64,000 bases of DNA, from positions 1 to 64,000 of IMG/VR virus record IMGVR_UViG_3300008050_000027; one strand, 5' to 3'. The translations under genes and the position numbers were made by a program. Shown piece after piece: positions 1 to 64,000 of this stretch (positions within the stretch are counted from its first letter, which is position 1; every line of letters begins with the position of its first letter). This DNA is from a virus. Under the pieces are notes generated by a model that saw only the letters and a program-made list of their open reading frames with translations, made no database searches and was not told the origin of the DNA.

Positions 1-455
1 CCTTTCATGTTTCCAATCAACAAACAATGAAGTCTAAATTCTTCTTTGGAAAGTTCTTTGTCATGAATCGAGAACTCCCTGTATTTAACATCCCCATTTT
101 CACAGAAAGTTTCATAAGCTGGACCATCTTCTCTGTGATATTTGTCATGAAGATAGAACTGTCTGATATAGACATTCCCATTTTCATAGAAAGATTCATA
201 AGCTGGACCATCTTCTCTGTGATATTTGTCATGAAGATAGAACTCCCTGTATTTAACATTCCCATTTTCATAGAAAGATTCATAAGCTGGACCATCTTCT
301 CTATGGTGGTTGCCATGAAGATAGAACTGTCTGGCATAAACATTCCCATTTTCATAGAAAGATTCATAAGCTGGACCATCTTCTCTATGGCGGTTGCCAT
401 GAAGATAGAACTCTCTATATTTAACATTCCCATTTTCGTAGAAAATTTCTTTCAT
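1..455 (-). CDS. HREDGPA tandem-repeat protein (C-terminus beyond window)
   Basis: This reading frame starts with ATG at 455 and stays open to the left edge (about 151 codons visible), so the gene is partial. The product is built of 28-residue repeats with the core HREDGPAYESFYENGNV followed by an aromatic/basic strand such as KYREFYLH. Five strands are visible, alternating between KYREF-type and Y(A/I)RQF-type. After the repeats comes the start of the family's C-terminal module (SKEEFRLHCLL), which is also present in the four related genes of this window. The family is seen in phages and giant viruses and resembles MORN-type beta-hairpin repeats, but has no established function. It is the last gene of a leftward cluster of four such genes. 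Confidence 0.8.
   Translation of the reverse strand, partial: MKEIFYENGNVKYREFYLHGNRHREDGPAYESFYENGNVYARQFYLHGNHHREDGPAYESFYENGNVKYREFYLHDKYHREDGPAYESFYENGNVYIRQFYLHDKYHREDGPAYETFCENGDVKYREFSIHDKELSKEEFRLHCLLIGNMK
63..440. repeat. In-frame 84-bp tandem repeats
   Basis: A near-identical 84-bp unit recurs, with its ATGAAGATAGAA landmark at 147, 231, 315 and 399 and a diverged copy at 63. The unit encodes 28 residues in the minus-strand frame. Copies alternate in type, so the higher-order period is about 168 bp, as expected from duplication of a two-unit block. Confidence 0.85.
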
Positions 456-566
456 TTTAGGCTTTTACCTGACAAAACCAATCCAGTAATACTGCTACTG
501 TATTTATTAATTATATTAATACATTAAATAACAAAGAGCACACTATAGATTAAAAGTGCTTATTAT

Positions 567-638
567 CTATTTATAGGTTTCTTTTAAAGCTTCAAAATCT
601 ATCTTAGAGTCTCCAGGCGTCTTATAACTATTATCATC
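567..638 (-). pseudogene. Chimeric gene remnant (repeat-protein segment fused to HREDGPA C-terminus)
   Basis: Directly after the stop codon of the upstream gene (639-641) the same frame continues as DDNSYKTPGDSKIDFEA followed by LKETYK and a stop at 567. The first part matches the GTTWCTA/LRV paralogs at 6692, 13315 and 60753 (DADINSYKTPGD, then after an 11-residue gap DDSKI-F-A). The end matches the ALEKTY or SLKETY terminus of the HREDGPA family. No start codon or binding site supports separate translation, so I read it as recombination debris or a C-terminal extension lost to a stop mutation. Confidence 0.55.
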
Positions 639-1079
639 TTACTTCTTTGTCATGCTAAATGTCGCCAGCCCATTGCCGACGTTCGTATATATAAAATTGA
701 CCTTCAATCTCTCAAATATGTAATTATTACATAATACATGCTTTATGTAAGTCTTTTCTAACGCATGTAAATTATTGTTTGCCAGCAAATAGATTCTATA
801 ATGCTCTACTGGCATCTTTTCGTCATTCAAGAAATAAAATTGACCGTCGATATTACCACTTGTACCGTAACATATAACAGCTGGACCATCTTCTCTGTGA
901 CGCTCGCCATCAACGGCATACTCATATCTACGTACTGCTCCGGGTTCGCGATATACTGTTATTGCAGGGCCAAGTTCATTATGCAAAACACCCTGGGGTC
1001 CTAGTGTATGCATCTCTCTTTCCACTTCACCAGAGTTGAAATAGAAGTGTGATATATGACTATCCATATGTTTTCTCAA
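639..1079 (-). CDS. HREDGPA-family protein with extended C-terminus
   Basis: The 146-residue product contains a degenerate repeat (VLHNELGPAITVYREPG) and a canonical one (GERHREDGPAVICYG), followed by the family C-terminal module (PVEHYRIYLLANNNLHALEKTY). Other members end at this ALEKTY, but here about 36 more residues follow without family resemblance, suggesting loss of the original stop. The start overlaps the preceding gene by 20 bases, so translation is probably coupled. Function unknown. Confidence 0.7.
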   Translation of the reverse strand: MRKHMDSHISHFYFNSGEVEREMHTLGPQGVLHNELGPAITVYREPGAVRRYEYAVDGERHREDGPAVICYGTSGNIDGQFYFLNDEKMPVEHYRIYLLANNNLHALEKTYIKHVLCNNYIFERLKVNFIYTNVGNGLATFSMTKK

Positions 1080-1386
1080 GTGCAGTAAAATTAGTAATTA
1101 GCAGCAAAAATACGCGAAACTCTTCCACAGAGAAGTAGTTACCTTGGATAGCGTAGAGCAATTCTTGTATGGTACCATCCTCATGATACATTATACAGGC
1201 AGGACCATCTTCCCTGTGGGCTGACCCATTCTTGTAATATTCTTCGTAATATTTGCTGCCGTCCCTATTAAATGACATATAAGCTGGCTCATCTTCTCGA
1301 TGAAGAACATCATTCATAAAATATTCACGGACACATAACTCGCCGCTAGGCCAAAGTTGATCTCTTTTAAATGATACTTCACTCAT
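1060..1386 (-). CDS. HREDGPA-family protein
   Basis: The 108-residue product has two repeats (LHREDEPAYMSFNRDG and AHREDGPACIMYHEDG) with the pattern of a basic strand, HREDGPA turn and aromatic strand, then the family C-terminal module ending FTALEKTYG. It overlaps its neighbours on both sides by 8 and 20 bases, consistent with one polycistronic message running left from the polymerase and homing-endonuclease genes. No catalytic motif, signal peptide or membrane segment is visible. Function unknown. Confidence 0.75.
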   Translation of the reverse strand: MSEVSFKRDQLWPSGELCVREYFMNDVLHREDEPAYMSFNRDGSKYYEEYYKNGSAHREDGPACIMYHEDGTIQELLYAIQGNYFSVEEFRVFLLLITNFTALEKTYG

Positions 1387-1612
1387 ATGTTTTTTCTAAC
1401 GCTTTATAATCATTTTTAACAAGTAGGTATAAGCGGTAATACTCCCTTGAGGCCAATACGCCACTCAGATAATAATCTTCATTATAGCTGTATGGACCAA
1501 AAAAAATAATTGCGGGCCCGTCTTCTCTATGAAGATGCCCATTATTCAAAATATACTTACATAAAAAAACTTTACCAGAAGCATACTTTTCAATATGTTT
1601 AGTTGATTTCAT
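1379..1612 (-). CDS. Short HREDGPA-family protein
   Basis: This 77-residue protein contains a single HREDGPAIIFFG repeat followed directly by the C-terminal module (SREYYRLYLLVKNDYKALEKTYE). It looks like the minimal unit of the family: one repeat plus the conserved end. Its start overlaps the stop of the homing-endonuclease gene by four bases (ATGA type). That coupling places the HREDGPA cluster downstream of a mobile element. Function unknown. Confidence 0.7.
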   Translation of the reverse strand: MKSTKHIEKYASGKVFLCKYILNNGHLHREDGPAIIFFGPYSYNEDYYLSGVLASREYYRLYLLVKNDYKALEKTYE

Positions 1613-3204
1613 AATTCTAATACATATTTAGAGTTTTTGCAACCCCAAATCTTAGAAACACCGGCGGCCCTAGCAACTTCTTTTTCTGGCACTCCATCTC
1701 GTGCTTTATATTTCGTTCTATTATACCGATGATTAAAGTCTGTCCACCAAAATCGTGCAACGGTTTTTTTATCAAAAATTAAACCTGCTTTGTCGTATGC
1801 ATGTGTATACCCAAATCTATCATCTGCGTATGAGATTATACGGGTATATTTCTCTTTTTTTGCCCACTTAATAGCAGCGCTAATAAGCTTAGACATTCCA
1901 CCGATGACAAAAGTCCCTTTTTTAAAGGCTAGTCTAGCAATTTCAATTTCGTGTGTATCAACGCTAAACACTTTTCTTCTTAGAGTTAAGGCGCCTAATA
2001 TTTCTCCATTCATCGACAATGATATTGCATGCTTAAATTTTACATTGCCGTCTAAATGGTTTTCATTCATAAACTGACTTGCTTGCTGCCTTGAGCAATC
2101 CTGTAATAAACACTTTCTAGCAAAATATCTTCTCGACATACCTAAATTATGTGAAATCATTGACTCAACTATTGAACGTTTGTCTCGCCATTCATCTTCG
2201 AAAATATGCAGTAATCTAATTCCTTGTTCTGAGCACATTTCCGTTTTTTGCTGATGTGATATGCATATCGCACCAGCTTTTTCTGAGTGCCAGTATAAAC
2301 CATTAAATTCTATTCCGAATTTGAACTCTGGAATAAAAACGTCTATTTCCTTAGGCTGAATTATTTCTCTGGTTGAGAATGCTTTGACACCTAAACTTTT
2401 TACGAATGTAAGAACCTCTTCTTGTGCTTTTGACGTCTTCCTAGGCGGAAAACAGATATAACATTGGCTGCCTTCATCTAAAGCTTTTAACGTCTTTCTT
2501 TGTAAAGTTTTGCACTTGATACACTCTACCTCAAGATGAGATTGATATGATTTATAGTCAAGCGTTGATGTCACTAGTTTAAAATCTTTTTCTCTTTTCT
2601 TTACCCTCTTTTCAATCTCATCTTGAGGCAGAAGTAATGAGGTTGATAACTTTATCAGCCGAGAGTCAGTATATTTTGTTAAACCCTTCGACCAAACTCC
2701 CCCATTTTTTTTGATGCCTTCTTTTACAGCAATGGATATTTTCTTTAGCCTTGGGTCTGTATACTTTGTTAAGCCCTTCGACCAAGAGGGCCCTTTAGAA
2801 AGATCATCATACGGGCCAGGAGTTTTTGGCTTTTTTGTCAATGCTCTAGCTTCGCTTATCTTTAAACAAGTCTCTTTTCTAATTTCCGGGTTATGTGCCC
2901 AATGCTTACCATCAAGCTGTGCTTTAGAGATAGACGCGCCTCGTAATTTTATTCTTTCATCATTATCTTTCGTTAAGCCCTCTTGCCATTTTCCCCTATG
3001 AGCTGGGCAGTATTTTTGATACCCACGTGAATTGCCTCTAAATTTTGGCTTATTAGAGCAAGAATCATAATCACATACTGGCGCTAAGCCGCCAAGCTTA
3101 ATTAAAACATACGACTCTTCACGGTTTATTGAATGTGTCCGTGCCAAATGTGTCGTTAAGCCGTTATAATTCTTAAACTCTCTATCGCATTTAGGGCATT
3201 TCAT
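1609..3204 (-). CDS. Free-standing homing endonuclease, Vsr/EDxHD-like
   Basis: The 531-residue protein begins with a C2H2-like zinc motif (CPKC with HLARTH), then a Cys-rich segment and three W-(S/Q)-(K/E)-GLTK-(T/N)-D-R repeats typical of DNA-recognition linkers in phage homing enzymes. A further Cys-pair zinc motif precedes a nuclease core with KEIDVFIPEFKFGIEFNGL, YWHSE and HIFEDEW, the acidic and histidine positions expected of a Vsr-type fold. The C-terminal part (RFWWTDFNHRYNR, then GAGVSKIWGC-like end) is shared with the second copy at 48456-50089. Its ATG overlaps the stop of the truncated Pol III alpha gene, which suggests it splits or invaded that gene. Specificity cannot be told from sequence. 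Confidence 0.8.
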   Translation of the reverse strand: MKCPKCDREFKNYNGLTTHLARTHSINREESYVLIKLGGLAPVCDYDSCSNKPKFRGNSRGYQKYCPAHRGKWQEGLTKDNDERIKLRGASISKAQLDGKHWAHNPEIRKETCLKISEARALTKKPKTPGPYDDLSKGPSWSKGLTKYTDPRLKKISIAVKEGIKKNGGVWSKGLTKYTDSRLIKLSTSLLLPQDEIEKRVKKREKDFKLVTSTLDYKSYQSHLEVECIKCKTLQRKTLKALDEGSQCYICFPPRKTSKAQEEVLTFVKSLGVKAFSTREIIQPKEIDVFIPEFKFGIEFNGLYWHSEKAGAICISHQQKTEMCSEQGIRLLHIFEDEWRDKRSIVESMISHNLGMSRRYFARKCLLQDCSRQQASQFMNENHLDGNVKFKHAISLSMNGEILGALTLRRKVFSVDTHEIEIARLAFKKGTFVIGGMSKLISAAIKWAKKEKYTRIISYADDRFGYTHAYDKAGLIFDKKTVARFWWTDFNHRYNRTKYKARDGVPEKEVARAAGVSKIWGCKNSKYVLEL

Positions 3205-5384
3205 ATTATTTCTATCGGTAACTTAATATCATCATCTTCATTGAGCAGCTTAGCCATTTTTAATTGACCATTGGTTAATCTTAGTTTTTGAAAAGAAAAT
3301 ACTTCTGTTACTGTACCATCATTAAATTCAAGCTCTAACTTATCATTTCCGCAGCGTTGAAGTATTAACTCTATACATCTCTGGATTATTCGTAACGTCT
3401 CTAGACCAAGCAAGTCAAATTTCACCCATCCAAGAGACTCAAGATGTTTGAAATGCATTCCCTCAACCCAAGGTGTTTGAGGTTCTTTTTTCGAAAGGAT
3501 AACAGGCATTTGCTCTGGAACATTCTCAGAAACAATAACACCTCCAGCATGCTTTCCTAGTGCTTTATTCTCCTTAAAAAGATTCTTAATTGGTTCACCA
3601 ACATGAGGGTACTTTTCAATAAACTCTCTAAATGGTTTACAATATTTGATGCCATCATCAAACTTAAGCTGGAATAAGTTCTTGTCATCACCCTGGCGTA
3701 GTACAGCTTTTCTTACATCATTGTCTAGCGTTTTTGTAGCTATATTAACTTCATCGAATGAAATTCCAAAGAACCTAGAAATATCCTTGATAAGTGATTT
3801 AAGTTGGAATGTATTGTAGTTTGAAATGGGAATAACATTCCTGTCACCAAATTTATCTTTAAGCAAGCCAATGAGCAAGTCACGATTGCCGACGTCTGAG
3901 TCGATATCTGGCATGCCTTGGCGGAATTTTGAAATAAATCTTTCAAAAATCAAGTCATACTTCAAGGGATCAATTTGTGTAATACCAAGGACATAATTAA
4001 CTAATGAACCTGCACCAGAGCCTCGACCACACCCTACGAGCATGTGCTCTGCAGCTATATCCATAATCGCTTTCATAGTCAAGAAGTATTCACAAAAATC
4101 ACGCTCTGTAATCGTCTCTAGCTCGAAAAGCAACCTTTCTTCGTAATCGCTTTTGCCAGCTAGACCCATTTTCTGCATGCCAATATTGCATAGATCACTT
4201 AATGCAGCGGCCGGTGTTGTATCTTTTGGTACAACATACGATGGCAATTTTATTCTCGTATCTGGCTCCACTGCTTCTATTTGATTGAATGCAATATCGT
4301 GTGTTCTTTCGATAGCATCAGCTACTAGTTGATCATCATACCAAGAAAACTCTTTTGGTGAGCGCTTGTATTCATCCCACATCTGGGACGCGTTCTTTGG
4401 GTACAACTCGCACTTTAAGTCCTCCACACTCTTAGGTATCTGTGTAGGATCAATTTCAGCGTAATTTAGCCACCCCAACTTCTTATAAATTTCCCTATCT
4501 TTCCATACTTCTGGTTTATAGTAGTGTGAATCAGCAGTTGCTATAAGAGGAATTCCTGTCTTTTTAGAAAGCTCCATCAGCATTCTATTGACAAGGTGTT
4601 GCGGCCCAAGCTTATTAAATTGTAATTCTAGATAAAAGTTTTCTTCGCCGACTGCATCAACGAGCCTATCAACAGAATTTTCTAACTTTTGTAGAACCTT
4701 GCTGCGGATATTATTGTCATCGACTAAGCTTGGTATAAGCTCTTCAAATGAGGCACTAGGAAACTCTGAAAATATATCATACGCTAGAGGGCCACCTATA
4801 CATGCTGTGGACACGACAAAGTCACCCTTGCACGCCTTAAGCATTGAAAGATCAATCCTAGGAAACCTATAGAAGCCCTCTAAATATCCTCTAGAGACTG
4901 TCTTGAATAAACTGGTAAGGCCCTTAGACGTCTTTGCCAGTACGACAAGGTGGTGCCGTCTCTTAATAGGGTCATAAAATTTTGAGAATTTTGATTCGTC
5001 TTCATTCTCGACCGTCGAACCATGTTGATTCTCATTCTTCAGCTTTTTCCCAGATTTTTTCTTTGTTTCATCAGAAGCTTGCTTCTGACGGCGCCATTCA
5101 TCGAGATCTGGATGCATATAAACTTCGCATCCAGGAATGAACTTAAAATTTCGGCCTTGCTTTTCTAAATCTTTTGCAAAAAGATACGCATGAGCGTAAC
5201 TATTCATGTGGCCATGGTTTGTTATCGCAAGAGCGCTACGATGAGCTTCCTCTTTTGTATTTTCTAGTACAAAGTTAAAGTGCTCTTGGGGTAAGCCCAT
5301 GCCATCGAAAGTCGAAAACCCATCATGAGCATGTAAGCCAACGAATTTTGTCGGTTTCAACACAATATTACTTTTCTCTTTCAT
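3201..5384 (-). CDS. dnaE: DNA polymerase III alpha subunit, N-terminal part (PHP and palm)
   Basis: The 727-residue product starts with a PHP domain (GLHAHDGFSTFDG, ITNHGHM) and continues into the family C palm with GCGRGSGAGS and the catalytic PDIDSD; it also has GKHAGGVIVSE and VKFDLLGL, the segment that carries the third catalytic acid in bacterial DnaE. Bacterial alpha subunits run to about 1100-1200 residues, so the rest of the fingers, the clamp-binding region and the OB domain are absent. The last 45 or so residues (from about 680) have no DnaE counterpart and look like a Hint-domain strand pattern. The stop overlaps the homing-endonuclease start. A C-terminal half would be expected further left, outside this window. 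Confidence 0.85.
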   Translation of the reverse strand: MKEKSNIVLKPTKFVGLHAHDGFSTFDGMGLPQEHFNFVLENTKEEAHRSALAITNHGHMNSYAHAYLFAKDLEKQGRNFKFIPGCEVYMHPDLDEWRRQKQASDETKKKSGKKLKNENQHGSTVENEDESKFSKFYDPIKRRHHLVVLAKTSKGLTSLFKTVSRGYLEGFYRFPRIDLSMLKACKGDFVVSTACIGGPLAYDIFSEFPSASFEELIPSLVDDNNIRSKVLQKLENSVDRLVDAVGEENFYLELQFNKLGPQHLVNRMLMELSKKTGIPLIATADSHYYKPEVWKDREIYKKLGWLNYAEIDPTQIPKSVEDLKCELYPKNASQMWDEYKRSPKEFSWYDDQLVADAIERTHDIAFNQIEAVEPDTRIKLPSYVVPKDTTPAAALSDLCNIGMQKMGLAGKSDYEERLLFELETITERDFCEYFLTMKAIMDIAAEHMLVGCGRGSGAGSLVNYVLGITQIDPLKYDLIFERFISKFRQGMPDIDSDVGNRDLLIGLLKDKFGDRNVIPISNYNTFQLKSLIKDISRFFGISFDEVNIATKTLDNDVRKAVLRQGDDKNLFQLKFDDGIKYCKPFREFIEKYPHVGEPIKNLFKENKALGKHAGGVIVSENVPEQMPVILSKKEPQTPWVEGMHFKHLESLGWVKFDLLGLETLRIIQRCIELILQRCGNDKLELEFNDGTVTEVFSFQKLRLTNGQLKMAKLLNEDDDIKLPIEII

Positions 5385-5404
5385 ATATTTTTTCTATGTA
5401 GTTG

Positions 5405-5557
5405 CTATCGATTTTTTTCTAAATCGAATGTTAAGTTTAAAATGGCAACCGCAAGTATATTCGCGGTGTGAGGTGTAATATTTATATTATCGAACAGCAA
5501 CATTGCTATGTTAGACTTGTATGCTTCATGTAAACCTTCATCACTAATGAGATACAC
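5405..5557 (-). CDS. Small hypothetical protein upstream of dnaE
   Basis: This 50-residue frame (VYLISDEGLHEAYKSN at its start) fills the gap between the nucleotidyltransferase gene and dnaE. I chose the GTG at 5557 because AAGGAG lies about 8 bases upstream. The same frame stays open upstream to the previous stop without an ATG. Composition looks coding (balanced acidic and aliphatic residues) and the stop lies 20 bases before the dnaE ATG. A competing ATG-led frame from the overlapping ATGA yields only 28 residues. Function unknown. Confidence 0.45.
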   Translation of the reverse strand: MYLISDEGLHEAYKSNIAMLLFDNINITPHTANILAVAILNLTFDLEKNR

Positions 5558-5588
5558 CCCATCAGTCTCCTTATTAATGAAAAGGAGT

Positions 5589-6632
5589 TCATCTTATTGT
5601 ATCCACAATTCGTGTAATGAACTCATCTGAGATATCAGTTGGTACACTTTTTGTTGTTACTGTCCAAATTTTATTTCCCTGATCTGTCCTTCCGTTTGAT
5701 TTTATAACAACATTATAGCTTGTAACACCCTTTTTTATTACTTCAACCAATGCGCCAGGTACGATCGTGTATAAACCCCTCTTCCTGCGATCAATCTCAC
5801 CGTTGATTAGATCTACTGGAGGTGGCATAGGGGCTCCCTCTTTCCTAAAGGCATAACTGCCCTCGTTTTCGACTGTAAATTTGCCAGCAAGTCTAGCCAA
5901 TTCTTCGTCAGACAACACACCTGGCCCGAACTTCATCAAGCCAGCTGCACAATATGACGATGGCTTTTTTTGTGTTTCACTGTGGAGCCAGTTAACCAAA
6001 TGAGCGCGCGTGTTCTTCTCAATCGTCTTATATCCATACTTCACGAAATACTTTTTTATGCGATTTGGAAAATAATTTCCAGGCCGGAGTGCTTTTAGTG
6101 TCTTTGATTTTTCTAATGCTTGTTGCTCAGGATGAATGTACGCATTATGCAGCGTGAATCCCACCATGCAATTGACAAAGTCAAAGTTTTTGAGCATTGT
6201 CACTGGATTTCCAAACTTTGATTTTATTACCTGTATCGTCATCCTTGGCCTACCTGGCATGTTTATTGTTGTTTGCTTGGCATGCTTTCCGTGCGTCTCA
6301 GACCAACGTAGACGGCGACTGCTGCCACCGTATATTATATACGACGGCAGCTCACTATACTGGATTTTGACTGCGAACTTCTCTAGACTTTCTACTACGG
6401 CTTTTACTTGGTTCTCGTCATAGCAGAAAACATCTAAATCACCGCCCTTAAGAAAATGCGTAAACACACACTTAGTAGAACCATCATTTAAAAGCTTTCG
6501 TATAAATCCACCAGCGACATAAGCACCAGCGTCTAAAATATAGTGAAGAGGAAAATATCTGTCTTCTACTAATTTTTTTAGGCCATCAACTTTTGAATAT
6601 AACCACTCAATGTCATGTTTCTCAATAATCAT
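5589..6632 (-). CDS. Polymerase-beta-fold nucleotidyltransferase-like protein
   Basis: The 347-residue product carries the signature of the nucleotidyltransferase fold: AGGFIRKLL followed by a GGDLDVF motif, where the two aspartates would bind metal. This resembles tRNA CCA-adding and other poly(A)-polymerase-like enzymes at the active site only; the rest is not recognised. The C-terminal third (GLYTIVPGALVEVIKKG) looks like a small beta domain. A second, unrelated nucleotidyltransferase lies at 23924-24880. Substrate unknown. It sits at the head of the dnaE transcript segment. Confidence 0.6.
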   Translation of the reverse strand: MIIEKHDIEWLYSKVDGLKKLVEDRYFPLHYILDAGAYVAGGFIRKLLNDGSTKCVFTHFLKGGDLDVFCYDENQVKAVVESLEKFAVKIQYSELPSYIIYGGSSRRLRWSETHGKHAKQTTINMPGRPRMTIQVIKSKFGNPVTMLKNFDFVNCMVGFTLHNAYIHPEQQALEKSKTLKALRPGNYFPNRIKKYFVKYGYKTIEKNTRAHLVNWLHSETQKKPSSYCAAGLMKFGPGVLSDEELARLAGKFTVENEGSYAFRKEGAPMPPPVDLINGEIDRRKRGLYTIVPGALVEVIKKGVTSYNVVIKSNGRTDQGNKIWTVTTKSVPTDISDEFITRIVDTIR

Positions 6633-6650
6633 TAAGAAATTATATAAAAT

Positions 6651-6670
6651 ATGGGATTTTTAATTCCCAT
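6651..6670. terminator. Short hairpin between repeat-protein and nucleotidyltransferase genes
   Basis: ATGGGA pairs with TCCCAT across an AT-rich loop. On the minus strand it follows the stop of the gene at 6692 and is followed by ATATTTTAT. The stem is only six base pairs, so termination is a weak inference. Confidence 0.3.
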
Positions 6671-6691
6671 TATTGTGACAAACTTTGTTTA

Positions 6692-8053
6692 CTATTTCTC
6701 CCAGCTGCGAGTTATTTTATTATATTTTCTTTTAGCCAACCTTCTATTGTTAAAATTCTCATCATCAAACATACTAGCCAGTATTTCAGGTGTAACATCC
6801 GCGCTACGTATGACATGCCGTCGGATCTTTGGCACTTCATCTTTTGAAAACTTGACAAGGATTTCATGAGGGAGTCTTTTTCTGCCGGCGAGTTCCAACC
6901 TTACAAAATCGTCCCCGGCATCTGCGAGTCGCATTAGAGTGCTATCTGACGTCGACCTATGCCGTACGACGGCACCCATTACACGGAAAAAACTGTCATC
7001 TGCCAGCTTATCAAGCATATCAGGTGTTGCATCTGCGTGCCGAGCTACCATCATCCGGTCGCTGTCATTTTTGCTCAAAACAAGTTTCTCCAACTTTGCC
7101 ATAGATATACTTTTAGCGTAAGACTTAACGTCATCTGATAGTTTATAATCTGCGGCATTGGTAAGCATAGACATACTATACCCGCCGCCATCCTCATAGC
7201 GATCATTAATCTGATTAAGCAAGCTAAAGTATGGTGCCGGGCGTAATCCCTTAACAAGCTTTTTAAATCTAGGAACCGACTTCACAGCTTTTTTAATCTC
7301 AACTAGGGCCGGATGTTCTTTTATTTTTGCCGCATGACGTTCGATCGCCGCAAGCATCTCTTTATGCTCATCACCGAATGCATCACTAAACTCGAATTTA
7401 TTGTTATCTTGATCGACTGTTATATCATTTTGGTTAGGCATCCTGATTTTTCCATATACTACGCCAATTGACCACTTTTTACTCTCGTCATGTTTGTCAA
7501 GAATATAGTAAAGAATAACATCATTAGTTATTATGTAACTATAGAATAAATTCTCACCCTTGGTTCTTGCAGTGCACCATGTCGTGCCGCGCCCAAGCGC
7601 GCACGAAGCATTCACGCTTCTTGGCATCAGAATGACAAAATTGTCTGATTCATAAACCTTATCAGCATCGCCAGATGCTGCCTTGAAACCTATCTTAGAG
7701 TCATCAGGAAGCTCTTCAAGCTTCCGGTGTAGATCCCCAGGGGTCTTATAGGAATTAATATCAGCGTCTTTACCTTTAAGTTTCTGTCTATTTTTAGCAT
7801 CATCAAATGATATGACCAAGGGAGAAATATCTCTTAAGGGTTCATTATTTGAACGTGAAACACGTTCAAGCCATGTAAGATATTGCTTTAGTTTGGCTTG
7901 CGGTAGAACTTGAAGCTTTTCAAATGCTTCATCCCACTCTTCCGGTGACCTACTAGATTTTTCCTTAATATTATCGATGACACCTTCGTGAAGAAGTCGT
8001 TCATTGAAGCATTTTGAAATAGCTTCACGAAGGTGTTTTATCTTTACAAGCAT
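6692..8053 (-). CDS. GTTWCTA-domain protein with HEAT/LRV-type repeats, paralog 1
   Basis: The 453-residue protein has three parts. Residues 1-30 form a leader (MLVKIKHLREAIS to RLLHEG) that ends in LxE-G, like a T4 prohead-protease site. About residues 35-240 are a domain conserved in all three paralogs, with PEEWDEAFEKLQVLPQAK, DADINSYKTPGDLH and ALGRGTTWCTARTKGENLF. The rest is a set of roughly 24-residue helical repeats (ATPDMLDKLADDSFFRV type) resembling leucine-rich variant/HEAT repeats. I do not recognise the GTTWCTA domain's activity; its invariant Trp-Cys-Thr might be structural or catalytic. Packaging in the capsid is an inference from the leader. Confidence 0.7.
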   Translation of the reverse strand: MLVKIKHLREAISKCFNERLLHEGVIDNIKEKSSRSPEEWDEAFEKLQVLPQAKLKQYLTWLERVSRSNNEPLRDISPLVISFDDAKNRQKLKGKDADINSYKTPGDLHRKLEELPDDSKIGFKAASGDADKVYESDNFVILMPRSVNASCALGRGTTWCTARTKGENLFYSYIITNDVILYYILDKHDESKKWSIGVVYGKIRMPNQNDITVDQDNNKFEFSDAFGDEHKEMLAAIERHAAKIKEHPALVEIKKAVKSVPRFKKLVKGLRPAPYFSLLNQINDRYEDGGGYSMSMLTNAADYKLSDDVKSYAKSISMAKLEKLVLSKNDSDRMMVARHADATPDMLDKLADDSFFRVMGAVVRHRSTSDSTLMRLADAGDDFVRLELAGRKRLPHEILVKFSKDEVPKIRRHVIRSADVTPEILASMFDDENFNNRRLAKRKYNKITRSWEK

Positions 8054-8079
8054 TAAAGATAATTATAGGTTATATGTCA

Positions 8080-8454
8080 TTAATACCCGTCAGAAATTCT
8101 TCTGTGTAAAACAGTGTCTTTCCGTTTATACGCTTCAAAGAATTCATCAGGTGTGATACCGACGAAGATAAGAATTTCTAAAAAATATTTGTATGCATCA
8201 ACAAGTTCTTCTAAAAACTTGTCTTTATCAAACTCAATAACGTGCGTTTTTCTATGTGTCTTTGAGTTCTTTAACTCCTGTACAGCCTCGAATAGTTCAC
8301 CCATGCTATTAAATGCTAAATTTTTACACTCAATTTGACTTTGCTTTGCTGAAATATCTAATGGCCACTCTGGAAAATTCTCATGTTTTTCCTTGAGTCT
8401 TTCCATAAACTTTTCTTGCAAAGAAAACATCTGTTCTAGTTTGTCAGTCGTCAA
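8080..8454 (-). CDS. All-alpha NTP pyrophosphatase (dUTPase-2/MazG-like)
   Basis: This 124-residue protein is predicted all-helical with the pattern of the dimeric dUTPase/MazG superfamily: an N-terminal LEQMFSLQEKFMERL helix, GELFEAVQELK with acidic metal-binding positions, and FLEELVDAYKYFLEILIFVGI, which corresponds to the EExxD helix. It would hydrolyse a (d)NTP to the monophosphate. The window also has a trimeric dUTPase at 19719, so its substrate may be another nucleotide. It is translationally coupled by an ATGA overlap to the gene upstream. Confidence 0.65.
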   Translation of the reverse strand: MTTDKLEQMFSLQEKFMERLKEKHENFPEWPLDISAKQSQIECKNLAFNSMGELFEAVQELKNSKTHRKTHVIEFDKDKFLEELVDAYKYFLEILIFVGITPDEFFEAYKRKDTVLHRRISDGY

Positions 8455-8720
8455 TGTAAGCTCGTTTCACTATCATCATCCATGCTCATCATATCTTCAA
8501 GATGATCAAACATGGCTTCGACGTCTTTTGCGTCTTTTTCCATGTACTCTGGCGTCAATACAAGTGTACCAGCACCCTCACTGGGCTCTAATACTAAGAG
8601 CCTAAAATGATCTGAGATGTCGGTTCCAGTCATTAGCCCAACTTGCACAAGTTTCACGATTTGTGCAATTACGCTATCATCAAGTCTAAAAATCCGTCTG
8701 TCCATATTCTGTGTATCCAT
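8451..8720 (-). CDS. Conserved phage hypothetical protein
   Basis: The 89-residue protein has IFRLDDSVIAQIVKLVQVGL and TGTDISDHFRLLVLE, a pattern I associate with small conserved proteins of T4-like phages, and an acidic C-terminal tail (DDDSET). No enzyme motif is visible. Its stop overlaps the start of the MazG-like gene by four bases, so the two are probably co-translated. Function unknown. Confidence 0.65.
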   Translation of the reverse strand: MDTQNMDRRIFRLDDSVIAQIVKLVQVGLMTGTDISDHFRLLVLEPSEGAGTLVLTPEYMEKDAKDVEAMFDHLEDMMSMDDDSETSLH

Positions 8721-8761
8721 AATTTGTAATATACGTAACCCTACAGTGAATGTTTAAAACT

Positions 8762-9223
8762 TTAAGCGTCTATAAAAAAAGCCAATGGCTTTTCGCCGCG
8801 AGCCGATCGCAATAACGTTATCATATCTTTTCTAGGCACGATTGCTGTCGACACATCATCTATATTATGGCAAACAAACGATGTACCTTGCATTTCGCTA
8901 ATAAACGTATAATGGCTTAACACTTCTTGCGCACCTTCATCATACCAGTAGTATGTTAATATACAAGAACTTCCAGCCCTGATTCTATCATCTAGGTCTT
9001 GAATTTTAGTTGGTGCATCTGGTGTTACTGTCAAACGTTTATATGAGCTTATAGCATTAAGAACATCTATAGGCCAAGCACCTTCAGATACATTATACTT
9101 ACATTTTTTTGCTAACCTCTTATATGAATTCTTCATTGTAAACTTAAAGCCCGCCCACTTAAGTGCATTTAATACTGCTATTGGACCACATGATGTGTTA
9201 TTACGCTGTTTTACATATCTCAT
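8762..9223 (-). CDS. C39-like cysteine peptidase
   Basis: The 153-residue protein opens with KQRNNTSCGPIAVLNALKWAG, the Gln and SCGP cysteine motif of C39-type papain-like peptidases. The expected histidine follows in SHYTFIS and an acidic partner in HNIDD. The length equals a single peptidase domain with no transporter or signal peptide, so it would act in the host cytoplasm or in the virion. Substrate unknown. It lies between nucleotide-metabolism genes, without overlap. Confidence 0.7.
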   Translation of the reverse strand: MRYVKQRNNTSCGPIAVLNALKWAGFKFTMKNSYKRLAKKCKYNVSEGAWPIDVLNAISSYKRLTVTPDAPTKIQDLDDRIRAGSSCILTYYWYDEGAQEVLSHYTFISEMQGTSFVCHNIDDVSTAIVPRKDMITLLRSARGEKPLAFFIDA

Positions 9224-9237
9224 ATAAAATTATATCA

Positions 9238-9669
9238 TTATGCGTTTTTATGTTTTATACGTTCAATTACTATTTTTCCGTCTGGAAAAACCAAGAAAAG
9301 TGGTTTACCTGCCTTTCTTGTGAACCCGATTGTCGCCCAAGTCCCTGATCTTTTGACCATCTCGAAGTTTGGAGGGCAAGCAATCATGACTTTCGCATCC
9401 TTGACAATTGCTCTGTTCCTCACCATAGGTGATACAGGCTCCGATAGCGGTACCGCATCAGAGTTAGCACGCATATTTTCTATTGTGCATGGTCTCATAT
9501 TTCTCTCAAAATTAAGTGCAGCACAGATGTCATTAAAATCATTGTCAGCGCCGATGCAATCTCCGTGCAGACCGACAGTGTCAGCGTCAAATTCTTTGAG
9601 TATTTTTGTTACACTACCTTTTTGTAAATCTGTCATTCCACTTCTGGTGCCAGTAAATCCAACTATCAT
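9238..9669 (-). CDS. SLOG-like Rossmann nucleotide-binding protein
   Basis: The 143-residue protein begins with GFTGTRSGMTDLQ and contains HGDCIGADNDFNDIC, RPCTIENMRAN, PMVRNRAIV and RSGTWATI, a glycine-rich layout of the SLOG/DprA-like superfamily. Such proteins bind nucleotides or their derivatives. The exact ligand is unknown. The start overlaps the end of tmk by four bases, linking it to thymidylate synthesis by position. Confidence 0.6.
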   Translation of the reverse strand: MIVGFTGTRSGMTDLQKGSVTKILKEFDADTVGLHGDCIGADNDFNDICAALNFERNMRPCTIENMRANSDAVPLSEPVSPMVRNRAIVKDAKVMIACPPNFEMVKRSGTWATIGFTRKAGKPLFLVFPDGKIVIERIKHKNA

Positions 9670-10343
9670 ATTACTTTATCACTCCATGAGCTTTTTTTAG
9701 CTCTTTTAGTATTTGCGAGGACGATTTTATCAACATGAGCACAAACTTCAAGAAAAATATCCTCGACGCTTTTCTGCATGCAATCGATAATGATATAATC
9801 ATCCCCCTTACCCTTGAATATCTCTATGTAACTGTCTCTTACCTGATTAAGAAATGTAGCGTTTTTTTCGTACTCATCACGACGATCAGGGCGACGCTTA
9901 AAACTCTCTTCGACTGTGATATCAAGAAAAATGTTTAAATCGGCCTTAGGCAAATTTCTTTGCAATTTTATTAACCAAGATTCATCAAGTCCGAGTGCTT
10001 TCCCGTATGCAATCGATGATGCATTATACCTGTCAGCAATAAAAGCCTTACGTTGATCTTTCGCCCAAGCGCCATCTGGAAGACATTCCATCTTATTTGC
10101 AAGATGACAACATTGAAATACTTTCTCTTCTAAAAAGGGGATTGGCGAGTCAGACCGTGAAGTCTCTTGTACTTTCCAGCCGCCCTGTAGATAATCAGCT
10201 ATAACCTCGCCAGTAGGCGACTCATATCTTGGAAAGTCAAACTTATGTACATCGTATATGTTAAGATTGCTAAAATGTCTAAACAACATAGATGATTGTG
10301 TGTTTTTTCCGCTGGCGTCGATGCCTTCAAATGCAATTAACAT
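9666..10343 (-). CDS. tmk: Thymidylate kinase
   Basis: The 225-residue protein has the P-loop EGIDASGKNTQ near its N-terminus and an ADRYNASSIAYGKA segment with the DR(Y/W) motif of dTMP kinases, followed by the lid-like RRPDRRDEYEK. It phosphorylates dTMP to dTDP and so follows ThyA (11605) in dTTP synthesis. The ATG at 10343 lies in the 3' arm of a 14-bp hairpin (10335-10370), and no clear ribosome-binding site precedes it, so translation may be controlled by unfolding. Confidence 0.9.
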   Translation of the reverse strand: MLIAFEGIDASGKNTQSSMLFRHFSNLNIYDVHKFDFPRYESPTGEVIADYLQGGWKVQETSRSDSPIPFLEEKVFQCCHLANKMECLPDGAWAKDQRKAFIADRYNASSIAYGKALGLDESWLIKLQRNLPKADLNIFLDITVEESFKRRPDRRDEYEKNATFLNQVRDSYIEIFKGKGDDYIIIDCMQKSVEDIFLEVCAHVDKIVLANTKRAKKSSWSDKVI

Positions 10344-10370
10344 TAATAATTTTACATATTAATGTTAATT
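10335..10370 (-). promoter_or_regulatory. 14-bp hairpin enclosing the tmk start codon
   Basis: AATTAACATTAATA (10335-10348) is perfectly complementary to 10357-10370, with an 8-base loop. In the minus-strand transcript the tmk ATG is in the 3' arm. It also follows the stop of the upstream gene by three bases, so it could end that message, mask the start, or both. Confidence 0.6.
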
Positions 10371-10373
10371 TGT

Positions 10374-10835
10374 TCAAGATAGTTTTCTTACTGAATCATC
10401 AACGGCGGCAATTAATGACTCAAGTGATCTTCCGCCGGCCTTAATACTGAGTTTTACAGCAATTTTTTCAAAACTGTCTTTGACTCTATTTGCGTCTGCG
10501 ATCTTTGCTGCCATTGCTACCTCACGCAGCTTTAGAGCACTTAACTCGCTGGTTCTTGCCTTAAGATTGGCAATAGCAGAATCGAGAACAAATTCTAGTG
10601 ACTCGATTTTTGCCAATGCTGTACTATTTTCTTTAGCATATTCGATTTTTTCTCGTAACATAACATTTTCGCGATCAACTTCCCGAAGGAAATTAACTTC
10701 GCTAGTTAATTCTGCGTTGATACAGCGTAATTCATCATTTTTTTCTTTGAGAACGTAAAGTTCTTTCTCTAATGCTTCTAATCCCGCAATCAAGCCTGCT
10801 GCGTCTTCGATTAAGCCGGTTATTCTATTTTCCAT
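10374..10835 (-). CDS. Coiled-coil hypothetical protein
   Basis: The 153-residue product is strongly heptad-patterned from about residue 15 to 125 (LEALEKELYVLKEKNDEL, LREKIEYAKEN and so on), predicting a long coiled coil, with a short C-terminal KAGGRSLESLIAAVDDSV. No enzymatic motif, signal or membrane segment is present. Its start overlaps the DHFR gene by 11 bases. A structural or scaffolding role is possible but not shown. Confidence 0.6.
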   Translation of the reverse strand: MENRITGLIEDAAGLIAGLEALEKELYVLKEKNDELRCINAELTSEVNFLREVDRENVMLREKIEYAKENSTALAKIESLEFVLDSAIANLKARTSELSALKLREVAMAAKIADANRVKDSFEKIAVKLSIKAGGRSLESLIAAVDDSVRKLS

Positions 10836-11334
10836 TTTTGTCTTCCCTATTGTAATCTGCGTGATAATATCTGATGCAACCTAATCGTTCATCAGGGTGT
10901 GCTACGTTAGATTTGTTATATGACTTAAGGTAGCTATCTATATCAAGCTTCACAGCCTCTGCGCTTGTTTCTCTTATTATGTCTGGAACGTATGTTACAT
11001 CAATAATATCAACAATACCAAGTGCGAGTGCTTCTTCATAAATCCCTTTCCCGCCAATGAACCAAATATCTCCGATGGCAGCAGCCATGGCCTCTGGAAT
11101 GCTCTTGAATGTCTCAACGCCGGTAATATTATTCGATGATACTACCAAGTTTCTTCTGCCTGCTAATGGCCTGAATTTGGTTGGGATTGAGTTCCATGTG
11201 TTTCTGCCCATTATCACCGTCGTGCCGAGTGTTACTTCTTTAAACCTCTTAAAGTCAAGTGGATAATACCATGGGATGTTGCCATTTAGCCCAATAATAT
11301 TATTCTCTGATACGGCTACTATTAATCCCTTCAT
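10825..11334 (-). CDS. folA: Dihydrofolate reductase
   Basis: The 169-residue protein matches type 1 DHFR: an N-terminal IVAVSENNIIGLNGNIPWYYP, the acidic active-site residue in PLDFKRFKE, TVIMGRNTWNSIP, and the GGKGIYEEAL segment of the NADPH site. It reduces the dihydrofolate released by ThyA, so the two form a pathway pair. The start overlaps the preceding small gene by four bases. Confidence 0.92.
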   Translation of the reverse strand: MKGLIVAVSENNIIGLNGNIPWYYPLDFKRFKEVTLGTTVIMGRNTWNSIPTKFRPLAGRRNLVVSSNNITGVETFKSIPEAMAAAIGDIWFIGGKGIYEEALALGIVDIIDVTYVPDIIRETSAEAVKLDIDSYLKSYNKSNVAHPDERLGCIRYYHADYNREDKNGK

Positions 11335-11591
11335 TGTTTTCCCTTGCTTTTATGCTCTTCAGCTAGCGTTTCTTCGCTAACAGTCTCCCACTTACTCAAA
11401 GCTTCACTAATCTTCATTTCACCAGCAGGTGATCCGCGTTTAAAGCTACCGACAAATTGCCAGCCCAATATTTTCTTCTTTTTATTCGTAAGAATAAAAT
11501 ATGACGCCCCTGGGTATGCTTTTATCCAAGATCTCGGCCTGAGCCCTACATTCTTTTCTTTAGCTTCTTTTAATGCTTCTACAAAATTCAT
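11331..11591 (-). CDS. Small protein with DUF2829/Tad2-like layout
   Basis: I place the start at the ATG at 11591 (MNFVEALKEAKEK), since the longer frame would begin with a TTG inside thyA. The order of MNF-x-EAL, an RP-x-SW segment, a variable beta part and a final ISEALSKWETV resembles DUF2829 proteins, which begin MNFxxAL...RxxW and end with a DLLAxDW motif. DUF2829 includes Tad2, a phage sponge for Thoeris signalling molecules. Similarity is by pattern only, so the assignment is tentative. It sits between thyA and folA. Confidence 0.45.
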   Translation of the reverse strand: MNFVEALKEAKEKNVGLRPRSWIKAYPGASYFILTNKKKKILGWQFVGSFKRGSPAGEMKISEALSKWETVSEETLAEEHKSKGKQ

Positions 11592-11604
11592 AAACCTTAA
11601 ATAA

Positions 11605-12558
11605 CTATATAGCAACTTTGAACTTTATAGCAGGTGCTGCCGTATAACCCTTAAGCTCAAACTTACTCAGTATTTGTGCTGTATCGGCCTTAAAAAGTTC
11701 TGCAATATCGTCAAGTGATTTTATATCATCGCTTATTTCAAGCGTAGGTAACTTCCCTGGTTGTCTAGTTAGCTGCTCTTCCAACCCTGGGACATGATCA
11801 TACTCAGCCATTGAGCCATCTTTCTTAGCCGTATAAATATGTGCATCGATTAGTGTATGTGCAAATATCCCCGGGCGAATACCAGTCAAATGCCCGATAA
11901 CAGACAAAATAAATGCATAACCAGCAATATTATAAGGGACACCCAAAGCGACGTCACATGACCTTTGCGTCAAGTGAAGATTCAGTGATAATGACAATCG
12001 ACATATACCACAATTCGTATAATCTGGTTCTAAATGCTTAGAGCATACACTCTCTTCATCTACCTGTACATTAAATGCAAACAAGCAATGGCATGGGGGT
12101 AATTTGCTTGTTTGAGCGTTTCCTGGATCCCAGGCAGAAACAACAAGTCGCCTACTCATGGGATTTTTCTTTATCTCATTTATGACATATGAAATTTGAT
12201 CATTAAACCCGGGTGTTGGTATACCCTCAAATAAAGAGTGCTTTTTGTGAACTGGAAAATGCCTCCAATAATTCCCGTAAGCGGAAGGGACGAAGCCTGC
12301 ATCATCTGCCCAGGGGTCCCAAAATTTGCAACCGTGTTTTTTGAGCAAGCCGATATGCTTATCACCAGACAAAAACCACAAATTTTCTACTACTATATTC
12401 TTCCAGCTGATCTTTTTAGTAGTCAGCAACGGGAACCCCTCTGCCAAGTCTATTTCATAATTAATGTTAAACGTCGATAATGTATCAACGCCAGTTCTAT
12501 TAGACTTTCTTTTTCCCTTTGTTAAAACTTCTTTTACTGTTTCAAGATATTGTCGCAT
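11605..12558 (-). CDS. thyA: Thymidylate synthase with Cys-rich insertion
   Basis: The 317-residue protein is a classical ThyA: RTGVDTLSTFN at the N-terminus, SAYGNYWRHF, the catalytic cysteine in LPPCHCLFAF, QRSCDVALGVPYNIAGYA, and HIYTAKK for the dUMP site. It makes dTMP from dUMP and methylene-tetrahydrofolate. Between the catalytic strand and the QRSCD loop there is an insertion containing CSKH and CGIC, which could form a small metal site; ordinary ThyA lacks this. It is coupled by position to folA and tmk. Confidence 0.95.
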   Translation of the reverse strand: MRQYLETVKEVLTKGKRKSNRTGVDTLSTFNINYEIDLAEGFPLLTTKKISWKNIVVENLWFLSGDKHIGLLKKHGCKFWDPWADDAGFVPSAYGNYWRHFPVHKKHSLFEGIPTPGFNDQISYVINEIKKNPMSRRLVVSAWDPGNAQTSKLPPCHCLFAFNVQVDEESVCSKHLEPDYTNCGICRLSLSLNLHLTQRSCDVALGVPYNIAGYAFILSVIGHLTGIRPGIFAHTLIDAHIYTAKKDGSMAEYDHVPGLEEQLTRQPGKLPTLEISDDIKSLDDIAELFKADTAQILSKFELKGYTAAPAIKFKVAI

Positions 12559-12593
12559 ATTGATATTATATATGATATTGCTAATTTGATTAT

Positions 12594-12899
12594 TTATTGT
12601 AACTCTGCGATGATATTGATTAATACATCACCGTGACAAGCCTTGGGTTTACAGAAACACCCCAAAATTTTGCCGTCTAATTCCTTAAGTCTACGTTTAA
12701 ACTCATCATCGAACGTAATTCTTGCTCTTACATATTGTTCATAGCATGCAAGTGTGTCGCCTTTATCATGGATGTGATCACAAACAAAGCACACTACACC
12801 GGGCGTTACAGGATTGCCGAAATATCCATCTTTGTTTTTGCCAGGCCTGCCAATATAGACATCATACTCGTCTTTATAAAGATTTACTATACTGGCCAC
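12594..12899 (-). CDS. DUF4326-family protein
   Basis: The 101-residue protein has DVYIGRPGKNKDGYFGNP, a central YEQYVRARI and the ending GCFCKPKACHGDVL, the hallmark layout of DUF4326 proteins found in phages and bacteria. The clustered cysteines and histidine suggest metal or ligand binding. The start is GTG at 12899, with AAGGTGATAA upstream. Function not established. Confidence 0.7.
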   Translation of the reverse strand: MASIVNLYKDEYDVYIGRPGKNKDGYFGNPVTPGVVCFVCDHIHDKGDTLACYEQYVRARITFDDEFKRRLKELDGKILGCFCKPKACHGDVLINIIAELQ

Positions 12900-12939
12900 T
12901 TATCACCTTATAGCGGGTCTTAAAATTTTTTGTCATTAT

Positions 12940-13266
12940 TTAATCTCGATCATAGTTGTGATCATCATAACTCACAAACTCCCCAAAAGCAAAATCATTT
13001 CCAGGGTCTACACCATTACGCCAAGGTTTAACATCAAAATCTTGTCCCTCGCAAATTTCGTCTGCGCTATTTTTTACAGGATTATAATTTTCTCTTTTAG
13101 ATGCGCCAGTTAAAACATTCGCCAAATGTTCAAGTTCTAACACATCTTTTGGATACATGCTTACTTTAAAGTCACGAGCACATTCCATGCACCATTCCAG
13201 TGTATGGTTTTCTTTAATTATTTTGAGTTTATCTTTTGCTATTTTTTTTCTGTGGGCCCATGCCAT
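12940..13266 (-). CDS. Hypothetical protein
   Basis: The 108-residue product has a basic N-terminus (HRKKIAKDKLKIIKE), a central WCMECARDF and an acidic C-terminus (SYDDHNYDRD). I do not recognise a family. It is separated from its neighbours by about 40-50 bases and lies in the same orientation as the nucleotide-metabolism genes. ATG at 13266 follows an AT-rich leader without a clear binding site. Confidence 0.5.
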   Translation of the reverse strand: MAWAHRKKIAKDKLKIIKENHTLEWCMECARDFKVSMYPKDVLELEHLANVLTGASKRENYNPVKNSADEICEGQDFDVKPWRNGVDPGNDFAFGEFVSYDDHNYDRD

Positions 13267-13314
13267 ATTTCATTATAACACATATAAGAAGCTTTTGCAC
13301 AATATTAATTGTGA

Positions 13315-14487
13315 TTATTTCAACTGGCGTTTTTGTATTATACGGCCGGCAGCTCTTCTTATGCCTTCGTCTTTATCCTTTGCAAGAATTCTCAAAATTT
13401 CGATTGGTGTGGCAGGATTTGAAATTACAGCGTACCTTATACCTGCATATTCGTCTTTTGCAAGAATTCTCAAGGCGTCAGCAGGTGTATTTATTCTGTA
13501 TGCTATGTCTTCTCTTGTTACGAAATTTGGACTTTTTGATAATTTTATTACATTGTCGTTAAATACTTTTTCCATGTATGCCGTAACTTCCTGTGTTGAA
13601 TTCATCTTTTTATACTTTATTGATTCAAGAAAATAAGCTAAAGCATCGGGTCTAAAACCTTTAATAAGTTTCTTAAATCTGGGTACTGACGTCATTGCTT
13701 TCTTTACGTCTCTCAATGCTGGATGCTCTTTAATCTTTTTTGCATGATTATTAATTGCATCTTGTATGTCCATACTTTCTTCGTCAAAAACTTCTTGAAA
13801 ATCAAAAGCTTTATTATCTTGATTAACAGTTGTTTCGTTAGGCTTCGATGGCCGCACTTTTCCGTTTACTGTTCCTATCGACCACTTTCTTTTTTCATCA
13901 TGTTTGTCTAAAACATAAAAAAGAGTAACTTCGTCATCTATAATATTTCTATAGAATAGATTTTCGCCCTTAGTTCTTGCTGTACACCAGGTTGTGCCTC
14001 TTCCAAGTGCACAAGAAGCGTCCAAGCTTCTTGGCATTAAAACGACAAAGTTTTCTGATTCATAGACTTTGTCTACATCACCGCTTGCTGCCTCAAAGTC
14101 TATCTTAGAGCCATCAGGAAGCTCTTCAAGTTTCCGGTGCAAATCGCCGGGGGTCTTATAGATATTAATATCTGCGTCCCTACCTGTCAATTTCTTTCTA
14201 TTTTTAGCAGAGTCGAATGAAATAATGAGGGGTGAAATGTCTCTTAAGGGTTCTTGGCTTGATTGCGAAACTTTCTCTAGCCACATAAGATATTGCTTAT
14301 GTTTAGCTTGTGGAAGAACTTGAAGCTTTTCTAAAACCTCATCCCACTCCTCAGGTTGCCTGCTAGACTTTTCTTTAATGTCGTCAATGACACTCTCTTG
14401 CAAAAGGTGGCCGATGAAGCACCTCAAATCACTTTCCGTAAGATGGTTTGAGATGACTTCTCTAAGTTGCTTAACTTTAATATAGAT
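13315..14487 (-). CDS. GTTWCTA-domain protein with short repeat tail, paralog 2; start codon unclear
   Basis: The first standard start, TTG at 14427, would cut into a conserved leader. Homology to the other paralogs continues upstream in the same frame as IKVKQLREVISNHLTE to about 14487, where the sister genes have ATG and this one has ATC-TAT-ATT. Either a non-standard start is used, the TTG start gives a shortened protein, or the gene has lost its start. The leader ends LLQES (LxE-S). The GTTWCTARTKGENLF domain is intact and about three helical repeats (TPIEILRILAKDKDEGIR type) follow. Confidence 0.6.
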   Translation of the reverse strand: MYIKVKQLREVISNHLTESDLRCFIGHLLQESVIDDIKEKSSRQPEEWDEVLEKLQVLPQAKHKQYLMWLEKVSQSSQEPLRDISPLIISFDSAKNRKKLTGRDADINIYKTPGDLHRKLEELPDGSKIDFEAASGDVDKVYESENFVVLMPRSLDASCALGRGTTWCTARTKGENLFYRNIIDDEVTLFYVLDKHDEKRKWSIGTVNGKVRPSKPNETTVNQDNKAFDFQEVFDEESMDIQDAINNHAKKIKEHPALRDVKKAMTSVPRFKKLIKGFRPDALAYFLESIKYKKMNSTQEVTAYMEKVFNDNVIKLSKSPNFVTREDIAYRINTPADALRILAKDEYAGIRYAVISNPATPIEILRILAKDKDEGIRRAAGRIIQKRQLK

Positions 14488-14508
14488 ATTGACTAGTCTG
14501 CGTTTAAA

Positions 14509-16977
14509 CTATCCACAAGATTGCCAGCCGCAGGCAACACATAGAGGACAGCCTTCCTGATATGCAAATTTTGTTGCTGAGCATTGTGGGCAAGTCTTTA
14601 CAAGATTAGTTTCAGTGCCATCTTTTATATACGACTTCAACACTCTTGAAATACACTTTACAAAAGAAAACATATCTGCTTCTTTATCTTTCTGCAATTG
14701 TTCAACAACATACTGCATATTCGCACCATGACGCAAAGATAATGATATTAAACGTGTTGTTGATGAATAGTTCGGGTTATCAAATGACTCAGCAATATTC
14801 TTGATGAGAATAACATCATCACCCGTACCAATCTGCAAATCGTAAATAGAGTTCATAGTCTTTCTACTATTTTTAACTATGAACCCAGTATTATACTTTT
14901 TGGGAATTTCAACATACTTCGACAGGCCACCAAAAAGCTCATATGGCTTCTCTTTATAGAGACCAACTAAGACTGTCCACTCTTCGCCTCTGATTGTAAC
15001 ACGTTTGATATCACATGGAAGTTTTTCTGGGCGTTTTGGTGCACTATTATGTTTAAATGTGTCTGTAACATCATCTTTACTGACCAAAACACCAGTTCTT
15101 GAGCCATCTCTATAAATAGTTACTCCCTTGCATCCAGTTTCCCAACCTGCCATATAGATGTCTGCTGTTACATCAATGGGCGTATCTTTAGGAATGTTTG
15201 TCGTGTTACTAATTGAATGATCTACCCACTTCTGTGCTGCAGCTTGGACGTTTATCTTTGCCCTCCAATCAATATCATTTGATGTTGCCTTCCAGTAAGG
15301 TGATAAATTAACATCTTTTAGAGAATTCCCAGTAACTTCTGCCCATTTTGCATAACCATGATGAAAAACATCAAACTCCTGCCACTTGTCACCAAGCTCA
15401 TCAGTAAATGCTACTGGAGCATCTTGATCACTCTCAGAAATCTTTGCACGCCGGAGATAATTCAGCATGTACGCTGGTTCAACGCCTGAAGTGGTTTGCG
15501 TCATCAGTGATACTGTTCCACAAGGTGCTGTTGTATTACAAGCGATATTCCTGCGACCATACTTTTTCACAGAAGCTTCAAGTTCAGGATCAGCATCAAA
15601 AAGTTGCCTCAAGAATTCATGATTTTTCTCCAATTCATAGTCATGGATAGGAAAGGCACCACGTTCACTCGCAAGCGTCGAGGATGACTTGTAAGATGAC
15701 AAAGCAATAGCCTTATATATCTCACCGACCACAGAAATCGATGCATCAGAACCATACCTAAGATTCAATGACGCAAGTGTATCACCCAAAGCTGTAACGC
15801 CAAGTCCCGTCCTTCTGCCCTTAACAGCAAATGATTTAATAGAATACCATAAATCTAGTTCCTGCTGCTTTACCTGCATGGGTTCTGGATCAGCTTTAAT
15901 TTTTCTGATTATCTTATCGACGCATTCGATTTCCAGGTCAACCAAATCGTCCATGAGCCTTTGGGCTTTTTGTGTTACTTCATCAAACTTTTTAAAATCG
16001 AATGTAGCAGAATGTGTAAATGAGTTCTTTACAAATGAGAGAAGATTAATGACAATTAGCCTGCAAGAGTCATACGCCGATAGTATCACCTCCCCGCAAG
16101 GGTTCGTTGAGATAGACTTAAACCCGAAATCAGAATAAATATCTGCGGGTGAACGTCGAAGACAAGTATCCCAGAACAAAAGTCCAGGCTCAGCAAAATT
16201 ATGTGCTGCTTCTATCATTTCATCCCAGATCTCTTTTGCATCTACGTAAGAAGAAACCGTATGTGTAGCGTCCTTCTCGACAGGAAAGCGAAGCTGGACT
16301 TCCGTTTTGCATTTAACTGCAGTCATAAACTCATCAGAAAGTTTTATTGATATATTCGCACCAGTAACTTTCTTTAAATCATTTTTGATCTTAATGAAGT
16401 CCCTGATCTGCGGGTGGTGGCAGTCTATTGTAAGCATTAGTGCGCCACGGCGACCACCTTGAGCCACTTCCCTGCATGAATTCGAAAATCTTTCCATAAA
16501 GACCTCAATCCCATCAGTGGTAAGTGCAGCATTAGCTGTCCTCAGTCCTTTTGGCCTTATCGTAGAGATGTCAATGCCAACGCCACCTCGTCGCTTCATA
16601 ATCTGTACTTGCTCTTGATCAGCCTTTAGAATCCCTCCGTATGAATCATAAGGTTGCTCGATCACAAAACAATTCGATAAGGACTGCGTTTGATACTCAT
16701 TCCCTATCCCCGACATGGGGCTCCCTTGCGGGATGATATACTTAAAGTCTTTTAATAATGAGTAAATCTCATGCTCACTCATCGGGTTGGCATACTTTGC
16801 TTCGATTCTTGCAAATTCTCTAGCAAGGCGGTGATGCATATCATCTGGTGTATGTTCTAAAAGATTTCCGTTGGTGTCTTTTAAAGCATACTTACTAATA
16901 AATTTTTGTGCGGCAATCTCGTCGCCGCCAAAATACTCTAAAGACTTCTTTAGTGCAATGTCAAATACTGATGTCAT
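14509..16977 (-). CDS. nrdJ: Class II (adenosylcobalamin-dependent) ribonucleotide reductase
   Basis: The 822-residue protein is a monomer-type class II reductase. Visible motifs are SLSNCFV with the active-site cysteine, RRGGVGIDIS, the radical-site motif STNPCGEVILS, and APCGTVSLMTQTTSGVEP for substrate binding. The C-terminal cluster CPQC-CPLC-CGWQSC would reduce the active-site disulfide. It converts ribonucleotides to deoxyribonucleotides without oxygen, but needs host vitamin B12. AGGATAAGA precedes the ATG at 16977. It feeds the ThyA, Tmk and dUTPase reactions encoded nearby. Confidence 0.95.
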   Translation of the reverse strand: MTSVFDIALKKSLEYFGGDEIAAQKFISKYALKDTNGNLLEHTPDDMHHRLAREFARIEAKYANPMSEHEIYSLLKDFKYIIPQGSPMSGIGNEYQTQSLSNCFVIEQPYDSYGGILKADQEQVQIMKRRGGVGIDISTIRPKGLRTANAALTTDGIEVFMERFSNSCREVAQGGRRGALMLTIDCHHPQIRDFIKIKNDLKKVTGANISIKLSDEFMTAVKCKTEVQLRFPVEKDATHTVSSYVDAKEIWDEMIEAAHNFAEPGLLFWDTCLRRSPADIYSDFGFKSISTNPCGEVILSAYDSCRLIVINLLSFVKNSFTHSATFDFKKFDEVTQKAQRLMDDLVDLEIECVDKIIRKIKADPEPMQVKQQELDLWYSIKSFAVKGRRTGLGVTALGDTLASLNLRYGSDASISVVGEIYKAIALSSYKSSSTLASERGAFPIHDYELEKNHEFLRQLFDADPELEASVKKYGRRNIACNTTAPCGTVSLMTQTTSGVEPAYMLNYLRRAKISESDQDAPVAFTDELGDKWQEFDVFHHGYAKWAEVTGNSLKDVNLSPYWKATSNDIDWRAKINVQAAAQKWVDHSISNTTNIPKDTPIDVTADIYMAGWETGCKGVTIYRDGSRTGVLVSKDDVTDTFKHNSAPKRPEKLPCDIKRVTIRGEEWTVLVGLYKEKPYELFGGLSKYVEIPKKYNTGFIVKNSRKTMNSIYDLQIGTGDDVILIKNIAESFDNPNYSSTTRLISLSLRHGANMQYVVEQLQKDKEADMFSFVKCISRVLKSYIKDGTETNLVKTCPQCSATKFAYQEGCPLCVACGWQSCG

Positions 16978-16998
16978 TCTTATCCTGTAGTTTCTTCT

Positions 16999-18414
16999 TT
17001 ACGTGGCTTTTTGTAACCGAATATACTTTTCTTGAGCTACTTCATTCCACTTTTCTTTCATGGCTGTTTTTGCATCAGACTCATAGTTCTTAGTGTACTC
17101 ATCAAGATCAATATTACCATCTAGTATTTCCAACGAAGATTGGGCCGTATTAAGCTTAACAGGAAATACTATACCATCTTTTCCCAATCTGTTTTTAGCT
17201 ACGAACAAATTTCCCAAACCAGTAGATTTTGCCATCTGTTTTCTTGATAAAGTGACAACTAAGTCACAAACCATAGCTTTGGCAAATGACTCAGAGATTT
17301 TATCTAAGCCGACGACGTCTGAATCTGATGAATCTCGATTTGATTGTGATGCTGTCCAGATGGGAACGTTCAATTCCATTCCAAGACCACGAAGTTCTTC
17401 ATAAACAAGCTTTAGCTCATGGCGTAAGGAATCAAATTGCCTTGTCGATCTCATGATATCAGCATAATCAATAATGATGACATCAGGCTTAAAATTCTTC
17501 GTAATAGCTAACTTTTCGATGTGACTACGTAAAGTAAGAACTGATGCTGTACTAGTAGGATACTCCTTGATGATTAATCTGCCGAGGGGCGCGTCTTCCT
17601 CATATTTTTTGTATTCATTGAATACTAAATCTTTTGACTCTGGGACGTCAGTTGACGAAATCTTACAAAGGTTTGAATCGTACCTTATCGCAACGGCATG
17701 TTCTCTTAGCTCCATCGTGTAATGCAGCACATTTCTACCAGTACGAAGCGCATTTGCGCCCATTTGCACAAGAAAATGTGATTTACCGACGCCAGTTGGT
17801 GCCACGATAACCGCCAATTCACCTTTACCAAGGCCACCGTTAAGTATGTGTTTATCGTCGAGTTGCGCTAATCCAGTTGGAACGATAACCCTGTCTTCTC
17901 TAACAAACCGCGCCTCGATATCCTCAGCAAAGTCATACCCAGTAGAGTTTGGTGTTCCGACTGTAATTGCCTTCTTTACAACATCAACAATCGTCTCATA
18001 CTTCTCAGCCTGAATGAGGTCGACAGCTTGCTCTAGTGCATCCTTCAGAGCTTGATTTTTACAAAAATTTAATGATCTGTCTTTAACATACGGCAGATCA
18101 TGGATATCTGGATCAGACTTCATCCTCGTGATGTAGTTAACTACAGTATGGCACAAGACTGCATCTTTCCCCTCTTTCAGATCATCTTGAGCCATAGTGA
18201 CAAGAAGCTGTAGCGTTGGAAAGCACTTGTAGCGTGTGTGATAACCACTATATAGATCAAAAAGGTATTTCAAATAATCTTTCTCGAAGTATGAAGATTT
18301 CAATACTTCCATCATTTGTGATGCCCATGTCTCATCAGATAGCAGAGACTGCAGAATTTTTTCTTGAAAAGCCTTTCCAAAAGACGCAAATGAAACGTCG
18401 TCGTGTTCAATCAT
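16999..18414 (-). CDS. dnaB: DnaB-type replicative helicase (T4 gp41-like)
   Basis: The product has a helical N-terminal region of about 180 residues and a RecA-like motor with Walker A VAPTGVGKSH, Walker B VIIIDYADIM and the TASQSNR sensor segment of DnaB helicases. I prefer the ATG at 18414 (MIEHDDVSF), with AAGGA upstream, over the TTG at 18435, which has no binding site and is three bases after the previous stop. It would unwind the fork for the encoded polymerases. No separate primase is visible in this window. Confidence 0.9.
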   Translation of the reverse strand: MIEHDDVSFASFGKAFQEKILQSLLSDETWASQMMEVLKSSYFEKDYLKYLFDLYSGYHTRYKCFPTLQLLVTMAQDDLKEGKDAVLCHTVVNYITRMKSDPDIHDLPYVKDRSLNFCKNQALKDALEQAVDLIQAEKYETIVDVVKKAITVGTPNSTGYDFAEDIEARFVREDRVIVPTGLAQLDDKHILNGGLGKGELAVIVAPTGVGKSHFLVQMGANALRTGRNVLHYTMELREHAVAIRYDSNLCKISSTDVPESKDLVFNEYKKYEEDAPLGRLIIKEYPTSTASVLTLRSHIEKLAITKNFKPDVIIIDYADIMRSTRQFDSLRHELKLVYEELRGLGMELNVPIWTASQSNRDSSDSDVVGLDKISESFAKAMVCDLVVTLSRKQMAKSTGLGNLFVAKNRLGKDGIVFPVKLNTAQSSLEILDGNIDLDEYTKNYESDAKTAMKEKWNEVAQEKYIRLQKAT

Positions 18415-18440
18415 TAATTTTCTTATCCTTGTCAAAAAGC

Positions 18441-19391
18441 TTATAATGTCATAAAAGAGGAGAAAAATGCTAATGCATCATATGTGCCTAGTCCCTCATC
18501 TATAAGTTTTCTCATAAGCTTCATTTTATTTTTCTTTGGTTCAAATGTATCAACCGCTGTATCAATTTTTCTAATCTGCACAGCAGCAAGGTTGCTTGCG
18601 TCTAAATACATAATCTTCCAATTCCGTTTGATTAAATTAATGTTGTCATTAATTCTAGAATATATTTTCAGACTCGTATGTATTTGATCTTTACTTTCAT
18701 TTATTATATCAAGAATGGTCATCTGCGTTTTCGATGAAAGAGCAGGAAATCTTTTGGCGAGTGTTTTGAACCCGACACCTTTGATGCCGGGAATATTATC
18801 TGACTGGTCACCATTAAACGTCTTTGCGACTGCAAAATTGTGAGGAGCGATGTTGTACTCTTTTAAAACTGCAGCTTCGTCTATTATAGTCTTTGTAGTC
18901 CAGGAAAATTGTGTTGTTTTTTCATCTATAAGTTGATAAAAATCTTTATCTGATGATGCGATAATTTTTGTATCGTACTTAAGAGTATTTTTGCACAAAT
19001 ATCCGATAACGTCATCTGCTTCACAGTCATCAATATAAATTTGACAAACGGGTGCAAACTTCAAAGTATCTAGTAAAACTTTGATCTGGTAAATTCTGTT
19101 TTCGGGTGTGTCTGGGATATCACCTTCGTAATATCTGTTAAGGCGGGGAGGTTTGCGGTTACTTTTGTAATCTGGGAAAATATCTCGGCGTCGTTTGGAG
19201 CCGCCACCTTCCCAGATTACAAATATTTTACTCGGGAGATAATGCGATGATAAATACTTTATCGCATTTAAAAATCCAACAATACCACCGGCTTGAACGC
19301 CATTGGCCGTCATTGCAGGATTACAGATGTAATGTCTGCAAAAGCAATTCATCGCATCGACGATTAATATGGGACCATTATTACTTGACAC
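18441..19391 (-). CDS. 5'-3' exonuclease / flap nuclease
   Basis: The 316-residue protein has the PIN-like flap-nuclease layout: LIVDAMNCFCRHY with the first metal ligand, RRRDIFPDYKSNR, the acidic YIDDCEADDVIGYL and IIASSDKDFYQLI, then GDQSDNIPGIKGVGFKTLAKRF, the helix-hairpin-helix. It would remove RNA primers, like T4 RNase H or the exonuclease domain of Pol I; this fits with the exonuclease-less family A polymerase at 27075. The start is GTG at 19391. Confidence 0.88.
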   Translation of the reverse strand: MSSNNGPILIVDAMNCFCRHYICNPAMTANGVQAGGIVGFLNAIKYLSSHYLPSKIFVIWEGGGSKRRRDIFPDYKSNRKPPRLNRYYEGDIPDTPENRIYQIKVLLDTLKFAPVCQIYIDDCEADDVIGYLCKNTLKYDTKIIASSDKDFYQLIDEKTTQFSWTTKTIIDEAAVLKEYNIAPHNFAVAKTFNGDQSDNIPGIKGVGFKTLAKRFPALSSKTQMTILDIINESKDQIHTSLKIYSRINDNINLIKRNWKIMYLDASNLAAVQIRKIDTAVDTFEPKKNKMKLMRKLIDEGLGTYDALAFFSSFMTL

Positions 19392-19438
19392 ATATTAATT
19401 ATCCTGCGCAAGGCAGAAATTGTATAAATTATGTTAAA

Positions 19439-19636
19439 CTATGTGCTTGTTGCAGAAGCCGTTGTCAACCTTTTGCGTAGCTTATCTATCAGAGCATCTT
19501 TCTCTTTCGCTTGCTCGTTTAGTAAGTCGATTAACTTTTGTTTCTCGACGTCAGATGCTATATGCATATTATTCGCTGATTGCAAAAGTGCAATGTATGC
19601 TGATGTCCCTAAATCTAGTTTCGTTGCTATTCCCAT
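19439..19636 (-). CDS. Small coiled-coil hypothetical protein
   Basis: The 65-residue product begins MGIATKLDLGTSAYIALLQ and ends in a charged helix (KLIDLLNEQAKEKDALIDKL). AGGAAAAATTA precedes the ATG, supporting translation. No family is recognised. It lies between dut and the flap-nuclease gene. Confidence 0.5.
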   Translation of the reverse strand: MGIATKLDLGTSAYIALLQSANNMHIASDVEKQKLIDLLNEQAKEKDALIDKLRKRLTTASATST

Positions 19637-19718
19637 TAATTTTTCCTATTATGATAAATCTATAAAATGTGATTTATACATAAATTATATAACATTTTGT
19701 TATTTTTTACACAATTGT

Positions 19719-20183
19719 TTATTTACCTGTATGCCCAAATCCCTTGTCGCCTCGAGCCGTAGCCTCTTCTTCGTTAGTCCACTCTGCTTGTCCAACAATG
19801 GCAGAGTAAAGAACAAGCTGCGCAATCCTATCACCCTTCTTAATGAAATATTTCCCTCCTGCACAATATTCTTGATATTGTGAATTCAGTAAAATGACTT
19901 TTATTTCGCCTCTATATGATGGATCAATGATACCACCAACTGGAAATACGCCCTTGGCTGCTAAGCTTGAACGCCCTTCAATTTTTGCAAATGACACCAG
20001 ATGCTCTGGTTCTTCATGTAAGGCTAAGATTGTCTGGGGTAATGATACCCCTGTCTGTATCATTTGAGACAAACCTGGTGTAATCTGGTAATCCCCAGCT
20101 GCGTATAGATCATACCCTACATCTCCCTCAGATCTTGAGGGTAAAATTGCATCATCAACGACTTTTTTAAATTTAATCTTCAT
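19719..20183 (-). CDS. dut: Trimeric dUTP pyrophosphatase
   Basis: The 154-residue protein has all five trimeric dUTPase motifs in order: DVGYDLYA, the serine motif EGRSSLAAKG, GGIIDPSYRGEI, RIAQLVLY and the C-terminal ARGDKGFGHTGK. It removes dUTP and supplies dUMP for ThyA. It overlaps the upstream small gene by 11 bases. An unrelated all-alpha pyrophosphatase is at 8080. Confidence 0.93.
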   Translation of the reverse strand: MKIKFKKVVDDAILPSRSEGDVGYDLYAAGDYQITPGLSQMIQTGVSLPQTILALHEEPEHLVSFAKIEGRSSLAAKGVFPVGGIIDPSYRGEIKVILLNSQYQEYCAGGKYFIKKGDRIAQLVLYSAIVGQAEWTNEEEATARGDKGFGHTGK

Positions 20184-20457
20184 TTTTTAACCCACGCAAC
20201 AAGCGGTCTGAGCGTGTTTTGTCTTCGCATAAACGTTCAATCTCATCGCATAATGCTTCTCTGTAATTGTAGATCCTTGGAATACGTTCCTCGTCACCAT
20301 TTAGTCTAACCATATTTAACATAACGAGTAAATCAAAATTAGTCTGTACATCATAATCATCACATTCACTTATGAAATCATCATAAATTTTTGATACTGC
20401 ATCCCATGAGCCTAAACTAAAAAGATTATCCATAACGAGAAATATAAAGTCTGTCAT
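20173..20457 (-). CDS. Hypothetical protein between recA and dut
   Basis: The 94-residue acidic product (MTDFIFLVMDNLFSLGSW at its start, then VSKIYDDFISECDDYD) is predicted helical and shows no catalytic motif. It overlaps recA by four bases and dut by 11, so it is translated as part of the same message. I do not recognise a family. Confidence 0.55.
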   Translation of the reverse strand: MTDFIFLVMDNLFSLGSWDAVSKIYDDFISECDDYDVQTNFDLLVMLNMVRLNGDEERIPRIYNYREALCDEIERLCEDKTRSDRLLRGLKNED

Positions 20458-21677
20458 GCACCCTCCGGATCAATCACACCAGAGTCAGTAACAAGATCTG
20501 CTATAGATTGCATTTCTGCTAATGAATCCTCATCAATATCAAATGCCTTGTCAGAGTCAATCTTTCTAATCATATGGTACTCTATAAGTTTATCAAGATA
20601 GGGTCCATAAGTCTTATCGCTTAATAAATCATTGAATGTACTTTTATTAAACTTCTTCTCTAGTGTCACTGTACCTGAGGTTTGTTCGGTCACAGAAAAG
20701 TTCTTCCACGCGTGGGTGCCTGCAACCTCAATTTCATCATTATCTATGATGGCAGGCCCAGCTGCTCTAAGAGCATCAAATAGTTCCTCATGCTCCTCAA
20801 TACCCTTACCAAATATAATCCTAAAGTCACACTTCCTGAAGGGCGCTGATACTTTATTTTTTATAGTCTTTGCGTTCACATGGATGCCAATGACTTCTTT
20901 TTTATTATTCTCTATTTGCTTTCCAGCGCCGAGCTTAATACGAACTGAGGAGTGAAACGGGATTGCTTTGCCGCCAGAAGGAACTTGATTATCACCGAAC
21001 ATTTGGCCAATTGCAGTTCGCGTCTGGTTCAAACAAACGAATGTTACTTTATTATGACCAACAACCTGAGTTATTTTTCTAAATCCCTTTGATAAAGCAC
21101 GTGCCTGTAGGCCAATTGAATCTTTATCATAATCACCAAGGATTTCTGCCTTAGGCGAAGTTGCGGCAACACTGTCCCAAATGATTGTTACTGGTACATC
21201 CTTTTTTAGCGAACGTGTCTTCGTTATAATAGACTCAGCTAATGAAAAGACTTTTTCTGTGCAGACAGCGTTTGCGTAGATAAATCCAGAGCCAATATTC
21301 ACACCAAGTAAGGTTAAATTCTCTACAGACGTAGCATTCTCTGAATCTATGTATGCAACCAGACCACCAAGAGCCTGCGTGCTTATGGCAATTTGAGCTG
21401 CGATGTGTGATTTACCGATTCCTGGCGGTCCGAATATTTCGATAATGCGGCCCTCAGGTAGGCCGCCGCCAATTTGGTTTGATACATTATAATCGAGTTG
21501 TCTACAACCCGTACTTATCCACCTGTGTACTTTCGTTGGCGCATCATCAAACTTAAGATTGAATGCAACCTTTTCGCCCGCACCATGTTCAGTATTTAAT
21601 GCCTTAATTAAGTCAGAAGTAAAGTCATTTATACTAACTTCATCTTTTTTTGTTTTTTTGGCTCTCTTAGCTGCCAT
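20454..21677 (-). CDS. RecA/UvsX-like recombinase
   Basis: The 407-residue protein has the RecA core with Walker A GPPGIGKS at residues 83-90, VAYIDSEN, Walker B VTIIWDSVAA and the L2-region sequence VCLNQTRTAIGQMFGD. It would form filaments on single-stranded DNA for recombination-dependent replication, as T4 UvsX does. Its ribosome-binding site GAGGT lies directly at the base of a strong hairpin (21687-21736) that separates it from the SSB gene. Confidence 0.92.
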   Translation of the reverse strand: MAAKRAKKTKKDEVSINDFTSDLIKALNTEHGAGEKVAFNLKFDDAPTKVHRWISTGCRQLDYNVSNQIGGGLPEGRIIEIFGPPGIGKSHIAAQIAISTQALGGLVAYIDSENATSVENLTLLGVNIGSGFIYANAVCTEKVFSLAESIITKTRSLKKDVPVTIIWDSVAATSPKAEILGDYDKDSIGLQARALSKGFRKITQVVGHNKVTFVCLNQTRTAIGQMFGDNQVPSGGKAIPFHSSVRIKLGAGKQIENNKKEVIGIHVNAKTIKNKVSAPFRKCDFRIIFGKGIEEHEELFDALRAAGPAIIDNDEIEVAGTHAWKNFSVTEQTSGTVTLEKKFNKSTFNDLLSDKTYGPYLDKLIEYHMIRKIDSDKAFDIDEDSLAEMQSIADLVTDSGVIDPEGA

Positions 21678-21686
21678 ATATACCTC

Positions 21687-21736
21687 AAACTTTGAGGGGG
21701 AGATCTTGAGTATTCCAAGATCTCCCCCTCAAGTTT
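21687..21736 (-). terminator. Strong hairpin between SSB and recA genes
   Basis: GAGGGGGAGATCTTG pairs perfectly with CAAGATCTCCCCCTC across a 7-base loop, and after a one-base bulge a further six pairs (AAACTT/AAGTTT) extend the stem to 21 pairs. It has no U-tract on the minus-strand transcript, so it may be a processing or attenuation site rather than a simple terminator. It would let SSB be made in excess of RecA. Confidence 0.65.
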
Positions 21737-21747
21737 CTCTGTGTTTA

Positions 21748-22512
21748 TTAGTCGTCGTCAGACAGGCTTTTTAATGCGTCGAACGCAGAAGCTATATCAG
21801 TCGCCTGATCGCTTGAAACGTCAGTTGATGTATCACCAACCATCTCAGTACCCTCAGACTCTTTGTCTTCCTCGGTCATAAGATGATCTGCTATCCTTTT
21901 TTCAATTTCCTCAGTTGAAATAAGTGTATAGATAGTATCAATATCAGGAACTGAATCTACAAATTCCTTTATCTTGTCTGCAGACCCTGCCAATGGCGTT
22001 TGCTTAATTCTTGGGCGAACGTCAGTGTCTGCCCACTGCTTGCCAGGTTGCTTCTTTTGTTCAACAGTTATGTCTCTACCTTCTTCGATATCTGTAATAT
22101 CGCCGAAGTCAGCAAGCATGTCATTATACAATGACTGGCAAATCATCTTACCAAATCCCCAAAGCCGGACGCCTTGGTCTTCTTCACCACGTACAATAAC
22201 GGGTGCATAATACCTACGCTTTCCCCAAAATTGCTTTGAAAATTCACGAGTTTCCTCATCAGCTTCAAGTTTATTTTTAAGTTCCATGACTGGATCATCT
22301 TTCTTAAACTGGTATGGAGCAAGAATCGCTCTGCCCGTGCCAATTCCATAATAAAATACACGTTCTTTAAATGGTTGTCCGTCGTTGCCATCAGGCCAAG
22401 GAACAATTCTCAACTCATGCTTTTCGCCAAGAGTTGGTTTCCATAAATCCGATTTTCTGTTGCCAGAGAGTTGAGAAACTTTTTCTTTAATCTTACTAAA
22501 ATCAATAGCCAT
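21748..22512 (-). CDS. Single-stranded DNA-binding protein (T4 gp32-like)
   Basis: The 254-residue protein has a basic N-terminus (MAIDFSKIKEKVSQLSGNRK), a central OB-like region with LRIVPWPDGNDGQPF and RRYYAPVIVRGEE, and a long acidic tail ending FDALKSLSDDD. This matches gp32-like proteins of T4-type phages, where the acidic tail recruits replication partners. The position beside recA is typical. The leader is A-rich (ATAAAGATGACAAAGCAAA) and may allow self-binding by the protein, by analogy with T4 gene 32. Confidence 0.8.
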   Translation of the reverse strand: MAIDFSKIKEKVSQLSGNRKSDLWKPTLGEKHELRIVPWPDGNDGQPFKERVFYYGIGTGRAILAPYQFKKDDPVMELKNKLEADEETREFSKQFWGKRRYYAPVIVRGEEDQGVRLWGFGKMICQSLYNDMLADFGDITDIEEGRDITVEQKKQPGKQWADTDVRPRIKQTPLAGSADKIKEFVDSVPDIDTIYTLISTEEIEKRIADHLMTEEDKESEGTEMVGDTSTDVSSDQATDIASAFDALKSLSDDD

Positions 22513-22692
22513 TTTGCTTTGTCATCTTTATGCTGGTCCCATTCCAGCTAGGGAAATATTGTTTATTCTTAACAATGATTCTATAATGAATCAAAGTTAT
22601 ATAAATATATAGAATTTAGATGACTTTGTTTACTAAAAAGTCTGTAAAAGTAAAACAATAATTAACGTAAGAGTGCCCTAAAGCACATTTTA
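22513..22692. promoter_or_regulatory. Intergenic region upstream of the SSB gene
   Basis: This 180-base AT-rich gap holds a short hairpin GCTGG-CCAGC (22532-22548) about 20 bases before the SSB ATG and a weak GTGC-GCAC hairpin near 22672-22685, just after the upstream gene. A TATAAATA (22600-22607) faces right, away from any plus-strand gene. No coding frame is convincing. It probably contains the SSB promoter and leader. Confidence 0.4.
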
Positions 22693-23880
22693 TTATTTTC
22701 CCTCTATTTTCCCATCAGCAAATGCACGAGCATTTATCTTCGCGTTTTTCCTTGATGCGGAGCTGGGTTGATTACTTGCGCCGAGGGGCAGCGTGTAACC
22801 TGATATTGCGCCAGTTGCCACAGCATTGAATTCGGTCGTCTGCTCCTGATCGTCGTCTTCATCAACGTCGTCAGGCTCAGCTAAAATGCCTTTTTCTTCT
22901 CTCAGTGTGAGGTTAATGAATCTTCTTAAATCTTTATTTTCCAAATTAATATCTCTTGGTGTACAGGCCATATTATCTTGCTTGCCGAGCTTTATTGATA
23001 TAGGACTACGAGTGCCCCACATTTCAATGCGGTCAACGGCCCACCCACCTGTAAATGGAATATGTTCTGGTGATTCACCTTTCTGTAAATACCCAAGTGT
23101 TATATGTCCGCTGAACTCTTGTCCTCCATCTGGACCATAATCATGTGTGACTGGAATTCCGGCTGCTAATAATGTCGATTTTAAATGATAATGCATATTC
23201 GCTAACTCTTTACCGACTGCTTTTATGTGGAATATATCACGTTCATCGTTATAAAAAAAATCTGTTCCCGCAATATCAACACGGAATGACGGTTGGGCAT
23301 CAAGAACAGCAGCAAGAATGTTTTTCGTCATCTCCACTTGGTGTGGATCAAGATCACCTATATAGAGCAATGTTATGTGCATTGGACTATCATCTTTAGC
23401 ATTCGTTAGTGAAATAGCTGGATAAGCTGCCTCAACTTTTCTTGCGATGTCAGGCGGAACAGTTATAAAGACACCACAACTTGAAGTATCGTTATAACCC
23501 TCAATTAATTCACCATGATGTAAACATGCGCTCAATGGAACATTAGGCTGGTTATGAACAGTATCACGAGGCTCAAGAAAATGCCTGTCCATTTTTTGAA
23601 ATAATTCATCATACCACTTTCTGTCGTCATCACCCATGATTTTATTCTGCATGAGCTCAGATGCATTTACGTCGGGAGACATAGATGGTTCACCATTAAT
23701 GGTTTTATGCGGCGGCATACCCATAAAACGGTTTGGTGTGTCTATACGCGATGACATTGCACCACCGCCTGAATGGCCTCGCCCAGTAGGTCCGGTCGCG
23801 ACCGCTTTATCGGCAGCTACGGGTGTTGTCGTAGGAAGAGGAAGACCATCGACTTTTTCTTTTCTTAATCTGGGTGACAT
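22693..23880 (-). CDS. 2H phosphoesterase-domain protein
   Basis: The 395-residue protein has a low-complexity N-terminal part (about 1-110, with GPTGRGHSGGG), then a 2H phosphoesterase domain with the paired motifs MHIT (histidine at residue 168) and GHIT (259) about 90 residues apart, as in LigT/cyclic-phosphodiesterase enzymes. The C-terminus is acidic, then Ser/Ala-rich. Substrates of such domains are 2'-5' or cyclic phosphates in RNA or nucleotides. A repair or signal-degrading role is possible; the sequence does not decide. Confidence 0.65.
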   Translation of the reverse strand: MSPRLRKEKVDGLPLPTTTPVAADKAVATGPTGRGHSGGGAMSSRIDTPNRFMGMPPHKTINGEPSMSPDVNASELMQNKIMGDDDRKWYDELFQKMDRHFLEPRDTVHNQPNVPLSACLHHGELIEGYNDTSSCGVFITVPPDIARKVEAAYPAISLTNAKDDSPMHITLLYIGDLDPHQVEMTKNILAAVLDAQPSFRVDIAGTDFFYNDERDIFHIKAVGKELANMHYHLKSTLLAAGIPVTHDYGPDGGQEFSGHITLGYLQKGESPEHIPFTGGWAVDRIEMWGTRSPISIKLGKQDNMACTPRDINLENKDLRRFINLTLREEKGILAEPDDVDEDDDQEQTTEFNAVATGAISGYTLPLGASNQPSSASRKNAKINARAFADGKIEGK

Positions 23881-23923
23881 GCATATAAATATAACACCCG
23901 TCTTGTTTATTCTAGCTATTAAA

Positions 23924-24880
23924 CTAACGCACTATAGTAACATTGCCGAGTTCCGTGATATCTGCGAGATTATACATTTCTTTTATTGTACGCAATAAAA
24001 ATTCATCATCTATATCCCAATTTAAGGTTGGCATAATTGGCTCTGCATCTTCTTCATGACCGACTTCAGCCAATCGCCAACTATAATCATGTTCATACCA
24101 TACTTTAAACTCCATTGTGGGTTTTAAATAAGGGCCTACATTAAGAAGCTTCCGTATGTATAGCAAAGGAGCGATAAACTCTTCAGTTGAAGCAAACTGC
24201 GAAACATATTCAGCAAACTCTACAAGATTTTCTTTATACTTCGATTTGTAGATTACATCTGCTACATCATTGAATGTTAGCATTTCATCAGGTTCTGCTT
24301 GCAAATCTAAAGCAGTTAATATTCTCTTGGGGTTGCTGCTTCTTGGTATTATAACTTCATCACCCATCTTTAGCTGGATGCCACCAGGGGCCGCAAGCGT
24401 AAACTTAAGGCTGCTATGTGATTCACTGCACTTCTTGGCAATGAATGAAAGAAGCATATGCCTAGGAAACCCTCTTAATATCCACTCATCGTCTCTAGGA
24501 ACTTTAGAGTACATAAGATCTACTTGAATTGGTTCACCTAGTTTAGGCGAAAATAAAACATGAACATTTCTACCAGTTTTCTTAACGTTCTGTGTTCCAA
24601 AAATAGGCTCACAGTACTCAAAAATTGATTTACGAATTTCAGCATCGCTCATTCCATAGCGGTCTAAAATAGGGTCCATAACATTTATGGCAATATCTAT
24701 ATCACTCAGTACTTCCTTGCCAGTAAGAAACCCACCTACAACAGCATAAGAAGCTATCGGGCTACCCTTCTCTCCAAAGAACTCATAAGTGAGACATTCC
24801 ATAAATTCATCAACTATTCCTACTACATCTTCTCGTTTTACAGGAACACATTCTTCATTTTTAAAAACGTTACCGCCCAT
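23924..24880 (-). CDS. Nucleotidyltransferase-fold protein paired with ligase
   Basis: The 318-residue protein has VVGGFLTGKEVLSDIDIAINV, the GG-DxD signature of the polymerase-beta nucleotidyltransferase fold, and a second acidic strand in IQVDLMYS, which would supply the third metal ligand. Its start overlaps the ligase-like gene by 11 bases, so both are made together. In marine myoviruses such pairs recur, suggesting joint action on nucleic-acid ends, but the substrate is unknown. Confidence 0.65.
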   Translation of the reverse strand: MGGNVFKNEECVPVKREDVVGIVDEFMECLTYEFFGEKGSPIASYAVVGGFLTGKEVLSDIDIAINVMDPILDRYGMSDAEIRKSIFEYCEPIFGTQNVKKTGRNVHVLFSPKLGEPIQVDLMYSKVPRDDEWILRGFPRHMLLSFIAKKCSESHSSLKFTLAAPGGIQLKMGDEVIIPRSSNPKRILTALDLQAEPDEMLTFNDVADVIYKSKYKENLVEFAEYVSQFASTEEFIAPLLYIRKLLNVGPYLKPTMEFKVWYEHDYSWRLAEVGHEEDAEPIMPTLNWDIDDEFLLRTIKEMYNLADITELGNVTIVR

Positions 24881-26078
24881 ATTGTTCTCCTATTAATGTT
24901 GCTCCGCCATATTCAAAAAAGCCATTGAGGTGATTAATCGCTGTAAAATACCCAGTAAATTTCCTAGGTTCTCCGTCCCAATTAAAAACGATGCCCTCAG
25001 CGTTACTTGTATATTTGGTAACATCTGGGATTCGTTTCAATGCTGTTTCAATTTGATCAATCACATGCGTTTGAGCGCCAATCCGGCCTGTAACGAGAGC
25101 TTCTTTAACTGCCATGACAGAGTCTTGTAGCTCAGATACCCTTACATTGTCAGGTTTAGCAAGTTCAAGTGCGTATAAACTGATGACATAAGAACCAAGC
25201 TTCTGAAAGAAGCTTACTAGCTTGTTTATTGACTCCGACATTACCAATGTTCTTGTTTTTTCTATGCCCTGGAATGCTTTCCATTGTTCTTTAGAAACAC
25301 CGGCCATTTTATGCGTAAATATACGTTTATCTTTCGTTGCAATCCTGCGCGCAGCAGCTTCAGCAACTCTGGGCTCAATGCCTAAGGTATGCTCTAAGCC
25401 TAAATATGATTTAACCATGCGTGTCTTAAGATCGCCCATGGTTAAATCATCATCATCGCAAAATTCTCGCATTAATGACTTAAAATCATACCTGCATTCT
25501 GTAATTTTAGAATCGACATTTTCTTTTACAAACTCTAATGTTGGAACTTCCTTAAAAATCCAGCCATCATTTTCCAAATCTTCGCTCTGCCAACAAAAAT
25601 CATAAAACTTAGCATTACGCTTCTGGCAAACATAATCAGTCTCTGTCCCTATAAGCTTAATTGGGCAAACATAATTATTTTTGTATGTAACGATGTTGAC
25701 AGTTTCATTACACAGAACCTCTGCTAAAATTGCGTATTTGCCGTTTTCGAAAATGTTAACTGGATGAATAGATGATTCTTTCACAGCAAATTGCAAAAAG
25801 TCATATGCTTTAATGAAAGCACTTTGCACATCAGGCTTCGTGTGATATCTCTTCATGAGGGCGGCGCGATTTAGTCCTCCCTTTCTGGCGAGCGTTTTAA
25901 TAATACCCTTACCTAAGAAGCGAACCTCGCCATCAATCACTGTAAATGTAAAATTTTGGCCGTCGAGTTTCTCTTTCACTGCAAACAGCTTGCCAGTAAG
26001 TGACGAAGTGATTAATACATCAACATCACTCAACAGGAGATCATCATCTTCATAAAAATTTAAGATATGCGGTTTCAT
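24870..26078 (-). CDS. ATP-dependent nucleic-acid ligase-like protein
   Basis: The 402-residue protein contains ligase motif I as KEKLDGQNFTF, where the lysine would take AMP, and the late motifs NAEGIVFNW and RKFTGYF, corresponding to motifs IV and V. It belongs by pattern to a family of DNA/RNA ligase-like proteins frequent in marine phages (ending in a KFTG-F-x-N segment followed by GxF). Whether it joins DNA or RNA is not clear. It is coupled to a nucleotidyltransferase gene. Confidence 0.7.
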   Translation of the reverse strand: MKPHILNFYEDDDLLLSDVDVLITSSLTGKLFAVKEKLDGQNFTFTVIDGEVRFLGKGIIKTLARKGGLNRAALMKRYHTKPDVQSAFIKAYDFLQFAVKESSIHPVNIFENGKYAILAEVLCNETVNIVTYKNNYVCPIKLIGTETDYVCQKRNAKFYDFCWQSEDLENDGWIFKEVPTLEFVKENVDSKITECRYDFKSLMREFCDDDDLTMGDLKTRMVKSYLGLEHTLGIEPRVAEAAARRIATKDKRIFTHKMAGVSKEQWKAFQGIEKTRTLVMSESINKLVSFFQKLGSYVISLYALELAKPDNVRVSELQDSVMAVKEALVTGRIGAQTHVIDQIETALKRIPDVTKYTSNAEGIVFNWDGEPRKFTGYFTAINHLNGFFEYGGATLIGEQYGR

Positions 26079-26142
26079 ATTTAATTTTATTACGTGTATA
26101 AACTATTTACACAAATTTATTCCGGAAGGTAAATCGCGGCTT

Positions 26143-26433
26143 TTAATCATGATTCATCCATCTATAATCGTCATACTCAGCGTCTTTGTTTCTTTTTTTC
26201 TGCTTTAACTTATCAATGTAATCAAGAATGTCTTTCAATGATACATCGATATTACTCATAGAATATGTACTATCGGCACGTTTGTAAAGAGTAAAATTTA
26301 CTCCCGCTTTTCTTAATTTTTTAAGTGCTTTATCTGCTTCTTTTTGTAAGTCTGCAGAAACAGTTTGTTGATACTCACAGTTGCAATATCTGCAGTCGCC
26401 GCCGCATCCACGGCATTCAATTCCACTCGTCAT
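26143..26433 (-). CDS. Small Cys-rich hypothetical protein
   Basis: The 96-residue product begins with CRGCGGDCRYCNC, a dense cysteine cluster that could bind zinc or an iron-sulfur centre, followed by a helical charged region (ADKALKKLRKAGVNF, YIDKLKQKKRNKD). GAGGGTTTAAT precedes the ATG. No family is recognised. It lies between the ligase and HD-domain genes. Confidence 0.55.
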   Translation of the reverse strand: MTSGIECRGCGGDCRYCNCEYQQTVSADLQKEADKALKKLRKAGVNFTLYKRADSTYSMSNIDVSLKDILDYIDKLKQKKRNKDAEYDDYRWMNHD

Positions 26434-26445
26434 ATTAAACCCTCT

Positions 26446-27078
26446 TTAAAAAATTGCCTTTGCTGGGCTCAATACTGATTCTCTCGATTTTTCGCATTGT
26501 GTGGCCCATCTATCAGCATAATGAACTAATAATGCAAGCCGAGGTTCCTTCATACCATATGGCTTATTTTCAGGTACATATTGACCATCATTTAATAAGA
26601 TTCCAAGATATTCTTCCTGTGTCAGCTTCACCCCAAATTGACTCATCGTCCACAATCCCAGCTGTGCATTTGGCATTGTATTACCTGGACCAGGAAGGTA
26701 CATCATTCCACGTTCACGATGCCAATCTGATTTTTGCTCGACGTAATAATCTTCGCCATCATTTATGCCGCCTACTTTGCCCCAGTCATGAAAAAGTGAA
26801 GAAACAAGAAGCGACTCTTTGTCAATTTTTGCACTAGCAGCAACAGCAAACTTGATAGTATATTCAGCAACTCGTAATGAGTGATCAATAAACCCACCCA
26901 CAAAAGCATTATGGAACTCTATTCTTGATGAAGCTGGAGCAACTGCTGCCCTTTCTCCCATTTTTTCCAACATAGCCATGATAGGCTCTGTTTTTGAGCC
27001 AAGTTCTTTACAGTACGACTCAAATGTATTCCAGTTTGATTCAATTTTTGCCATTACGGCATCGTTATTCGATTTCAT
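26446..27078 (-). CDS. HD-domain phosphohydrolase
   Basis: The 210-residue protein has the HD-superfamily metal motifs in order: FIDHSLRVAEY, SLFHDWGK and VHYADRWA. These enzymes hydrolyse nucleotides or cyclic nucleotides. Length equals one domain. The start overlaps the family A polymerase gene by four bases, so a role in nucleotide supply or in removing signalling nucleotides is plausible. Substrate unknown. Confidence 0.75.
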   Translation of the reverse strand: MKSNNDAVMAKIESNWNTFESYCKELGSKTEPIMAMLEKMGERAAVAPASSRIEFHNAFVGGFIDHSLRVAEYTIKFAVAASAKIDKESLLVSSLFHDWGKVGGINDGEDYYVEQKSDWHRERGMMYLPGPGNTMPNAQLGLWTMSQFGVKLTQEEYLGILLNDGQYVPENKPYGMKEPRLALLVHYADRWATQCEKSRESVLSPAKAIF

Positions 27079-28298
27079 TTAAACTTGTCATGATCAACAC
27101 AAAATTCTACGTCTAAATAACGAGTTTTTGTGCACTCATTTTTTATATTATTAATATAACTCATATAGTCAGGATGTACATCTAATATTAATGCATCATG
27201 AATTATGAATATAGGGTTAACTTTTAAGTTATTAGCCCTAATAAAATCTATCGACTTTAGAAACCCTAACGCTGCGGCAATGACGGCTGAAGATTGTAGA
27301 AAATAGTTTACTAGGACTCTGGGGTCATTCTTCTTGGGTATTATCTTTCGCCCAAAGAGGTTAGTTATGTAACCTACATCAGCTAACTGCTTCTTTAATT
27401 TATCTGCTAAGACCCTAATACCGAAGTATGATATTATGCCATGGTTTGCGTCAGACAACTCAGAACCCTTTAAGCCTGATATTTGTGATAGACGTTGCTC
27501 TTGCGCACCGTATAATACAGAGATTGTCATAACTTTTGCTACGTCTCTAGTAAACTTGTTATTAAATAATGCAGCATTTATGTCTGCATAAATATCATCT
27601 GGTATATCTCGACCTGCGGCAAAAAGTGCCAATCTAGGTTCAATAGATTTATAGTCTACAGATATTACTTCCCCACCCTCATATCGTGATTTTACTATCC
27701 CGCGGTGCCTTTTTGCCAATGTCAAAATCATTGGTCCTTCTTTAACAATTAGCCTGCCAGTTACCGTTGCTGTCTGGTCATATCTAACTTTGTTAGCAAA
27801 CCCAGATGAATTTGGCTTAAACGATGAAAGCGTCGTCTTTAAGGAACTATTCGTCTCAGCCTTTATGAGCGATGATAACCTATATACATCAATCGCCGCA
27901 TGTTCTAGTTCATCCAGACACTGCGTCGTGTCCAGGAATATATCTTTATAGTAGCCACATGTATCCGATTTTAAGAGCTTCTTGACATCATGTATTAATC
28001 GTACAATAAAACTATCAAAAGCATGTTTTGGTAAACATTGTCTCCAGCTTATCGTTTTTAGTGTTTCGTCGCTCTTTAATGATGACAACATAGCACCAAA
28101 AGCAGATGATGGGGTAATATCGATGCTTGTCCCAGACAACAATGCTAATTTAGCAATATCTAGTTGTGCTGCGGGATTGCCCAGTGTCCATGAATTTTGA
28201 GGAAAGTTGGGACTCCAAGTTACCTGGCTTGTTTGAGTGTTGAAAATGAGATGCTGGTTTTCTCCCAATATATGATTCGCTATGCAAATTAATACCAC
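27075..28298 (-). CDS. polA: Family A DNA polymerase lacking an exonuclease domain
   Basis: The 407-residue protein contains only the polymerase core. TATVTGRLIVKEGP precedes motif A (VISVDYKSIEPRLALFAAG), motif B reads RDVAKVMTISVLYGAQ and motif C IIHDALILDV. Typical Pol I or phage family A enzymes have a 3'-5' exonuclease domain upstream, which is missing. In motif B the position equal to E. coli Phe762 is Ile, and motif C has HDA in place of HDE, but the catalytic aspartates are kept. The GTG start at 28298 is inside a hairpin. It probably acts in gap filling with the flap nuclease. Confidence 0.85.
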   Translation of the reverse strand: MVLICIANHILGENQHLIFNTQTSQVTWSPNFPQNSWTLGNPAAQLDIAKLALLSGTSIDITPSSAFGAMLSSLKSDETLKTISWRQCLPKHAFDSFIVRLIHDVKKLLKSDTCGYYKDIFLDTTQCLDELEHAAIDVYRLSSLIKAETNSSLKTTLSSFKPNSSGFANKVRYDQTATVTGRLIVKEGPMILTLAKRHRGIVKSRYEGGEVISVDYKSIEPRLALFAAGRDIPDDIYADINAALFNNKFTRDVAKVMTISVLYGAQEQRLSQISGLKGSELSDANHGIISYFGIRVLADKLKKQLADVGYITNLFGRKIIPKKNDPRVLVNYFLQSSAVIAAALGFLKSIDFIRANNLKVNPIFIIHDALILDVHPDYMSYINNIKNECTKTRYLDVEFCVDHDKFK

Positions 28299-28328
28299 AT
28301 TATAATTATAACACGATTATAATGTGGT
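28294..28328 (-). promoter_or_regulatory. 13-bp hairpin enclosing the polA start codon
   Basis: ACCACATTATAAT (28294-28306) is perfectly complementary to 28316-28328, with a 9-base loop. On the minus-strand transcript the GTG start is in the 3' arm. No ribosome-binding site is visible. It lies 15 bases after the stop of the structural gene at 28344 and may separate the two modules. Confidence 0.6.
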
Positions 28329-28343
28329 TTGCAACCTAAATTA

Positions 28344-30052
28344 TCAAAATATTTCTGATAGTTGCAGTGCGGCAAAGATGGTTTCGGACCCAGCGGCGTC
28401 TGCATTAGCACATTGTAATGATAAAATGTCGGCTGTTCCATCAACTTGTGCTCCTGGATGAAACCTTGAATTAATATGTGGTGTTGCACCACTAACTTTC
28501 TCAGTAAAATATCCTTCAGCAAGAATGTGTTCTTCAGATCCTCTAGACCACCCAGTTCCTCTTGTCACATTATACTCTAATGAAGATTCAGAACCAGCAG
28601 ATACCCATGTTCCAGCACTTATGCCTGTTGGATTAAGAACAAGGACCCAGTGAATGTCGCCTTTCGATGGTGCTATAATGTCCATTTCTTTTAGCATCAT
28701 TTGAACTGTGTCAATATTTGCTGATTTAACTCTAACTGAGATCACTTCGCCATATGTACTTGTTACTGCGACGCCAGTCCTATTATTAGATATTGACGTT
28801 GATAGTCCTGTCGGGTTGAACCCACCCTCAGAAACAGCAGCAAGACAAATTGGCTCGAAAGTTCTAATAGCTCCTGGAGTTCCTGTTGCTTCAATTTCAT
28901 ATCTCATAACAAGATTCGGGTTCTTCATGTAAGCAACAGCTGTTAGATTACTATGATTAAATTCGTGTGATGTTAAAAGACTTCCGCCTAAATCAAATCC
29001 GCATCTGACTCGCCCAAGGCTTAACCACTGTAAATCAATCCAGGCAAGAAGATTCTTGTTATCAAAGTCCATTGTTATATTTGAAGGGTTCAATGAATTT
29101 ACACTTGTGTCAAATCCGTCCCTATTCCAAGCAGATTGTGCGACGACTGTATCAACTGGTACTCCAGATGTAGATGATCTAAGAACCCATGAAATTGTGG
29201 TACCTTGGCCTTGAAGGAAAATTCCGTCGTTATCATCAAAATAGCCTGTTCTCCATCTAACATTCGCATCAGTAACGGGTGATACAGGGGTAAAAAAGTT
29301 AAGCATCGAACGCCCAGGCTGATAGGTTATTCTCCCCCCCTTGTTTGCCTAACCATTTTGTCACCTGATCCAGTTACTGCTAACTTGCATGATGATCTAT
29401 CCGTGTCGTGGACCGACGTTGCATTGCCTGAGCCTGATTCAACGTATAATAAGGCCTCTTTTGTCCCTCTGATGGTCTTTGCATCAAGAAGCAATTCAGG
29501 ATTTGATACTCTTAACCTAGAGAAGGCGTCAATGTTAACGCTGTCACCAAAGCCGACACTTAAATCACCATCGAATGTTAAAGGAACATTTTGAAAATTA
29601 CCCTCTAAATTTTGGCCTGCAATAACTGCCCGAACGTTATCTACGTCTGTATTCCCATCGATTGTTTGGTTAAGCCTACTTGTAAGCCCTTTTGACTTAT
29701 TCGTATGGAACATTGTCTGCAGTCTAAAAGCAGTCTGTGGGGTTCCAGATGTATTTTCATATTTTGTTCTAAAATATTTTGTTGTTGGAATTAGTGAATG
29801 GGGTGCTGAACCTCCTATGTTGGTGCCATCAGTAATAGGTAAGACAATTCCGCCATCCCAATTAGTTCCGTCAGTCGATACTTCTAATGTTAATGTTCCA
29901 GTTGCTGCTGCCGGTTCCAGATGCAAAAAAGTTGTTATAAGACTGTATTGCGAAACATCCTCTGCTGTACCACTAAAAATTTGACTGGCCGATAGTATAG
30001 ATGTTGAACTGTTGTTTGTAGAGACGATCCCTCTAGAAATAAGGTGGCTCAT
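28344..30052 (-). CDS. Fibre/baseplate-like virion protein with -1 frame change
   Basis: Two consecutive frames encode one familiar phage protein. The first (from 30052, MSHLISRGIVSTNNSS) runs through SRLRVSNPELLLDAKTIRG to a stop after a G7 run. The second resumes in the -1 frame with RITYQPGRSMLNFFTPV and FDDNDGIF, and ends at 28344. Homologous phage proteins carry both parts in one chain. The zero-frame sequence G-GGG-GGA (29340-29334) is a correctly phased slippery heptamer, so programmed frameshifting could give a 569-residue fusion; an indel error is the alternative. The ATG at 30052 overlaps the upstream stop. Function: beta-rich virion surface or baseplate part. Confidence 0.65.
29334..29340 (-). 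other. Candidate -1 ribosomal slippery site
   Basis: The minus-strand codons are AGG GGG GGA GAA TAA, giving the heptamer G-GGG-GGA in the phase needed for simultaneous -1 slippage. Slippage yields GGG GGG AGA ATA ACC and continues in the open downstream frame. Confidence 0.45.
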
Positions 30053-30493
30053 ATAATGCTCCAATCATTTGCTGATGAACGAAATATGAAAGTCGCTGCA
30101 TCGTATTGTAGGTTTAATGCTTGTGTTGCTGCGCCGTCGATGGTATTACCGCTCCCGCTTACCGTAATAGCACCACTACCACCAACATTTTTGATAGTGA
30201 TCTGATTTCCAGACGCAGGAGAGCTTGGCAGATCTACGTTAAAATTTCCAGTCGACGCATCAGCAAAAATAATCTCTGATGCACTTGCTGTAAATGTTCC
30301 CGTGATTTCTTGTATTGTTGACGAAGAGCTAGCAACAATCCCAGTTAAACCAGAACCATCACCAGAGAATGTACCGGAGAATGTACCGGAGACACTAACG
30401 AATGATGACGGAACCCTGACGATAAGCTCGCTATATGTCGGATGTAGTTGGTGTACTTACGACGCCTCGAGAATCAATAATTGTTTTTGTCAA
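30049..30493 (-). CDS. Tail fibre-like protein, frame disrupted
   Basis: The frame from TTG at 30493 (TKTIIDSRGVVSTPTTSDI, with GGAG seven bases upstream) stops at about 30433, but the +1 frame continues as YSELIVRVPSSFVSVSGTF, then SGDGSGLTGIVASSSST, and ends SSANDWSII at 30049. The (GTFS) and GDGSGLTGI motifs are common in phage fibre proteins. Removing one base near 30436 joins both parts (about 147 residues). Upstream of the break the second frame has no start codon, which supports a single disrupted gene. Its stop overlaps the next ATG (ATGA). Confidence 0.55.
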
Positions 30494-30617
30494 GTAACTT
30501 CTCCATCATTCTATAAATGTGACAGCTCAAACTGACAAATATAAGTATACTGAGTATACTGAGTAATGCCTATTATCTCTGCCTTTATTGCTCGATAATA
30601 TAGAACCAAGCGTAATA

Positions 30618-33332
30618 TCACCCTTTTTCTAACTTTGCCAATTCTTGTAGCGCAGCGCCGACAGAGTTGGCAAGACTTTCATAGCTACCATAGGCATCAA
30701 GGGGTACTAGCTCCATCTGTGTTTCAAATGTACCAGGAGCGATTTCATGAACTAATTTGTTTACGCCATATAAATTGTCGATAGTTGTACCTGTTTGAAA
30801 ATCAACAAAAAACTGTTGCATGTATTGTATTAAAGGACAGCCAAGTGTTGTGACAGACGCTCTTGAAGGCAAAGTCCTAAGAGGCAAATTGCCCGCCGAC
30901 AAACCTGTGGGACTAAGTGGACCCGAATCGCCTGCCCTCAACATGTGGACAGTTGATAGAACAGGTTCCTGTATAGTAGAAAAGTTAGCAGTCTTTATGC
31001 CTGTGCTGTTAGTTCCGTAAACGATCGTAGGGATATTACTGCTAATAAATTTCTTAAGTTCAGTAATGCCGCCTGCTATCTTATAAACATGCTTTTGTGA
31101 GCCAGCTTGATCATCATCTATAATTTCAAGTAAATTTTTACTTTTAGCAGCAGCTAAAAACTTATTATACGCTGCCTTGTGACCACTTGCATCTTGTTGT
31201 GCAAGATTTCCGAGTGTTCGTAAATCTTCTTCTCTTGACGCAAGCATTATTTGCCCTAGAGACTCATAAGGTGTTGCTACTCTATCAATAAAGTGGATTT
31301 TAAGTATTGTACTTTCTTTTTCGGCTGCATCCGATAACCCATCAGTAACATTACCCCCAGGAACGGTTTCTATAATAATATCAAGCATTGGCATTTTAAA
31401 GATGCCATCTTGGACGCCTGATTTTTTTAATCTAAAATTTAACCTATCTTGAAGTTGCGTTTCGGCGAGATTCGTGTTAGTTACTGTTCTCTGACCTGAC
31501 GCATCTATAGTGTTATTATATAAACCCTTTAAACCATAGCTGAATGACGTCATGTCATCAATAAAGTTGTTTGCGATGAATTGAACAAAGTCTCGCAGTG
31601 GTATTTGAACCCCACGGCGTGCGACTGCGATTGCCTTAAACGCCTTCCGCAATTCTGGCATAGAAATGACGAACTCTGATATGTTGAGTTGAGAAGCAGC
31701 ACCAGCTTTAGCATTAAATGGGTAAAATATAAGTTGGACGTCTTTATATTTTCCTTGAGATGCCAAAGGAACACCTACAAACATAGACATTAACCTACCA
31801 AATGAAACATATCCATTCTGTGGCACAGGCTTTTGAATATTCAAGGCATTTAGTTTTTCACGTGCTTTTGTTAAAAATGGATCTGTTTTTTCATCAGAAG
31901 TTGATAAAAGCTTTAATCTCTCAGTAACGACATCAACAACTTTCTGCCGGAAATCTTTTGCTTTACCAGAATTTCCTCGCGGGCCGAACAAATCTTGCAA
32001 ATTATCACGCAACTCTTTTATATCAACGCTTTTTACGTTTTTTGAACCCTTCAGGTATGTTCGAAGCTGCTTTCTTTGCTCTTTTGTTAGCGTTAATGCT
32101 GAATCTACGTCCTCAGCCGTCGAAAATAGCTGTTGCTCACCACGAATCTCTTTAAATCCTGCTGGTCGTTCTTGCCCCAGCTTCAATCTAACGTCAGCAA
32201 TCTTTTTTTGTAATTCTCTTACTGCACGAGCTGCTTCTATATGCTTGCCTCCGTCGGCGAGCCTTACAACACGTAAATCCGAAGCTCCTTTCGTAAATAA
32301 TTTCAGTTTAATTTTAACTTCACCACTCTCTGTAAAGCTAAATGATGAATTTACGATGCCATACTTCTGTTTTGATCTCATCGAATTAATTAAATCACCA
32401 AAAACATTTTCTCCCGTCACATCAGGATGACTCCACCCATACTCGATTAATAACTCAGTATTACTGTACAGATCAGGCTTAATGAATTCTGCAATCTCAG
32501 TCAATCTTGATCTATCATGCAGTGTTATATCAAGATTGGCAGATCTATACGCAAAAAATCCAACCTGGGGTGTCACATCAATAGTAAGTTTCTCTATCGA
32601 CATGAATGGCCTGAATTTATCTATAACTGGTGACGCCCTGTCAGTGTCAAAAGAAACGTCTGGGTTTACAAGCATTTGTGGTGCAGTAAATAACTCCATG
32701 CCTGACGTCGTTGTCACTTCTTCGCTGCCAGCAGATGCGCCACGTAAGCCTAAAACCAACCGCTTGTCAGTATTCGTAACACTTGCTGCGCCTTCTAGAA
32801 ATTTTACCAATGATAATGCTTGGACGTTGTTATTTTTTGATATCGGAGGTCTATTAGACTGCACCTCAATAGATAAAAGTGGCACACATCTACTAATTTC
32901 GATAGATGGAATAGAATTTAAGAATAACGACACCGCATTAACGTCACGACCTGCTGGGGTTATCTGGATGTCATTTAGCTGGACTAGTGATAATCTTTCT
33001 GAGTTGTCTGCGCCTACTATATTTGACATCACATTTTGTGAGTCCAATGAATTGCCATCGACGTAAACAGACAGCAACTCTTCTATTCTTTTTTTAGTAG
33101 CAGGAGATTTTGACGAAAAGGATTCAAGCTCCTTTAAAATCTGCGTTGATGTTAAAGAGCCCTCAGCAACAGATATGACAAGAGATGCAATTTTACCTTC
33201 AGGCGTCGTATTAACTGATGAGTCGGGTTTCACGGAGGGTGTAAGTGCATGTAATACAACATCCTCGCGTGTAGAAATATCAAAATACTTCTCTAAACCC
33301 TTTACGGCACGTTGCAATTTCTCATTGGGCAT
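30618..33332 (-). CDS. Large virion structural protein, probably baseplate
   Basis: The 904-residue protein contains LDITLHDRSRLTEIAEFI and NTELLIEYGWSHPD, a pair I associate with large structural proteins of jumbo and marine myoviruses. No signal or membrane segment is visible. It follows the LysM-like gene with a TAATG overlap and belongs to the run of tail genes from the tape measure on. Baseplate location is inferred from gene order. Confidence 0.6.
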   Translation of the reverse strand: MPNEKLQRAVKGLEKYFDISTREDVVLHALTPSVKPDSSVNTTPEGKIASLVISVAEGSLTSTQILKELESFSSKSPATKKRIEELLSVYVDGNSLDSQNVMSNIVGADNSERLSLVQLNDIQITPAGRDVNAVSLFLNSIPSIEISRCVPLLSIEVQSNRPPISKNNNVQALSLVKFLEGAASVTNTDKRLVLGLRGASAGSEEVTTTSGMELFTAPQMLVNPDVSFDTDRASPVIDKFRPFMSIEKLTIDVTPQVGFFAYRSANLDITLHDRSRLTEIAEFIKPDLYSNTELLIEYGWSHPDVTGENVFGDLINSMRSKQKYGIVNSSFSFTESGEVKIKLKLFTKGASDLRVVRLADGGKHIEAARAVRELQKKIADVRLKLGQERPAGFKEIRGEQQLFSTAEDVDSALTLTKEQRKQLRTYLKGSKNVKSVDIKELRDNLQDLFGPRGNSGKAKDFRQKVVDVVTERLKLLSTSDEKTDPFLTKAREKLNALNIQKPVPQNGYVSFGRLMSMFVGVPLASQGKYKDVQLIFYPFNAKAGAASQLNISEFVISMPELRKAFKAIAVARRGVQIPLRDFVQFIANNFIDDMTSFSYGLKGLYNNTIDASGQRTVTNTNLAETQLQDRLNFRLKKSGVQDGIFKMPMLDIIIETVPGGNVTDGLSDAAEKESTILKIHFIDRVATPYESLGQIMLASREEDLRTLGNLAQQDASGHKAAYNKFLAAAKSKNLLEIIDDDQAGSQKHVYKIAGGITELKKFISSNIPTIVYGTNSTGIKTANFSTIQEPVLSTVHMLRAGDSGPLSPTGLSAGNLPLRTLPSRASVTTLGCPLIQYMQQFFVDFQTGTTIDNLYGVNKLVHEIAPGTFETQMELVPLDAYGSYESLANSVGAALQELAKLEKG

Positions 33333-33628
33333 TACCCTACGATCTCCTTAATCTGCCCTAAGTCTGTTGGGATTACTATTCTTGTCCCGGGTGGGACTTG
33401 TAGGCCCCACCCTATTCCTGATGCTGCAGCTATTATCCACCAGCTCTGTGAATCGCCATAATATATACCTGCTAAAACATCCAATCTTTCATTTCCCTGA
33501 AGTGTTCTGACTGTGGTTTCAAGTTGTCCCGCGTCCACCGCACTTTTAATGATACGGCTTGCGCTTGAAGTCCCTTGTTGCAAACCACCAGCAATAACTG
33601 GTGCTCTAGAATATCTGCGTATTGCCAT
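33332..33628 (-). CDS. LysM-like baseplate protein (gp53-type)
   Basis: The 98-residue protein has the layout of tail LysM/gp53-like baseplate proteins: RTLQGNERLDVLAGIYYGD, SWWIIAAASGI and PPGTRIVIPTD. These small proteins hold baseplate parts together or bind peptidoglycan. It overlaps its neighbours by one base on each side, so the three structural genes are translated together. Confidence 0.7.
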   Translation of the reverse strand: MAIRRYSRAPVIAGGLQQGTSSASRIIKSAVDAGQLETTVRTLQGNERLDVLAGIYYGDSQSWWIIAAASGIGWGLQVPPGTRIVIPTDLGQIKEIVG

Positions 33629-36600
33629 TAAAACCCTCTCTTTTTATTAGACTTGTTAACTTCTAAATGTGCCTTGCTATATTCACTATCACTTGCATCG
33701 TCGTCGAATGGATCACCTGCAACGGGTTTCGCAATCTTTCCAACTGGATAAATTGGTGCTCTATTAAACCCAGCATCATCAAGTCCAGGAGTGATATCAT
33801 GAATTGGGTGAAAGGCCATCGTTATCTGTGCCCACTGCGGAGCCCTTCTCCCAAGTGTAGTTTCCCACCTTGGCGTTTTCCAGTCTACACGCATTGATTT
33901 TATCACACCCGCTAGGCCACGTCCTGCGACCGACTCAAATGATCTAACAATAGAGTTATTTTTAGCCGTGAAGAAGTCTTCAACTGCTTGTGATTCGGGT
34001 GTTGGTTGGGCGCTATTTGCGGATTCTGCATCTGCAATTTGCGCATTTAGATAAGGTATATTCGGTTCTAGTGAACTATGATCAATGAGATAAGGTCCAG
34101 ATGATACACCTTCAGCCGGCTGCTCTAATGTAAACTCGTATGTTGTAATTTGCTTATTCGAGTGAGGATGTGAAGTTAGAGTTCTGCCTGTAATATTAAC
34201 ATTAAGTGGATTTGTTGTATCCCGTAGTGCTTGTTCACCAGCAATCTTAAGCTTTAAAACTCCTTTTACAGGTTTTAAGATTGCTTTATCACCTATAAAA
34301 TAGCCAGCTGATTCAGGGTCTTGGACACTCGATGGATTTGCAATCTGTCTTTTAATTGCATCACCAATTTTTTGTAAATTCGCTGCAAACTCTTCCTCTT
34401 GACTTTCCTCGATAACGGATTCTGAGCCATCAAGACTAAAATCTGATGTCCCCAAGCCAAAAAGCCTTGCTAAAGCAAACTTCGAATAATTTGATCTAAA
34501 TAAATCTCCGAGCCTTAAACGAATCATAGGTGATGAGGTCATAACTTGGGAGAAGGGCTGGATAAATGTGTCACTACCAGCTTCTAACTTCTTGCCCTTC
34601 GACCATTGTGGATACAGCAACGTCACAAGCTTATTTATTTTCCACCACATTATGTCAAAATCTTCTTCGTTCGTTGATACAACCCAAAATGATAAATCAA
34701 TAGCTCTTTTGGTGCTTTTATATACCATTATAGGATCCACTCTGCCAGCAAACTGCCCATCATTGTATGCTGCATCATAATTATCACTTACTGATGAGAG
34801 GAATGCATGGAATGATGTTATCTCGTTTGTTCTAAGATCATGGAAGTAGAAAGGAACGTATTCCGCCTCGAGCTTGTCTTCAATCTTTTTTGCATTTTCC
34901 GAACTTATTCTTTTGGTCGCTACTTCAATTTTTGCAGATGATAATGAAGCAAGTGCGGACGTAGCATTTACAGTGGGCGATGACAACAAGCTTGATGCTT
35001 TTATCACACTTGCAGGTAGTAAATAGCTTGATAAAGTTGAGGACGTGCGCCAAGCTAATTGCGTCGCTCCATCTTTAGCGCGACTCTTCATTATATGCGT
35101 CGCAGTATTATCAGTCAATCTATCTATTGTAGAAATTTTCCCAGAATCAGGAAGGTTTGTAGGGTTACCTAATTGCCCAATTGCATCTGGTGTTAGAAAG
35201 CCCTGATTCTCTAACTCTATTATTCCATCACCAAGACCAGCAAGAACATTTAAGAATGCAATAATCTTTGAAGATGATATAACATCCACCATCCCTAGTA
35301 ACGCCTGGACACCTGAAAGTGGTGTTGTTGAACCGGAAACAGCGTCTACTAGTCCAGAAATGATGCGTGATGTAGATCTGATTATCGAGCGTACCAATAC
35401 AGCATAGTAGCCAGGTGATTTTATGACTTTAACAAAACTGGTTCCATCAAACTCAAAGAATACGTCAATACCACGATTTACCGCAGTTAAATAATCATAC
35501 TTCGTGGTTGCAATCCCGAAGCTACTTCTATCTACTAAACCACCTCGTGCATTTGCTCTTGCAGATGAGGCGCCCATTGGACGGATGTCACGCTCTGCGT
35601 TTGGAATTGACTTATCATTAATAGGGTCAGGAGAAAATACTAAATTAATTAATGATAGAAACCCTTCAACTGCGAGCTTAGCAGCGATTACCAACGCAGC
35701 GCCTAATATTATCATGCCCACGGGTGCGAATCCGCCGAATGGTTCTAGGAATGTGTTTAGATTGCCATATGACCCGCCTATAACAGAACCAGCTTCGTCG
35801 AATACAAGATCACTCTCCAATCCAGCTCCGCCTGGAGGTGCTCCTTGCGCCTCAGTTAAATCACTGGCCCATAAAGATTTTTGATCTAGTTTTGTTACTG
35901 CTAACTGTGCTTCCCCCGGGATAATCGCAGCAGTGCTGATGCCTATGTCTGTCGGATCACCATCCCTACCTATAAATTCGCCGGTCGAGCGTAGCATCAA
36001 TGCAAGGCCAATTTTTTTCATTTGTTCATATGAAACATTTCCTGCTCCATTATCGTATGAACCAAGCCTAGCTTGTGATTTGCCGATAGATCTTGTATCT
36101 ATCGATTTAGTAGATGATGAAATTGAACCAGCTTGAACAAATGGCGTTTCGCCCGACGGGTTGAATCTATTTTTCTTTAATACGGCTGAGAGCTTTCTTT
36201 GTATCGAGCCAGCTTCTGATGGCGTTTTCTTGGTGGCAAATCCATCACCATGGTTCACTGCGGTGCCATCCTCATTTATAGATCTGCCCCCTGGGTTTCC
36301 GATGATGTCACGCAACATATCATGCAGACCCTTTTCAGGGTCTGTGATTGCTGCTATATCTTCGCTTGTAAATGTTTGACCGAGAATTCCCAGGCTCGAT
36401 AAAAATTCAAGTGATGCAAAAATGTCATTGTTGCTTGTTGATAGCGGCGCGGGTGTTCCATCTTCGTTTCTTATTGACGTTACATTGGCCTCACCAGAAA
36501 CCGTATATGCATTCCCATCCCTCTGATCAGATGTGATTGAGGAGATGTATTCTGACATCTCCTCAATTGACATCGGCGCCGGAGATTGTGCAGGTACAAT

Positions 36601-36705
36601 TCTTGTATCGGCTTTTTTTAGAGGGATATCATCTCCTCTCTTTGTTGTATTTTGTGGGCCCGTACCAGTTACGATGATAGACCGTTTTTTACCCTTCTCA
36701 GTCAC
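33628..36705 (-). CDS. Large baseplate-region structural protein
   Basis: The 1025-residue protein lies between the tape measure and the LysM-like protein. The N-terminal third is polar and Ser/Gly/Asp-rich. A hydrophobic segment (FGGFAPVGMIILGAALVIAAKLAVEGFL, given here as GMIILGAALVIAAKLA) lies near residue 330. The C-terminal half includes ITSFHAFLSSVSDNYDA and DLSFWVVSTNEEDFDIMWWK, a type of sequence found in baseplate or tail-tip proteins. The exact T4 equivalent is not clear. Confidence 0.6.
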   Translation of the reverse strand: MTEKGKKRSIIVTGTGPQNTTKRGDDIPLKKADTRIVPAQSPAPMSIEEMSEYISSITSDQRDGNAYTVSGEANVTSIRNEDGTPAPLSTSNNDIFASLEFLSSLGILGQTFTSEDIAAITDPEKGLHDMLRDIIGNPGGRSINEDGTAVNHGDGFATKKTPSEAGSIQRKLSAVLKKNRFNPSGETPFVQAGSISSSTKSIDTRSIGKSQARLGSYDNGAGNVSYEQMKKIGLALMLRSTGEFIGRDGDPTDIGISTAAIIPGEAQLAVTKLDQKSLWASDLTEAQGAPPGGAGLESDLVFDEAGSVIGGSYGNLNTFLEPFGGFAPVGMIILGAALVIAAKLAVEGFLSLINLVFSPDPINDKSIPNAERDIRPMGASSARANARGGLVDRSSFGIATTKYDYLTAVNRGIDVFFEFDGTSFVKVIKSPGYYAVLVRSIIRSTSRIISGLVDAVSGSTTPLSGVQALLGMVDVISSSKIIAFLNVLAGLGDGIIELENQGFLTPDAIGQLGNPTNLPDSGKISTIDRLTDNTATHIMKSRAKDGATQLAWRTSSTLSSYLLPASVIKASSLLSSPTVNATSALASLSSAKIEVATKRISSENAKKIEDKLEAEYVPFYFHDLRTNEITSFHAFLSSVSDNYDAAYNDGQFAGRVDPIMVYKSTKRAIDLSFWVVSTNEEDFDIMWWKINKLVTLLYPQWSKGKKLEAGSDTFIQPFSQVMTSSPMIRLRLGDLFRSNYSKFALARLFGLGTSDFSLDGSESVIEESQEEEFAANLQKIGDAIKRQIANPSSVQDPESAGYFIGDKAILKPVKGVLKLKIAGEQALRDTTNPLNVNITGRTLTSHPHSNKQITTYEFTLEQPAEGVSSGPYLIDHSSLEPNIPYLNAQIADAESANSAQPTPESQAVEDFFTAKNNSIVRSFESVAGRGLAGVIKSMRVDWKTPRWETTLGRRAPQWAQITMAFHPIHDITPGLDDAGFNRAPIYPVGKIAKPVAGDPFDDDASDSEYSKAHLEVNKSNKKRGF

Positions 36706-36708
36706 AGG

Positions 36709-36918
36709 TTACGAGCCCCCTTTCTTAACTTCAGCAATAAATTCTGGATCGGTCATTTTCGACTCAATCATATCTAGGTTGGAACCGATCTCATCAAAGA
36801 ATGCAGAGATTAGCTTTTCTACTTGGGCCCTGACCTCTGGATCTGCTGACTTCATGATCGCATTATACTTAGCATCTCCAGCTATTTTTTCTAAAAGCTT
36901 GTCTTTATTGGAACTCAT
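36709..36918 (-). CDS. Small hypothetical protein between tape measure and baseplate genes
   Basis: The 69-residue product (MSSNKDKLLEKIAGDAKYN at its start) is helical and charged. It overlaps the tape measure stop by four bases and ends three bases before the next gene's start. Position suggests a tail-assembly helper, but no family is recognised. Confidence 0.6.
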   Translation of the reverse strand: MSSNKDKLLEKIAGDAKYNAIMKSADPEVRAQVEKLISAFFDEIGSNLDMIESKMTDPEFIAEVKKGGS

Positions 36919-39900
36919 CTTGATATCTCCGTCGTAACAACACCTGACTCAGCAAGAACCTTAACTAATTTATCTGCCTCCATTGTAACATTTAAGTTAA
37001 TGATGAATTTTGAATCTCTGTGCTTAATAGTTAGTTCATCACCCTCGATGCCTAACTTATCACCCAGCTGCTTTAGTTTTGCGTCTATGTCAAGCGTCTT
37101 TATACTCTCGACTGTATCAGAAACTGCGCTTGCTTCTTTTACCAAGTCGTCGATTGCACCTGTAGCCTGTAAAGTGCTTGTTTTTCTTGCTTTGCGTATG
37201 AAGGCATTGTCTAATTGGCTAATTTTATCGAAAGCTGATTTTACACGTGTTACGCCAATCTTTGAGGCTGCTTCCAAGGCGTCAGGAATCCCCCTGACGC
37301 CTACCCCTACTCCGGCCGCCATGTCCTTACCTATCGACATCATCACTTTTGAAGGAGAAGCGATTCCAAGCGCCTTTTTAATCTTGCTTATACCGCCCTT
37401 AAATGGTGCTGACAACGTTGTCCCTATACCTTTGAGACCGCCAACTAAGCCTTTCATAATATTAGAGCCCAAGTCTTTCCAGTATTTAACTGTGAAAAAT
37501 TCGCCGACGTACTCCAATGCATCTTCCGCCATAAGTTTCATCATTTCGAATATTAGCCCGATATATGATGAATAACCGCCCATGCCTTTTATCATGACTC
37601 TAAAATCATTTAGCTTTTCACCAAGAAATCCAAAAACATCACCTATTAGCTCAAATGTGTCGCCCAAAAATTCAAAAATTGGCGCAAGCAATCCACCAAT
37701 TAACGGAATAGACTCAGAAAAGCTTGACATTCGTTTAAACATTCCAGATATAATATGTGATACTACAGAAAGCACTTTAGCTGCTATCTCAAGGAGTCCA
37801 GGGATTAATGTGCCTTGAATAAAATCAAATAACCAAGGGATGCCTTTCATGACTACTGCTCCCAATAATCTTTCGCCTAAGTTATAGAGCATAGGGATAC
37901 CTTCGGTTATCGCAGTATAAAGTGAAGCTAGTAGTGCGGAACCAAACTCCAAGGCTTTTAACTTTATTACACCCATATCACCACTGAATATTGCTTTGGC
38001 GAAATCACCCAATGAAGCAAGCAATTTTATACCTGCATCGAGCTGTTTCTTGATATTCATAAAAACAGCTGGCCCGAAGATAGTCTTGATATATCCTCCA
38101 GCTGCTTGTGCGAACTGCCCAATCCACCTACCTGCAGTTTCCGATGTGCCTTTACCAAGGAGACCGAATGTTAAAGTATCGATCATTCCTGCAGCAGCAG
38201 ATGCCATTGCAGCAGATGTACCTGCCCCGAACTCTTTTGTGAATGTCGGCCCGAACTTTTTCATGCCTGCAGAGACGCCTACACCAAGTGCAGCAAACAT
38301 ACCAATTAGTGCAGGAACCCACAAGAGTGGATTAAATAATACCGAGCTTACTGCTCCGGCGGCAGCAGCGAATGAAGAAGCAGCCGTGCCACCAGCGAAA
38401 GCTGCGATTAATGCTTCACCGAGTGATACTACGAGAAATGAAACACCAGCCTTTATTACGCCAGCGGAAAACATCGTTGCAAAGAAAAGAGCACCGATGG
38501 CTACGGCGCCCTTCATGACAGACGGCTCAATTTTTTTCCAAACGTCATTTAAGATTTTTTCAATCTCTGGTTGGATTATCTTTATCAGTTGACCCATAAC
38601 GAGCCCTATACCTCGTCCGAACTTCTTAAATCCTTCTATGAATTTTTTGCCTTTGCCCTCAGCGTCCAAGATGCCGAAGCTATCTTCTAGATCTGATAAC
38701 AGATTCCCGACAGTTTTTACGTCGCCTGTTATAACTGAGGAGAAGAAACTTTTGAAACTTTTTTCTACTGATTCAATGAACTTCTTAAATTCTGAGCCCT
38801 TCTTTGACACAGAGAAAAAGTCATTAAGAACGTTGACCATGTCTTTTACGCCTGGGAACATATCAACGAATATCTTGCCTACCCGTATGCCTATCATATA
38901 CGTCTTTCGAAGTGCACCATATAAACCAGTTAGCATTGTACGAAAATCTTTCGCACCGAAGACGCCACGTGCAAAACCATCAGCGAACGCTGTAAGAAAC
39001 CCAGTAAACTCCCTGAACGGTTTTATTATTCTTTCTATGCTACTAGCTAACTTTTGAACTGCTTGTGCAGTCGTTATTTGCCTGTTCTGTGCAATCTTAC
39101 CCTGTTTTTCCAGCTGGGCCATCGTTACGCCCATATTCTTTTGTGAAAAAACGGTCCTTGCAGTTTCTGCATTAAGGCCAGTTGTTTGCGAAAGAAGCTT
39201 AAGCTCCTGCCTTGTCAGCTTCTCCGCACTTTGACCCGCGGCGAAAAACCCGCGCCTTAACTCTTCCAGTCGATCAGCAGGATTCTCAGCCCTCATTAAC
39301 CTAATTGCGTCGACGTTTGCGCCGAAGGCTTGCGAAAGTTTTGCAGAGCTTATCGCGGCGGACTCGAATGTGTCAAATTGTTCGACAATACCAAGAAGTG
39401 ATTTAAATTCAATACCAAGCTTTTTCGAATAAACAGATACCTTAGCTAAAGCTCTTGGACCAAGGTTTCCGAAATTTTGAACGTCTTTAGACATAGCCGC
39501 TATATCGCGACCGATGTTCTTAATAGAAAGCCCAAAAGCATTACCAAAAGAAAGTGCGTATTTTGATGCATCTCTTAATTCTTTTTCTAGAGATGAACCC
39601 ATGGCAAGTGCTTTTCTTGCCAAACCGCCCATATCCTCTGCTGTCGCTCCAAGCCCCTTCTGCATCAGCAAAATAGCTGTGCCAACCGGTCCAGAAATCT
39701 CCCTCTTGAACATTTCAAATGAACCATTCATACCCTGGGCTAGCTTATTGACATAGTCAAGACGCTCAGCAAGATTTCCAAAAACTCTATAACCAGTTAA
39801 ACCAGATTTTTCAAGTTCGCCAGTCAAACTTTTTGCAGTAGATACTACAGCTAGGCCCGGCCCAGAAACAAGATCACCAAATGCTTTTCGAACCTCTTCA

Positions 39901-40448
39901 GTAGATGTAGCAATTGCTTGCATGATTCCGCGGAGTTTGTTCGCGGTCATTATTAGACCATCCAAAACACCTAGCGGGATGCTTAAAATTGCCTTACCGA
40001 TATCGAGGAATGCACCAGCAACAGACATTGTTAGTCCAGTTAGTGACTTTAGTAGATTTATCGAAAACATAAACCCAGACGCTAGACCATCTAAGAAAGC
40101 TAACGCTGCAATTTTTGCTTTGGGTATTTCACCGCTAAAGGCTAGAAGCATACTTTTCATACCCTTCATTGAGCCCTTAGACTTTAAGAAGGCTTTTGCG
40201 ACAGCTCCCATTGATGAAGAAACACCAACACCAGTCTCCTCTGCTGTAGCAGCAGCTTCGCTCAATGCTTCATTCATACCCCTGATTGACTCAGTGACAT
40301 CGCCAGTATCTGCGCCCTCAAGAGCCTTAACAAGCCCAGCAGCTAAACCGATCTGCCCTTTGAGCAGCTCAGACTGCGTTTTGAGCATTTTGGTGCGACT
40401 TGTAGCAAGCTTATTAAGCTGTTGCTGTATTTCTATCTGGGAAGCCAT
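36915..40448 (-). CDS. Tail tape measure protein
   Basis: The 1177-residue protein has a long helical N-terminal half, several hydrophobic segments in the middle (about residues 110-170 and 650-760) and the C-terminal GIASPSKVMMSIGKDMAAG, a recurrent ending of tape measure proteins. Such proteins set tail length at about 0.15 nm per residue, which would suggest a tail in the range of 170-180 nm. GAGGG precedes the ATG. Confidence 0.85.
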   Translation of the reverse strand: MASQIEIQQQLNKLATSRTKMLKTQSELLKGQIGLAAGLVKALEGADTGDVTESIRGMNEALSEAAATAEETGVGVSSSMGAVAKAFLKSKGSMKGMKSMLLAFSGEIPKAKIAALAFLDGLASGFMFSINLLKSLTGLTMSVAGAFLDIGKAILSIPLGVLDGLIMTANKLRGIMQAIATSTEEVRKAFGDLVSGPGLAVVSTAKSLTGELEKSGLTGYRVFGNLAERLDYVNKLAQGMNGSFEMFKREISGPVGTAILLMQKGLGATAEDMGGLARKALAMGSSLEKELRDASKYALSFGNAFGLSIKNIGRDIAAMSKDVQNFGNLGPRALAKVSVYSKKLGIEFKSLLGIVEQFDTFESAAISSAKLSQAFGANVDAIRLMRAENPADRLEELRRGFFAAGQSAEKLTRQELKLLSQTTGLNAETARTVFSQKNMGVTMAQLEKQGKIAQNRQITTAQAVQKLASSIERIIKPFREFTGFLTAFADGFARGVFGAKDFRTMLTGLYGALRKTYMIGIRVGKIFVDMFPGVKDMVNVLNDFFSVSKKGSEFKKFIESVEKSFKSFFSSVITGDVKTVGNLLSDLEDSFGILDAEGKGKKFIEGFKKFGRGIGLVMGQLIKIIQPEIEKILNDVWKKIEPSVMKGAVAIGALFFATMFSAGVIKAGVSFLVVSLGEALIAAFAGGTAASSFAAAAGAVSSVLFNPLLWVPALIGMFAALGVGVSAGMKKFGPTFTKEFGAGTSAAMASAAAGMIDTLTFGLLGKGTSETAGRWIGQFAQAAGGYIKTIFGPAVFMNIKKQLDAGIKLLASLGDFAKAIFSGDMGVIKLKALEFGSALLASLYTAITEGIPMLYNLGERLLGAVVMKGIPWLFDFIQGTLIPGLLEIAAKVLSVVSHIISGMFKRMSSFSESIPLIGGLLAPIFEFLGDTFELIGDVFGFLGEKLNDFRVMIKGMGGYSSYIGLIFEMMKLMAEDALEYVGEFFTVKYWKDLGSNIMKGLVGGLKGIGTTLSAPFKGGISKIKKALGIASPSKVMMSIGKDMAAGVGVGVRGIPDALEAASKIGVTRVKSAFDKISQLDNAFIRKARKTSTLQATGAIDDLVKEASAVSDTVESIKTLDIDAKLKQLGDKLGIEGDELTIKHRDSKFIINLNVTMEADKLVKVLAESGVVTTEISR

Positions 40449-40462
40449 ATCAAACCCTCGTG

Positions 40463-40501
40463 TTAATAAGTATTATGTTAGACGAAACGTGTACTTATTA
40501 A
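40463..40501. terminator. 10-bp inverted repeat before the tape measure gene
   Basis: TTAATAAGTA pairs with TACTTATTAA around a 19-base loop, in the gap between the stop at 40515 and the tape measure ATG. It may moderate transcription into the tape measure gene. Confidence 0.35.
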
Positions 40502-40514
40502 TAAATGTTCAATA

Positions 40515-40796
40515 CTAGAGAGGGAAAGGAACGCCGAGCTTTTTTTCGAAGTCACTTGATGTGGCATTTTTTGCTTGTAGCTTGTTCATAATCGTCTCTG
40601 CGGTTGCACCGGGACGATTCAATTCTTCTTGAAACTTCTTTGTTGCAATTAAAGCTGCCTTGACGACCTCGACCTGTTCAGACGTTCCGTGTATCTTTAA
40701 ATTAGATATTTTGCCAAGTGCTGAGGCTGCGACACCCGCAAGAAATAGTTTTCCTACAGTACTAATGCCAAAATCGTCGAATATACTTTCATTCAT
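40515..40796 (-). CDS. Hypothetical tail-region protein
   Basis: The 93-residue product has a hydrophobic stretch (VGKLFLAGVAASALG) followed by a helical charged region (VEVVKAALIATKKFQEELN). AGGAG precedes the ATG. It lies directly before the tape measure gene, where tail chaperones often lie, but I do not recognise it as one. Confidence 0.55.
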   Translation of the reverse strand: MNESIFDDFGISTVGKLFLAGVAASALGKISNLKIHGTSEQVEVVKAALIATKKFQEELNRPGATAETIMNKLQAKNATSSDFEKKLGVPFPL

Positions 40797-40814
40797 AAAA
40801 ACTCCTATGTTTAA

Positions 40815-41038
40815 CTATTGAAGAAACCTTTGCATGTTATCAGATATTTGCTGATTTTCTCTTGGAGTATGATTTCTAGGAACATTAGGCGATGCATCAT
40901 TTTCATCACCCTTTTGCAACTCCCTGTTTGTTCTGTTGATGAACCAGCGCCTGTATGTAACTGGGATATTCCAAGCAGCCTCGAATGAAAAATTCGAGTG
41001 CCACATCAACAGAAAAATGGGTTCTAGAAAAATTTCAT
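40815..41038 (-). CDS. Small tail-assembly protein, start or frame uncertain
   Basis: The clear coding frame reads WHSNFSFEAAWNIPVTYRRW and ends at 40815. It is similar to small proteins that follow the T4-type baseplate hub gene in other phages. In the same frame, conserved-looking residues (EIFLEPIFLL) extend upstream to the ATG at 41038, which is one base out of phase (ATG AAA TTT TTC TAG). One extra base in the T5 or A3 run would give MKFFLEPIFLL. Otherwise translation starts at the TTG-ATG at 41009-41004. Confidence 0.5.
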
Positions 41039-41040
41039 GA

Positions 41041-41883
41041 TCACTCGGCGTTAGGCCAAAAAAAGTTGGCCCCTAAGGGCATCGTTACCTCCCACTCATT
41101 GTCACATTTAGAGCATGTCATACCATGTTCCATATCGATACCAGGTTCATTATTCTGTATATATTTTAGAAGATACTGTGAATCAGCGGCCGGCATTGTA
41201 GGGATTGCTCTTGCCAACTCTGCGCGATCGGTGACGCCATTAATCGACACAATTGATGCCAGCAGACCAGATGTAATCAATTCGCTACTAGCATCACCAA
41301 GAGACTTCTTTCTCTTTGTAGAAACCAGCGTCATTTCTTCTTCATCATGACCAGTTAAAAATCTAAATCTAACTAGATACTTTGACATCGGTAATCTTGT
41401 TTCGAACACATTTGTATTTGGCTCGACTGAATCTATATTCAATTTCTTTAATTCAAGCTTATTTAATTCAAACGTCCTCTCTTCTTTATGAGTACAATTC
41501 GGGCATTCAACCTTTGCTGGATATGAAGCGCCATACCCTGAAATTCGTAGGGCGATCATAAGTGTGTTTCTATCGCCGACGAGCATTTCTCTTACGTCGA
41601 TCGCTTTGTTTACTAAACTTGAATTTAGTAGATGAGACATTAATGTCCCTTTTTTCGCAAGGGCTGCATTAGTTAAGATGTTTTCTTGTGCTGCCGTCAT
41701 TGCGTTGATATCAATTGCTACACTATCACATAATGCACTGCCTTGTGGGTAAACAGCACCCTGTGATGGAACAGGAACACTAATGGAGGGAACATTAAAT
41801 GTTAAACCACCAGGCGGAGCACTAGACATTTCATCTACTGCAGCTTTCTTATCAAAAATTTCATTTTTTCTAGTTTTTCCCAT
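41041..41883 (-). CDS. T4-type baseplate hub assembly protein
   Basis: The 280-residue protein matches the T4_baseplate family pattern: a proline-rich N-terminal region, VAIDINAMTAAQENILTNA, ALRISGYG and two Cys pairs (CPNC and CSKC) that would form a zinc site, ending in MPLGANFFWP. In T4-like phages such proteins act in hub assembly. It heads the tape measure gene group. Confidence 0.75.
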   Translation of the reverse strand: MGKTRKNEIFDKKAAVDEMSSAPPGGLTFNVPSISVPVPSQGAVYPQGSALCDSVAIDINAMTAAQENILTNAALAKKGTLMSHLLNSSLVNKAIDVREMLVGDRNTLMIALRISGYGASYPAKVECPNCTHKEERTFELNKLELKKLNIDSVEPNTNVFETRLPMSKYLVRFRFLTGHDEEEMTLVSTKRKKSLGDASSELITSGLLASIVSINGVTDRAELARAIPTMPAADSQYLLKYIQNNEPGIDMEHGMTCSKCDNEWEVTMPLGANFFWPNAE

Positions 41884-42067
41884 ATTACCCCACTATTTTA
41901 TATCATAGCATTCAAAAGTAAATACTACCTAGTGTAAAGTTATGGAAAGATTATTTGTTACATTAGCACTCAAAGCATGCATACGAGATGCCAGAATGCT
42001 CTCTAATCGCTGTTAATGATGTATGTAATAAACACATCATATGAAAATTCAATGTATAAGATGTACA

Positions 42068-42439
42068 TTAGATTATTGTGACGTCACGAATGCTGACTAG
42101 TATCTCGACTTCATCAGCAGGCTCGGCTTCTGCATCTATTCTTGTTACAATAACATTCGCTTTATTTGACTCGTCAAAGTAAATGATGCCTGTATCCCCA
42201 TCAGCAACAACCGCATTTGAACCAGAGCCTATAAGCTGCGCTGTTACTCTATACTGGCCATAGGGTAGTCTCTTATTAATGTCATATTCAACTTCATATT
42301 TTCTACCAGATCCGCCACGGCTCCCAATTCTACGTGCGGGTGCGTCACCGACTGTAAATACTAAAGCTAAACCATACCCACGGGTAATAATTTTGCCATC
42401 GGGCCCAAAACCTCTTGTGATTATCTGTGCGTTTGCCAT
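42068..42439 (-). CDS. Small beta-rich structural protein
   Basis: The 123-residue product begins MANAQIITRGFGPDGKIITR and is rich in beta strands and glycine. Similar short proteins with the ITRGFG start occur among virion genes of other phages. It is divergent from the plus-strand kinase-like gene; both start regions share 45 bases. Function inferred as virion-associated only. Confidence 0.5.
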   Translation of the reverse strand: MANAQIITRGFGPDGKIITRGYGLALVFTVGDAPARRIGSRGGSGRKYEVEYDINKRLPYGQYRVTAQLIGSGSNAVVADGDTGIIYFDESNKANVIVTRIDAEAEPADEVEILVSIRDVTII

Positions 42440-42456
42440 CTAGTCCTGTGTTTATT

Positions 42457-42464
42457 ATAAATAA
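42457..42464 (+). promoter_or_regulatory. TATAAATA motif before the kinase-like gene
   Basis: TATAAATA equals the core of the T4 late promoter and lies 21-27 bases before the plus-strand start. The region is AT-rich, so chance matches are likely and the call is tentative. Confidence 0.3.
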
Positions 42465-42484
42465 TAAATAAGCTTTATATAATT

Positions 42485-43120
42485 ATGAATATGAAACCGC
42501 TTAATGAATTTATTAGTTACGTGTTAAGTGAGCGCAAGAGAACCTTTACATTTAATGCCTTCAGACATTTGACTGATCTTGGTGAGATGCTGCGTTATCT
42601 TGATGCCACCTTACGAATGCAGCAAGCAGGTGTAGGGTCATCCAGGAGAGCATACAGAATTAATAGCAGAAAGGTTATAAAAATAGCTATGAACTCTCAG
42701 GGAATCGCGCAAAACAAAGCAGAGATAGAAACATACACAGACCCAGAAGCGAAACCACTCATGGCAAAAATCTTTGATTATCATGATAAATTTTTGTGGC
42801 TGGAAGTTGAGCACTTGCAAAAAGTTGACAATAAAACATTTAAGATGGATACTGGCATTTACTTTTATGATTTTTGTGACTGCATTTCTGGCGTGCTTTT
42901 AGATAATGAGCCAATTGAGAGTGTTATCGGTGACATAGATGATAAAAGAGCCATTAAGCTGATAAAAGATACTATTGGGTTTGCCAGATCAACCGGTACT
43001 GTTGTTAATGATCTATTGGCCGGAGAGCAATGGGGTAAGACTGCAGACGGGCGCTACGTAGTTCTGGATTATGGGTTTAATAAAGAAGTAGCGCATTTAT
43101 ACGGCTTCACGCAGTTCTAG
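42485..43120 (+). CDS. Kinase-fold protein, probably catalytically altered
   Basis: The 211-residue protein shows a reduced protein-kinase layout: a glycine-containing loop (GVGSSRRAYRI), a lysine strand (SRKVIKIAMN), an acidic helix position (NKAEIETYTD), a hinge (LWLEVEHL) and VVLDYGF in place of DFG. No HRD catalytic loop is recognisable, so it may be a pseudokinase or an atypical enzyme. The N-terminus (MKPLNEFISYVLSE) resembles T4 internal-protein leaders. It is one of few plus-strand genes and ends tail-to-tail with the secreted beta-helix gene. Confidence 0.55.
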   Translation: MNMKPLNEFISYVLSERKRTFTFNAFRHLTDLGEMLRYLDATLRMQQAGVGSSRRAYRINSRKVIKIAMNSQGIAQNKAEIETYTDPEAKPLMAKIFDYHDKFLWLEVEHLQKVDNKTFKMDTGIYFYDFCDCISGVLLDNEPIESVIGDIDDKRAIKLIKDTIGFARSTGTVVNDLLAGEQWGKTADGRYVVLDYGFNKEVAHLYGFTQF

Positions 43121-44527
43121 CTATTTAGCAACCCAAACTTGAGGGCCACCGACACATTTGCCTCTGTTTATAATGGTGCCCTGACAAACGCACACAGCTT
43201 CCAATGGCTCACCTTTTAAGGGAGCATTATTTACAATTCGTGAGCCAACCAAAGATGATGCACATGATTTTCCAACTCTAATTTTGCCCCAACATTTTTC
43301 TATTGTAGCATTGGGCTTACTTTCGTAAATACACCCTTGCATCCCAACCCAAGCTCGATTAGGTGTCAACTTTGTTCCATGGCTCGTTTGTGATCTATGT
43401 GTTGTCATAGACAGATCAGAACCTGACAATTGACCAACACGCCAGCCGAAGACTCCAAACTCTGGTTTCCATCCCATATCAACAAGCTGCCTGCCACTAC
43501 TGAATGCGAATGGGGTATCTCTATGTAATCCGAGCAGACCCGTTCCATCTGCATATCGTATACTACCTTTAAGATGATGACCACGAAGTTGTACGACGGA
43601 ATCATCACCTGCATTTTGTATATTACCTCCGATGACAGTAATATTACCACCAAGAAATGAACCGACTGCTGATCCTTCTTGGTATGGGTTAATGATAGCA
43701 GATGGTGCATTGTTATTGCCAACGCTGATTATATACGACGGAAACTCTTTTTTTGTCTTTGTATTCCACACATATGCAACTTGTGGAGAGATAATCGTAT
43801 TGCCCAAAAAGCTCTGTTCTTTCCATCCCCAGCAATCTGTTACAGCTTTTTCGCAAACGTTACTGATATCGACATGTTCAAAGTGACCAGCATTTGCATC
43901 AGCACCACGGACATACAATCCCCATGATGCCATATTACGAATTTGTACTGAGGAGAGATAGACACCATTGGCATTGCCTTGTGGGTATGTTGCCTCAATT
44001 CTGAGGCCCATACTATACCATCTTATCTCGACATCGCGTAACGCGATTCTTGCAGACGCAGTAATGCCTGTTGCACCTTGTGATTTAGAAGTTCCCCATA
44101 CCGACAGCTTTTCTAGTGTTGCATCGCCCTTAAACCCTCTAGGCATTGGGCTTGCACACGCAGGATCGGTTTCTTTTCCACCAGCACATACACGAGTCGT
44201 GATACCTCTATCTATCTCAAGAATACTGCAGCTTGTGCCGCACCCAATGATGTAATGCCCTCTATAAAGAATAAGTTCTTGTAATCTGTATACGTTATTT
44301 CCAAGCTTTATTTCGCCGACCCTGTATAGATCTCTACGAGATGATGAGGGTTCTATAGAGCGGAATGCACGATCAAAAACATCATCCCAATATTCACCAG
44401 AGTTTGGGCATTGCTTTACTACAGAGCCATCATCTTTTTTAATAGAATTACAAAAATTTTCTACTTCAACAGCAAAAGCTGGAGCAGAAAATAACATCAT
44501 TATAAGCAGGAACAAGACATTCTTCAT
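43121..44527 (-). CDS. Secreted parallel beta-helix protein
   Basis: The 468-residue protein begins with a clear Sec signal peptide: MKN, a hydrophobic core (VLFLLIMMLF) and a SAPAFA cleavage site. The mature part has repeated short strands (IALRDVEIRWYSMGLRIEA, VYLSSVQIRNMASWGLYV, GNITVIGGNIQNAG) typical of pectate-lyase-like beta helices, and many cysteines, consistent with export to the periplasm. Phage beta-helix proteins usually lack signal peptides, so this looks like a host-surface modifier or an acquired gene. Its ATG is inside a 15-bp hairpin. Confidence 0.7.
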   Translation of the reverse strand: MKNVLFLLIMMLFSAPAFAVEVENFCNSIKKDDGSVVKQCPNSGEYWDDVFDRAFRSIEPSSSRRDLYRVGEIKLGNNVYRLQELILYRGHYIIGCGTSCSILEIDRGITTRVCAGGKETDPACASPMPRGFKGDATLEKLSVWGTSKSQGATGITASARIALRDVEIRWYSMGLRIEATYPQGNANGVYLSSVQIRNMASWGLYVRGADANAGHFEHVDISNVCEKAVTDCWGWKEQSFLGNTIISPQVAYVWNTKTKKEFPSYIISVGNNNAPSAIINPYQEGSAVGSFLGGNITVIGGNIQNAGDDSVVQLRGHHLKGSIRYADGTGLLGLHRDTPFAFSSGRQLVDMGWKPEFGVFGWRVGQLSGSDLSMTTHRSQTSHGTKLTPNRAWVGMQGCIYESKPNATIEKCWGKIRVGKSCASSLVGSRIVNNAPLKGEPLEAVCVCQGTIINRGKCVGGPQVWVAK

Positions 44528-44552
44528 GCAAATAAATATGAAGAATGTCTTG
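44513..44552 (-). promoter_or_regulatory. 15-bp hairpin enclosing the secreted-protein start codon
   Basis: CAAGACATTCTTCAT (44513-44527) is perfectly complementary to 44538-44552, with a 10-base loop. The ATG and four following codons form the 3' arm in the minus-strand transcript. No ribosome-binding site is seen outside the stem. It also follows the NAMPT stop at 44568. Confidence 0.65.
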
Positions 44553-44567
44553 CTTTATTAAGAATTA

Positions 44568-45980
44568 TTATTTCAATCTAGCACGTTGACGAACGTCAGC
44601 GAGTGTTTGATCACTCATTAATTTTCCATCTCTAAAAACGACATTTAACATGTCAACAGCATCCGGAATCTGTAAATCATCAGTTACCGTCATATACTCT
44701 GATCCATTCGTTGGTGTAACGAATGATGGGTGTGACAATAATCTAAGGCGACCCTTTTTACTATTTTTCGAGGGCATTGTCGCCGGCCTTTTAAAAACAT
44801 CACGCTGCTGCCCATTTACGACGGCACTTGAGCACTTAAATGCAAATTGACATGTGTCTCTATTACAATCTTGTAACAAGCCGCCGCCAGAACCAAAGAC
44901 AACATTATCGAGACTATACCCTGCTTCTAGTACGGCATCAATAATTTCACTTAAGGTGCGACGATTGATGCCATCGCCCTGAATCACTCTTACTTGTGGT
45001 GGTAACATACGGTAACCTTTGTCATTGTAAGCACCCCCAAATTCAGTGTCTAAAATCCTTAGGAGGGCAGGTACGACCTTTCTGGGATCACCTGAATCTG
45101 GTCGAATGACCACCGTACCATCTCTTGCCAAGACAGCTTCCTTTAATTCTCTACCCCAAAGCCTTTTTGTCGCTTCGTATATATCCCAAGAATCAGACAC
45201 AACAGCTACTGGCCCAGTAGGAAATTGTTCTAACATATTTTTATATGCTTCTAACTCACTGGCCTCGCCCCAGCTCGTAATAGTTGAGTGCTCGGCGGCG
45301 GGAATACTAACCCCTGCCATATTATGGCCGTAGTACTCTCGTAAGAACTGGATTGCCGGAAGAGTATCTGATCCACTGAAGTTCACTAGATGTGCTGCGC
45401 CACCCATAGCTGCAGATTCCATAGATGTTGAACCTCTGCAACCAAAATCATGCAACTTATACTGTAGGCCAAGCAGATCGTCAGCAGAACGCTTAAGCCC
45501 ACTCTTAATAGCTTTCTTCATTTCCCTTGAAATGGTCGCGACCGTTGATGTATACCAGCATTGAACTAACAATGTCTCAACGTAATTGGTCAACCACCAA
45601 CACTGTGGATCTGTATTCTCCACAGTCATCATTACATTTCTTGGCTTGATTGGCATTCCCTCAGGAACTGCCTTAATTTCAATTGGCAGCCGGCCATCAT
45701 GCTTTTCTAGGATATATTCCCAGCCCTTTCTATAGAACATGTCTGAGTTGCCAAAATGATCAGCAAAGTATATTGAAGCTTCATTGATCTTTTCTTGTGT
45801 TACAACTTGACCAGCAAGATATCTCTTGATTAAATACTGTAAGCCGAAGAATACAACTTCTTCAAACTCGCCGCCCCTAGATTCAAAATAAGAATATATA
45901 TTTGATGTATTAGGAGGATATTGTTTAGCGTGTGATGCTTTGTATGAATCAGAAAGTAGGATAATATTGTCGTTGATCAT
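44568..45980 (-). CDS. nadV: Nicotinamide phosphoribosyltransferase
   Basis: The 470-residue protein matches NAMPT/NadV: an N-terminal LLSDSYKASHAKQYPP and FESRGG, LHDFGCRGSTSMESAAMGG, VRIQGDGI-like and VIRPDSGDP segments for phosphoribosyl-pyrophosphate, and a GSGGGLLQ phosphate loop. It makes nicotinamide mononucleotide (NMN) from nicotinamide. Its start overlaps the adenylyltransferase gene by four bases, forming a two-step route to NAD+. In other phages this pair restores NAD+ when host defences destroy it. Confidence 0.93.
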   Translation of the reverse strand: MINDNIILLSDSYKASHAKQYPPNTSNIYSYFESRGGEFEEVVFFGLQYLIKRYLAGQVVTQEKINEASIYFADHFGNSDMFYRKGWEYILEKHDGRLPIEIKAVPEGMPIKPRNVMMTVENTDPQCWWLTNYVETLLVQCWYTSTVATISREMKKAIKSGLKRSADDLLGLQYKLHDFGCRGSTSMESAAMGGAAHLVNFSGSDTLPAIQFLREYYGHNMAGVSIPAAEHSTITSWGEASELEAYKNMLEQFPTGPVAVVSDSWDIYEATKRLWGRELKEAVLARDGTVVIRPDSGDPRKVVPALLRILDTEFGGAYNDKGYRMLPPQVRVIQGDGINRRTLSEIIDAVLEAGYSLDNVVFGSGGGLLQDCNRDTCQFAFKCSSAVVNGQQRDVFKRPATMPSKNSKKGRLRLLSHPSFVTPTNGSEYMTVTDDLQIPDAVDMLNVVFRDGKLMSDQTLADVRQRARLK

Positions 45981-46876
45981 GGTAGGTATTCCTTTTTTAG
46001 AAAGTTGATAAGAGGTCTATGGCCCGGCATTATGCCTTCATGCGCTTTACGTAATTCGAACCATTTAACTTCACACAGATCATCACCAGCAACAGCTTCT
46101 GTATCATCTATTCTAACAGCAAAGAGTGATGTTAGTAACCCTATTTCGCCGGCTTGCTTCATCCTCCAATCACCAACGGGCGTACTCATAAGGTATTTAA
46201 AATCATCTTTAATAATATCAATTCCAGTTTCTTCTCTCAATTCTTTAGAAGCTTCACATTCAAGTGTTCTACCTTTATCAACCATTCCACCTGGCAAACG
46301 CCATTTTACTTCATTATTTTTTCTACCCAGGAGAACCATCATACCACTTGATCGAACTGTCAAGACTGCTATATCTACGCACATTTTGACATAAGGCCAT
46401 GAATTTTGCGTTGAGTAAATTATTCCAGCTCTAAAGTCTGGAGAATTTCTTACAACTTTGCCTAAGTCCTCGCGTTGTTCTGTACCACTATGGTACCTTA
46501 TCGCTGATTCTACCTTTACTGTAGTAAACCTCCCTTTGTAGTGAGATTGAAATGAATCTCTTCCACCATATAGCATGGCTTTTGATATATTGGGAATGAC
46601 AGCAGTAACAGCTGAATCTAGTTGATCGCTCCATACCTCATCTGACTGTTTGTCGTGTAAAGGTAAGAGAATAGCATCTGGATACTCAGATTGAATTGCT
46701 CTTGCCCTTGTTTGGTAATCTAAAGGATCATGCTTTGTCCCTTGGATTGGTGATACACCAATAAAAATTACTACTTTTCTATGATTTTCAAATGCCTTGT
46801 TTATAAGGAATCTGTGTCCCTCATGTAAGGACTCTACTTGGAAGCGCCCAACTATGACGCCAACATCTACACTCAT
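45977..46876 (-). CDS. nadM: Bifunctional NMN adenylyltransferase / Nudix hydrolase
   Basis: The 299-residue protein joins two domains. Residues 1-170 are a nucleotidyltransferase of the HxGH type (GRFQVESLHEGHRFLINKA, GVSPIQGTKHDP), which makes NAD+ from NMN and ATP. Residues about 175-299 hold a Nudix domain with the complete box GGMVDKGRTLECEASKELRE, followed by ETGI, which likely hydrolyses ADP-ribose. GGAGAAGTAAA precedes the ATG. It acts directly after NadV. Confidence 0.92.
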   Translation of the reverse strand: MSVDVGVIVGRFQVESLHEGHRFLINKAFENHRKVVIFIGVSPIQGTKHDPLDYQTRARAIQSEYPDAILLPLHDKQSDEVWSDQLDSAVTAVIPNISKAMLYGGRDSFQSHYKGRFTTVKVESAIRYHSGTEQREDLGKVVRNSPDFRAGIIYSTQNSWPYVKMCVDIAVLTVRSSGMMVLLGRKNNEVKWRLPGGMVDKGRTLECEASKELREETGIDIIKDDFKYLMSTPVGDWRMKQAGEIGLLTSLFAVRIDDTEAVAGDDLCEVKWFELRKAHEGIMPGHRPLINFLKKEYLP

Positions 46877-46896
46877 TTTACTTCTCCAACCTACTT

Positions 46897-46928
46897 AATT
46901 GGGTCTACATCGTGTAGGCCAATTTTTT
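46897..46928 (+). terminator. Hairpin with T-tract, plus-strand direction
   Basis: AATTGGGTCTACA pairs with TGTAGGCCAATT (one bulged G and one G-U pair) and is followed by six T on the plus strand. That is the form of an intrinsic terminator for rightward transcription, although no rightward gene ends here. On the minus strand it is the leader of nadM. Confidence 0.5.
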
Positions 46929-46988
46929 GAGGTTAATTAAATTATTTTGTTAAATTATAATAACACTATCATTATAATTTGTTCAACG

Positions 46989-47648
46989 TTATTTTTCACA
47001 AGGAAAAAATAGTTCTTCTGCTTTTGATAGATGCGCTGGTATTAGCAACTTGAATGCACCCAATGCATCAGAATCCGTCGCTACGATATTGTCCCAAGTA
47101 TAAGAGCTATCATCATATCCATAAGTGAATGTTACAGGCATTACTCCAGGATCCGAAAACTTCGCAGTCGGAGCTTTCTTATTGACCTTAACTAACTTCG
47201 TTAAAAACTCTTTGTCAAATGCTTCCCTTATAGTGTTATAAATAATATGTGTCCCAGGAAATGTCTGCCTACTAGAAATGCTAGTAAGTGATGACATTGA
47301 CATAGGGATTTCTTTATCTTTTAGATGATCAGTACCTGCCATAACGTTCATCCGCATTTTAGCATTGTCACCCAAAAGTAAACCTTCAGTTGGTGAAATC
47401 TTCGCTGTATTTGCTGTATTTAGTTCAGTATATAGCTTGGACCCACAAACAACAGAATCGACGAACTTCAATGAGACTACTGTAATTTTATTTTTAATAT
47501 CAGATGATAGATTACAGATTGCAGTCTCGATGTCATTAATCAATTCAGCGTTAATAACTTCATGACAAGAAGCAAGTTTAAATTTAAATTTCTTTGTGTT
47601 CTGTGTACCTACTATTTTCCAGATGTGTGTTTTATTTACTTTGTTCAT
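46989..47648 (-). CDS. Hypothetical protein
   Basis: The 219-residue product (MNKVNKTHIWKIVGTQNTKK at its start) has mixed helix and strand content and contains LLLGDNAKMRMNVMAGTD and FPGTHIIYNTIREAFDKEF. I do not recognise a family. It precedes nadM with a 112-base gap that contains a hairpin and starts divergently from the plus-strand HREDGPA gene. Confidence 0.55.
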   Translation of the reverse strand: MNKVNKTHIWKIVGTQNTKKFKFKLASCHEVINAELINDIETAICNLSSDIKNKITVVSLKFVDSVVCGSKLYTELNTANTAKISPTEGLLLGDNAKMRMNVMAGTDHLKDKEIPMSMSSLTSISSRQTFPGTHIIYNTIREAFDKEFLTKLVKVNKKAPTAKFSDPGVMPVTFTYGYDDSSYTWDNIVATDSDALGAFKLLIPAHLSKAEELFFPCEK

Positions 47649-47715
47649 TTTACATTCTAAATAATATATTTTTTTGTAAAAATGAATAAAAACGTAATAT
47701 ATTAATAATACATTA
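47649..47715. promoter_or_regulatory. Divergent promoter region
   Basis: This AT-rich 67-base gap separates two divergent genes and must carry starts for both directions. No specific promoter match can be assigned. A T7 run and TATATT-like sequences are present. Confidence 0.35.
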
Positions 47716-48205
47716 ATGCCATATAAATTAGAGTTTATAATAACACGGGATTCTAATCTTCAAATCTTTATGCGCGATGATTGTAAGATTATAACTGAGA
47801 TTGACTATGTTACTGGCAAAATCGATAGTATTATGTACGAAAAATATTGACTCAGCCGATAACTTTGGTTACTACAAGCTGCATCGTGAAGATGGACCTG
47901 CCATCGTAGCTTTTTATAATAATGGCAATGTATGGTACGAAAAGTATTTTGAAAATGGTCATTTGCACCGAGTTGATGGCCCAGCTGAAGTCAGTTATTA
48001 TGATACTGGCGTCAAAGCGACAGAACTCTACTGCCAGAAAGGCCACATGCATCGAGAAGATGGTCCCTCAAAGACATATTTTACCGATGGCAATTCTGAA
48101 ACCATTCTGTGTTACGCTATTGACGGGACAGACTATACAGTTAGTGCTTATAGACTCTATCTTCTTATGAGAGAAGATTTTAACTCTTTAAAAGAGACTT
48201 ATTAA
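47716..48205 (+). CDS. HREDGPA-family protein, plus strand, possible frame break
   Basis: The clear HREDGPA frame reads LHREDGPAIVAFYNNGN, LHRVDGPAEVSYYDTG and MHREDGPSKTYFTDGN, then the family end AYRLYLLMREDFNSLKETY at 48205. It has no good start; its first options are TTG at 47801 or ATG at 47807. An ATG-led frame from 47716 (MPYKLEFIITRDSNLQIFM) stops at 47850 and would join the HREDGPA frame if one A were removed from the A5 run at 47840-47844. Either two overlapping genes or one disrupted gene is possible. Relatives are at 1-1612. Confidence 0.6.
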
Positions 48206-48420
48206 TGAAAATTGAATGTGCAGACATAAAATTAGGTGATATAATTGAGGTGCCAATCTATGGGAATGGTGGCTTGAAGGACACTAGGTGTTACGTTCTA
48301 AGTATTGAGCCACAAATAAGCGGTTTACTTCGACTGCTATTACTCACAATGAGTGACAATAAGGTATACGGAAGGCTAGGGCATGCGACAACACCCATAA
48401 CGCTCATTTGTCGTCTTTGA
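48205..48420 (+). CDS. Small hypothetical protein
   Basis: The 71-residue product (MKIECADIKLGDIIEVPIYG at its start) looks like a compact beta domain. The ATG overlaps the HREDGPA stop (TAATG), so it is translated from the same rightward message. No family recognised. Confidence 0.5.
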   Translation: MKIECADIKLGDIIEVPIYGNGGLKDTRCYVLSIEPQISGLLRLLLLTMSDNKVYGRLGHATTPITLICRL

Positions 48421-48455
48421 AATTAGAACTAGTCATCTTATGCCGATGAATTTAA

Positions 48456-50089
48456 TTATGTATACTCGACAACAAGGTTTGGGCACCCATAAATTTTGAC
48501 AACACCATTAGCAGCAGCAACATCTTTTTCACTTATTCCATTTGTTGCTCTGAACTTGAATCTGTCATATCTATTAGTAAAGTCTGTCCACCAAAATCGT
48601 GGTTTTGTTTTTGCTACTATTTTATAACCTGCAGCTTTATACCCTTTCCCATTTCCGTATCTCAAATCAATATACGAGATTAACCCTACTTTTCCGTCAT
48701 TAGTAGATATTTTAAATGCACATTTTGTAAGTCTTGATAAACCTCCAACGACTGTGCAATCTTTCTTAACAGCAAACCGAGCGACTTCATAAAATTTATC
48801 ATATTTTTTGTGAAAAGCACTTCGCAAAGAAATCGCAGCCATTAATTTATCTTTATGAAATAAACCAAATGCATATTTTGCCCTTACATCTCCATCAATA
48901 TGATTATTATCAAAAAAAGCTCTGCGCTCTTTTAATTTAATTTGCTTAATATTACATTCTCTAGCCCCAATTTTAGTTGCAGACAATCCAAGTTTATACT
49001 TTAGCATACTTTCAACTATATGTCTTTTGTTCTTCCATTCATCTTCAAAAATGTGTATAAGCTGCACACCCGCAGTATTACATATGTCTGTTTTTTTCAT
49101 TGCATAATCATAATTTAAAAATCTTTCTGAGTGCCAAAATAAACCGTCGTATTCTATAGCAAGTTTTTTACCAATTAAAATGTCAACTTCTTTTGGTTTA
49201 ATTAAAGTTCTATCAGATAACGTGACATTATTTTCAAAAGATTTTATGAATTCATATAAATCAAGCTGGCCCTTCGATTCTTTTGGATTGCAATTATGAC
49301 AAACTGGTGTTGTCTCTATCGTACCTAGTGTCTTAAAGCTTGAAACATTGCAGTTTAAACATTTAAACTCAAGTTTCGTAGTGTATTTACCTCTATATAC
49401 TTCTGGTGAAGTTATTAGCTCAAATCCATGCAGTCTAGATGTACGTTGAACTAATTCTGATATCTTCATTCGGCGGCCAGCTTCTCTATGAACATACCGA
49501 TCAGAGATTTTTTTACTCATTGCTAAAACTTTCGGATCAGAAGATTTTACAAGCCCTTTATTCCACGAAGTAAGAACACCCTCCGCGTATAATCTCTTCT
49601 TTGTCTCAGATATCTTTTTTGCTGATGCTTAGCCTTGACTGGATCTTTAATTCTCCAGTCTAGTATCTCGCCCGCCTCGGCTTTTTTTGTGTATGTTTCA
49701 CTCGTCTTCTTTGCTGACTTAAACACCCTTTCATCAGTATTCTTAGTTAAACCGTCATTCCAAACTTTATATTTTCCGTCTTTATAACCTTGCGCTCTTT
49801 TGGCTATCATTTTTGCTTGTACAGTTTTATCAGCAAAACAAGAATCAATTCTTGCATTGTGTCCACGCACGTACTTTGAAAGATAACCCTTTTTCCACCC
49901 TGCCCACTTAATCGGCTCTGAGCATTCTGAAGAACATTGACAAGTTGGAACTATCCCATCTAAATACAGATCGACATATTTTGATTCGTAATCAGAAATT
50001 TCATGATCTGTATTTAGGTGGACAAGAAACCTTTTCTCTTGTTTATATTGTTTTGAGCAAATATAACAAACTATAGCTTTTTGTACCAT
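48456..50089 (-). pseudogene. Homing endonuclease (second copy) broken by a frameshift
   Basis: Two frames together give a homolog of the 1609-3204 enzyme. The first (50089 to 49547) has CYICSKQYKQEKRFLVHLN, a zinc-finger start, and one WNDGLTKNTDER repeat. The second ends at 48456 and carries another repeat (SWNKGLVKSSDPK, lying upstream of its nominal ATG at 49520), then KEVDILIGKKLAIEYDGL, FWHSE, HIFEDEW and RFWWTDFTNRYDR. Adding one A to the A6 run at 49611-49616 restores a single chain of about 544 residues. The site is not a good slippery heptamer, so an inactivating or sequencing deletion is likelier than programming. Confidence 0.75.
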
Positions 50090-50110
50090 AATATATGGTA
50101 CATTTTTTTT
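50082..50110. promoter_or_regulatory. Hairpin at the homing-endonuclease start, T-tract on plus strand
   Basis: TGTACCATA pairs with TATGGTACA around a 3-base loop and is followed by eight T on the plus strand, an intrinsic terminator form for rightward transcription. On the minus strand the ATG of the endonuclease is in the 3' arm, so it can mask the start. Confidence 0.5.
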
Positions 50111-50157
50111 ATAAATTGTTCAACCCAATGCAAGCTATTATATAGATTTATAAGAAA

Positions 50158-50646
50158 TTAAAATTGGAGTACGGCGTTATCATATCTTACGACGAATGTT
50201 ACCCAGCATGCTTCGTTATTTTCCATAGCTAGCTCATTATAATTAACATCTTTAGGCCAACAACCTTTGAGATCCCATAATTCCACAACCGTACCGACTG
50301 GATCTAATAATTTCAATTGCATATCTCTTTTGTAGAAATCTGCATATCCAGAACGACCAGAAACTGATTCGAAGTTCAGCCTTAGCCATTCTTCAATTTG
50401 CTGTGCACCAGATGGAGCAATAGCATCATATAATTCGCAGCTTATAGGTTGGAACTCATGCTTACCAGCAAGGTAGCGTTTGGAATTAATCCAGTCGATT
50501 GTAATTTCTTCAAAAACACGTTGTGGGCGTGCTGTGGACTTCATAAGAAAAGCGTCAACGCCCTCGATTTGCAAGATCCATCGGAATTTTCTTTTTGGTT
50601 CGTAACGGTTTGGTAACATGTCTACGACGTCGAGTGTTTCAGCCAT
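50158..50646 (-). CDS. Tail tube protein (T4 gp19-like)
   Basis: The 162-residue protein has the size and pattern of gp19-type tubes: RFRWILQIEGVDAFL-like opening (FRWILQIEGVDAF), a ITIDWINSKRYLAGKHEFQP segment, SCELYDAI and the WLRLNFE helix. It forms the inner tube within the sheath encoded upstream. AAAGGAG precedes the ATG by six bases, a strong site fitting a high-copy protein. Confidence 0.85.
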   Translation of the reverse strand: MAETLDVVDMLPNRYEPKRKFRWILQIEGVDAFLMKSTARPQRVFEEITIDWINSKRYLAGKHEFQPISCELYDAIAPSGAQQIEEWLRLNFESVSGRSGYADFYKRDMQLKLLDPVGTVVELWDLKGCWPKDVNYNELAMENNEACWVTFVVRYDNAVLQF

Positions 50647-50684
50647 TGTCTCTCCTTTTGATGATGTCTAACATCATTTCTTGT

Positions 50685-50692
50685 TATAAATA
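50685..50692 (+). promoter_or_regulatory. TATAAATA motif before a small plus-strand gene
   Basis: The sequence equals the T4 late promoter core and faces the gene at 50768. Evidence is only the motif in an AT-rich gap. Confidence 0.3.
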
Positions 50693-50767
50693 TATCATTA
50701 CTTATTTTTCGACCAGAAATTGTTATTTTACTTTATTATAAAGCTCTTATTAAAGATATTTATTTCT

Positions 50768-51022
50768 ATGACGTCACTTCGTGTTTGCTTATTGGAAACT
50801 CCAGAAATCTCTATCAAACATCTCATGCATCTGGACACTGGAGTGTTTATACATTATGCTATTTCATTCCCCAAAACAGAAGGCTTTTATGTCTACAAAA
50901 TCTCACCTTATATTTCTAAAAAAATAGAGACAGCGTATAGAAGACATAAATCAATCGGCAAAAAAGCTGTAGCAATTAAGAAAAATGCTCAGGGTGAACC
51001 TTTTAAAGTTAAATCACTTTAA
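50768..51022 (+). CDS. Small basic hypothetical protein
   Basis: The 84-residue product (MTSLRVCLLETPEISIKHL) is basic towards its end (KIETAYRRHKSIGKKAVAIKK). I use the ATG at 50768, since the upstream TTG start would add a low-complexity hydrophobic stretch from AT-rich DNA. No clear binding site precedes it. It ends overlapping the small gene on the other strand by nine bases. Function unknown. Confidence 0.45.
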   Translation: MTSLRVCLLETPEISIKHLMHLDTGVFIHYAISFPKTEGFYVYKISPYISKKIETAYRRHKSIGKKAVAIKKNAQGEPFKVKSL

Positions 51023-51130
51023 ATCTACAATAGTAGCTTCCGTTAGAAGCTGCGAAATAAAGTTCCGAAGAGTACCCGCAGCAAGCTGGTTTGAAATGGC
51101 GGCGCGGACATCTTTGACCCTAACAAGCAT
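51014..51130 (-). CDS. Stand-alone leader peptide of the GTTWCTA/LRV family
   Basis: This 38-residue frame (MLVRVKDVRAAISNQLAAG, then TLRNFISQLLTEATIVDLK) matches the first 38 residues of the large paralog at 62491 almost position by position and ends soon after the LLTEA motif. It thus carries only the proposed targeting leader. It may be a remnant of a deleted fourth paralog or an independent small protein. A near-perfect inverted repeat (51033-51053) covers the LLTEA codons. The next two genes upstream also start with similar leaders. Confidence 0.55.
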   Translation of the reverse strand: MLVRVKDVRAAISNQLAAGTLRNFISQLLTEATIVDLK

Positions 51131-51144
51131 TTTATTTCAAAATC

Positions 51145-51546
51145 TTAAGCGTTGACGCCAGATAATCTTTCTCTTGGCTTTTGTGGTACTTTTTTACCCT
51201 GCACGATTGGAATAACTTTTCCCTCACTTTCTTGTTTTTGTAATACAGCTAATAGTTTTCTAGATGACCATTCCAGATCGCTGTGTCTTTTTCCCCTACC
51301 TTTAAGCACGACTGTATTTACATCATACTGGCGTATAAACTTTCTCCAATCATCCCGCTTCCATTTCTTTGAATCATCAACAAGCCCGATTCCATGGACG
51401 GGATCAATAATACGCTGGACACCAGTTTCATCAAAAACTACATGGACTGTATCATGTGATTTAGGAGCTGGGGCATCTTGCGTCATGGCACGCATGTCCA
51501 TAGCTTCGCTTATTAAAGACCTTAATTGGCTAAATTTAATTTTCAT
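51145..51546 (-). CDS. Hypothetical protein with capsid-targeting-like leader
   Basis: The 133-residue product begins MKIKFSQLRSLISEAMDMR, where ISE-A fits the T4 prohead protease rule (I/L-x-E, then A/G/S). The rest (VHVVFDETGVQRIIDPVHG, KWKRDDWRKFIRQYDVNTV) is not recognised. It overlaps the upstream gene by four bases. If cleaved, about 120 residues would remain inside the head. Confidence 0.6.
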   Translation of the reverse strand: MKIKFSQLRSLISEAMDMRAMTQDAPAPKSHDTVHVVFDETGVQRIIDPVHGIGLVDDSKKWKRDDWRKFIRQYDVNTVVLKGRGKRHSDLEWSSRKLLAVLQKQESEGKVIPIVQGKKVPQKPRERLSGVNA

Positions 51547-52454
51547 TTGTTATCACCCAGGCGGTTATTTTTGATTATCTCTTGTGCCATCTCGAGGTGT
51601 CTTTGGACCTCAACTCTGCGAGCCATTGGGACAAGCCCTACAAGCTTTTTTACACGTTCTAACTCAGTTTCGATAGATCTCATTTTCCGTATAGCATTAC
51701 CATCAGGTTTCTTTGGTGTTAGATAGTCTTCATTCATCTCACGAATTAATGTTTTAAGTTCACCATAAGTAATTTTTGCCACAGACTCACTTTTAAGTGA
51801 CGGTACAGCGGATAATATTTTCGCGACATCACTCATCATATTTTTATCTAATGCAACCATGAGCACTTTTTTCAATGTTTTCTTATATCTAGGATCTGAT
51901 TTCGCTTTTGCAATTAAAGGCGGAATAATCTTTCGCAACTCTGCATGAGGTAAGTCGCCCCATGTCGGTTCTTTCATACTTCTTGCTTTATCTGACAAAG
52001 CAACATCACCACGAGCTGAGGGTCGCCCGGTCATCTGCACGTCATTCGCAACAGCATGAACTGAAGCGCCAGGGTTATCTGGACCGCTGGCAGTTCTATA
52101 CCTTTGTGCTCCAGTTTGGATCTCTTTCCCACGTTGCGCAGGAGACATCCAGACTAACTCTTTCTGTTGAGCATGATGCAAGTTACCGTACTCCCACCAG
52201 TCAAGAGGCTTTGGTTTGCGAAGTTGCCCAAAAACAAGTTTCTCAGGGACGTTTGTCCAGATTTTTGTAGGCCTATTTGAATCATAAACAAACAGCAGGA
52301 ACATCCCATGTGTTTGAAATGTTCCATGATTAACATCATCGCCCAGTCGCCCGTAAGCAATTGCCTTCAGCCGTTTAACTTCCTCATGCGGAATATTACT
52401 TGTCGTTCCAGCTTCATTTATTATGTGTTTAATTTCACCGATGGTCAATTTCAT
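51543..52454 (-). CDS. Hypothetical protein with leader and internal leader-like repeat
   Basis: The 303-residue product begins MKLTIGEIKHIINEAGTTS, with the same INE-A motif. Near residue 225 it contains AKITYGELKTLIREMNEDY, a second copy of the leader pattern inside the chain, as if two genes had fused. The central part (THGMFLLFVYDSNRPTKIW) looks globular; a pair of LPHAELRKIIPPLI-like helices follows. No enzymatic motif is recognised. It is co-transcribed with the gene at 51145. Confidence 0.6.
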   Translation of the reverse strand: MKLTIGEIKHIINEAGTTSNIPHEEVKRLKAIAYGRLGDDVNHGTFQTHGMFLLFVYDSNRPTKIWTNVPEKLVFGQLRKPKPLDWWEYGNLHHAQQKELVWMSPAQRGKEIQTGAQRYRTASGPDNPGASVHAVANDVQMTGRPSARGDVALSDKARSMKEPTWGDLPHAELRKIIPPLIAKAKSDPRYKKTLKKVLMVALDKNMMSDVAKILSAVPSLKSESVAKITYGELKTLIREMNEDYLTPKKPDGNAIRKMRSIETELERVKKLVGLVPMARRVEVQRHLEMAQEIIKNNRLGDNK

Positions 52455-52544
52455 CTTATATTGCTCTCTATGTCCCTAGGCTCTTCATACAAGCTCTATT
52501 GTATACTGGCTATTGGTACATATGGCCCACACAGCGAGTAAACC

Positions 52545-52583
52545 AGAAGTGATCTTATAAACCCAACTTATAAGATCACTTCT
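52545..52583. terminator. 16-bp perfect hairpin after the first sheath gene
   Basis: AGAAGTGATCTTATAA pairs fully with TTATAAGATCACTTCT around a 7-base loop, seven bases after the sheath stop at 52590. It is a likely transcription end or RNA-stabilising 3' structure, although no U-tract follows on the minus strand. Confidence 0.65.
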
Positions 52584-52589
52584 GTGTGT

Positions 52590-55500
52590 TTATGCATCTG
52601 AGCCGGCATTTGACACGACGAAGTCAACGCTAATGACTTCAGCAACTCTTGTGGGTTCGACGAATATCTTACCCCTGATAGTGTTATTTTCAATATCAGC
52701 CTGAGTTGTTGTTGTAGTATCAATTATAACTTTGAAACGTGCTACACCTTGTTGCTCTTGAATTCTCTGTAAGACAGGGTTAACAAGACTAGAGAACCGG
52801 TTTAGTGTTGATTCTCTATTAGGCTCAAAAATAATTTGATTTGAAATTGAACGTACTTGACGTCTGATTTCAATCATAAGTCTTCTGACATTTACTCTAT
52901 CAACTGCAGATTGTGCAGCATGCAAAGTTTTTTGCCCAAATACAACAACCCCATCACTCCCAGGGAATGAAACAAGCGGGTTGATACTAGCGTCTTGTAG
53001 TGTATCCATATTAGAACGATTCAATAATAACGAAGCATTATCCGTAGTTTGAAGTGCTCCTCTAACGAATCCTGCTGGAGCATTCCATGGGAATCCTACA
53101 GAGTCATTCAAAGAGAATGCTCCCAATACTGCAACAGACGGCGGTACTTGCGTTGGCAAATTCGTGAATGGGTTATTAATAACCACATCTGGGAAATATG
53201 CTGCAGCAAAGCTGCTATCCAAACCTCGGCCGTTAAACTGCGTCGCAGTATTTGTGACATGAACGTTTTGCACAGATGCTGTAACAACGGCATTGATTTC
53301 ATCACGCTCTTCTACATCCATGATATACAGAGCATCGAATCTATCATTTTCGACTGTATCAACACCAGCATCGGATACGACTGAATGTCTAATTCCGGGA
53401 ATCGCAAGAAGCTTGATATCGACGTCAGTCGTATCACCCATTATCTGCAGTCCCTTTCTATACGACTTCACAGTTGAACCGTTATTTAGATGTCTTGCTG
53501 AATCATCCATTTCTTGCTTCACAGCAATATTGGTTAGCTCATTAGACTCTTTATCGAATATATTCGTTCCATCATAACCACCCTGGACAAAGAAGTTGAA
53601 CTTAGCGATCGTTCTAACAGTTAAATCTCCGAAGTCTGTAGCAACGCTTAACGCTCTCGTCTTGTTCGCAGCATTGGCGCTGATTTGACCATTTCTTACA
53701 TACGACATGCTTGCAAGTTCTTTTGCATCAACTATACCGTTCGATGCTGTTCTAACCTGGATTCTGTCTAGTGAGAAAATGTTATTATTATATAAATCAC
53801 TATCTAAAACAGTTCCATTAGAGTTAGCAACACCTGCGTTTTCCCCGACCTGGACATTTCTCAATGATGTCTGGAAATTTGGGAAATACTTAGTCAAACT
53901 TCTGATTGTCTTATTCTCAACTTTCGATGAGTTAGGCTCCGTAAGTGATGTTTTTTGTGTAAACTGGACTCCCCAATAAAGTGACTTATTGACAATGACC
54001 TTTGGATCAATTCCTTGTGCAATATTATCTCTAAATGGGATTGGTAATTCGACGACCCTCTTTAAGCCTTCGTTGCCATAGTCAGTCAAGCCTGCAGAAG
54101 CAGCAGTAGAACCACTAATTGCCGTTAGAGGATCAGAGCCTGAGGTTATTAAGTGTGCAGGCCCTCTAAAGCCAATGGGTAATGATGTAGGGCTTATCTC
54201 TTCGTCGTCAACCCTTTGATCAATCGCAACCCTAATTAGATTTGAAACATTAGGATATTTGCCTTCAACAACAAGCTTTTGGCCAGATGAATTTTTGTCA
54301 AAATCATAATATGCATTCAAATCGCCAATCCGGCGCCCGATATAGTTTTGTGATGTAGGATCAAGGTTAAGCCCGGAAAAGCTTTCCAAGATTACACGGT
54401 TCTCATCAGTATCACCGAACCTTCTTACAAGAAGGTCAAACGTACCGAATTGGTCATCATTAACGTTTGACTTTGCAATATTCTGAATTGATATCTTATA
54501 TTTCTCGTTAGACTCGCGGCCATCCGACAGCATAAAGACTCTAAACAGATTTATTGGGTTTCCACCAAACTTTTGTGAAATTACTGTAGGCGATGAAGGA
54601 GTCGAATACCTATCTTCAAAGTTTTCGTAATTTGGTGCTGTAGTTGCGCCAGTATTTCTAGGTGCAGAGCCTGTAAGCAAAAATGCTACTGGCTCTTTTG
54701 ATGCAGCCGAAGCAGCATAGTTACCAGCAGCGATGACTCCAGTACCCGTTACTGCAGCATATGATGGATGAATATCATAGTGTGAGTAAAGATAATGGCC
54801 AGCAACCTCAATCTTCGTAGGGTCTTGGTTTAATACATTACCGAGGTAATTAGGTGCAGTCTGATCAAACGATGCTGTTATAACATTCGGATATGATGCA
54901 TCATTTCCCTTATGACCATTAAGCAATAATACAAAGTTTTGATTTCCGCCTAATAAATCAACAGAGCCCGTCATAGCCCCATTTGGTCCTGCAGACGTTG
55001 CGACCTGCGCGACAGCAGGGGCTCCAGATGGAGACACTGAGGATGAAAGCATTGGTACAACACCAGATGCTGCCATCACTATACCCCTAACAATCGGGAC
55101 TGCGACAGCAACAGTTGCAGTTCTGTGTGCAATACCTGCATCAGAGAAAATGGATGAACCATTTGACTCAGACATGTATGTTCCCAAAATGTGCATTCTG
55201 CCTTTTGGACCAGTGCTATTTGCGTATGCGTTATCACCGAGGTTACCATTAGCTCCCGGAATCTGTTGCCCGACAACAAACCCAGCACCTTCTACGCTAC
55301 CAAGATTATTTCCAGTTGTAAGCCTCTTTTCTCCGCGACCTGCGCCAAGAACTCTTAAGAAGGTTACAGCCCGAGCATTACGTAACCATTCAGCTACAGC
55401 AATCGGCCCGAACTTTGTTCCATCAGAACCGCCGAATTTAACAACGAAATCCGGAAGTGATCCAACAGTAACTGGAACGAACGCAGGACCACGCTCTGCG

Positions 55501-55607
55501 GCACCAATAACACCGGCAGGAACGCCTACAGGCGTTACATTTTGCGGACCGGTTAAATCTATTTCTCTGACGCTTACGCCAGGTGATCTTCCACTAAGTT
55601 CGACCAT
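52590..55607 (-). CDS. Tail sheath protein, copy 1
   Basis: The 1005-residue protein is a contractile sheath subunit: RSPGVSVREIDLT and GVPAGVIGAAERGPAFVPVT at the N-terminus, GFPWNAPAGFVRGAL and VVVFGQKTL in the C-terminal domain, VNVRRLMIEIRR and the ending DIENNTIRGKI with VISVDFVVSNAG. T4 gp18 has 659 residues, so about 350 extra residues, probably surface domains, are present. It lies next to a second sheath gene with matching ends. Confidence 0.92.
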   Translation of the reverse strand: MVELSGRSPGVSVREIDLTGPQNVTPVGVPAGVIGAAERGPAFVPVTVGSLPDFVVKFGGSDGTKFGPIAVAEWLRNARAVTFLRVLGAGRGEKRLTTGNNLGSVEGAGFVVGQQIPGANGNLGDNAYANSTGPKGRMHILGTYMSESNGSSIFSDAGIAHRTATVAVAVPIVRGIVMAASGVVPMLSSSVSPSGAPAVAQVATSAGPNGAMTGSVDLLGGNQNFVLLLNGHKGNDASYPNVITASFDQTAPNYLGNVLNQDPTKIEVAGHYLYSHYDIHPSYAAVTGTGVIAAGNYAASAASKEPVAFLLTGSAPRNTGATTAPNYENFEDRYSTPSSPTVISQKFGGNPINLFRVFMLSDGRESNEKYKISIQNIAKSNVNDDQFGTFDLLVRRFGDTDENRVILESFSGLNLDPTSQNYIGRRIGDLNAYYDFDKNSSGQKLVVEGKYPNVSNLIRVAIDQRVDDEEISPTSLPIGFRGPAHLITSGSDPLTAISGSTAASAGLTDYGNEGLKRVVELPIPFRDNIAQGIDPKVIVNKSLYWGVQFTQKTSLTEPNSSKVENKTIRSLTKYFPNFQTSLRNVQVGENAGVANSNGTVLDSDLYNNNIFSLDRIQVRTASNGIVDAKELASMSYVRNGQISANAANKTRALSVATDFGDLTVRTIAKFNFFVQGGYDGTNIFDKESNELTNIAVKQEMDDSARHLNNGSTVKSYRKGLQIMGDTTDVDIKLLAIPGIRHSVVSDAGVDTVENDRFDALYIMDVEERDEINAVVTASVQNVHVTNTATQFNGRGLDSSFAAAYFPDVVINNPFTNLPTQVPPSVAVLGAFSLNDSVGFPWNAPAGFVRGALQTTDNASLLLNRSNMDTLQDASINPLVSFPGSDGVVVFGQKTLHAAQSAVDRVNVRRLMIEIRRQVRSISNQIIFEPNRESTLNRFSSLVNPVLQRIQEQQGVARFKVIIDTTTTTQADIENNTIRGKIFVEPTRVAEVISVDFVVSNAGSDA

Positions 55608-55644
55608 CGTTTATCTCATCTCCTAAGGTTAACCCTTAAGCCCC

Positions 55645-58600
55645 TTACTCTGCGAAACTTACGCCCGCGTTCGTTATAATAAAATCAATCGCAACAAACT
55701 CTACAGTTCTGGTTGGTACCAGTTCAATACGCCCATTAAGTTTATTATTCTCAATGTCATCCTGCGTATTGTTAGTTTCGTTCATAACAACTTTGAATTT
55801 CTCTATTCCTGCCTGCATTTGTACAAGAGCTAGCCTAGGTGTAATTTGATTTACCCAGCGTGCCCTTGTTTGAGGCGTGTTCTGTTCAAATACGAATCCT
55901 GCTCTCGAAATATCAGAAACTATTCTCTTTACTTCAAGTAACATTCTTCTAACATTCACTCTATCAAGTGCCGACTTTGCTTGCTGCATTGTCTTTTGCC
56001 CAAATATTACGAATGTGGGCGAAGTTCCCTGTCTAGGGAAGTTTGCGATAGGATTAATATTTGACTCTTGTAATCTATCTCGATCACCTTTATTCAATCG
56101 TACATCAGTATTCGAAACAAAATCAAGAGCACCACGATTGAATCCAGCTGGAGCAAACCATGGGAATCCGACCTTATCATTATACGCCAACGCCCCAAGC
56201 GCAGCTACTGAAGGCGGTACTTTTACCTTTTTGCTTGTCACACTATCTGTAATTACGACATCTGGGAAATACGCAGAAACATAGTTATTATCAAGTGCAC
56301 GAGTATCAAGTTGTTCTGATGTTTTCTCTACATCAGGTTTAGTACTATCAGTATCAAATAATCTTGTAGTGTTCTCGTCGTATCCAACAAGGTCTTGTAA
56401 ATAAATGGCGAGACCATACTCTTTGATTCTAGTTGCAGCATGATCTGTGATAAAGGAATCCCTTATTCCTGGAATCGCAAGGATATTTGTGTTAACAGTT
56501 AGTTCATCTGTCATAATCCTTGATGCTGCACGATATGAGAATACTGTATTGTTTTCTTGACCAGCCCCCGCGATATTAGTCGTTAAACCAGGTGACGTGT
56601 AAGCAGAATTTGCGCCTCCACCTGTATCACTAGATGATGCTTTATCATTTAATCTTGATGCATCAACATCTAATATATTAACGCCATCATAGCCGCCAGC
56701 CATAAAGTTAGTAAACTTTGTGAAACTAGAGAACTTATTAAACTCTGCTGATGACGTTAGGTTTACCAATGTACCAAGCGTAACCCTGTTAACGGCTAGG
56801 CTATCAACCACTCTGTAATCATTAGGGTTTGGACTTCCGTTTCTAATGTATGCAGTTTCACGCATATGCTCTGCTGCAGACGCTGTAACAGCAGCAACAG
56901 ATGTGTTACTAAGTGCGACCTTCGCTAGCGAAAATTTGTTATTGCAAAAAGTATCTGCGCTTGATCCAGTAACCAATGCATCGAGCTTCGAAATTCCCAA
57001 GAACTTCGAGTATGACTTGACTAATGGGTTAATTACTGAAGATACATTTGGGTTTAGGATAGCATCTGTGATTGAACCTGTAGCAGGTACTTTCGTAAAC
57101 TTAACTCCCCAATATAATCTAGAGTCGACGATTTCTGCAGCACCTGGTTGTCCAACAAAACTTGATGCCGTAGTCGTTATTCCCTTTGTTACCTTAAATG
57201 TATGAGGAACTGGGGGAACAATAGATGATGTACCAAATAACGCCCCGATTCCAACGCCGGTCAATCTACGTGATACGCTTGTATCAGCAGCTGTATCAAC
57301 CAGCATATCATTAGTATTTAATAAAGACTGTCCCCTAAACCCAAATGGAAGTGCTGTTGCAGGAATATATCTTTTTTCTATGTCTGGATTAATTACAATT
57401 CTAACCAACGCAGACTTATTAGGGAATCTTCCTGTCACTCTTACGCGACGTTCATCTTCTCTATCAGTGTCGAAAACAAACTCTGCCTTCATATCACCGA
57501 TAACGGCAGCGACATAATTCTCGCTGCTTGGGTCCAATGAACATACTGGATATTGTTCTAAAATTTCTGGCTTAAGGTCAGTGTCATTAAATGATCTTAC
57601 CTGTACTGCGAATGTTCCATATTCATTTGCTGGATCAACAGATTTTCTAACATTTGCAATTGAAATCTTGTACTTATCATTTGCAAATTTTCCATCAGAA
57701 ATTGACTCAAAGCTAAATAAGTCATATTCTTTCGTTCCATATGGTTGCGAAATAAAATCAGTCGTTGAGGGTGTTTGGAACCTTGTATCAAACCTACCGT
57801 ATACATCTCTGAATGTTTCTGATGTATCACCTGACGTCGATGATGTGTTTGTTGTTCCTGATAGAACCATAACAGAGCCAGTCGTAGCAGACACTGGTGC
57901 TAATTCGTCTTCAACACCGAAGTCAGCGTATAACAAATGCTCTTCAGTATTGAACTTTGTAGGGTCGGTATTTAATATCTTCCCAATATAGTTGTCGCTT
58001 GTAGGATTAAATGATGCAGTAAGTACCCTAATAGCTGTTAAGCCATCAGATGTTGCATAATTTGGTGTCGAAGACGAAATAACAAGCTTAAACATCCCGT
58101 CCATTTCGCCAGCTGCAGCCAATGTAGCAACATCATCATGATCAGATATACTGGGTACAACTTCCTGAGCGCCATCAAGGACCATCATTCTTGTTCCAGA
58201 TGCGACCATAATCATAGCACGGATAAGGTTGACGTCAGTTAACCCGAATGAGTCATTATCAGTAAATACTGGATAACCAAACGCCTCATTCGCTCGTGGC
58301 GTATGTCGAGCAGCTAAGAACATCGTCCCGCCATTATCTCTAGCCCATACATCTTTACCTGCCGATGCTGCTAGCGAAAAGCCAGCATTTTTTACTGTGC
58401 CCTGTGTTCTAGTTACTTCGATATCAGTGACAGTATCATTTGCACCTGCTCCCAATACTCTCGTGTATGTAACCGCAGACCTGTGCTTTAAAAACTCATT
58501 TACTGCGTAGGGCCCAAACCTCTTTGAGTTCATTTGCCCAAACTTCGATTTAAAGTCTGGAATTGAACCCACTGTAACTGGGACAAATGCTGGACCCTTT

Positions 58601-58710
58601 TCTGCTGTACCAATGATACCTGCAGGAGTCCCTAGTGGCGCCTGTTGGCGCTGTGTTAAATCGATTTCTCTTTCAAAAAACCCCGGTGATCTAAAAGTCT
58701 GCTCTGGCAT
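55645..58710 (-). CDS. Tail sheath protein, copy 2
   Basis: The start is the ATG at 58710 (MPEQTFRSPGFFEREIDLT), with AGGAG upstream; the longer TTG start at 58719 is too close to that site. The protein shares GTPAGIIGTAEKGPAFVPVT, GFPWFAPAGFNRGAL, FVIFGQKTM and DIENNKLNGRIELVPTRTVE with copy 1, but the middle differs. Two long sheath paralogs in tandem suggest either a mixed sheath or that one copy has another job. Both are leftward, 37 bases apart. Confidence 0.92.
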   Translation of the reverse strand: MPEQTFRSPGFFEREIDLTQRQQAPLGTPAGIIGTAEKGPAFVPVTVGSIPDFKSKFGQMNSKRFGPYAVNEFLKHRSAVTYTRVLGAGANDTVTDIEVTRTQGTVKNAGFSLAASAGKDVWARDNGGTMFLAARHTPRANEAFGYPVFTDNDSFGLTDVNLIRAMIMVASGTRMMVLDGAQEVVPSISDHDDVATLAAAGEMDGMFKLVISSSTPNYATSDGLTAIRVLTASFNPTSDNYIGKILNTDPTKFNTEEHLLYADFGVEDELAPVSATTGSVMVLSGTTNTSSTSGDTSETFRDVYGRFDTRFQTPSTTDFISQPYGTKEYDLFSFESISDGKFANDKYKISIANVRKSVDPANEYGTFAVQVRSFNDTDLKPEILEQYPVCSLDPSSENYVAAVIGDMKAEFVFDTDREDERRVRVTGRFPNKSALVRIVINPDIEKRYIPATALPFGFRGQSLLNTNDMLVDTAADTSVSRRLTGVGIGALFGTSSIVPPVPHTFKVTKGITTTASSFVGQPGAAEIVDSRLYWGVKFTKVPATGSITDAILNPNVSSVINPLVKSYSKFLGISKLDALVTGSSADTFCNNKFSLAKVALSNTSVAAVTASAAEHMRETAYIRNGSPNPNDYRVVDSLAVNRVTLGTLVNLTSSAEFNKFSSFTKFTNFMAGGYDGVNILDVDASRLNDKASSSDTGGGANSAYTSPGLTTNIAGAGQENNTVFSYRAASRIMTDELTVNTNILAIPGIRDSFITDHAATRIKEYGLAIYLQDLVGYDENTTRLFDTDSTKPDVEKTSEQLDTRALDNNYVSAYFPDVVITDSVTSKKVKVPPSVAALGALAYNDKVGFPWFAPAGFNRGALDFVSNTDVRLNKGDRDRLQESNINPIANFPRQGTSPTFVIFGQKTMQQAKSALDRVNVRRMLLEVKRIVSDISRAGFVFEQNTPQTRARWVNQITPRLALVQMQAGIEKFKVVMNETNNTQDDIENNKLNGRIELVPTRTVEFVAIDFIITNAGVSFAE

Positions 58711-58773
58711 ATTATACAAGCTCCTGTCTATTGGCTACCATGCTATCAATTAATTATGATTGTCATGACATAA

Positions 58774-58793
58774 AATTTCTTTTACTAGAAATT
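58774..58793. terminator. Hairpin at the end of the tail-completion gene
   Basis: AATTTCT pairs with AGAAATT around a 6-base loop, covering the stop of the gene at 58785. On the minus strand TTATG follows. The stem is short and AT-rich. Confidence 0.35.
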
Positions 58794-60020
58794 AATATCG
58801 TCAATCTTTGTTATTAGTCTCTTACTTATCACGGTTTCTCCCTTTCTTTGGTTCCGTGAAAGTACTTTTAAGTGTCTTGTAGTATCTTTCCCTGAGAATG
58901 GATCCTTCACAATGTCTAACACTTTTAAAGTGTCAATACGCTCTGATTCTACTCGATTGCCTCTTTTATCAAGCTTATCAACATCACTCAGTATAAATTT
59001 GTCAACGTTACCAGTACCCACGGGTGATTCTGCCTGGATAGAAGCAGGGACTGTACCTTCATGTAATCCAAATGATAGCTGCGGCGCAGATAAAAATCGC
59101 CTAAATGGGATTCCTGAGCCTTTTCTTTCGATTGCATGAAAATATGCCGGAACTTTCATTGTAAATTTATACTTCACAAATCTTTCGTCACCAGTATATT
59201 CTGTGAAATTGTCTTCTGACGAAAAATCATCATCGACATACCCGACGAACCAGTACCCTTTATCTGTGTCTAATCTAAACTGGTTTCCCTGCGCATCATA
59301 TGATGTCATAAATCTTTCTATTAAAGAATTCATGTGCTGGACGTACTGTGTCCAAAATGTTATTTCATACAATGCAGTATAGAAATGCGGGAAAGGCATA
59401 GTAATGATTTCAACAATGTTTTTAGAAATATCAGGTGCTAACATTTCGCCAGTAATTGTATTGAATGTTTTTTGCTGGTGCCGCCTGCTGGCAACAGTAC
59501 CTTGGTTAGAGCCTTGGGGCGCACCATCAGAAATACGATTATTTACTGTCGCTACGTTATCTTGATTTTCTAATTGTAGCTTATTCAAAAGATTTTGAAA
59601 TTTTGGATCTTTCTTAGATAGTCTTTTTTTAATGACTATCTCGCCTGTATCTTGGCCCATACCCCTCCCGGGGATAGTACCATGCTCTGATTGTTCTATA
59701 GATGTTCTTCTTATAGAAACAAGTGGCAGAATAAATGCACCACTATTATCTTTCGGTGGCTTTCCCCGTTTTATAATAGCGAATCTTTCACCACCAGCAA
59801 AGATAGTGTCTACAGGAACCGTTTGTTGCCCAGCGGACACCTCAAGCTTCAGCTTCTTATTAAATAATGTGAACATAGCTCGATCGACATCTGCTAAGTC
59901 AGCACCCGGGATATGAAAATCTGTAGGGATATTAGTACCCTTAACACCATCAGGTAGTTTCCCTTCATCATCAATTCTATCATGGATCGAGAATGTACGA
60001 GCTGTTTTATCGTCTGTCAT
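58785..60020 (-). CDS. Tail sheath terminator-like protein (T4 gp15-type)
   Basis: The 411-residue protein includes ITMPFPHFYTALYEITFWTQ, then YVQHMNSLIERFM, and YTGDERFVKYKFTMKVPAYF, a pattern found in gp15-like proximal tail proteins of T4-type phages. An N-terminal part with IIKRGKPPKDNSGAFILPLV and a long Gln/Asn-rich linker extend it beyond the T4 protein. Gene order (neck, terminator, sheath) supports the role. GAGGTATACAG precedes the ATG. Confidence 0.6.
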   Translation of the reverse strand: MTDDKTARTFSIHDRIDDEGKLPDGVKGTNIPTDFHIPGADLADVDRAMFTLFNKKLKLEVSAGQQTVPVDTIFAGGERFAIIKRGKPPKDNSGAFILPLVSIRRTSIEQSEHGTIPGRGMGQDTGEIVIKKRLSKKDPKFQNLLNKLQLENQDNVATVNNRISDGAPQGSNQGTVASRRHQQKTFNTITGEMLAPDISKNIVEIITMPFPHFYTALYEITFWTQYVQHMNSLIERFMTSYDAQGNQFRLDTDKGYWFVGYVDDDFSSEDNFTEYTGDERFVKYKFTMKVPAYFHAIERKGSGIPFRRFLSAPQLSFGLHEGTVPASIQAESPVGTGNVDKFILSDVDKLDKRGNRVESERIDTLKVLDIVKDPFSGKDTTRHLKVLSRNQRKGETVISKRLITKIDDINF

Positions 60021-60032
60021 CTGTATACCTCA

Positions 60033-60707
60033 TTAGCTCTCATCATCATAAAATCCAGAACTTGTTTTACGCCCCTGTGAACCCTTTGGTGAAACCTCTT
60101 TTGGCCTAGAGATAGGACGTTCAAGCACACCTTTCTTTTGAAGGTCTCTAACATCGCCTGTTTCGCCTATCCTTATGTCTGTAGGGAAACCTCTCTGTTG
60201 TACAAACGTTTCTTGTACTGCATCAGGATCGGAGTATGCCTCGCTTGTAGGACCGAACAGCTTAGAAACAAACTGTGTCTTTCTTGCTTGCTTGCCGAAT
60301 ATATGCCAACCGACTGTGTGTTCAATTTCGCCATATACATTATTAGTCGTAACATACTTTGTTATTTCAAAAAATACATCACCAAAACTGAAGAAATCGC
60401 CCTCGGATAGCTCGATCTGTTTATCTAGAAGATCACGTCCATGAACCCAAACTTCAATGTCAAACATAGTCTCAGATCCAAACTCACTTGTTTTGACGAC
60501 TTCAGATTGATATTCAACCATCGCATCAAGAGCTATTGGTGTATCAAATATTTTTTCTGGAGACTCCATGTATATATCATGGACTTTCGTCTTAAGTTCA
60601 TTAATAGAGAAATAATAAATCTTTTGGCCAATGACATCTTTAATTATTTCTTTAGTAATATCACTAATGAAATCAACTTCTCTTGGAGTTATAAACAAGC
60701 GTGCCAT
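60033..60707 (-). CDS. Neck protein (T4 gp14-like)
   Basis: The 224-residue protein begins ITPREVDFISDITKEIIKDV and contains HDIYMESPEK, MVEYQSEVVKTSEFGSET and GDFFSFGDVFFEITKYV, the layout of gp14-type neck proteins, then a polar tail. It lies between the repeat protein and the sheath-terminator gene, in the order expected for neck genes. Confidence 0.6.
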   Translation of the reverse strand: MARLFITPREVDFISDITKEIIKDVIGQKIYYFSINELKTKVHDIYMESPEKIFDTPIALDAMVEYQSEVVKTSEFGSETMFDIEVWVHGRDLLDKQIELSEGDFFSFGDVFFEITKYVTTNNVYGEIEHTVGWHIFGKQARKTQFVSKLFGPTSEAYSDPDAVQETFVQQRGFPTDIRIGETGDVRDLQKKGVLERPISRPKEVSPKGSQGRKTSSGFYDDES

Positions 60708-60752
60708 CGTTAGTAATAGATATGACAGCCAACAGCAGATTATAGTTTATGG

Positions 60753-62491
60753 TTATAGCAAATTTTCGCTTGTGACCATAAAATTCTTTTCTAAATTATA
60801 TTTTGCCCATCCTCTAATCATTGCATGCTTATCATTTGCAAGAGCTGCCACAATCTCTTTGGGTGTGTGTCTATTAAATGCCACAGAAATTCTTACGTTA
60901 ACTGATCTATCTTTTGCAAGAGCAGCAAAATATCCAGGCTCCAGGGATTTACTTTTAGCTATCTCTGACCTTACTGCTGCTGCCCTGTCCTTCATTAGAA
61001 CTTTTAAAGTTTTAAGAGAGATGCTATTATTCGATGCCAAAGCAATTCTTACTTCTTTAGATTTGTCATTTACAAGAAGGTCTAAAATATGAGGTGCTAT
61101 ACTCGGGCTACCCGCGACACTCTGTCTTACTTTTGTACTTTCGTCATTCATCAAAAGCTTCAAAGTTTCCTTCGGGGTATTAGGGTTACTTGGTAAGTAG
61201 CTCCTTACAACTTCACTTTCATCATCTACAAGAAGTTTTAAAGCTCCAGGTGGTGTATTGTCATTATTGCTTATTGCGCCCCTTACGCGCCAATCTTCAT
61301 CTTTTGCAAGGTTCATTAGGATTTTGGGTGATATCTTCTTACTACGAGCTACCATTCCCCTTATTTCTGCGTCTGTATCATTCATTAGGTTGCCTAAGGT
61401 CTCTGGTGAGGTATAGCGATTAAGTGCTACTGCAAATCTTACCTCTCTATCTTCATCTTTTGCAAGGCGCTCTAAAACTTCTGTATGTTTATTTTGCTTT
61501 ATGGCTGCGGCCCTGCGGTCACTAGGATCAGCACTCTTTGACATTTTTATTGCTTGCACACTCGAGTATTCATTAATATATTCTTGAACATCATTAGATA
61601 AGTGAAGAGCATGTCGGTGGCCAATCGCATTAAGTAAAGCGAAATATGCTGGTGGTCTAAGGCCATTAGTGAGCTTTTTAAACCTAGGAACCGACGAAAC
61701 AGCTCTTTTGACGTCTGCTAGCGCTGGATGTTCCCCTATTTTTCTTGAGTGACTTTCAATTGCAGTAAGAATACTTTTTTCCTCTACTTTAAAGACTTTC
61801 TTAAAATTAAATGTTCCGTTGTTCATATTAACAGTAATGCCGCCATATCCTGGGCCTTGAACTTTCCCCTGTATTGTTCCAATTGACCACTTTCTTTTCT
61901 TGTTGTTCTTGTCGAAAACATAATAAAGAATTATGTTACCTGCAAGAACATAACTATAGAATAAATTTTCGCCTTTAGTTATTGCAGTGCACCATGTTGT
62001 GCCGCGCCCAAGCGCGCACGAAGCATCCAAACTTCTTGGCATCAGAACAACAAAATTTTCTGATTCATAAACTTTGTCAGCATCGCCAGATGCTACTTCA
62101 AAGTTTATCTTAGAATCATCCGGAAGCTCTTCAAGCTTCCGGTGCAAGTCACCAGCTGTTTTGTAACCGTTGATGTCAGCATCTCTTCCTTTTAATTTTT
62201 GGCGACTCTTTGCAGAATCAAAAGAAATGACCAAGGGAGTAATGTCTCTTAAAGGTTCTTGATTTGAACGTGAAACACGTTCAAGCCATTGAAGGTATTG
62301 TTTTAGCTTAGCTTGAGGTAGAACTTGAAGTTTTTCGAAAACTTCATCCCATTCTTCTGGAGAGCGATTTGACTTTGCTTTAATGTCATCAATGCAGCTT
62401 CAGTTAGAAGCTGCGAAACGAAACTTCGAAGATTATTTTCTGCAAGCTGATTTGAGATAACTTTTCGAAGTTCTTTGACTTTGATTAGCAT
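60753..62491 (-). pseudogene. GTTWCTA-domain protein with long LRV/HEAT repeats, paralog 3, frameshifted
   Basis: The frame from ATG at 62491 encodes the leader (MLIKVKELRKVISNQLAE to SQLLTEAA) and then loses register; the family sequence resumes at 62393 in another frame (IDDIKAKSNRSPEEWDEVF) and runs to 60753. One added base restores a chain of about 579 residues. It has the GTTWCTAITKGENLF domain and about ten 24-residue repeats of the type NPNTPKETLKLLMNDESTKV, the longest array in the family. The break lies at the end of a perfect inverted repeat (62394-62414). A TTG at 62234 could give a leaderless product. Confidence 0.7.
62394..62414. repeat. 8-bp perfect inverted repeat at the frameshift
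   Basis: GCAGCTTC and GAAGCTGC flank a 5-base loop. The related orphan copy at 51033-51053 has the same structure with one mismatch. Confidence 0.7.
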
Positions 62492-62532
62492 ATAGTATTA
62501 AATATGTAGCCAAAATCATTTTGCACCAGATA

Positions 62533-62595
62533 TCAATCAAGTTCTATAAATGTAGGATTTCCTGTGCCGACTGATTGAAATTGAATGCTTGACAT
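62533..62595 (-). CDS. Possible 20-residue peptide
   Basis: AAGGACAAATA precedes ATG at 62595, followed by MSSIQFQSVGTGNPTFIELD and a stop. It fills the gap between the neck gene and the repeat protein. The binding site and codon content support translation, but the size is too small for certainty. Function unknown. Confidence 0.35.
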   Translation of the reverse strand: MSSIQFQSVGTGNPTFIELD

Positions 62596-62621
62596 TATTT
62601 GTCCTTCTTGAGTTTAACTGA

Positions 62622-63800
62622 TTATCCCATCCATATACTGCAACCATTAGGCATAGGAACAAGGCGTAATTGTCTCAAAAGGTTTTCTCCCTTTTCTGCT
62701 TCTCTTTCAATGATCTTATCATACGTAAGTTTTTCCATTGTTTCTTGAAGCTGCGTGCGCATTCTTTCTTGATCTTCGCGACCTTGGTCAAGTAATGAAT
62801 CACCATCAAGTGTAAGTTCTTGTCCAGGGATTGGAACAACTTGATATTTTCTTCTTACTCGTCCAAGAACTTCCTTACACAACGCAAGTGTGTATTGCCG
62901 AATCCACTGGTGAGCCCAGCCACTATTAATATTCTGGTATTGGATTCTACCAAATGGCATCTGTGATATATTCGAAACTGTGCCACTTATCGTTGCATCA
63001 GGTACATCAGGATTCAACGGGTCTGGTGTATTAAATACCCTAACCCACAACTTTTGTGTGCCACGACCGGTCAACTGGGGAGCAGGAAAGATCCTTAGAT
63101 TGGTGCCTATGACCTGATAACTATAATTTGATCTACGAACCCTTTGGGAGACGTCCATCTGGCCTGCACGTAAAATATCTTCGAAAACTGGAAGCACATA
63201 AAAAATAGTCTCTGGTGTAAATGACTCAAACCCAAACTCATTGTTCAAATAGTTTACTGCTGATGTCGAGTCAAAGAACCTGAATGCAGCTGATGGGCTA
63301 AAGTGGAATATCTCGCCTATTCTCATCCTGGAGCCAGACGCGAAACCTGTCGCTAGGGGGACCTTGGTGTCATCATTCAGCAATTTTGTGTATAGATTAT
63401 AATCCTGCACACCAGGTTCTAATGCGATAGACCCAGATTCAGAATTGTATGCGCCACCGAGACCCGCATACATAGCGTAAGGCTCAGCTTGCCTCATTAA
63501 GAATTCGAGATTGTTTCTAGGATACTGTTGCTCTGATCCCGCTAGCGAGCCAGTCGTTAAACCAAGAAAGCTAGAAATCTGTGATATCGTCTGATATTGG
63601 TTTACCCAATATCCAAAATCTAGTAGCGACTGTTCAAAGCAAGCCCAAATTTGCTTCTTCGTGAGTTCAACACTAAGAATATCATCACCAAGAACACGCT
63701 TCGTAAATGTAACAATAGAGTCAGCTTCAGAAATAAAAGAAGCATCATTGTCAAAAAACCCAAAAGGTGTAGGGTTTAATGTTGTTGCAAATGTAGCCAC
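62622..63800 (-). CDS. Head-tail connector or neck structural protein
   Basis: The 392-residue protein contains ELTKKQIWACFEQSLLDFGY and WVNQYQTISQ, INSGWAHQWIRQYTLALCKE and a charged C-terminal helix (REDQERMRTQLQETMEKL). Similar proteins lie between portal and neck genes in myoviruses and may match T4 gp13, but I am not sure of the equivalence. The start is GTG at 63800, overlapping the stop of the previous gene by one base. Confidence 0.6.
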   Translation of the reverse strand: MATFATTLNPTPFGFFDNDASFISEADSIVTFTKRVLGDDILSVELTKKQIWACFEQSLLDFGYWVNQYQTISQISSFLGLTTGSLAGSEQQYPRNNLEFLMRQAEPYAMYAGLGGAYNSESGSIALEPGVQDYNLYTKLLNDDTKVPLATGFASGSRMRIGEIFHFSPSAAFRFFDSTSAVNYLNNEFGFESFTPETIFYVLPVFEDILRAGQMDVSQRVRRSNYSYQVIGTNLRIFPAPQLTGRGTQKLWVRVFNTPDPLNPDVPDATISGTVSNISQMPFGRIQYQNINSGWAHQWIRQYTLALCKEVLGRVRRKYQVVPIPGQELTLDGDSLLDQGREDQERMRTQLQETMEKLTYDKIIEREAEKGENLLRQLRLVPMPNGCSIWMG

Positions 63801-64000
63801 TATTTACCTGCCTTCGCTTTATTTCTTCTATCATATAGTTCTCGTAGCGTTAACTCTTTCGCTGGAGCCGACGCAGGCTTAGAAACGATGGCTGCCTCTT
63901 GAACTCTTCTTGGTTTAATACTTTTTTCTGATTTCCCTATACCAATAAGCGATGCAGAGACTGCAGCTGGTTCGATAACCTTCGTTTGCGAAGTGACAGA
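63800..64000 (-). CDS. C-terminal part of an unidentified protein
   Basis: An open frame enters from the right edge and ends with TAG at 63802-63800. The 66 visible residues are basic and low in complexity (SEKSIKPRRVQEAAIVSK, KELTLRELYDRRNKAKAGK). The end overlaps the GTG of the next gene, so it belongs to the same structural message. Identity cannot be told from this tail. Confidence 0.65.
   Translation of the reverse strand, partial: SVTSQTKVIEPAAVSASLIGIGKSEKSIKPRRVQEAAIVSKPASAPAKELTLRELYDRRNKAKAGK

What the first reader, a model, noticed from the sequence alone, without database searches (positions are those of the whole stretch)
1609..5384. Fractured DNA polymerase III alpha gene with an overlapping homing endonuclease
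The dnaE frame has intact PHP and palm motifs but stops after the third palm acid; the next gene, overlapping by ATGA, is a Vsr/EDxHD-type homing endonuclease. Published environmental phage 'fractured genes' (split intein halves with a homing endonuclease between them) have this layout. The other half would lie left of the window, beyond the HREDGPA genes. If true, the replicative polymerase is assembled from two polypeptides.
Basis: partly seen in the sequence, partly recalled or inferred. Interest (0 to 1): 0.85.

Follow-up and report, generated by a model that had tools for sequence, protein, structure and literature searches.

The report
Split phage polymerase with dead-intein tail
A phage's DNA-copying enzyme is encoded in two separate genes, and the seam carries a worn-down remnant of a protein-splicing element that can no longer splice, so the two pieces probably work as separate chains held together rather than being stitched into one.

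Summary
In detail: 3201-5384(-) encodes PHP, thumb and palm of a DnaE polymerase. Homology to intact DnaE stops at residue 677, a 50-residue tail follows, and a Hef-like homing endonuclease (HEN) overlaps by ATGA. The second half is not on the 93.7-kb record, which begins at window base 1, so it is unseen here. Five related viruses are broken at the same inter-helix loop, and all five carry the second half downstream (1 to 11 kb). Their tails are homologous to this one. Profile tests show the tails derive from the distal part of a split-intein N-half, with no room for block A and no TxxH histidine. The second halves start with 10-15-residue leaders lacking blocks F and G, and the native loop is lost. 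Splicing is therefore very unlikely, although splice-competent inteins sit at other sites of the same polymerase family, even in the same gene. Catalytic residues are kept (2 of 111 invariant columns changed), so it is not a decayed gene. Best reading: a genes-in-pieces polymerase of two chains, with a dead split intein possibly reused as an assembly clip. The fracture is supported; the splicing-intein version is not. Assembly is inferred, not shown.

The parts
3354..5384 (-). dnaE N-half body, residues 1-677: PHP, palm, thumb, up to the helix before the loop where the gene is broken
   Evidence: Pfam PHP and DNA_pol3_alpha; 46-59% identity to intact DnaE; model matches Pol III alpha structures; D493, D495, D657 kept
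3201..3353 (-). Tail, residues 678-727 plus stop: degenerate remnant of the distal part of a split-intein N-half (block-B region to end), G+C 29% against 39.5% in the body
   Evidence: Leave-one-out profile rank 1 of 2285 C-termini; hhalign to canonical N-inteins P 1.3e-5 to 5.9e-5, 0 of 400 shuffles; G+C
3201..3204 (-). ATGA overlap of the dnaE stop and the HEN start (translational coupling inferred)
   Evidence: Sequence
1609..3204 (-). Hef-like homing endonuclease, 531 aa
   Evidence: PHROG 3339 E 7e-74; weak zf-C2H2 and GNAT/Mom-like matches; free-standing relatives in many phages
3..1612 (-). HREDGPA/MORN-like repeat genes following the HEN; the record's left end lies inside them; the unseen C-half is expected beyond
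   Evidence: ORFs; MORN_2 E 3e-9; in relatives the gap between the halves is 1 to 11 kb

Best explanation
The replicative DnaE gene has been broken into two genes at the loop between the last palm helix and the fingers. Shown: the N-half is complete up to the loop and conserved; it ends in a tail homologous to the distal part of a split-intein N-half; the same break with homologous tails and a separate C-half occurs in five related viruses; none of the splicing motifs remains on the halves seen. Inferred: an ancestral fractured gene held a split intein plus a HEN, the intein lost its catalytic parts, and the two polypeptides now assemble without a peptide bond; the retained tail, with the short leader of the C-half, probably serves as a dimerisation clip beside the natural palm/fingers interface. 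In this virus the C-half lies beyond the record's left end.
For: Same-site fractures with both halves in L061, L074, L080, L142 and L160. Five of six tails are found as rank 1 of 2285 C-termini by a profile of the other five, and the best non-tail hits are always true split N-inteins. hhalign of tails to canonical N-inteins: score 29.6 against a shuffle maximum of 14.5 (400 shuffles) and a DnaE-window maximum of 11.8. Leaders of L074 and L160 resemble the first strand of C-inteins. No block A, TxxH, F or G. Conservation kept: 2 of 111 invariant columns changed. Break falls in an inter-helix loop of an intact relative. Precedent for active two-chain split phage enzymes: NrdA of Aeh1, gp43 of phage 25 (PMC2988022).
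Against: The window's own C-half is unseen. The AlphaFold model of the lone N-half gives the tail no confident fold (pLDDT below 50). The leaders of L061, L080 and L142 are not recognisably intein-like, and the L061 tail is a weak member (rank 11). No binding or activity data; a clip role is not shown.
Confidence: 0.66

Rival explanations
1. Classic fractured gene: the tail is a working split-intein N-half and the two DnaE halves are joined by trans-splicing.
For: HEN next to a broken replication gene; tail homologous to N-inteins; a cysteine (C678) at the junction of the window's tail; the same family has live split inteins at other sites.
Against: No room for block A; TxxH absent in all six tails; the junction Cys is not conserved; no blocks F/G and no terminal HN in five C-halves; native loop residues missing, so splicing would leave a deletion. 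Canonical inteins at other sites all hit Pfam Intein_splicing, the tails do not.
Confidence: 0.05
2. Two-chain polymerase in which the tails are passive leftovers: the halves associate through the large palm/fingers interface alone.
For: Tail has no confident fold alone; leaders are divergent; L061 tail is weakly conserved.
Against: Homologous tails persist in five of six long-diverged lineages with stops at the same place and a conserved hydrophobic pattern; L061 keeps a tail although its HEN is gone.
Confidence: 0.2
3. Decayed dnaE: the break inactivated the gene and another polymerase (the PolA-family gene at 27075-28298) copies the genome.
For: C-half absent from the record; a PolA-family gene is present.
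Against: 727 open codons with all catalytic residues and 109 of 111 invariant columns intact on a long branch; relatives keep complete C-halves; the record is an incomplete linear contig.
Confidence: 0.06
4. Intron or mRNA-level joining: the HEN sits in a group I intron or the two exons are trans-spliced.
For: EDxHD HENs also occur in group I introns (own knowledge).
Against: No Rfam match up to E 1 in window 1-9000; the tail is a conserved protein family in six viruses; C-halves have their own start codons and lie up to 10.9 kb away with many genes between.
Confidence: 0.02

Closest known systems
Fractured genes: split intein plus free-standing HEN (Dassa et al. 2009, doi 10.1093/nar/gkp095; text not held, known from citations and memory)
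   Same: Replication enzyme gene broken in two, Vsr-like HEN after the N-half, intein-derived sequence at the seam
   Different: Splicing motifs are gone on both sides; native loop residues lost; HEN absent in L061
Genes-in-pieces ribonucleotide reductase NrdA-a/NrdA-b of phage Aeh1 (Friedrich et al. 2007, described in PMC2988022 and PMC3653736; a later report of essential tails is from memory)
   Same: HEN insertion leaves two active chains with extra residues at the new ends and no splicing
   Different: Different enzyme; Aeh1 tails show no significant likeness to these tails or to inteins; here the tails are intein-derived and recur in several viruses
Split T4-type polymerase gp43A/gp43B of Aeromonas phage 25 (PMC2988022)
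   Same: Phage replicative polymerase made of two chains that co-purify and are active
   Different: Family B polymerase, not Pol III alpha; no intein remnant reported there
Hef-like homing endonucleases (PHROG 3339)
   Same: The HEN belongs here by profile and domain order
   Different: Coupled by ATGA to a polymerase N-half rather than placed between nrd genes

Membership tests
Fractured gene with active split intein | Conserved enzyme gene broken into two frames | tested here: met
   N-half in the window; both halves in five same-site relatives. Second half not seen in the window's own record.
Fractured gene with active split intein | Free-standing HEN gene after the N-half | tested here: met
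   Window, L074, L080, L142, L160, all PHROG 3339 group; not L061
Fractured gene with active split intein | N-intein block A with Cys/Ser 1 and block B TxxH | tested here: not met
   Tails of 42-50 residues align only to the distal part of N-inteins; no TxxH
Fractured gene with active split intein | C-intein blocks F and G ending HN before Cys/Ser/Thr | tested here: not met
   Five relatives' C-halves have 10-15-residue leaders without them; the window's C-half is unseen
Genes-in-pieces (Aeh1 NrdA type) | Enzyme encoded as two chains with no intron or active intein at the break | tested here: met
   No Rfam match; no splicing motifs; second chain seen in relatives only
Genes-in-pieces (Aeh1 NrdA type) | New end sequences (tails) on both chains at the break | tested here: met
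   N-half tails in six viruses, C-half leaders in five
Genes-in-pieces (Aeh1 NrdA type) | The two chains assemble into an active enzyme without ligation | not testable with these tools
   Needs protein expression; only catalytic-residue conservation was tested
Hef-like EDxHD homing endonuclease | Profile membership and domain order (zinc finger, nuclease, GNAT/Mom-like end) | tested here: met
   PHROG 3339 E 7e-74, PHROG 1384 Mom-like E 2e-9, weak Pfam zf-C2H2 and GNAT
Hef-like EDxHD homing endonuclease | Site-specific DNA cleavage near its insertion site | not testable with these tools
   Needs a cleavage assay

The most novel reading that the evidence does not exclude
Split inteins can die as splicing enzymes yet survive as non-covalent clips: the distal N-intein strands plus the first C-intein strand are kept to hold two halves of an essential enzyme together, so that a fractured gene becomes a permanent two-subunit polymerase that is scattered among large phages together with homing endonucleases.
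Probability: 0.48. Interest if true: 0.78.

Novelty: new variant of a known kind. Interest (0 to 1): 0.62.

Why it matters
It links two known phenomena, the fractured genes that splice and the genes-in-pieces that do not, by a plausible intermediate: a split intein that lost its chemistry but stayed at the seam. The same DnaE family holds live inteins at other sites as built-in controls, so the role of the tail can be tested directly. As far as I could find in the held literature, no Pol III-type replicative polymerase whose catalytic core is split between two chains without splicing has been described. It could also supply small natural heterodimer clips.

Tried and rejected
Second half on the same record: none with PHROG 405, with alignment A6 or by tblastn of relatives' C-termini. 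Sister viruses through a pattern from the tail: no hit. Group I intron: no Rfam match. Tail against the PDB by sequence: no match alone, only chance-like hits as a profile. Tail against annotated phages by tblastn: none. Canonical block-B profile against all C-termini: the tails rank only 17-185 of 2285, so the likeness is seen from the tail side and by profile-profile comparison, not by a plain intein search. Bacterial genomes: three relatives, all reaching a normal C-terminus. Aeh1 NrdA tails as relatives of these tails: not significant. One single origin of the fracture: the tree needs at least five changes of state across supported branches, but branches are long and the formal one-clade test did not finish. 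L013's overlapping frames look like a frameshift, not a fracture.

Full report
What is in the sequence. The minus-strand frame 3201-5384 (727 aa) holds the PHP domain and the Pol III alpha catalytic region (Pfam E 3.5e-21 and 5.7e-53) but matches only positions 39-638 of the 1190-position PHROG 405 polymerase profile. The palm acids D493, D495 and D657 and the PHP ligands are present. A 531-aa Hef-like homing endonuclease (HEN) starts inside the dnaE stop (ATGA, 3201-3204). Downstream lie four HREDGPA-repeat genes, in which the record's left end falls. The window is bases 1-64000 of a 93,669-base linear IMG/VR record.

Where the gene breaks. Eighty IMG/VR relatives align to about residue 677 (the best 59% identical); most of them then continue with some 520 more DnaE residues, while the window continues with 50 unrelated ones. 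In an AlphaFold model of an intact relative (L008) the break falls in the loop between helix 677-693 and helix 701-711. In the window's N-half the corresponding helix ends at 677; the body is well predicted and matches Pol III alpha structures, while the tail (682-727) has pLDDT below 50, so the model says nothing on the tail's fold.

The break recurs. Five other viruses are broken at the same loop: L061, L074, L080, L142 and L160. All five have the second half downstream on the same strand: 983 to 2905 nt away in L061, L074, L080 and L160 and 10.9 kb away in the virus of L142. Four of the five carry a HEN of the same PHROG 3339 group after the N-half; L061 has three unrelated frames and no HEN, so the break persists without the endonuclease. 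On a tree of 92 N-half bodies the fractured state needs at least five changes across supported branches: it is scattered among intact polymerases, by transfer or repeated loss. Long end branches make exact placements unsure.

What the tail is. A profile of five tails finds the sixth as rank 1 of 2285 open-frame C-termini in five of six cases (the window: 25.0 bits, E 1.5e-6; the exception is L061, rank 11). In every case the best non-tail hits are the true split N-inteins L042 and L386, which sit at another DnaE site. Tail profile against canonical N-intein profile gives P 1.3e-5 to 5.9e-5, aligned to columns 54-96 of about 102, that is from before block B to the end; none of 400 column shuffles and none of 126 DnaE-body windows comes near. 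The C-half leaders of L074 (MPKITSIKKV) and L160 (MSKITSITKV) resemble the first strand of C-inteins (ranks 4 and 8 of 2618 N-termini); the leaders of L061, L080 and L142 are not distinguishable.

Why it should not splice. The tails have no room for block A, no conserved first residue and no TxxH histidine. The five C-halves lack blocks F and G and the terminal HN. About 5-8 residues of the native loop are missing on comparing the halves with intact relatives. As controls, the same DnaE family has full split or cis inteins at four other sites (STA|C, ERFLNPHR|C, PTYG|C, GYGFN|S or C), and all 11 tested hit Pfam Intein_splicing and solved inteins. The polymerases of L080 and L142 carry one in the same gene as the dead seam, and L160 carries two in cis. 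None of the six tails hits that family.

Is it alive. The window polymerase changes 2 of 111 columns that are invariant in intact relatives, the other fractured ones 2 to 8. A decayed gene is unlikely although the virus also has a PolA-family gene. That the halves assemble is inference, supported by precedent: split NrdA of phage Aeh1 and split gp43 of Aeromonas phage 25 are active as two chains (PMC2988022). That the tail acts as a clip is a further inference.

Known kinds. In layout and descent this is a fractured gene in the sense of Dassa et al. 2009 (cited in PMC6892783 and others; paper not held), but it fails the tests for an active split intein. In mode of action it is like the genes-in-pieces enzymes, whose tails in Aeh1 do not look related. 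I therefore call it a new variant of a known kind.

Verdict. Observation confirmed; interpretation partly supported. The window's own C-half remains to be found.

Noticed in passing
48456-49520 (-): A second free-standing Hef-like HEN (PHROG 3339 E 4e-68; weak Pfam Mom and REase_MTES_1575) elsewhere in the same genome.
   Followed up: no
3-1612 (-): Four tandem HREDGPA/MORN-like repeat genes; the record's left end lies inside them, so repeats may have broken the assembly there.
   Followed up: no
27075-28298 (-): A 407-aa PolA-family polymerase gene beside virion structural genes, so this virus encodes two polymerase families.
   Followed up: partly
44568-46876 (-): Apparent NAD salvage pair: nicotinamide phosphoribosyltransferase and a nucleotidyltransferase/NUDIX protein.
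   Followed up: no
L313 3704-9672; L187; L215; L042; L076; L095; L165; L315: This phage DnaE family is riddled with canonical split inteins at four sites; L313 has the polymerase in three pieces through two of them, and in L187 and L215 the break separates parts of the palm active site.
   Followed up: partly
L080 12117-15527; L399/L400 (virus of L142): The C-half of a dead-seam polymerase is itself broken again by a canonical split intein at GYGFN, so DnaE is encoded in three genes.
   Followed up: partly
L013 6971-10593: DnaE in two overlapping frames without intein or endonuclease, probably a frameshift or sequencing error.
   Followed up: no
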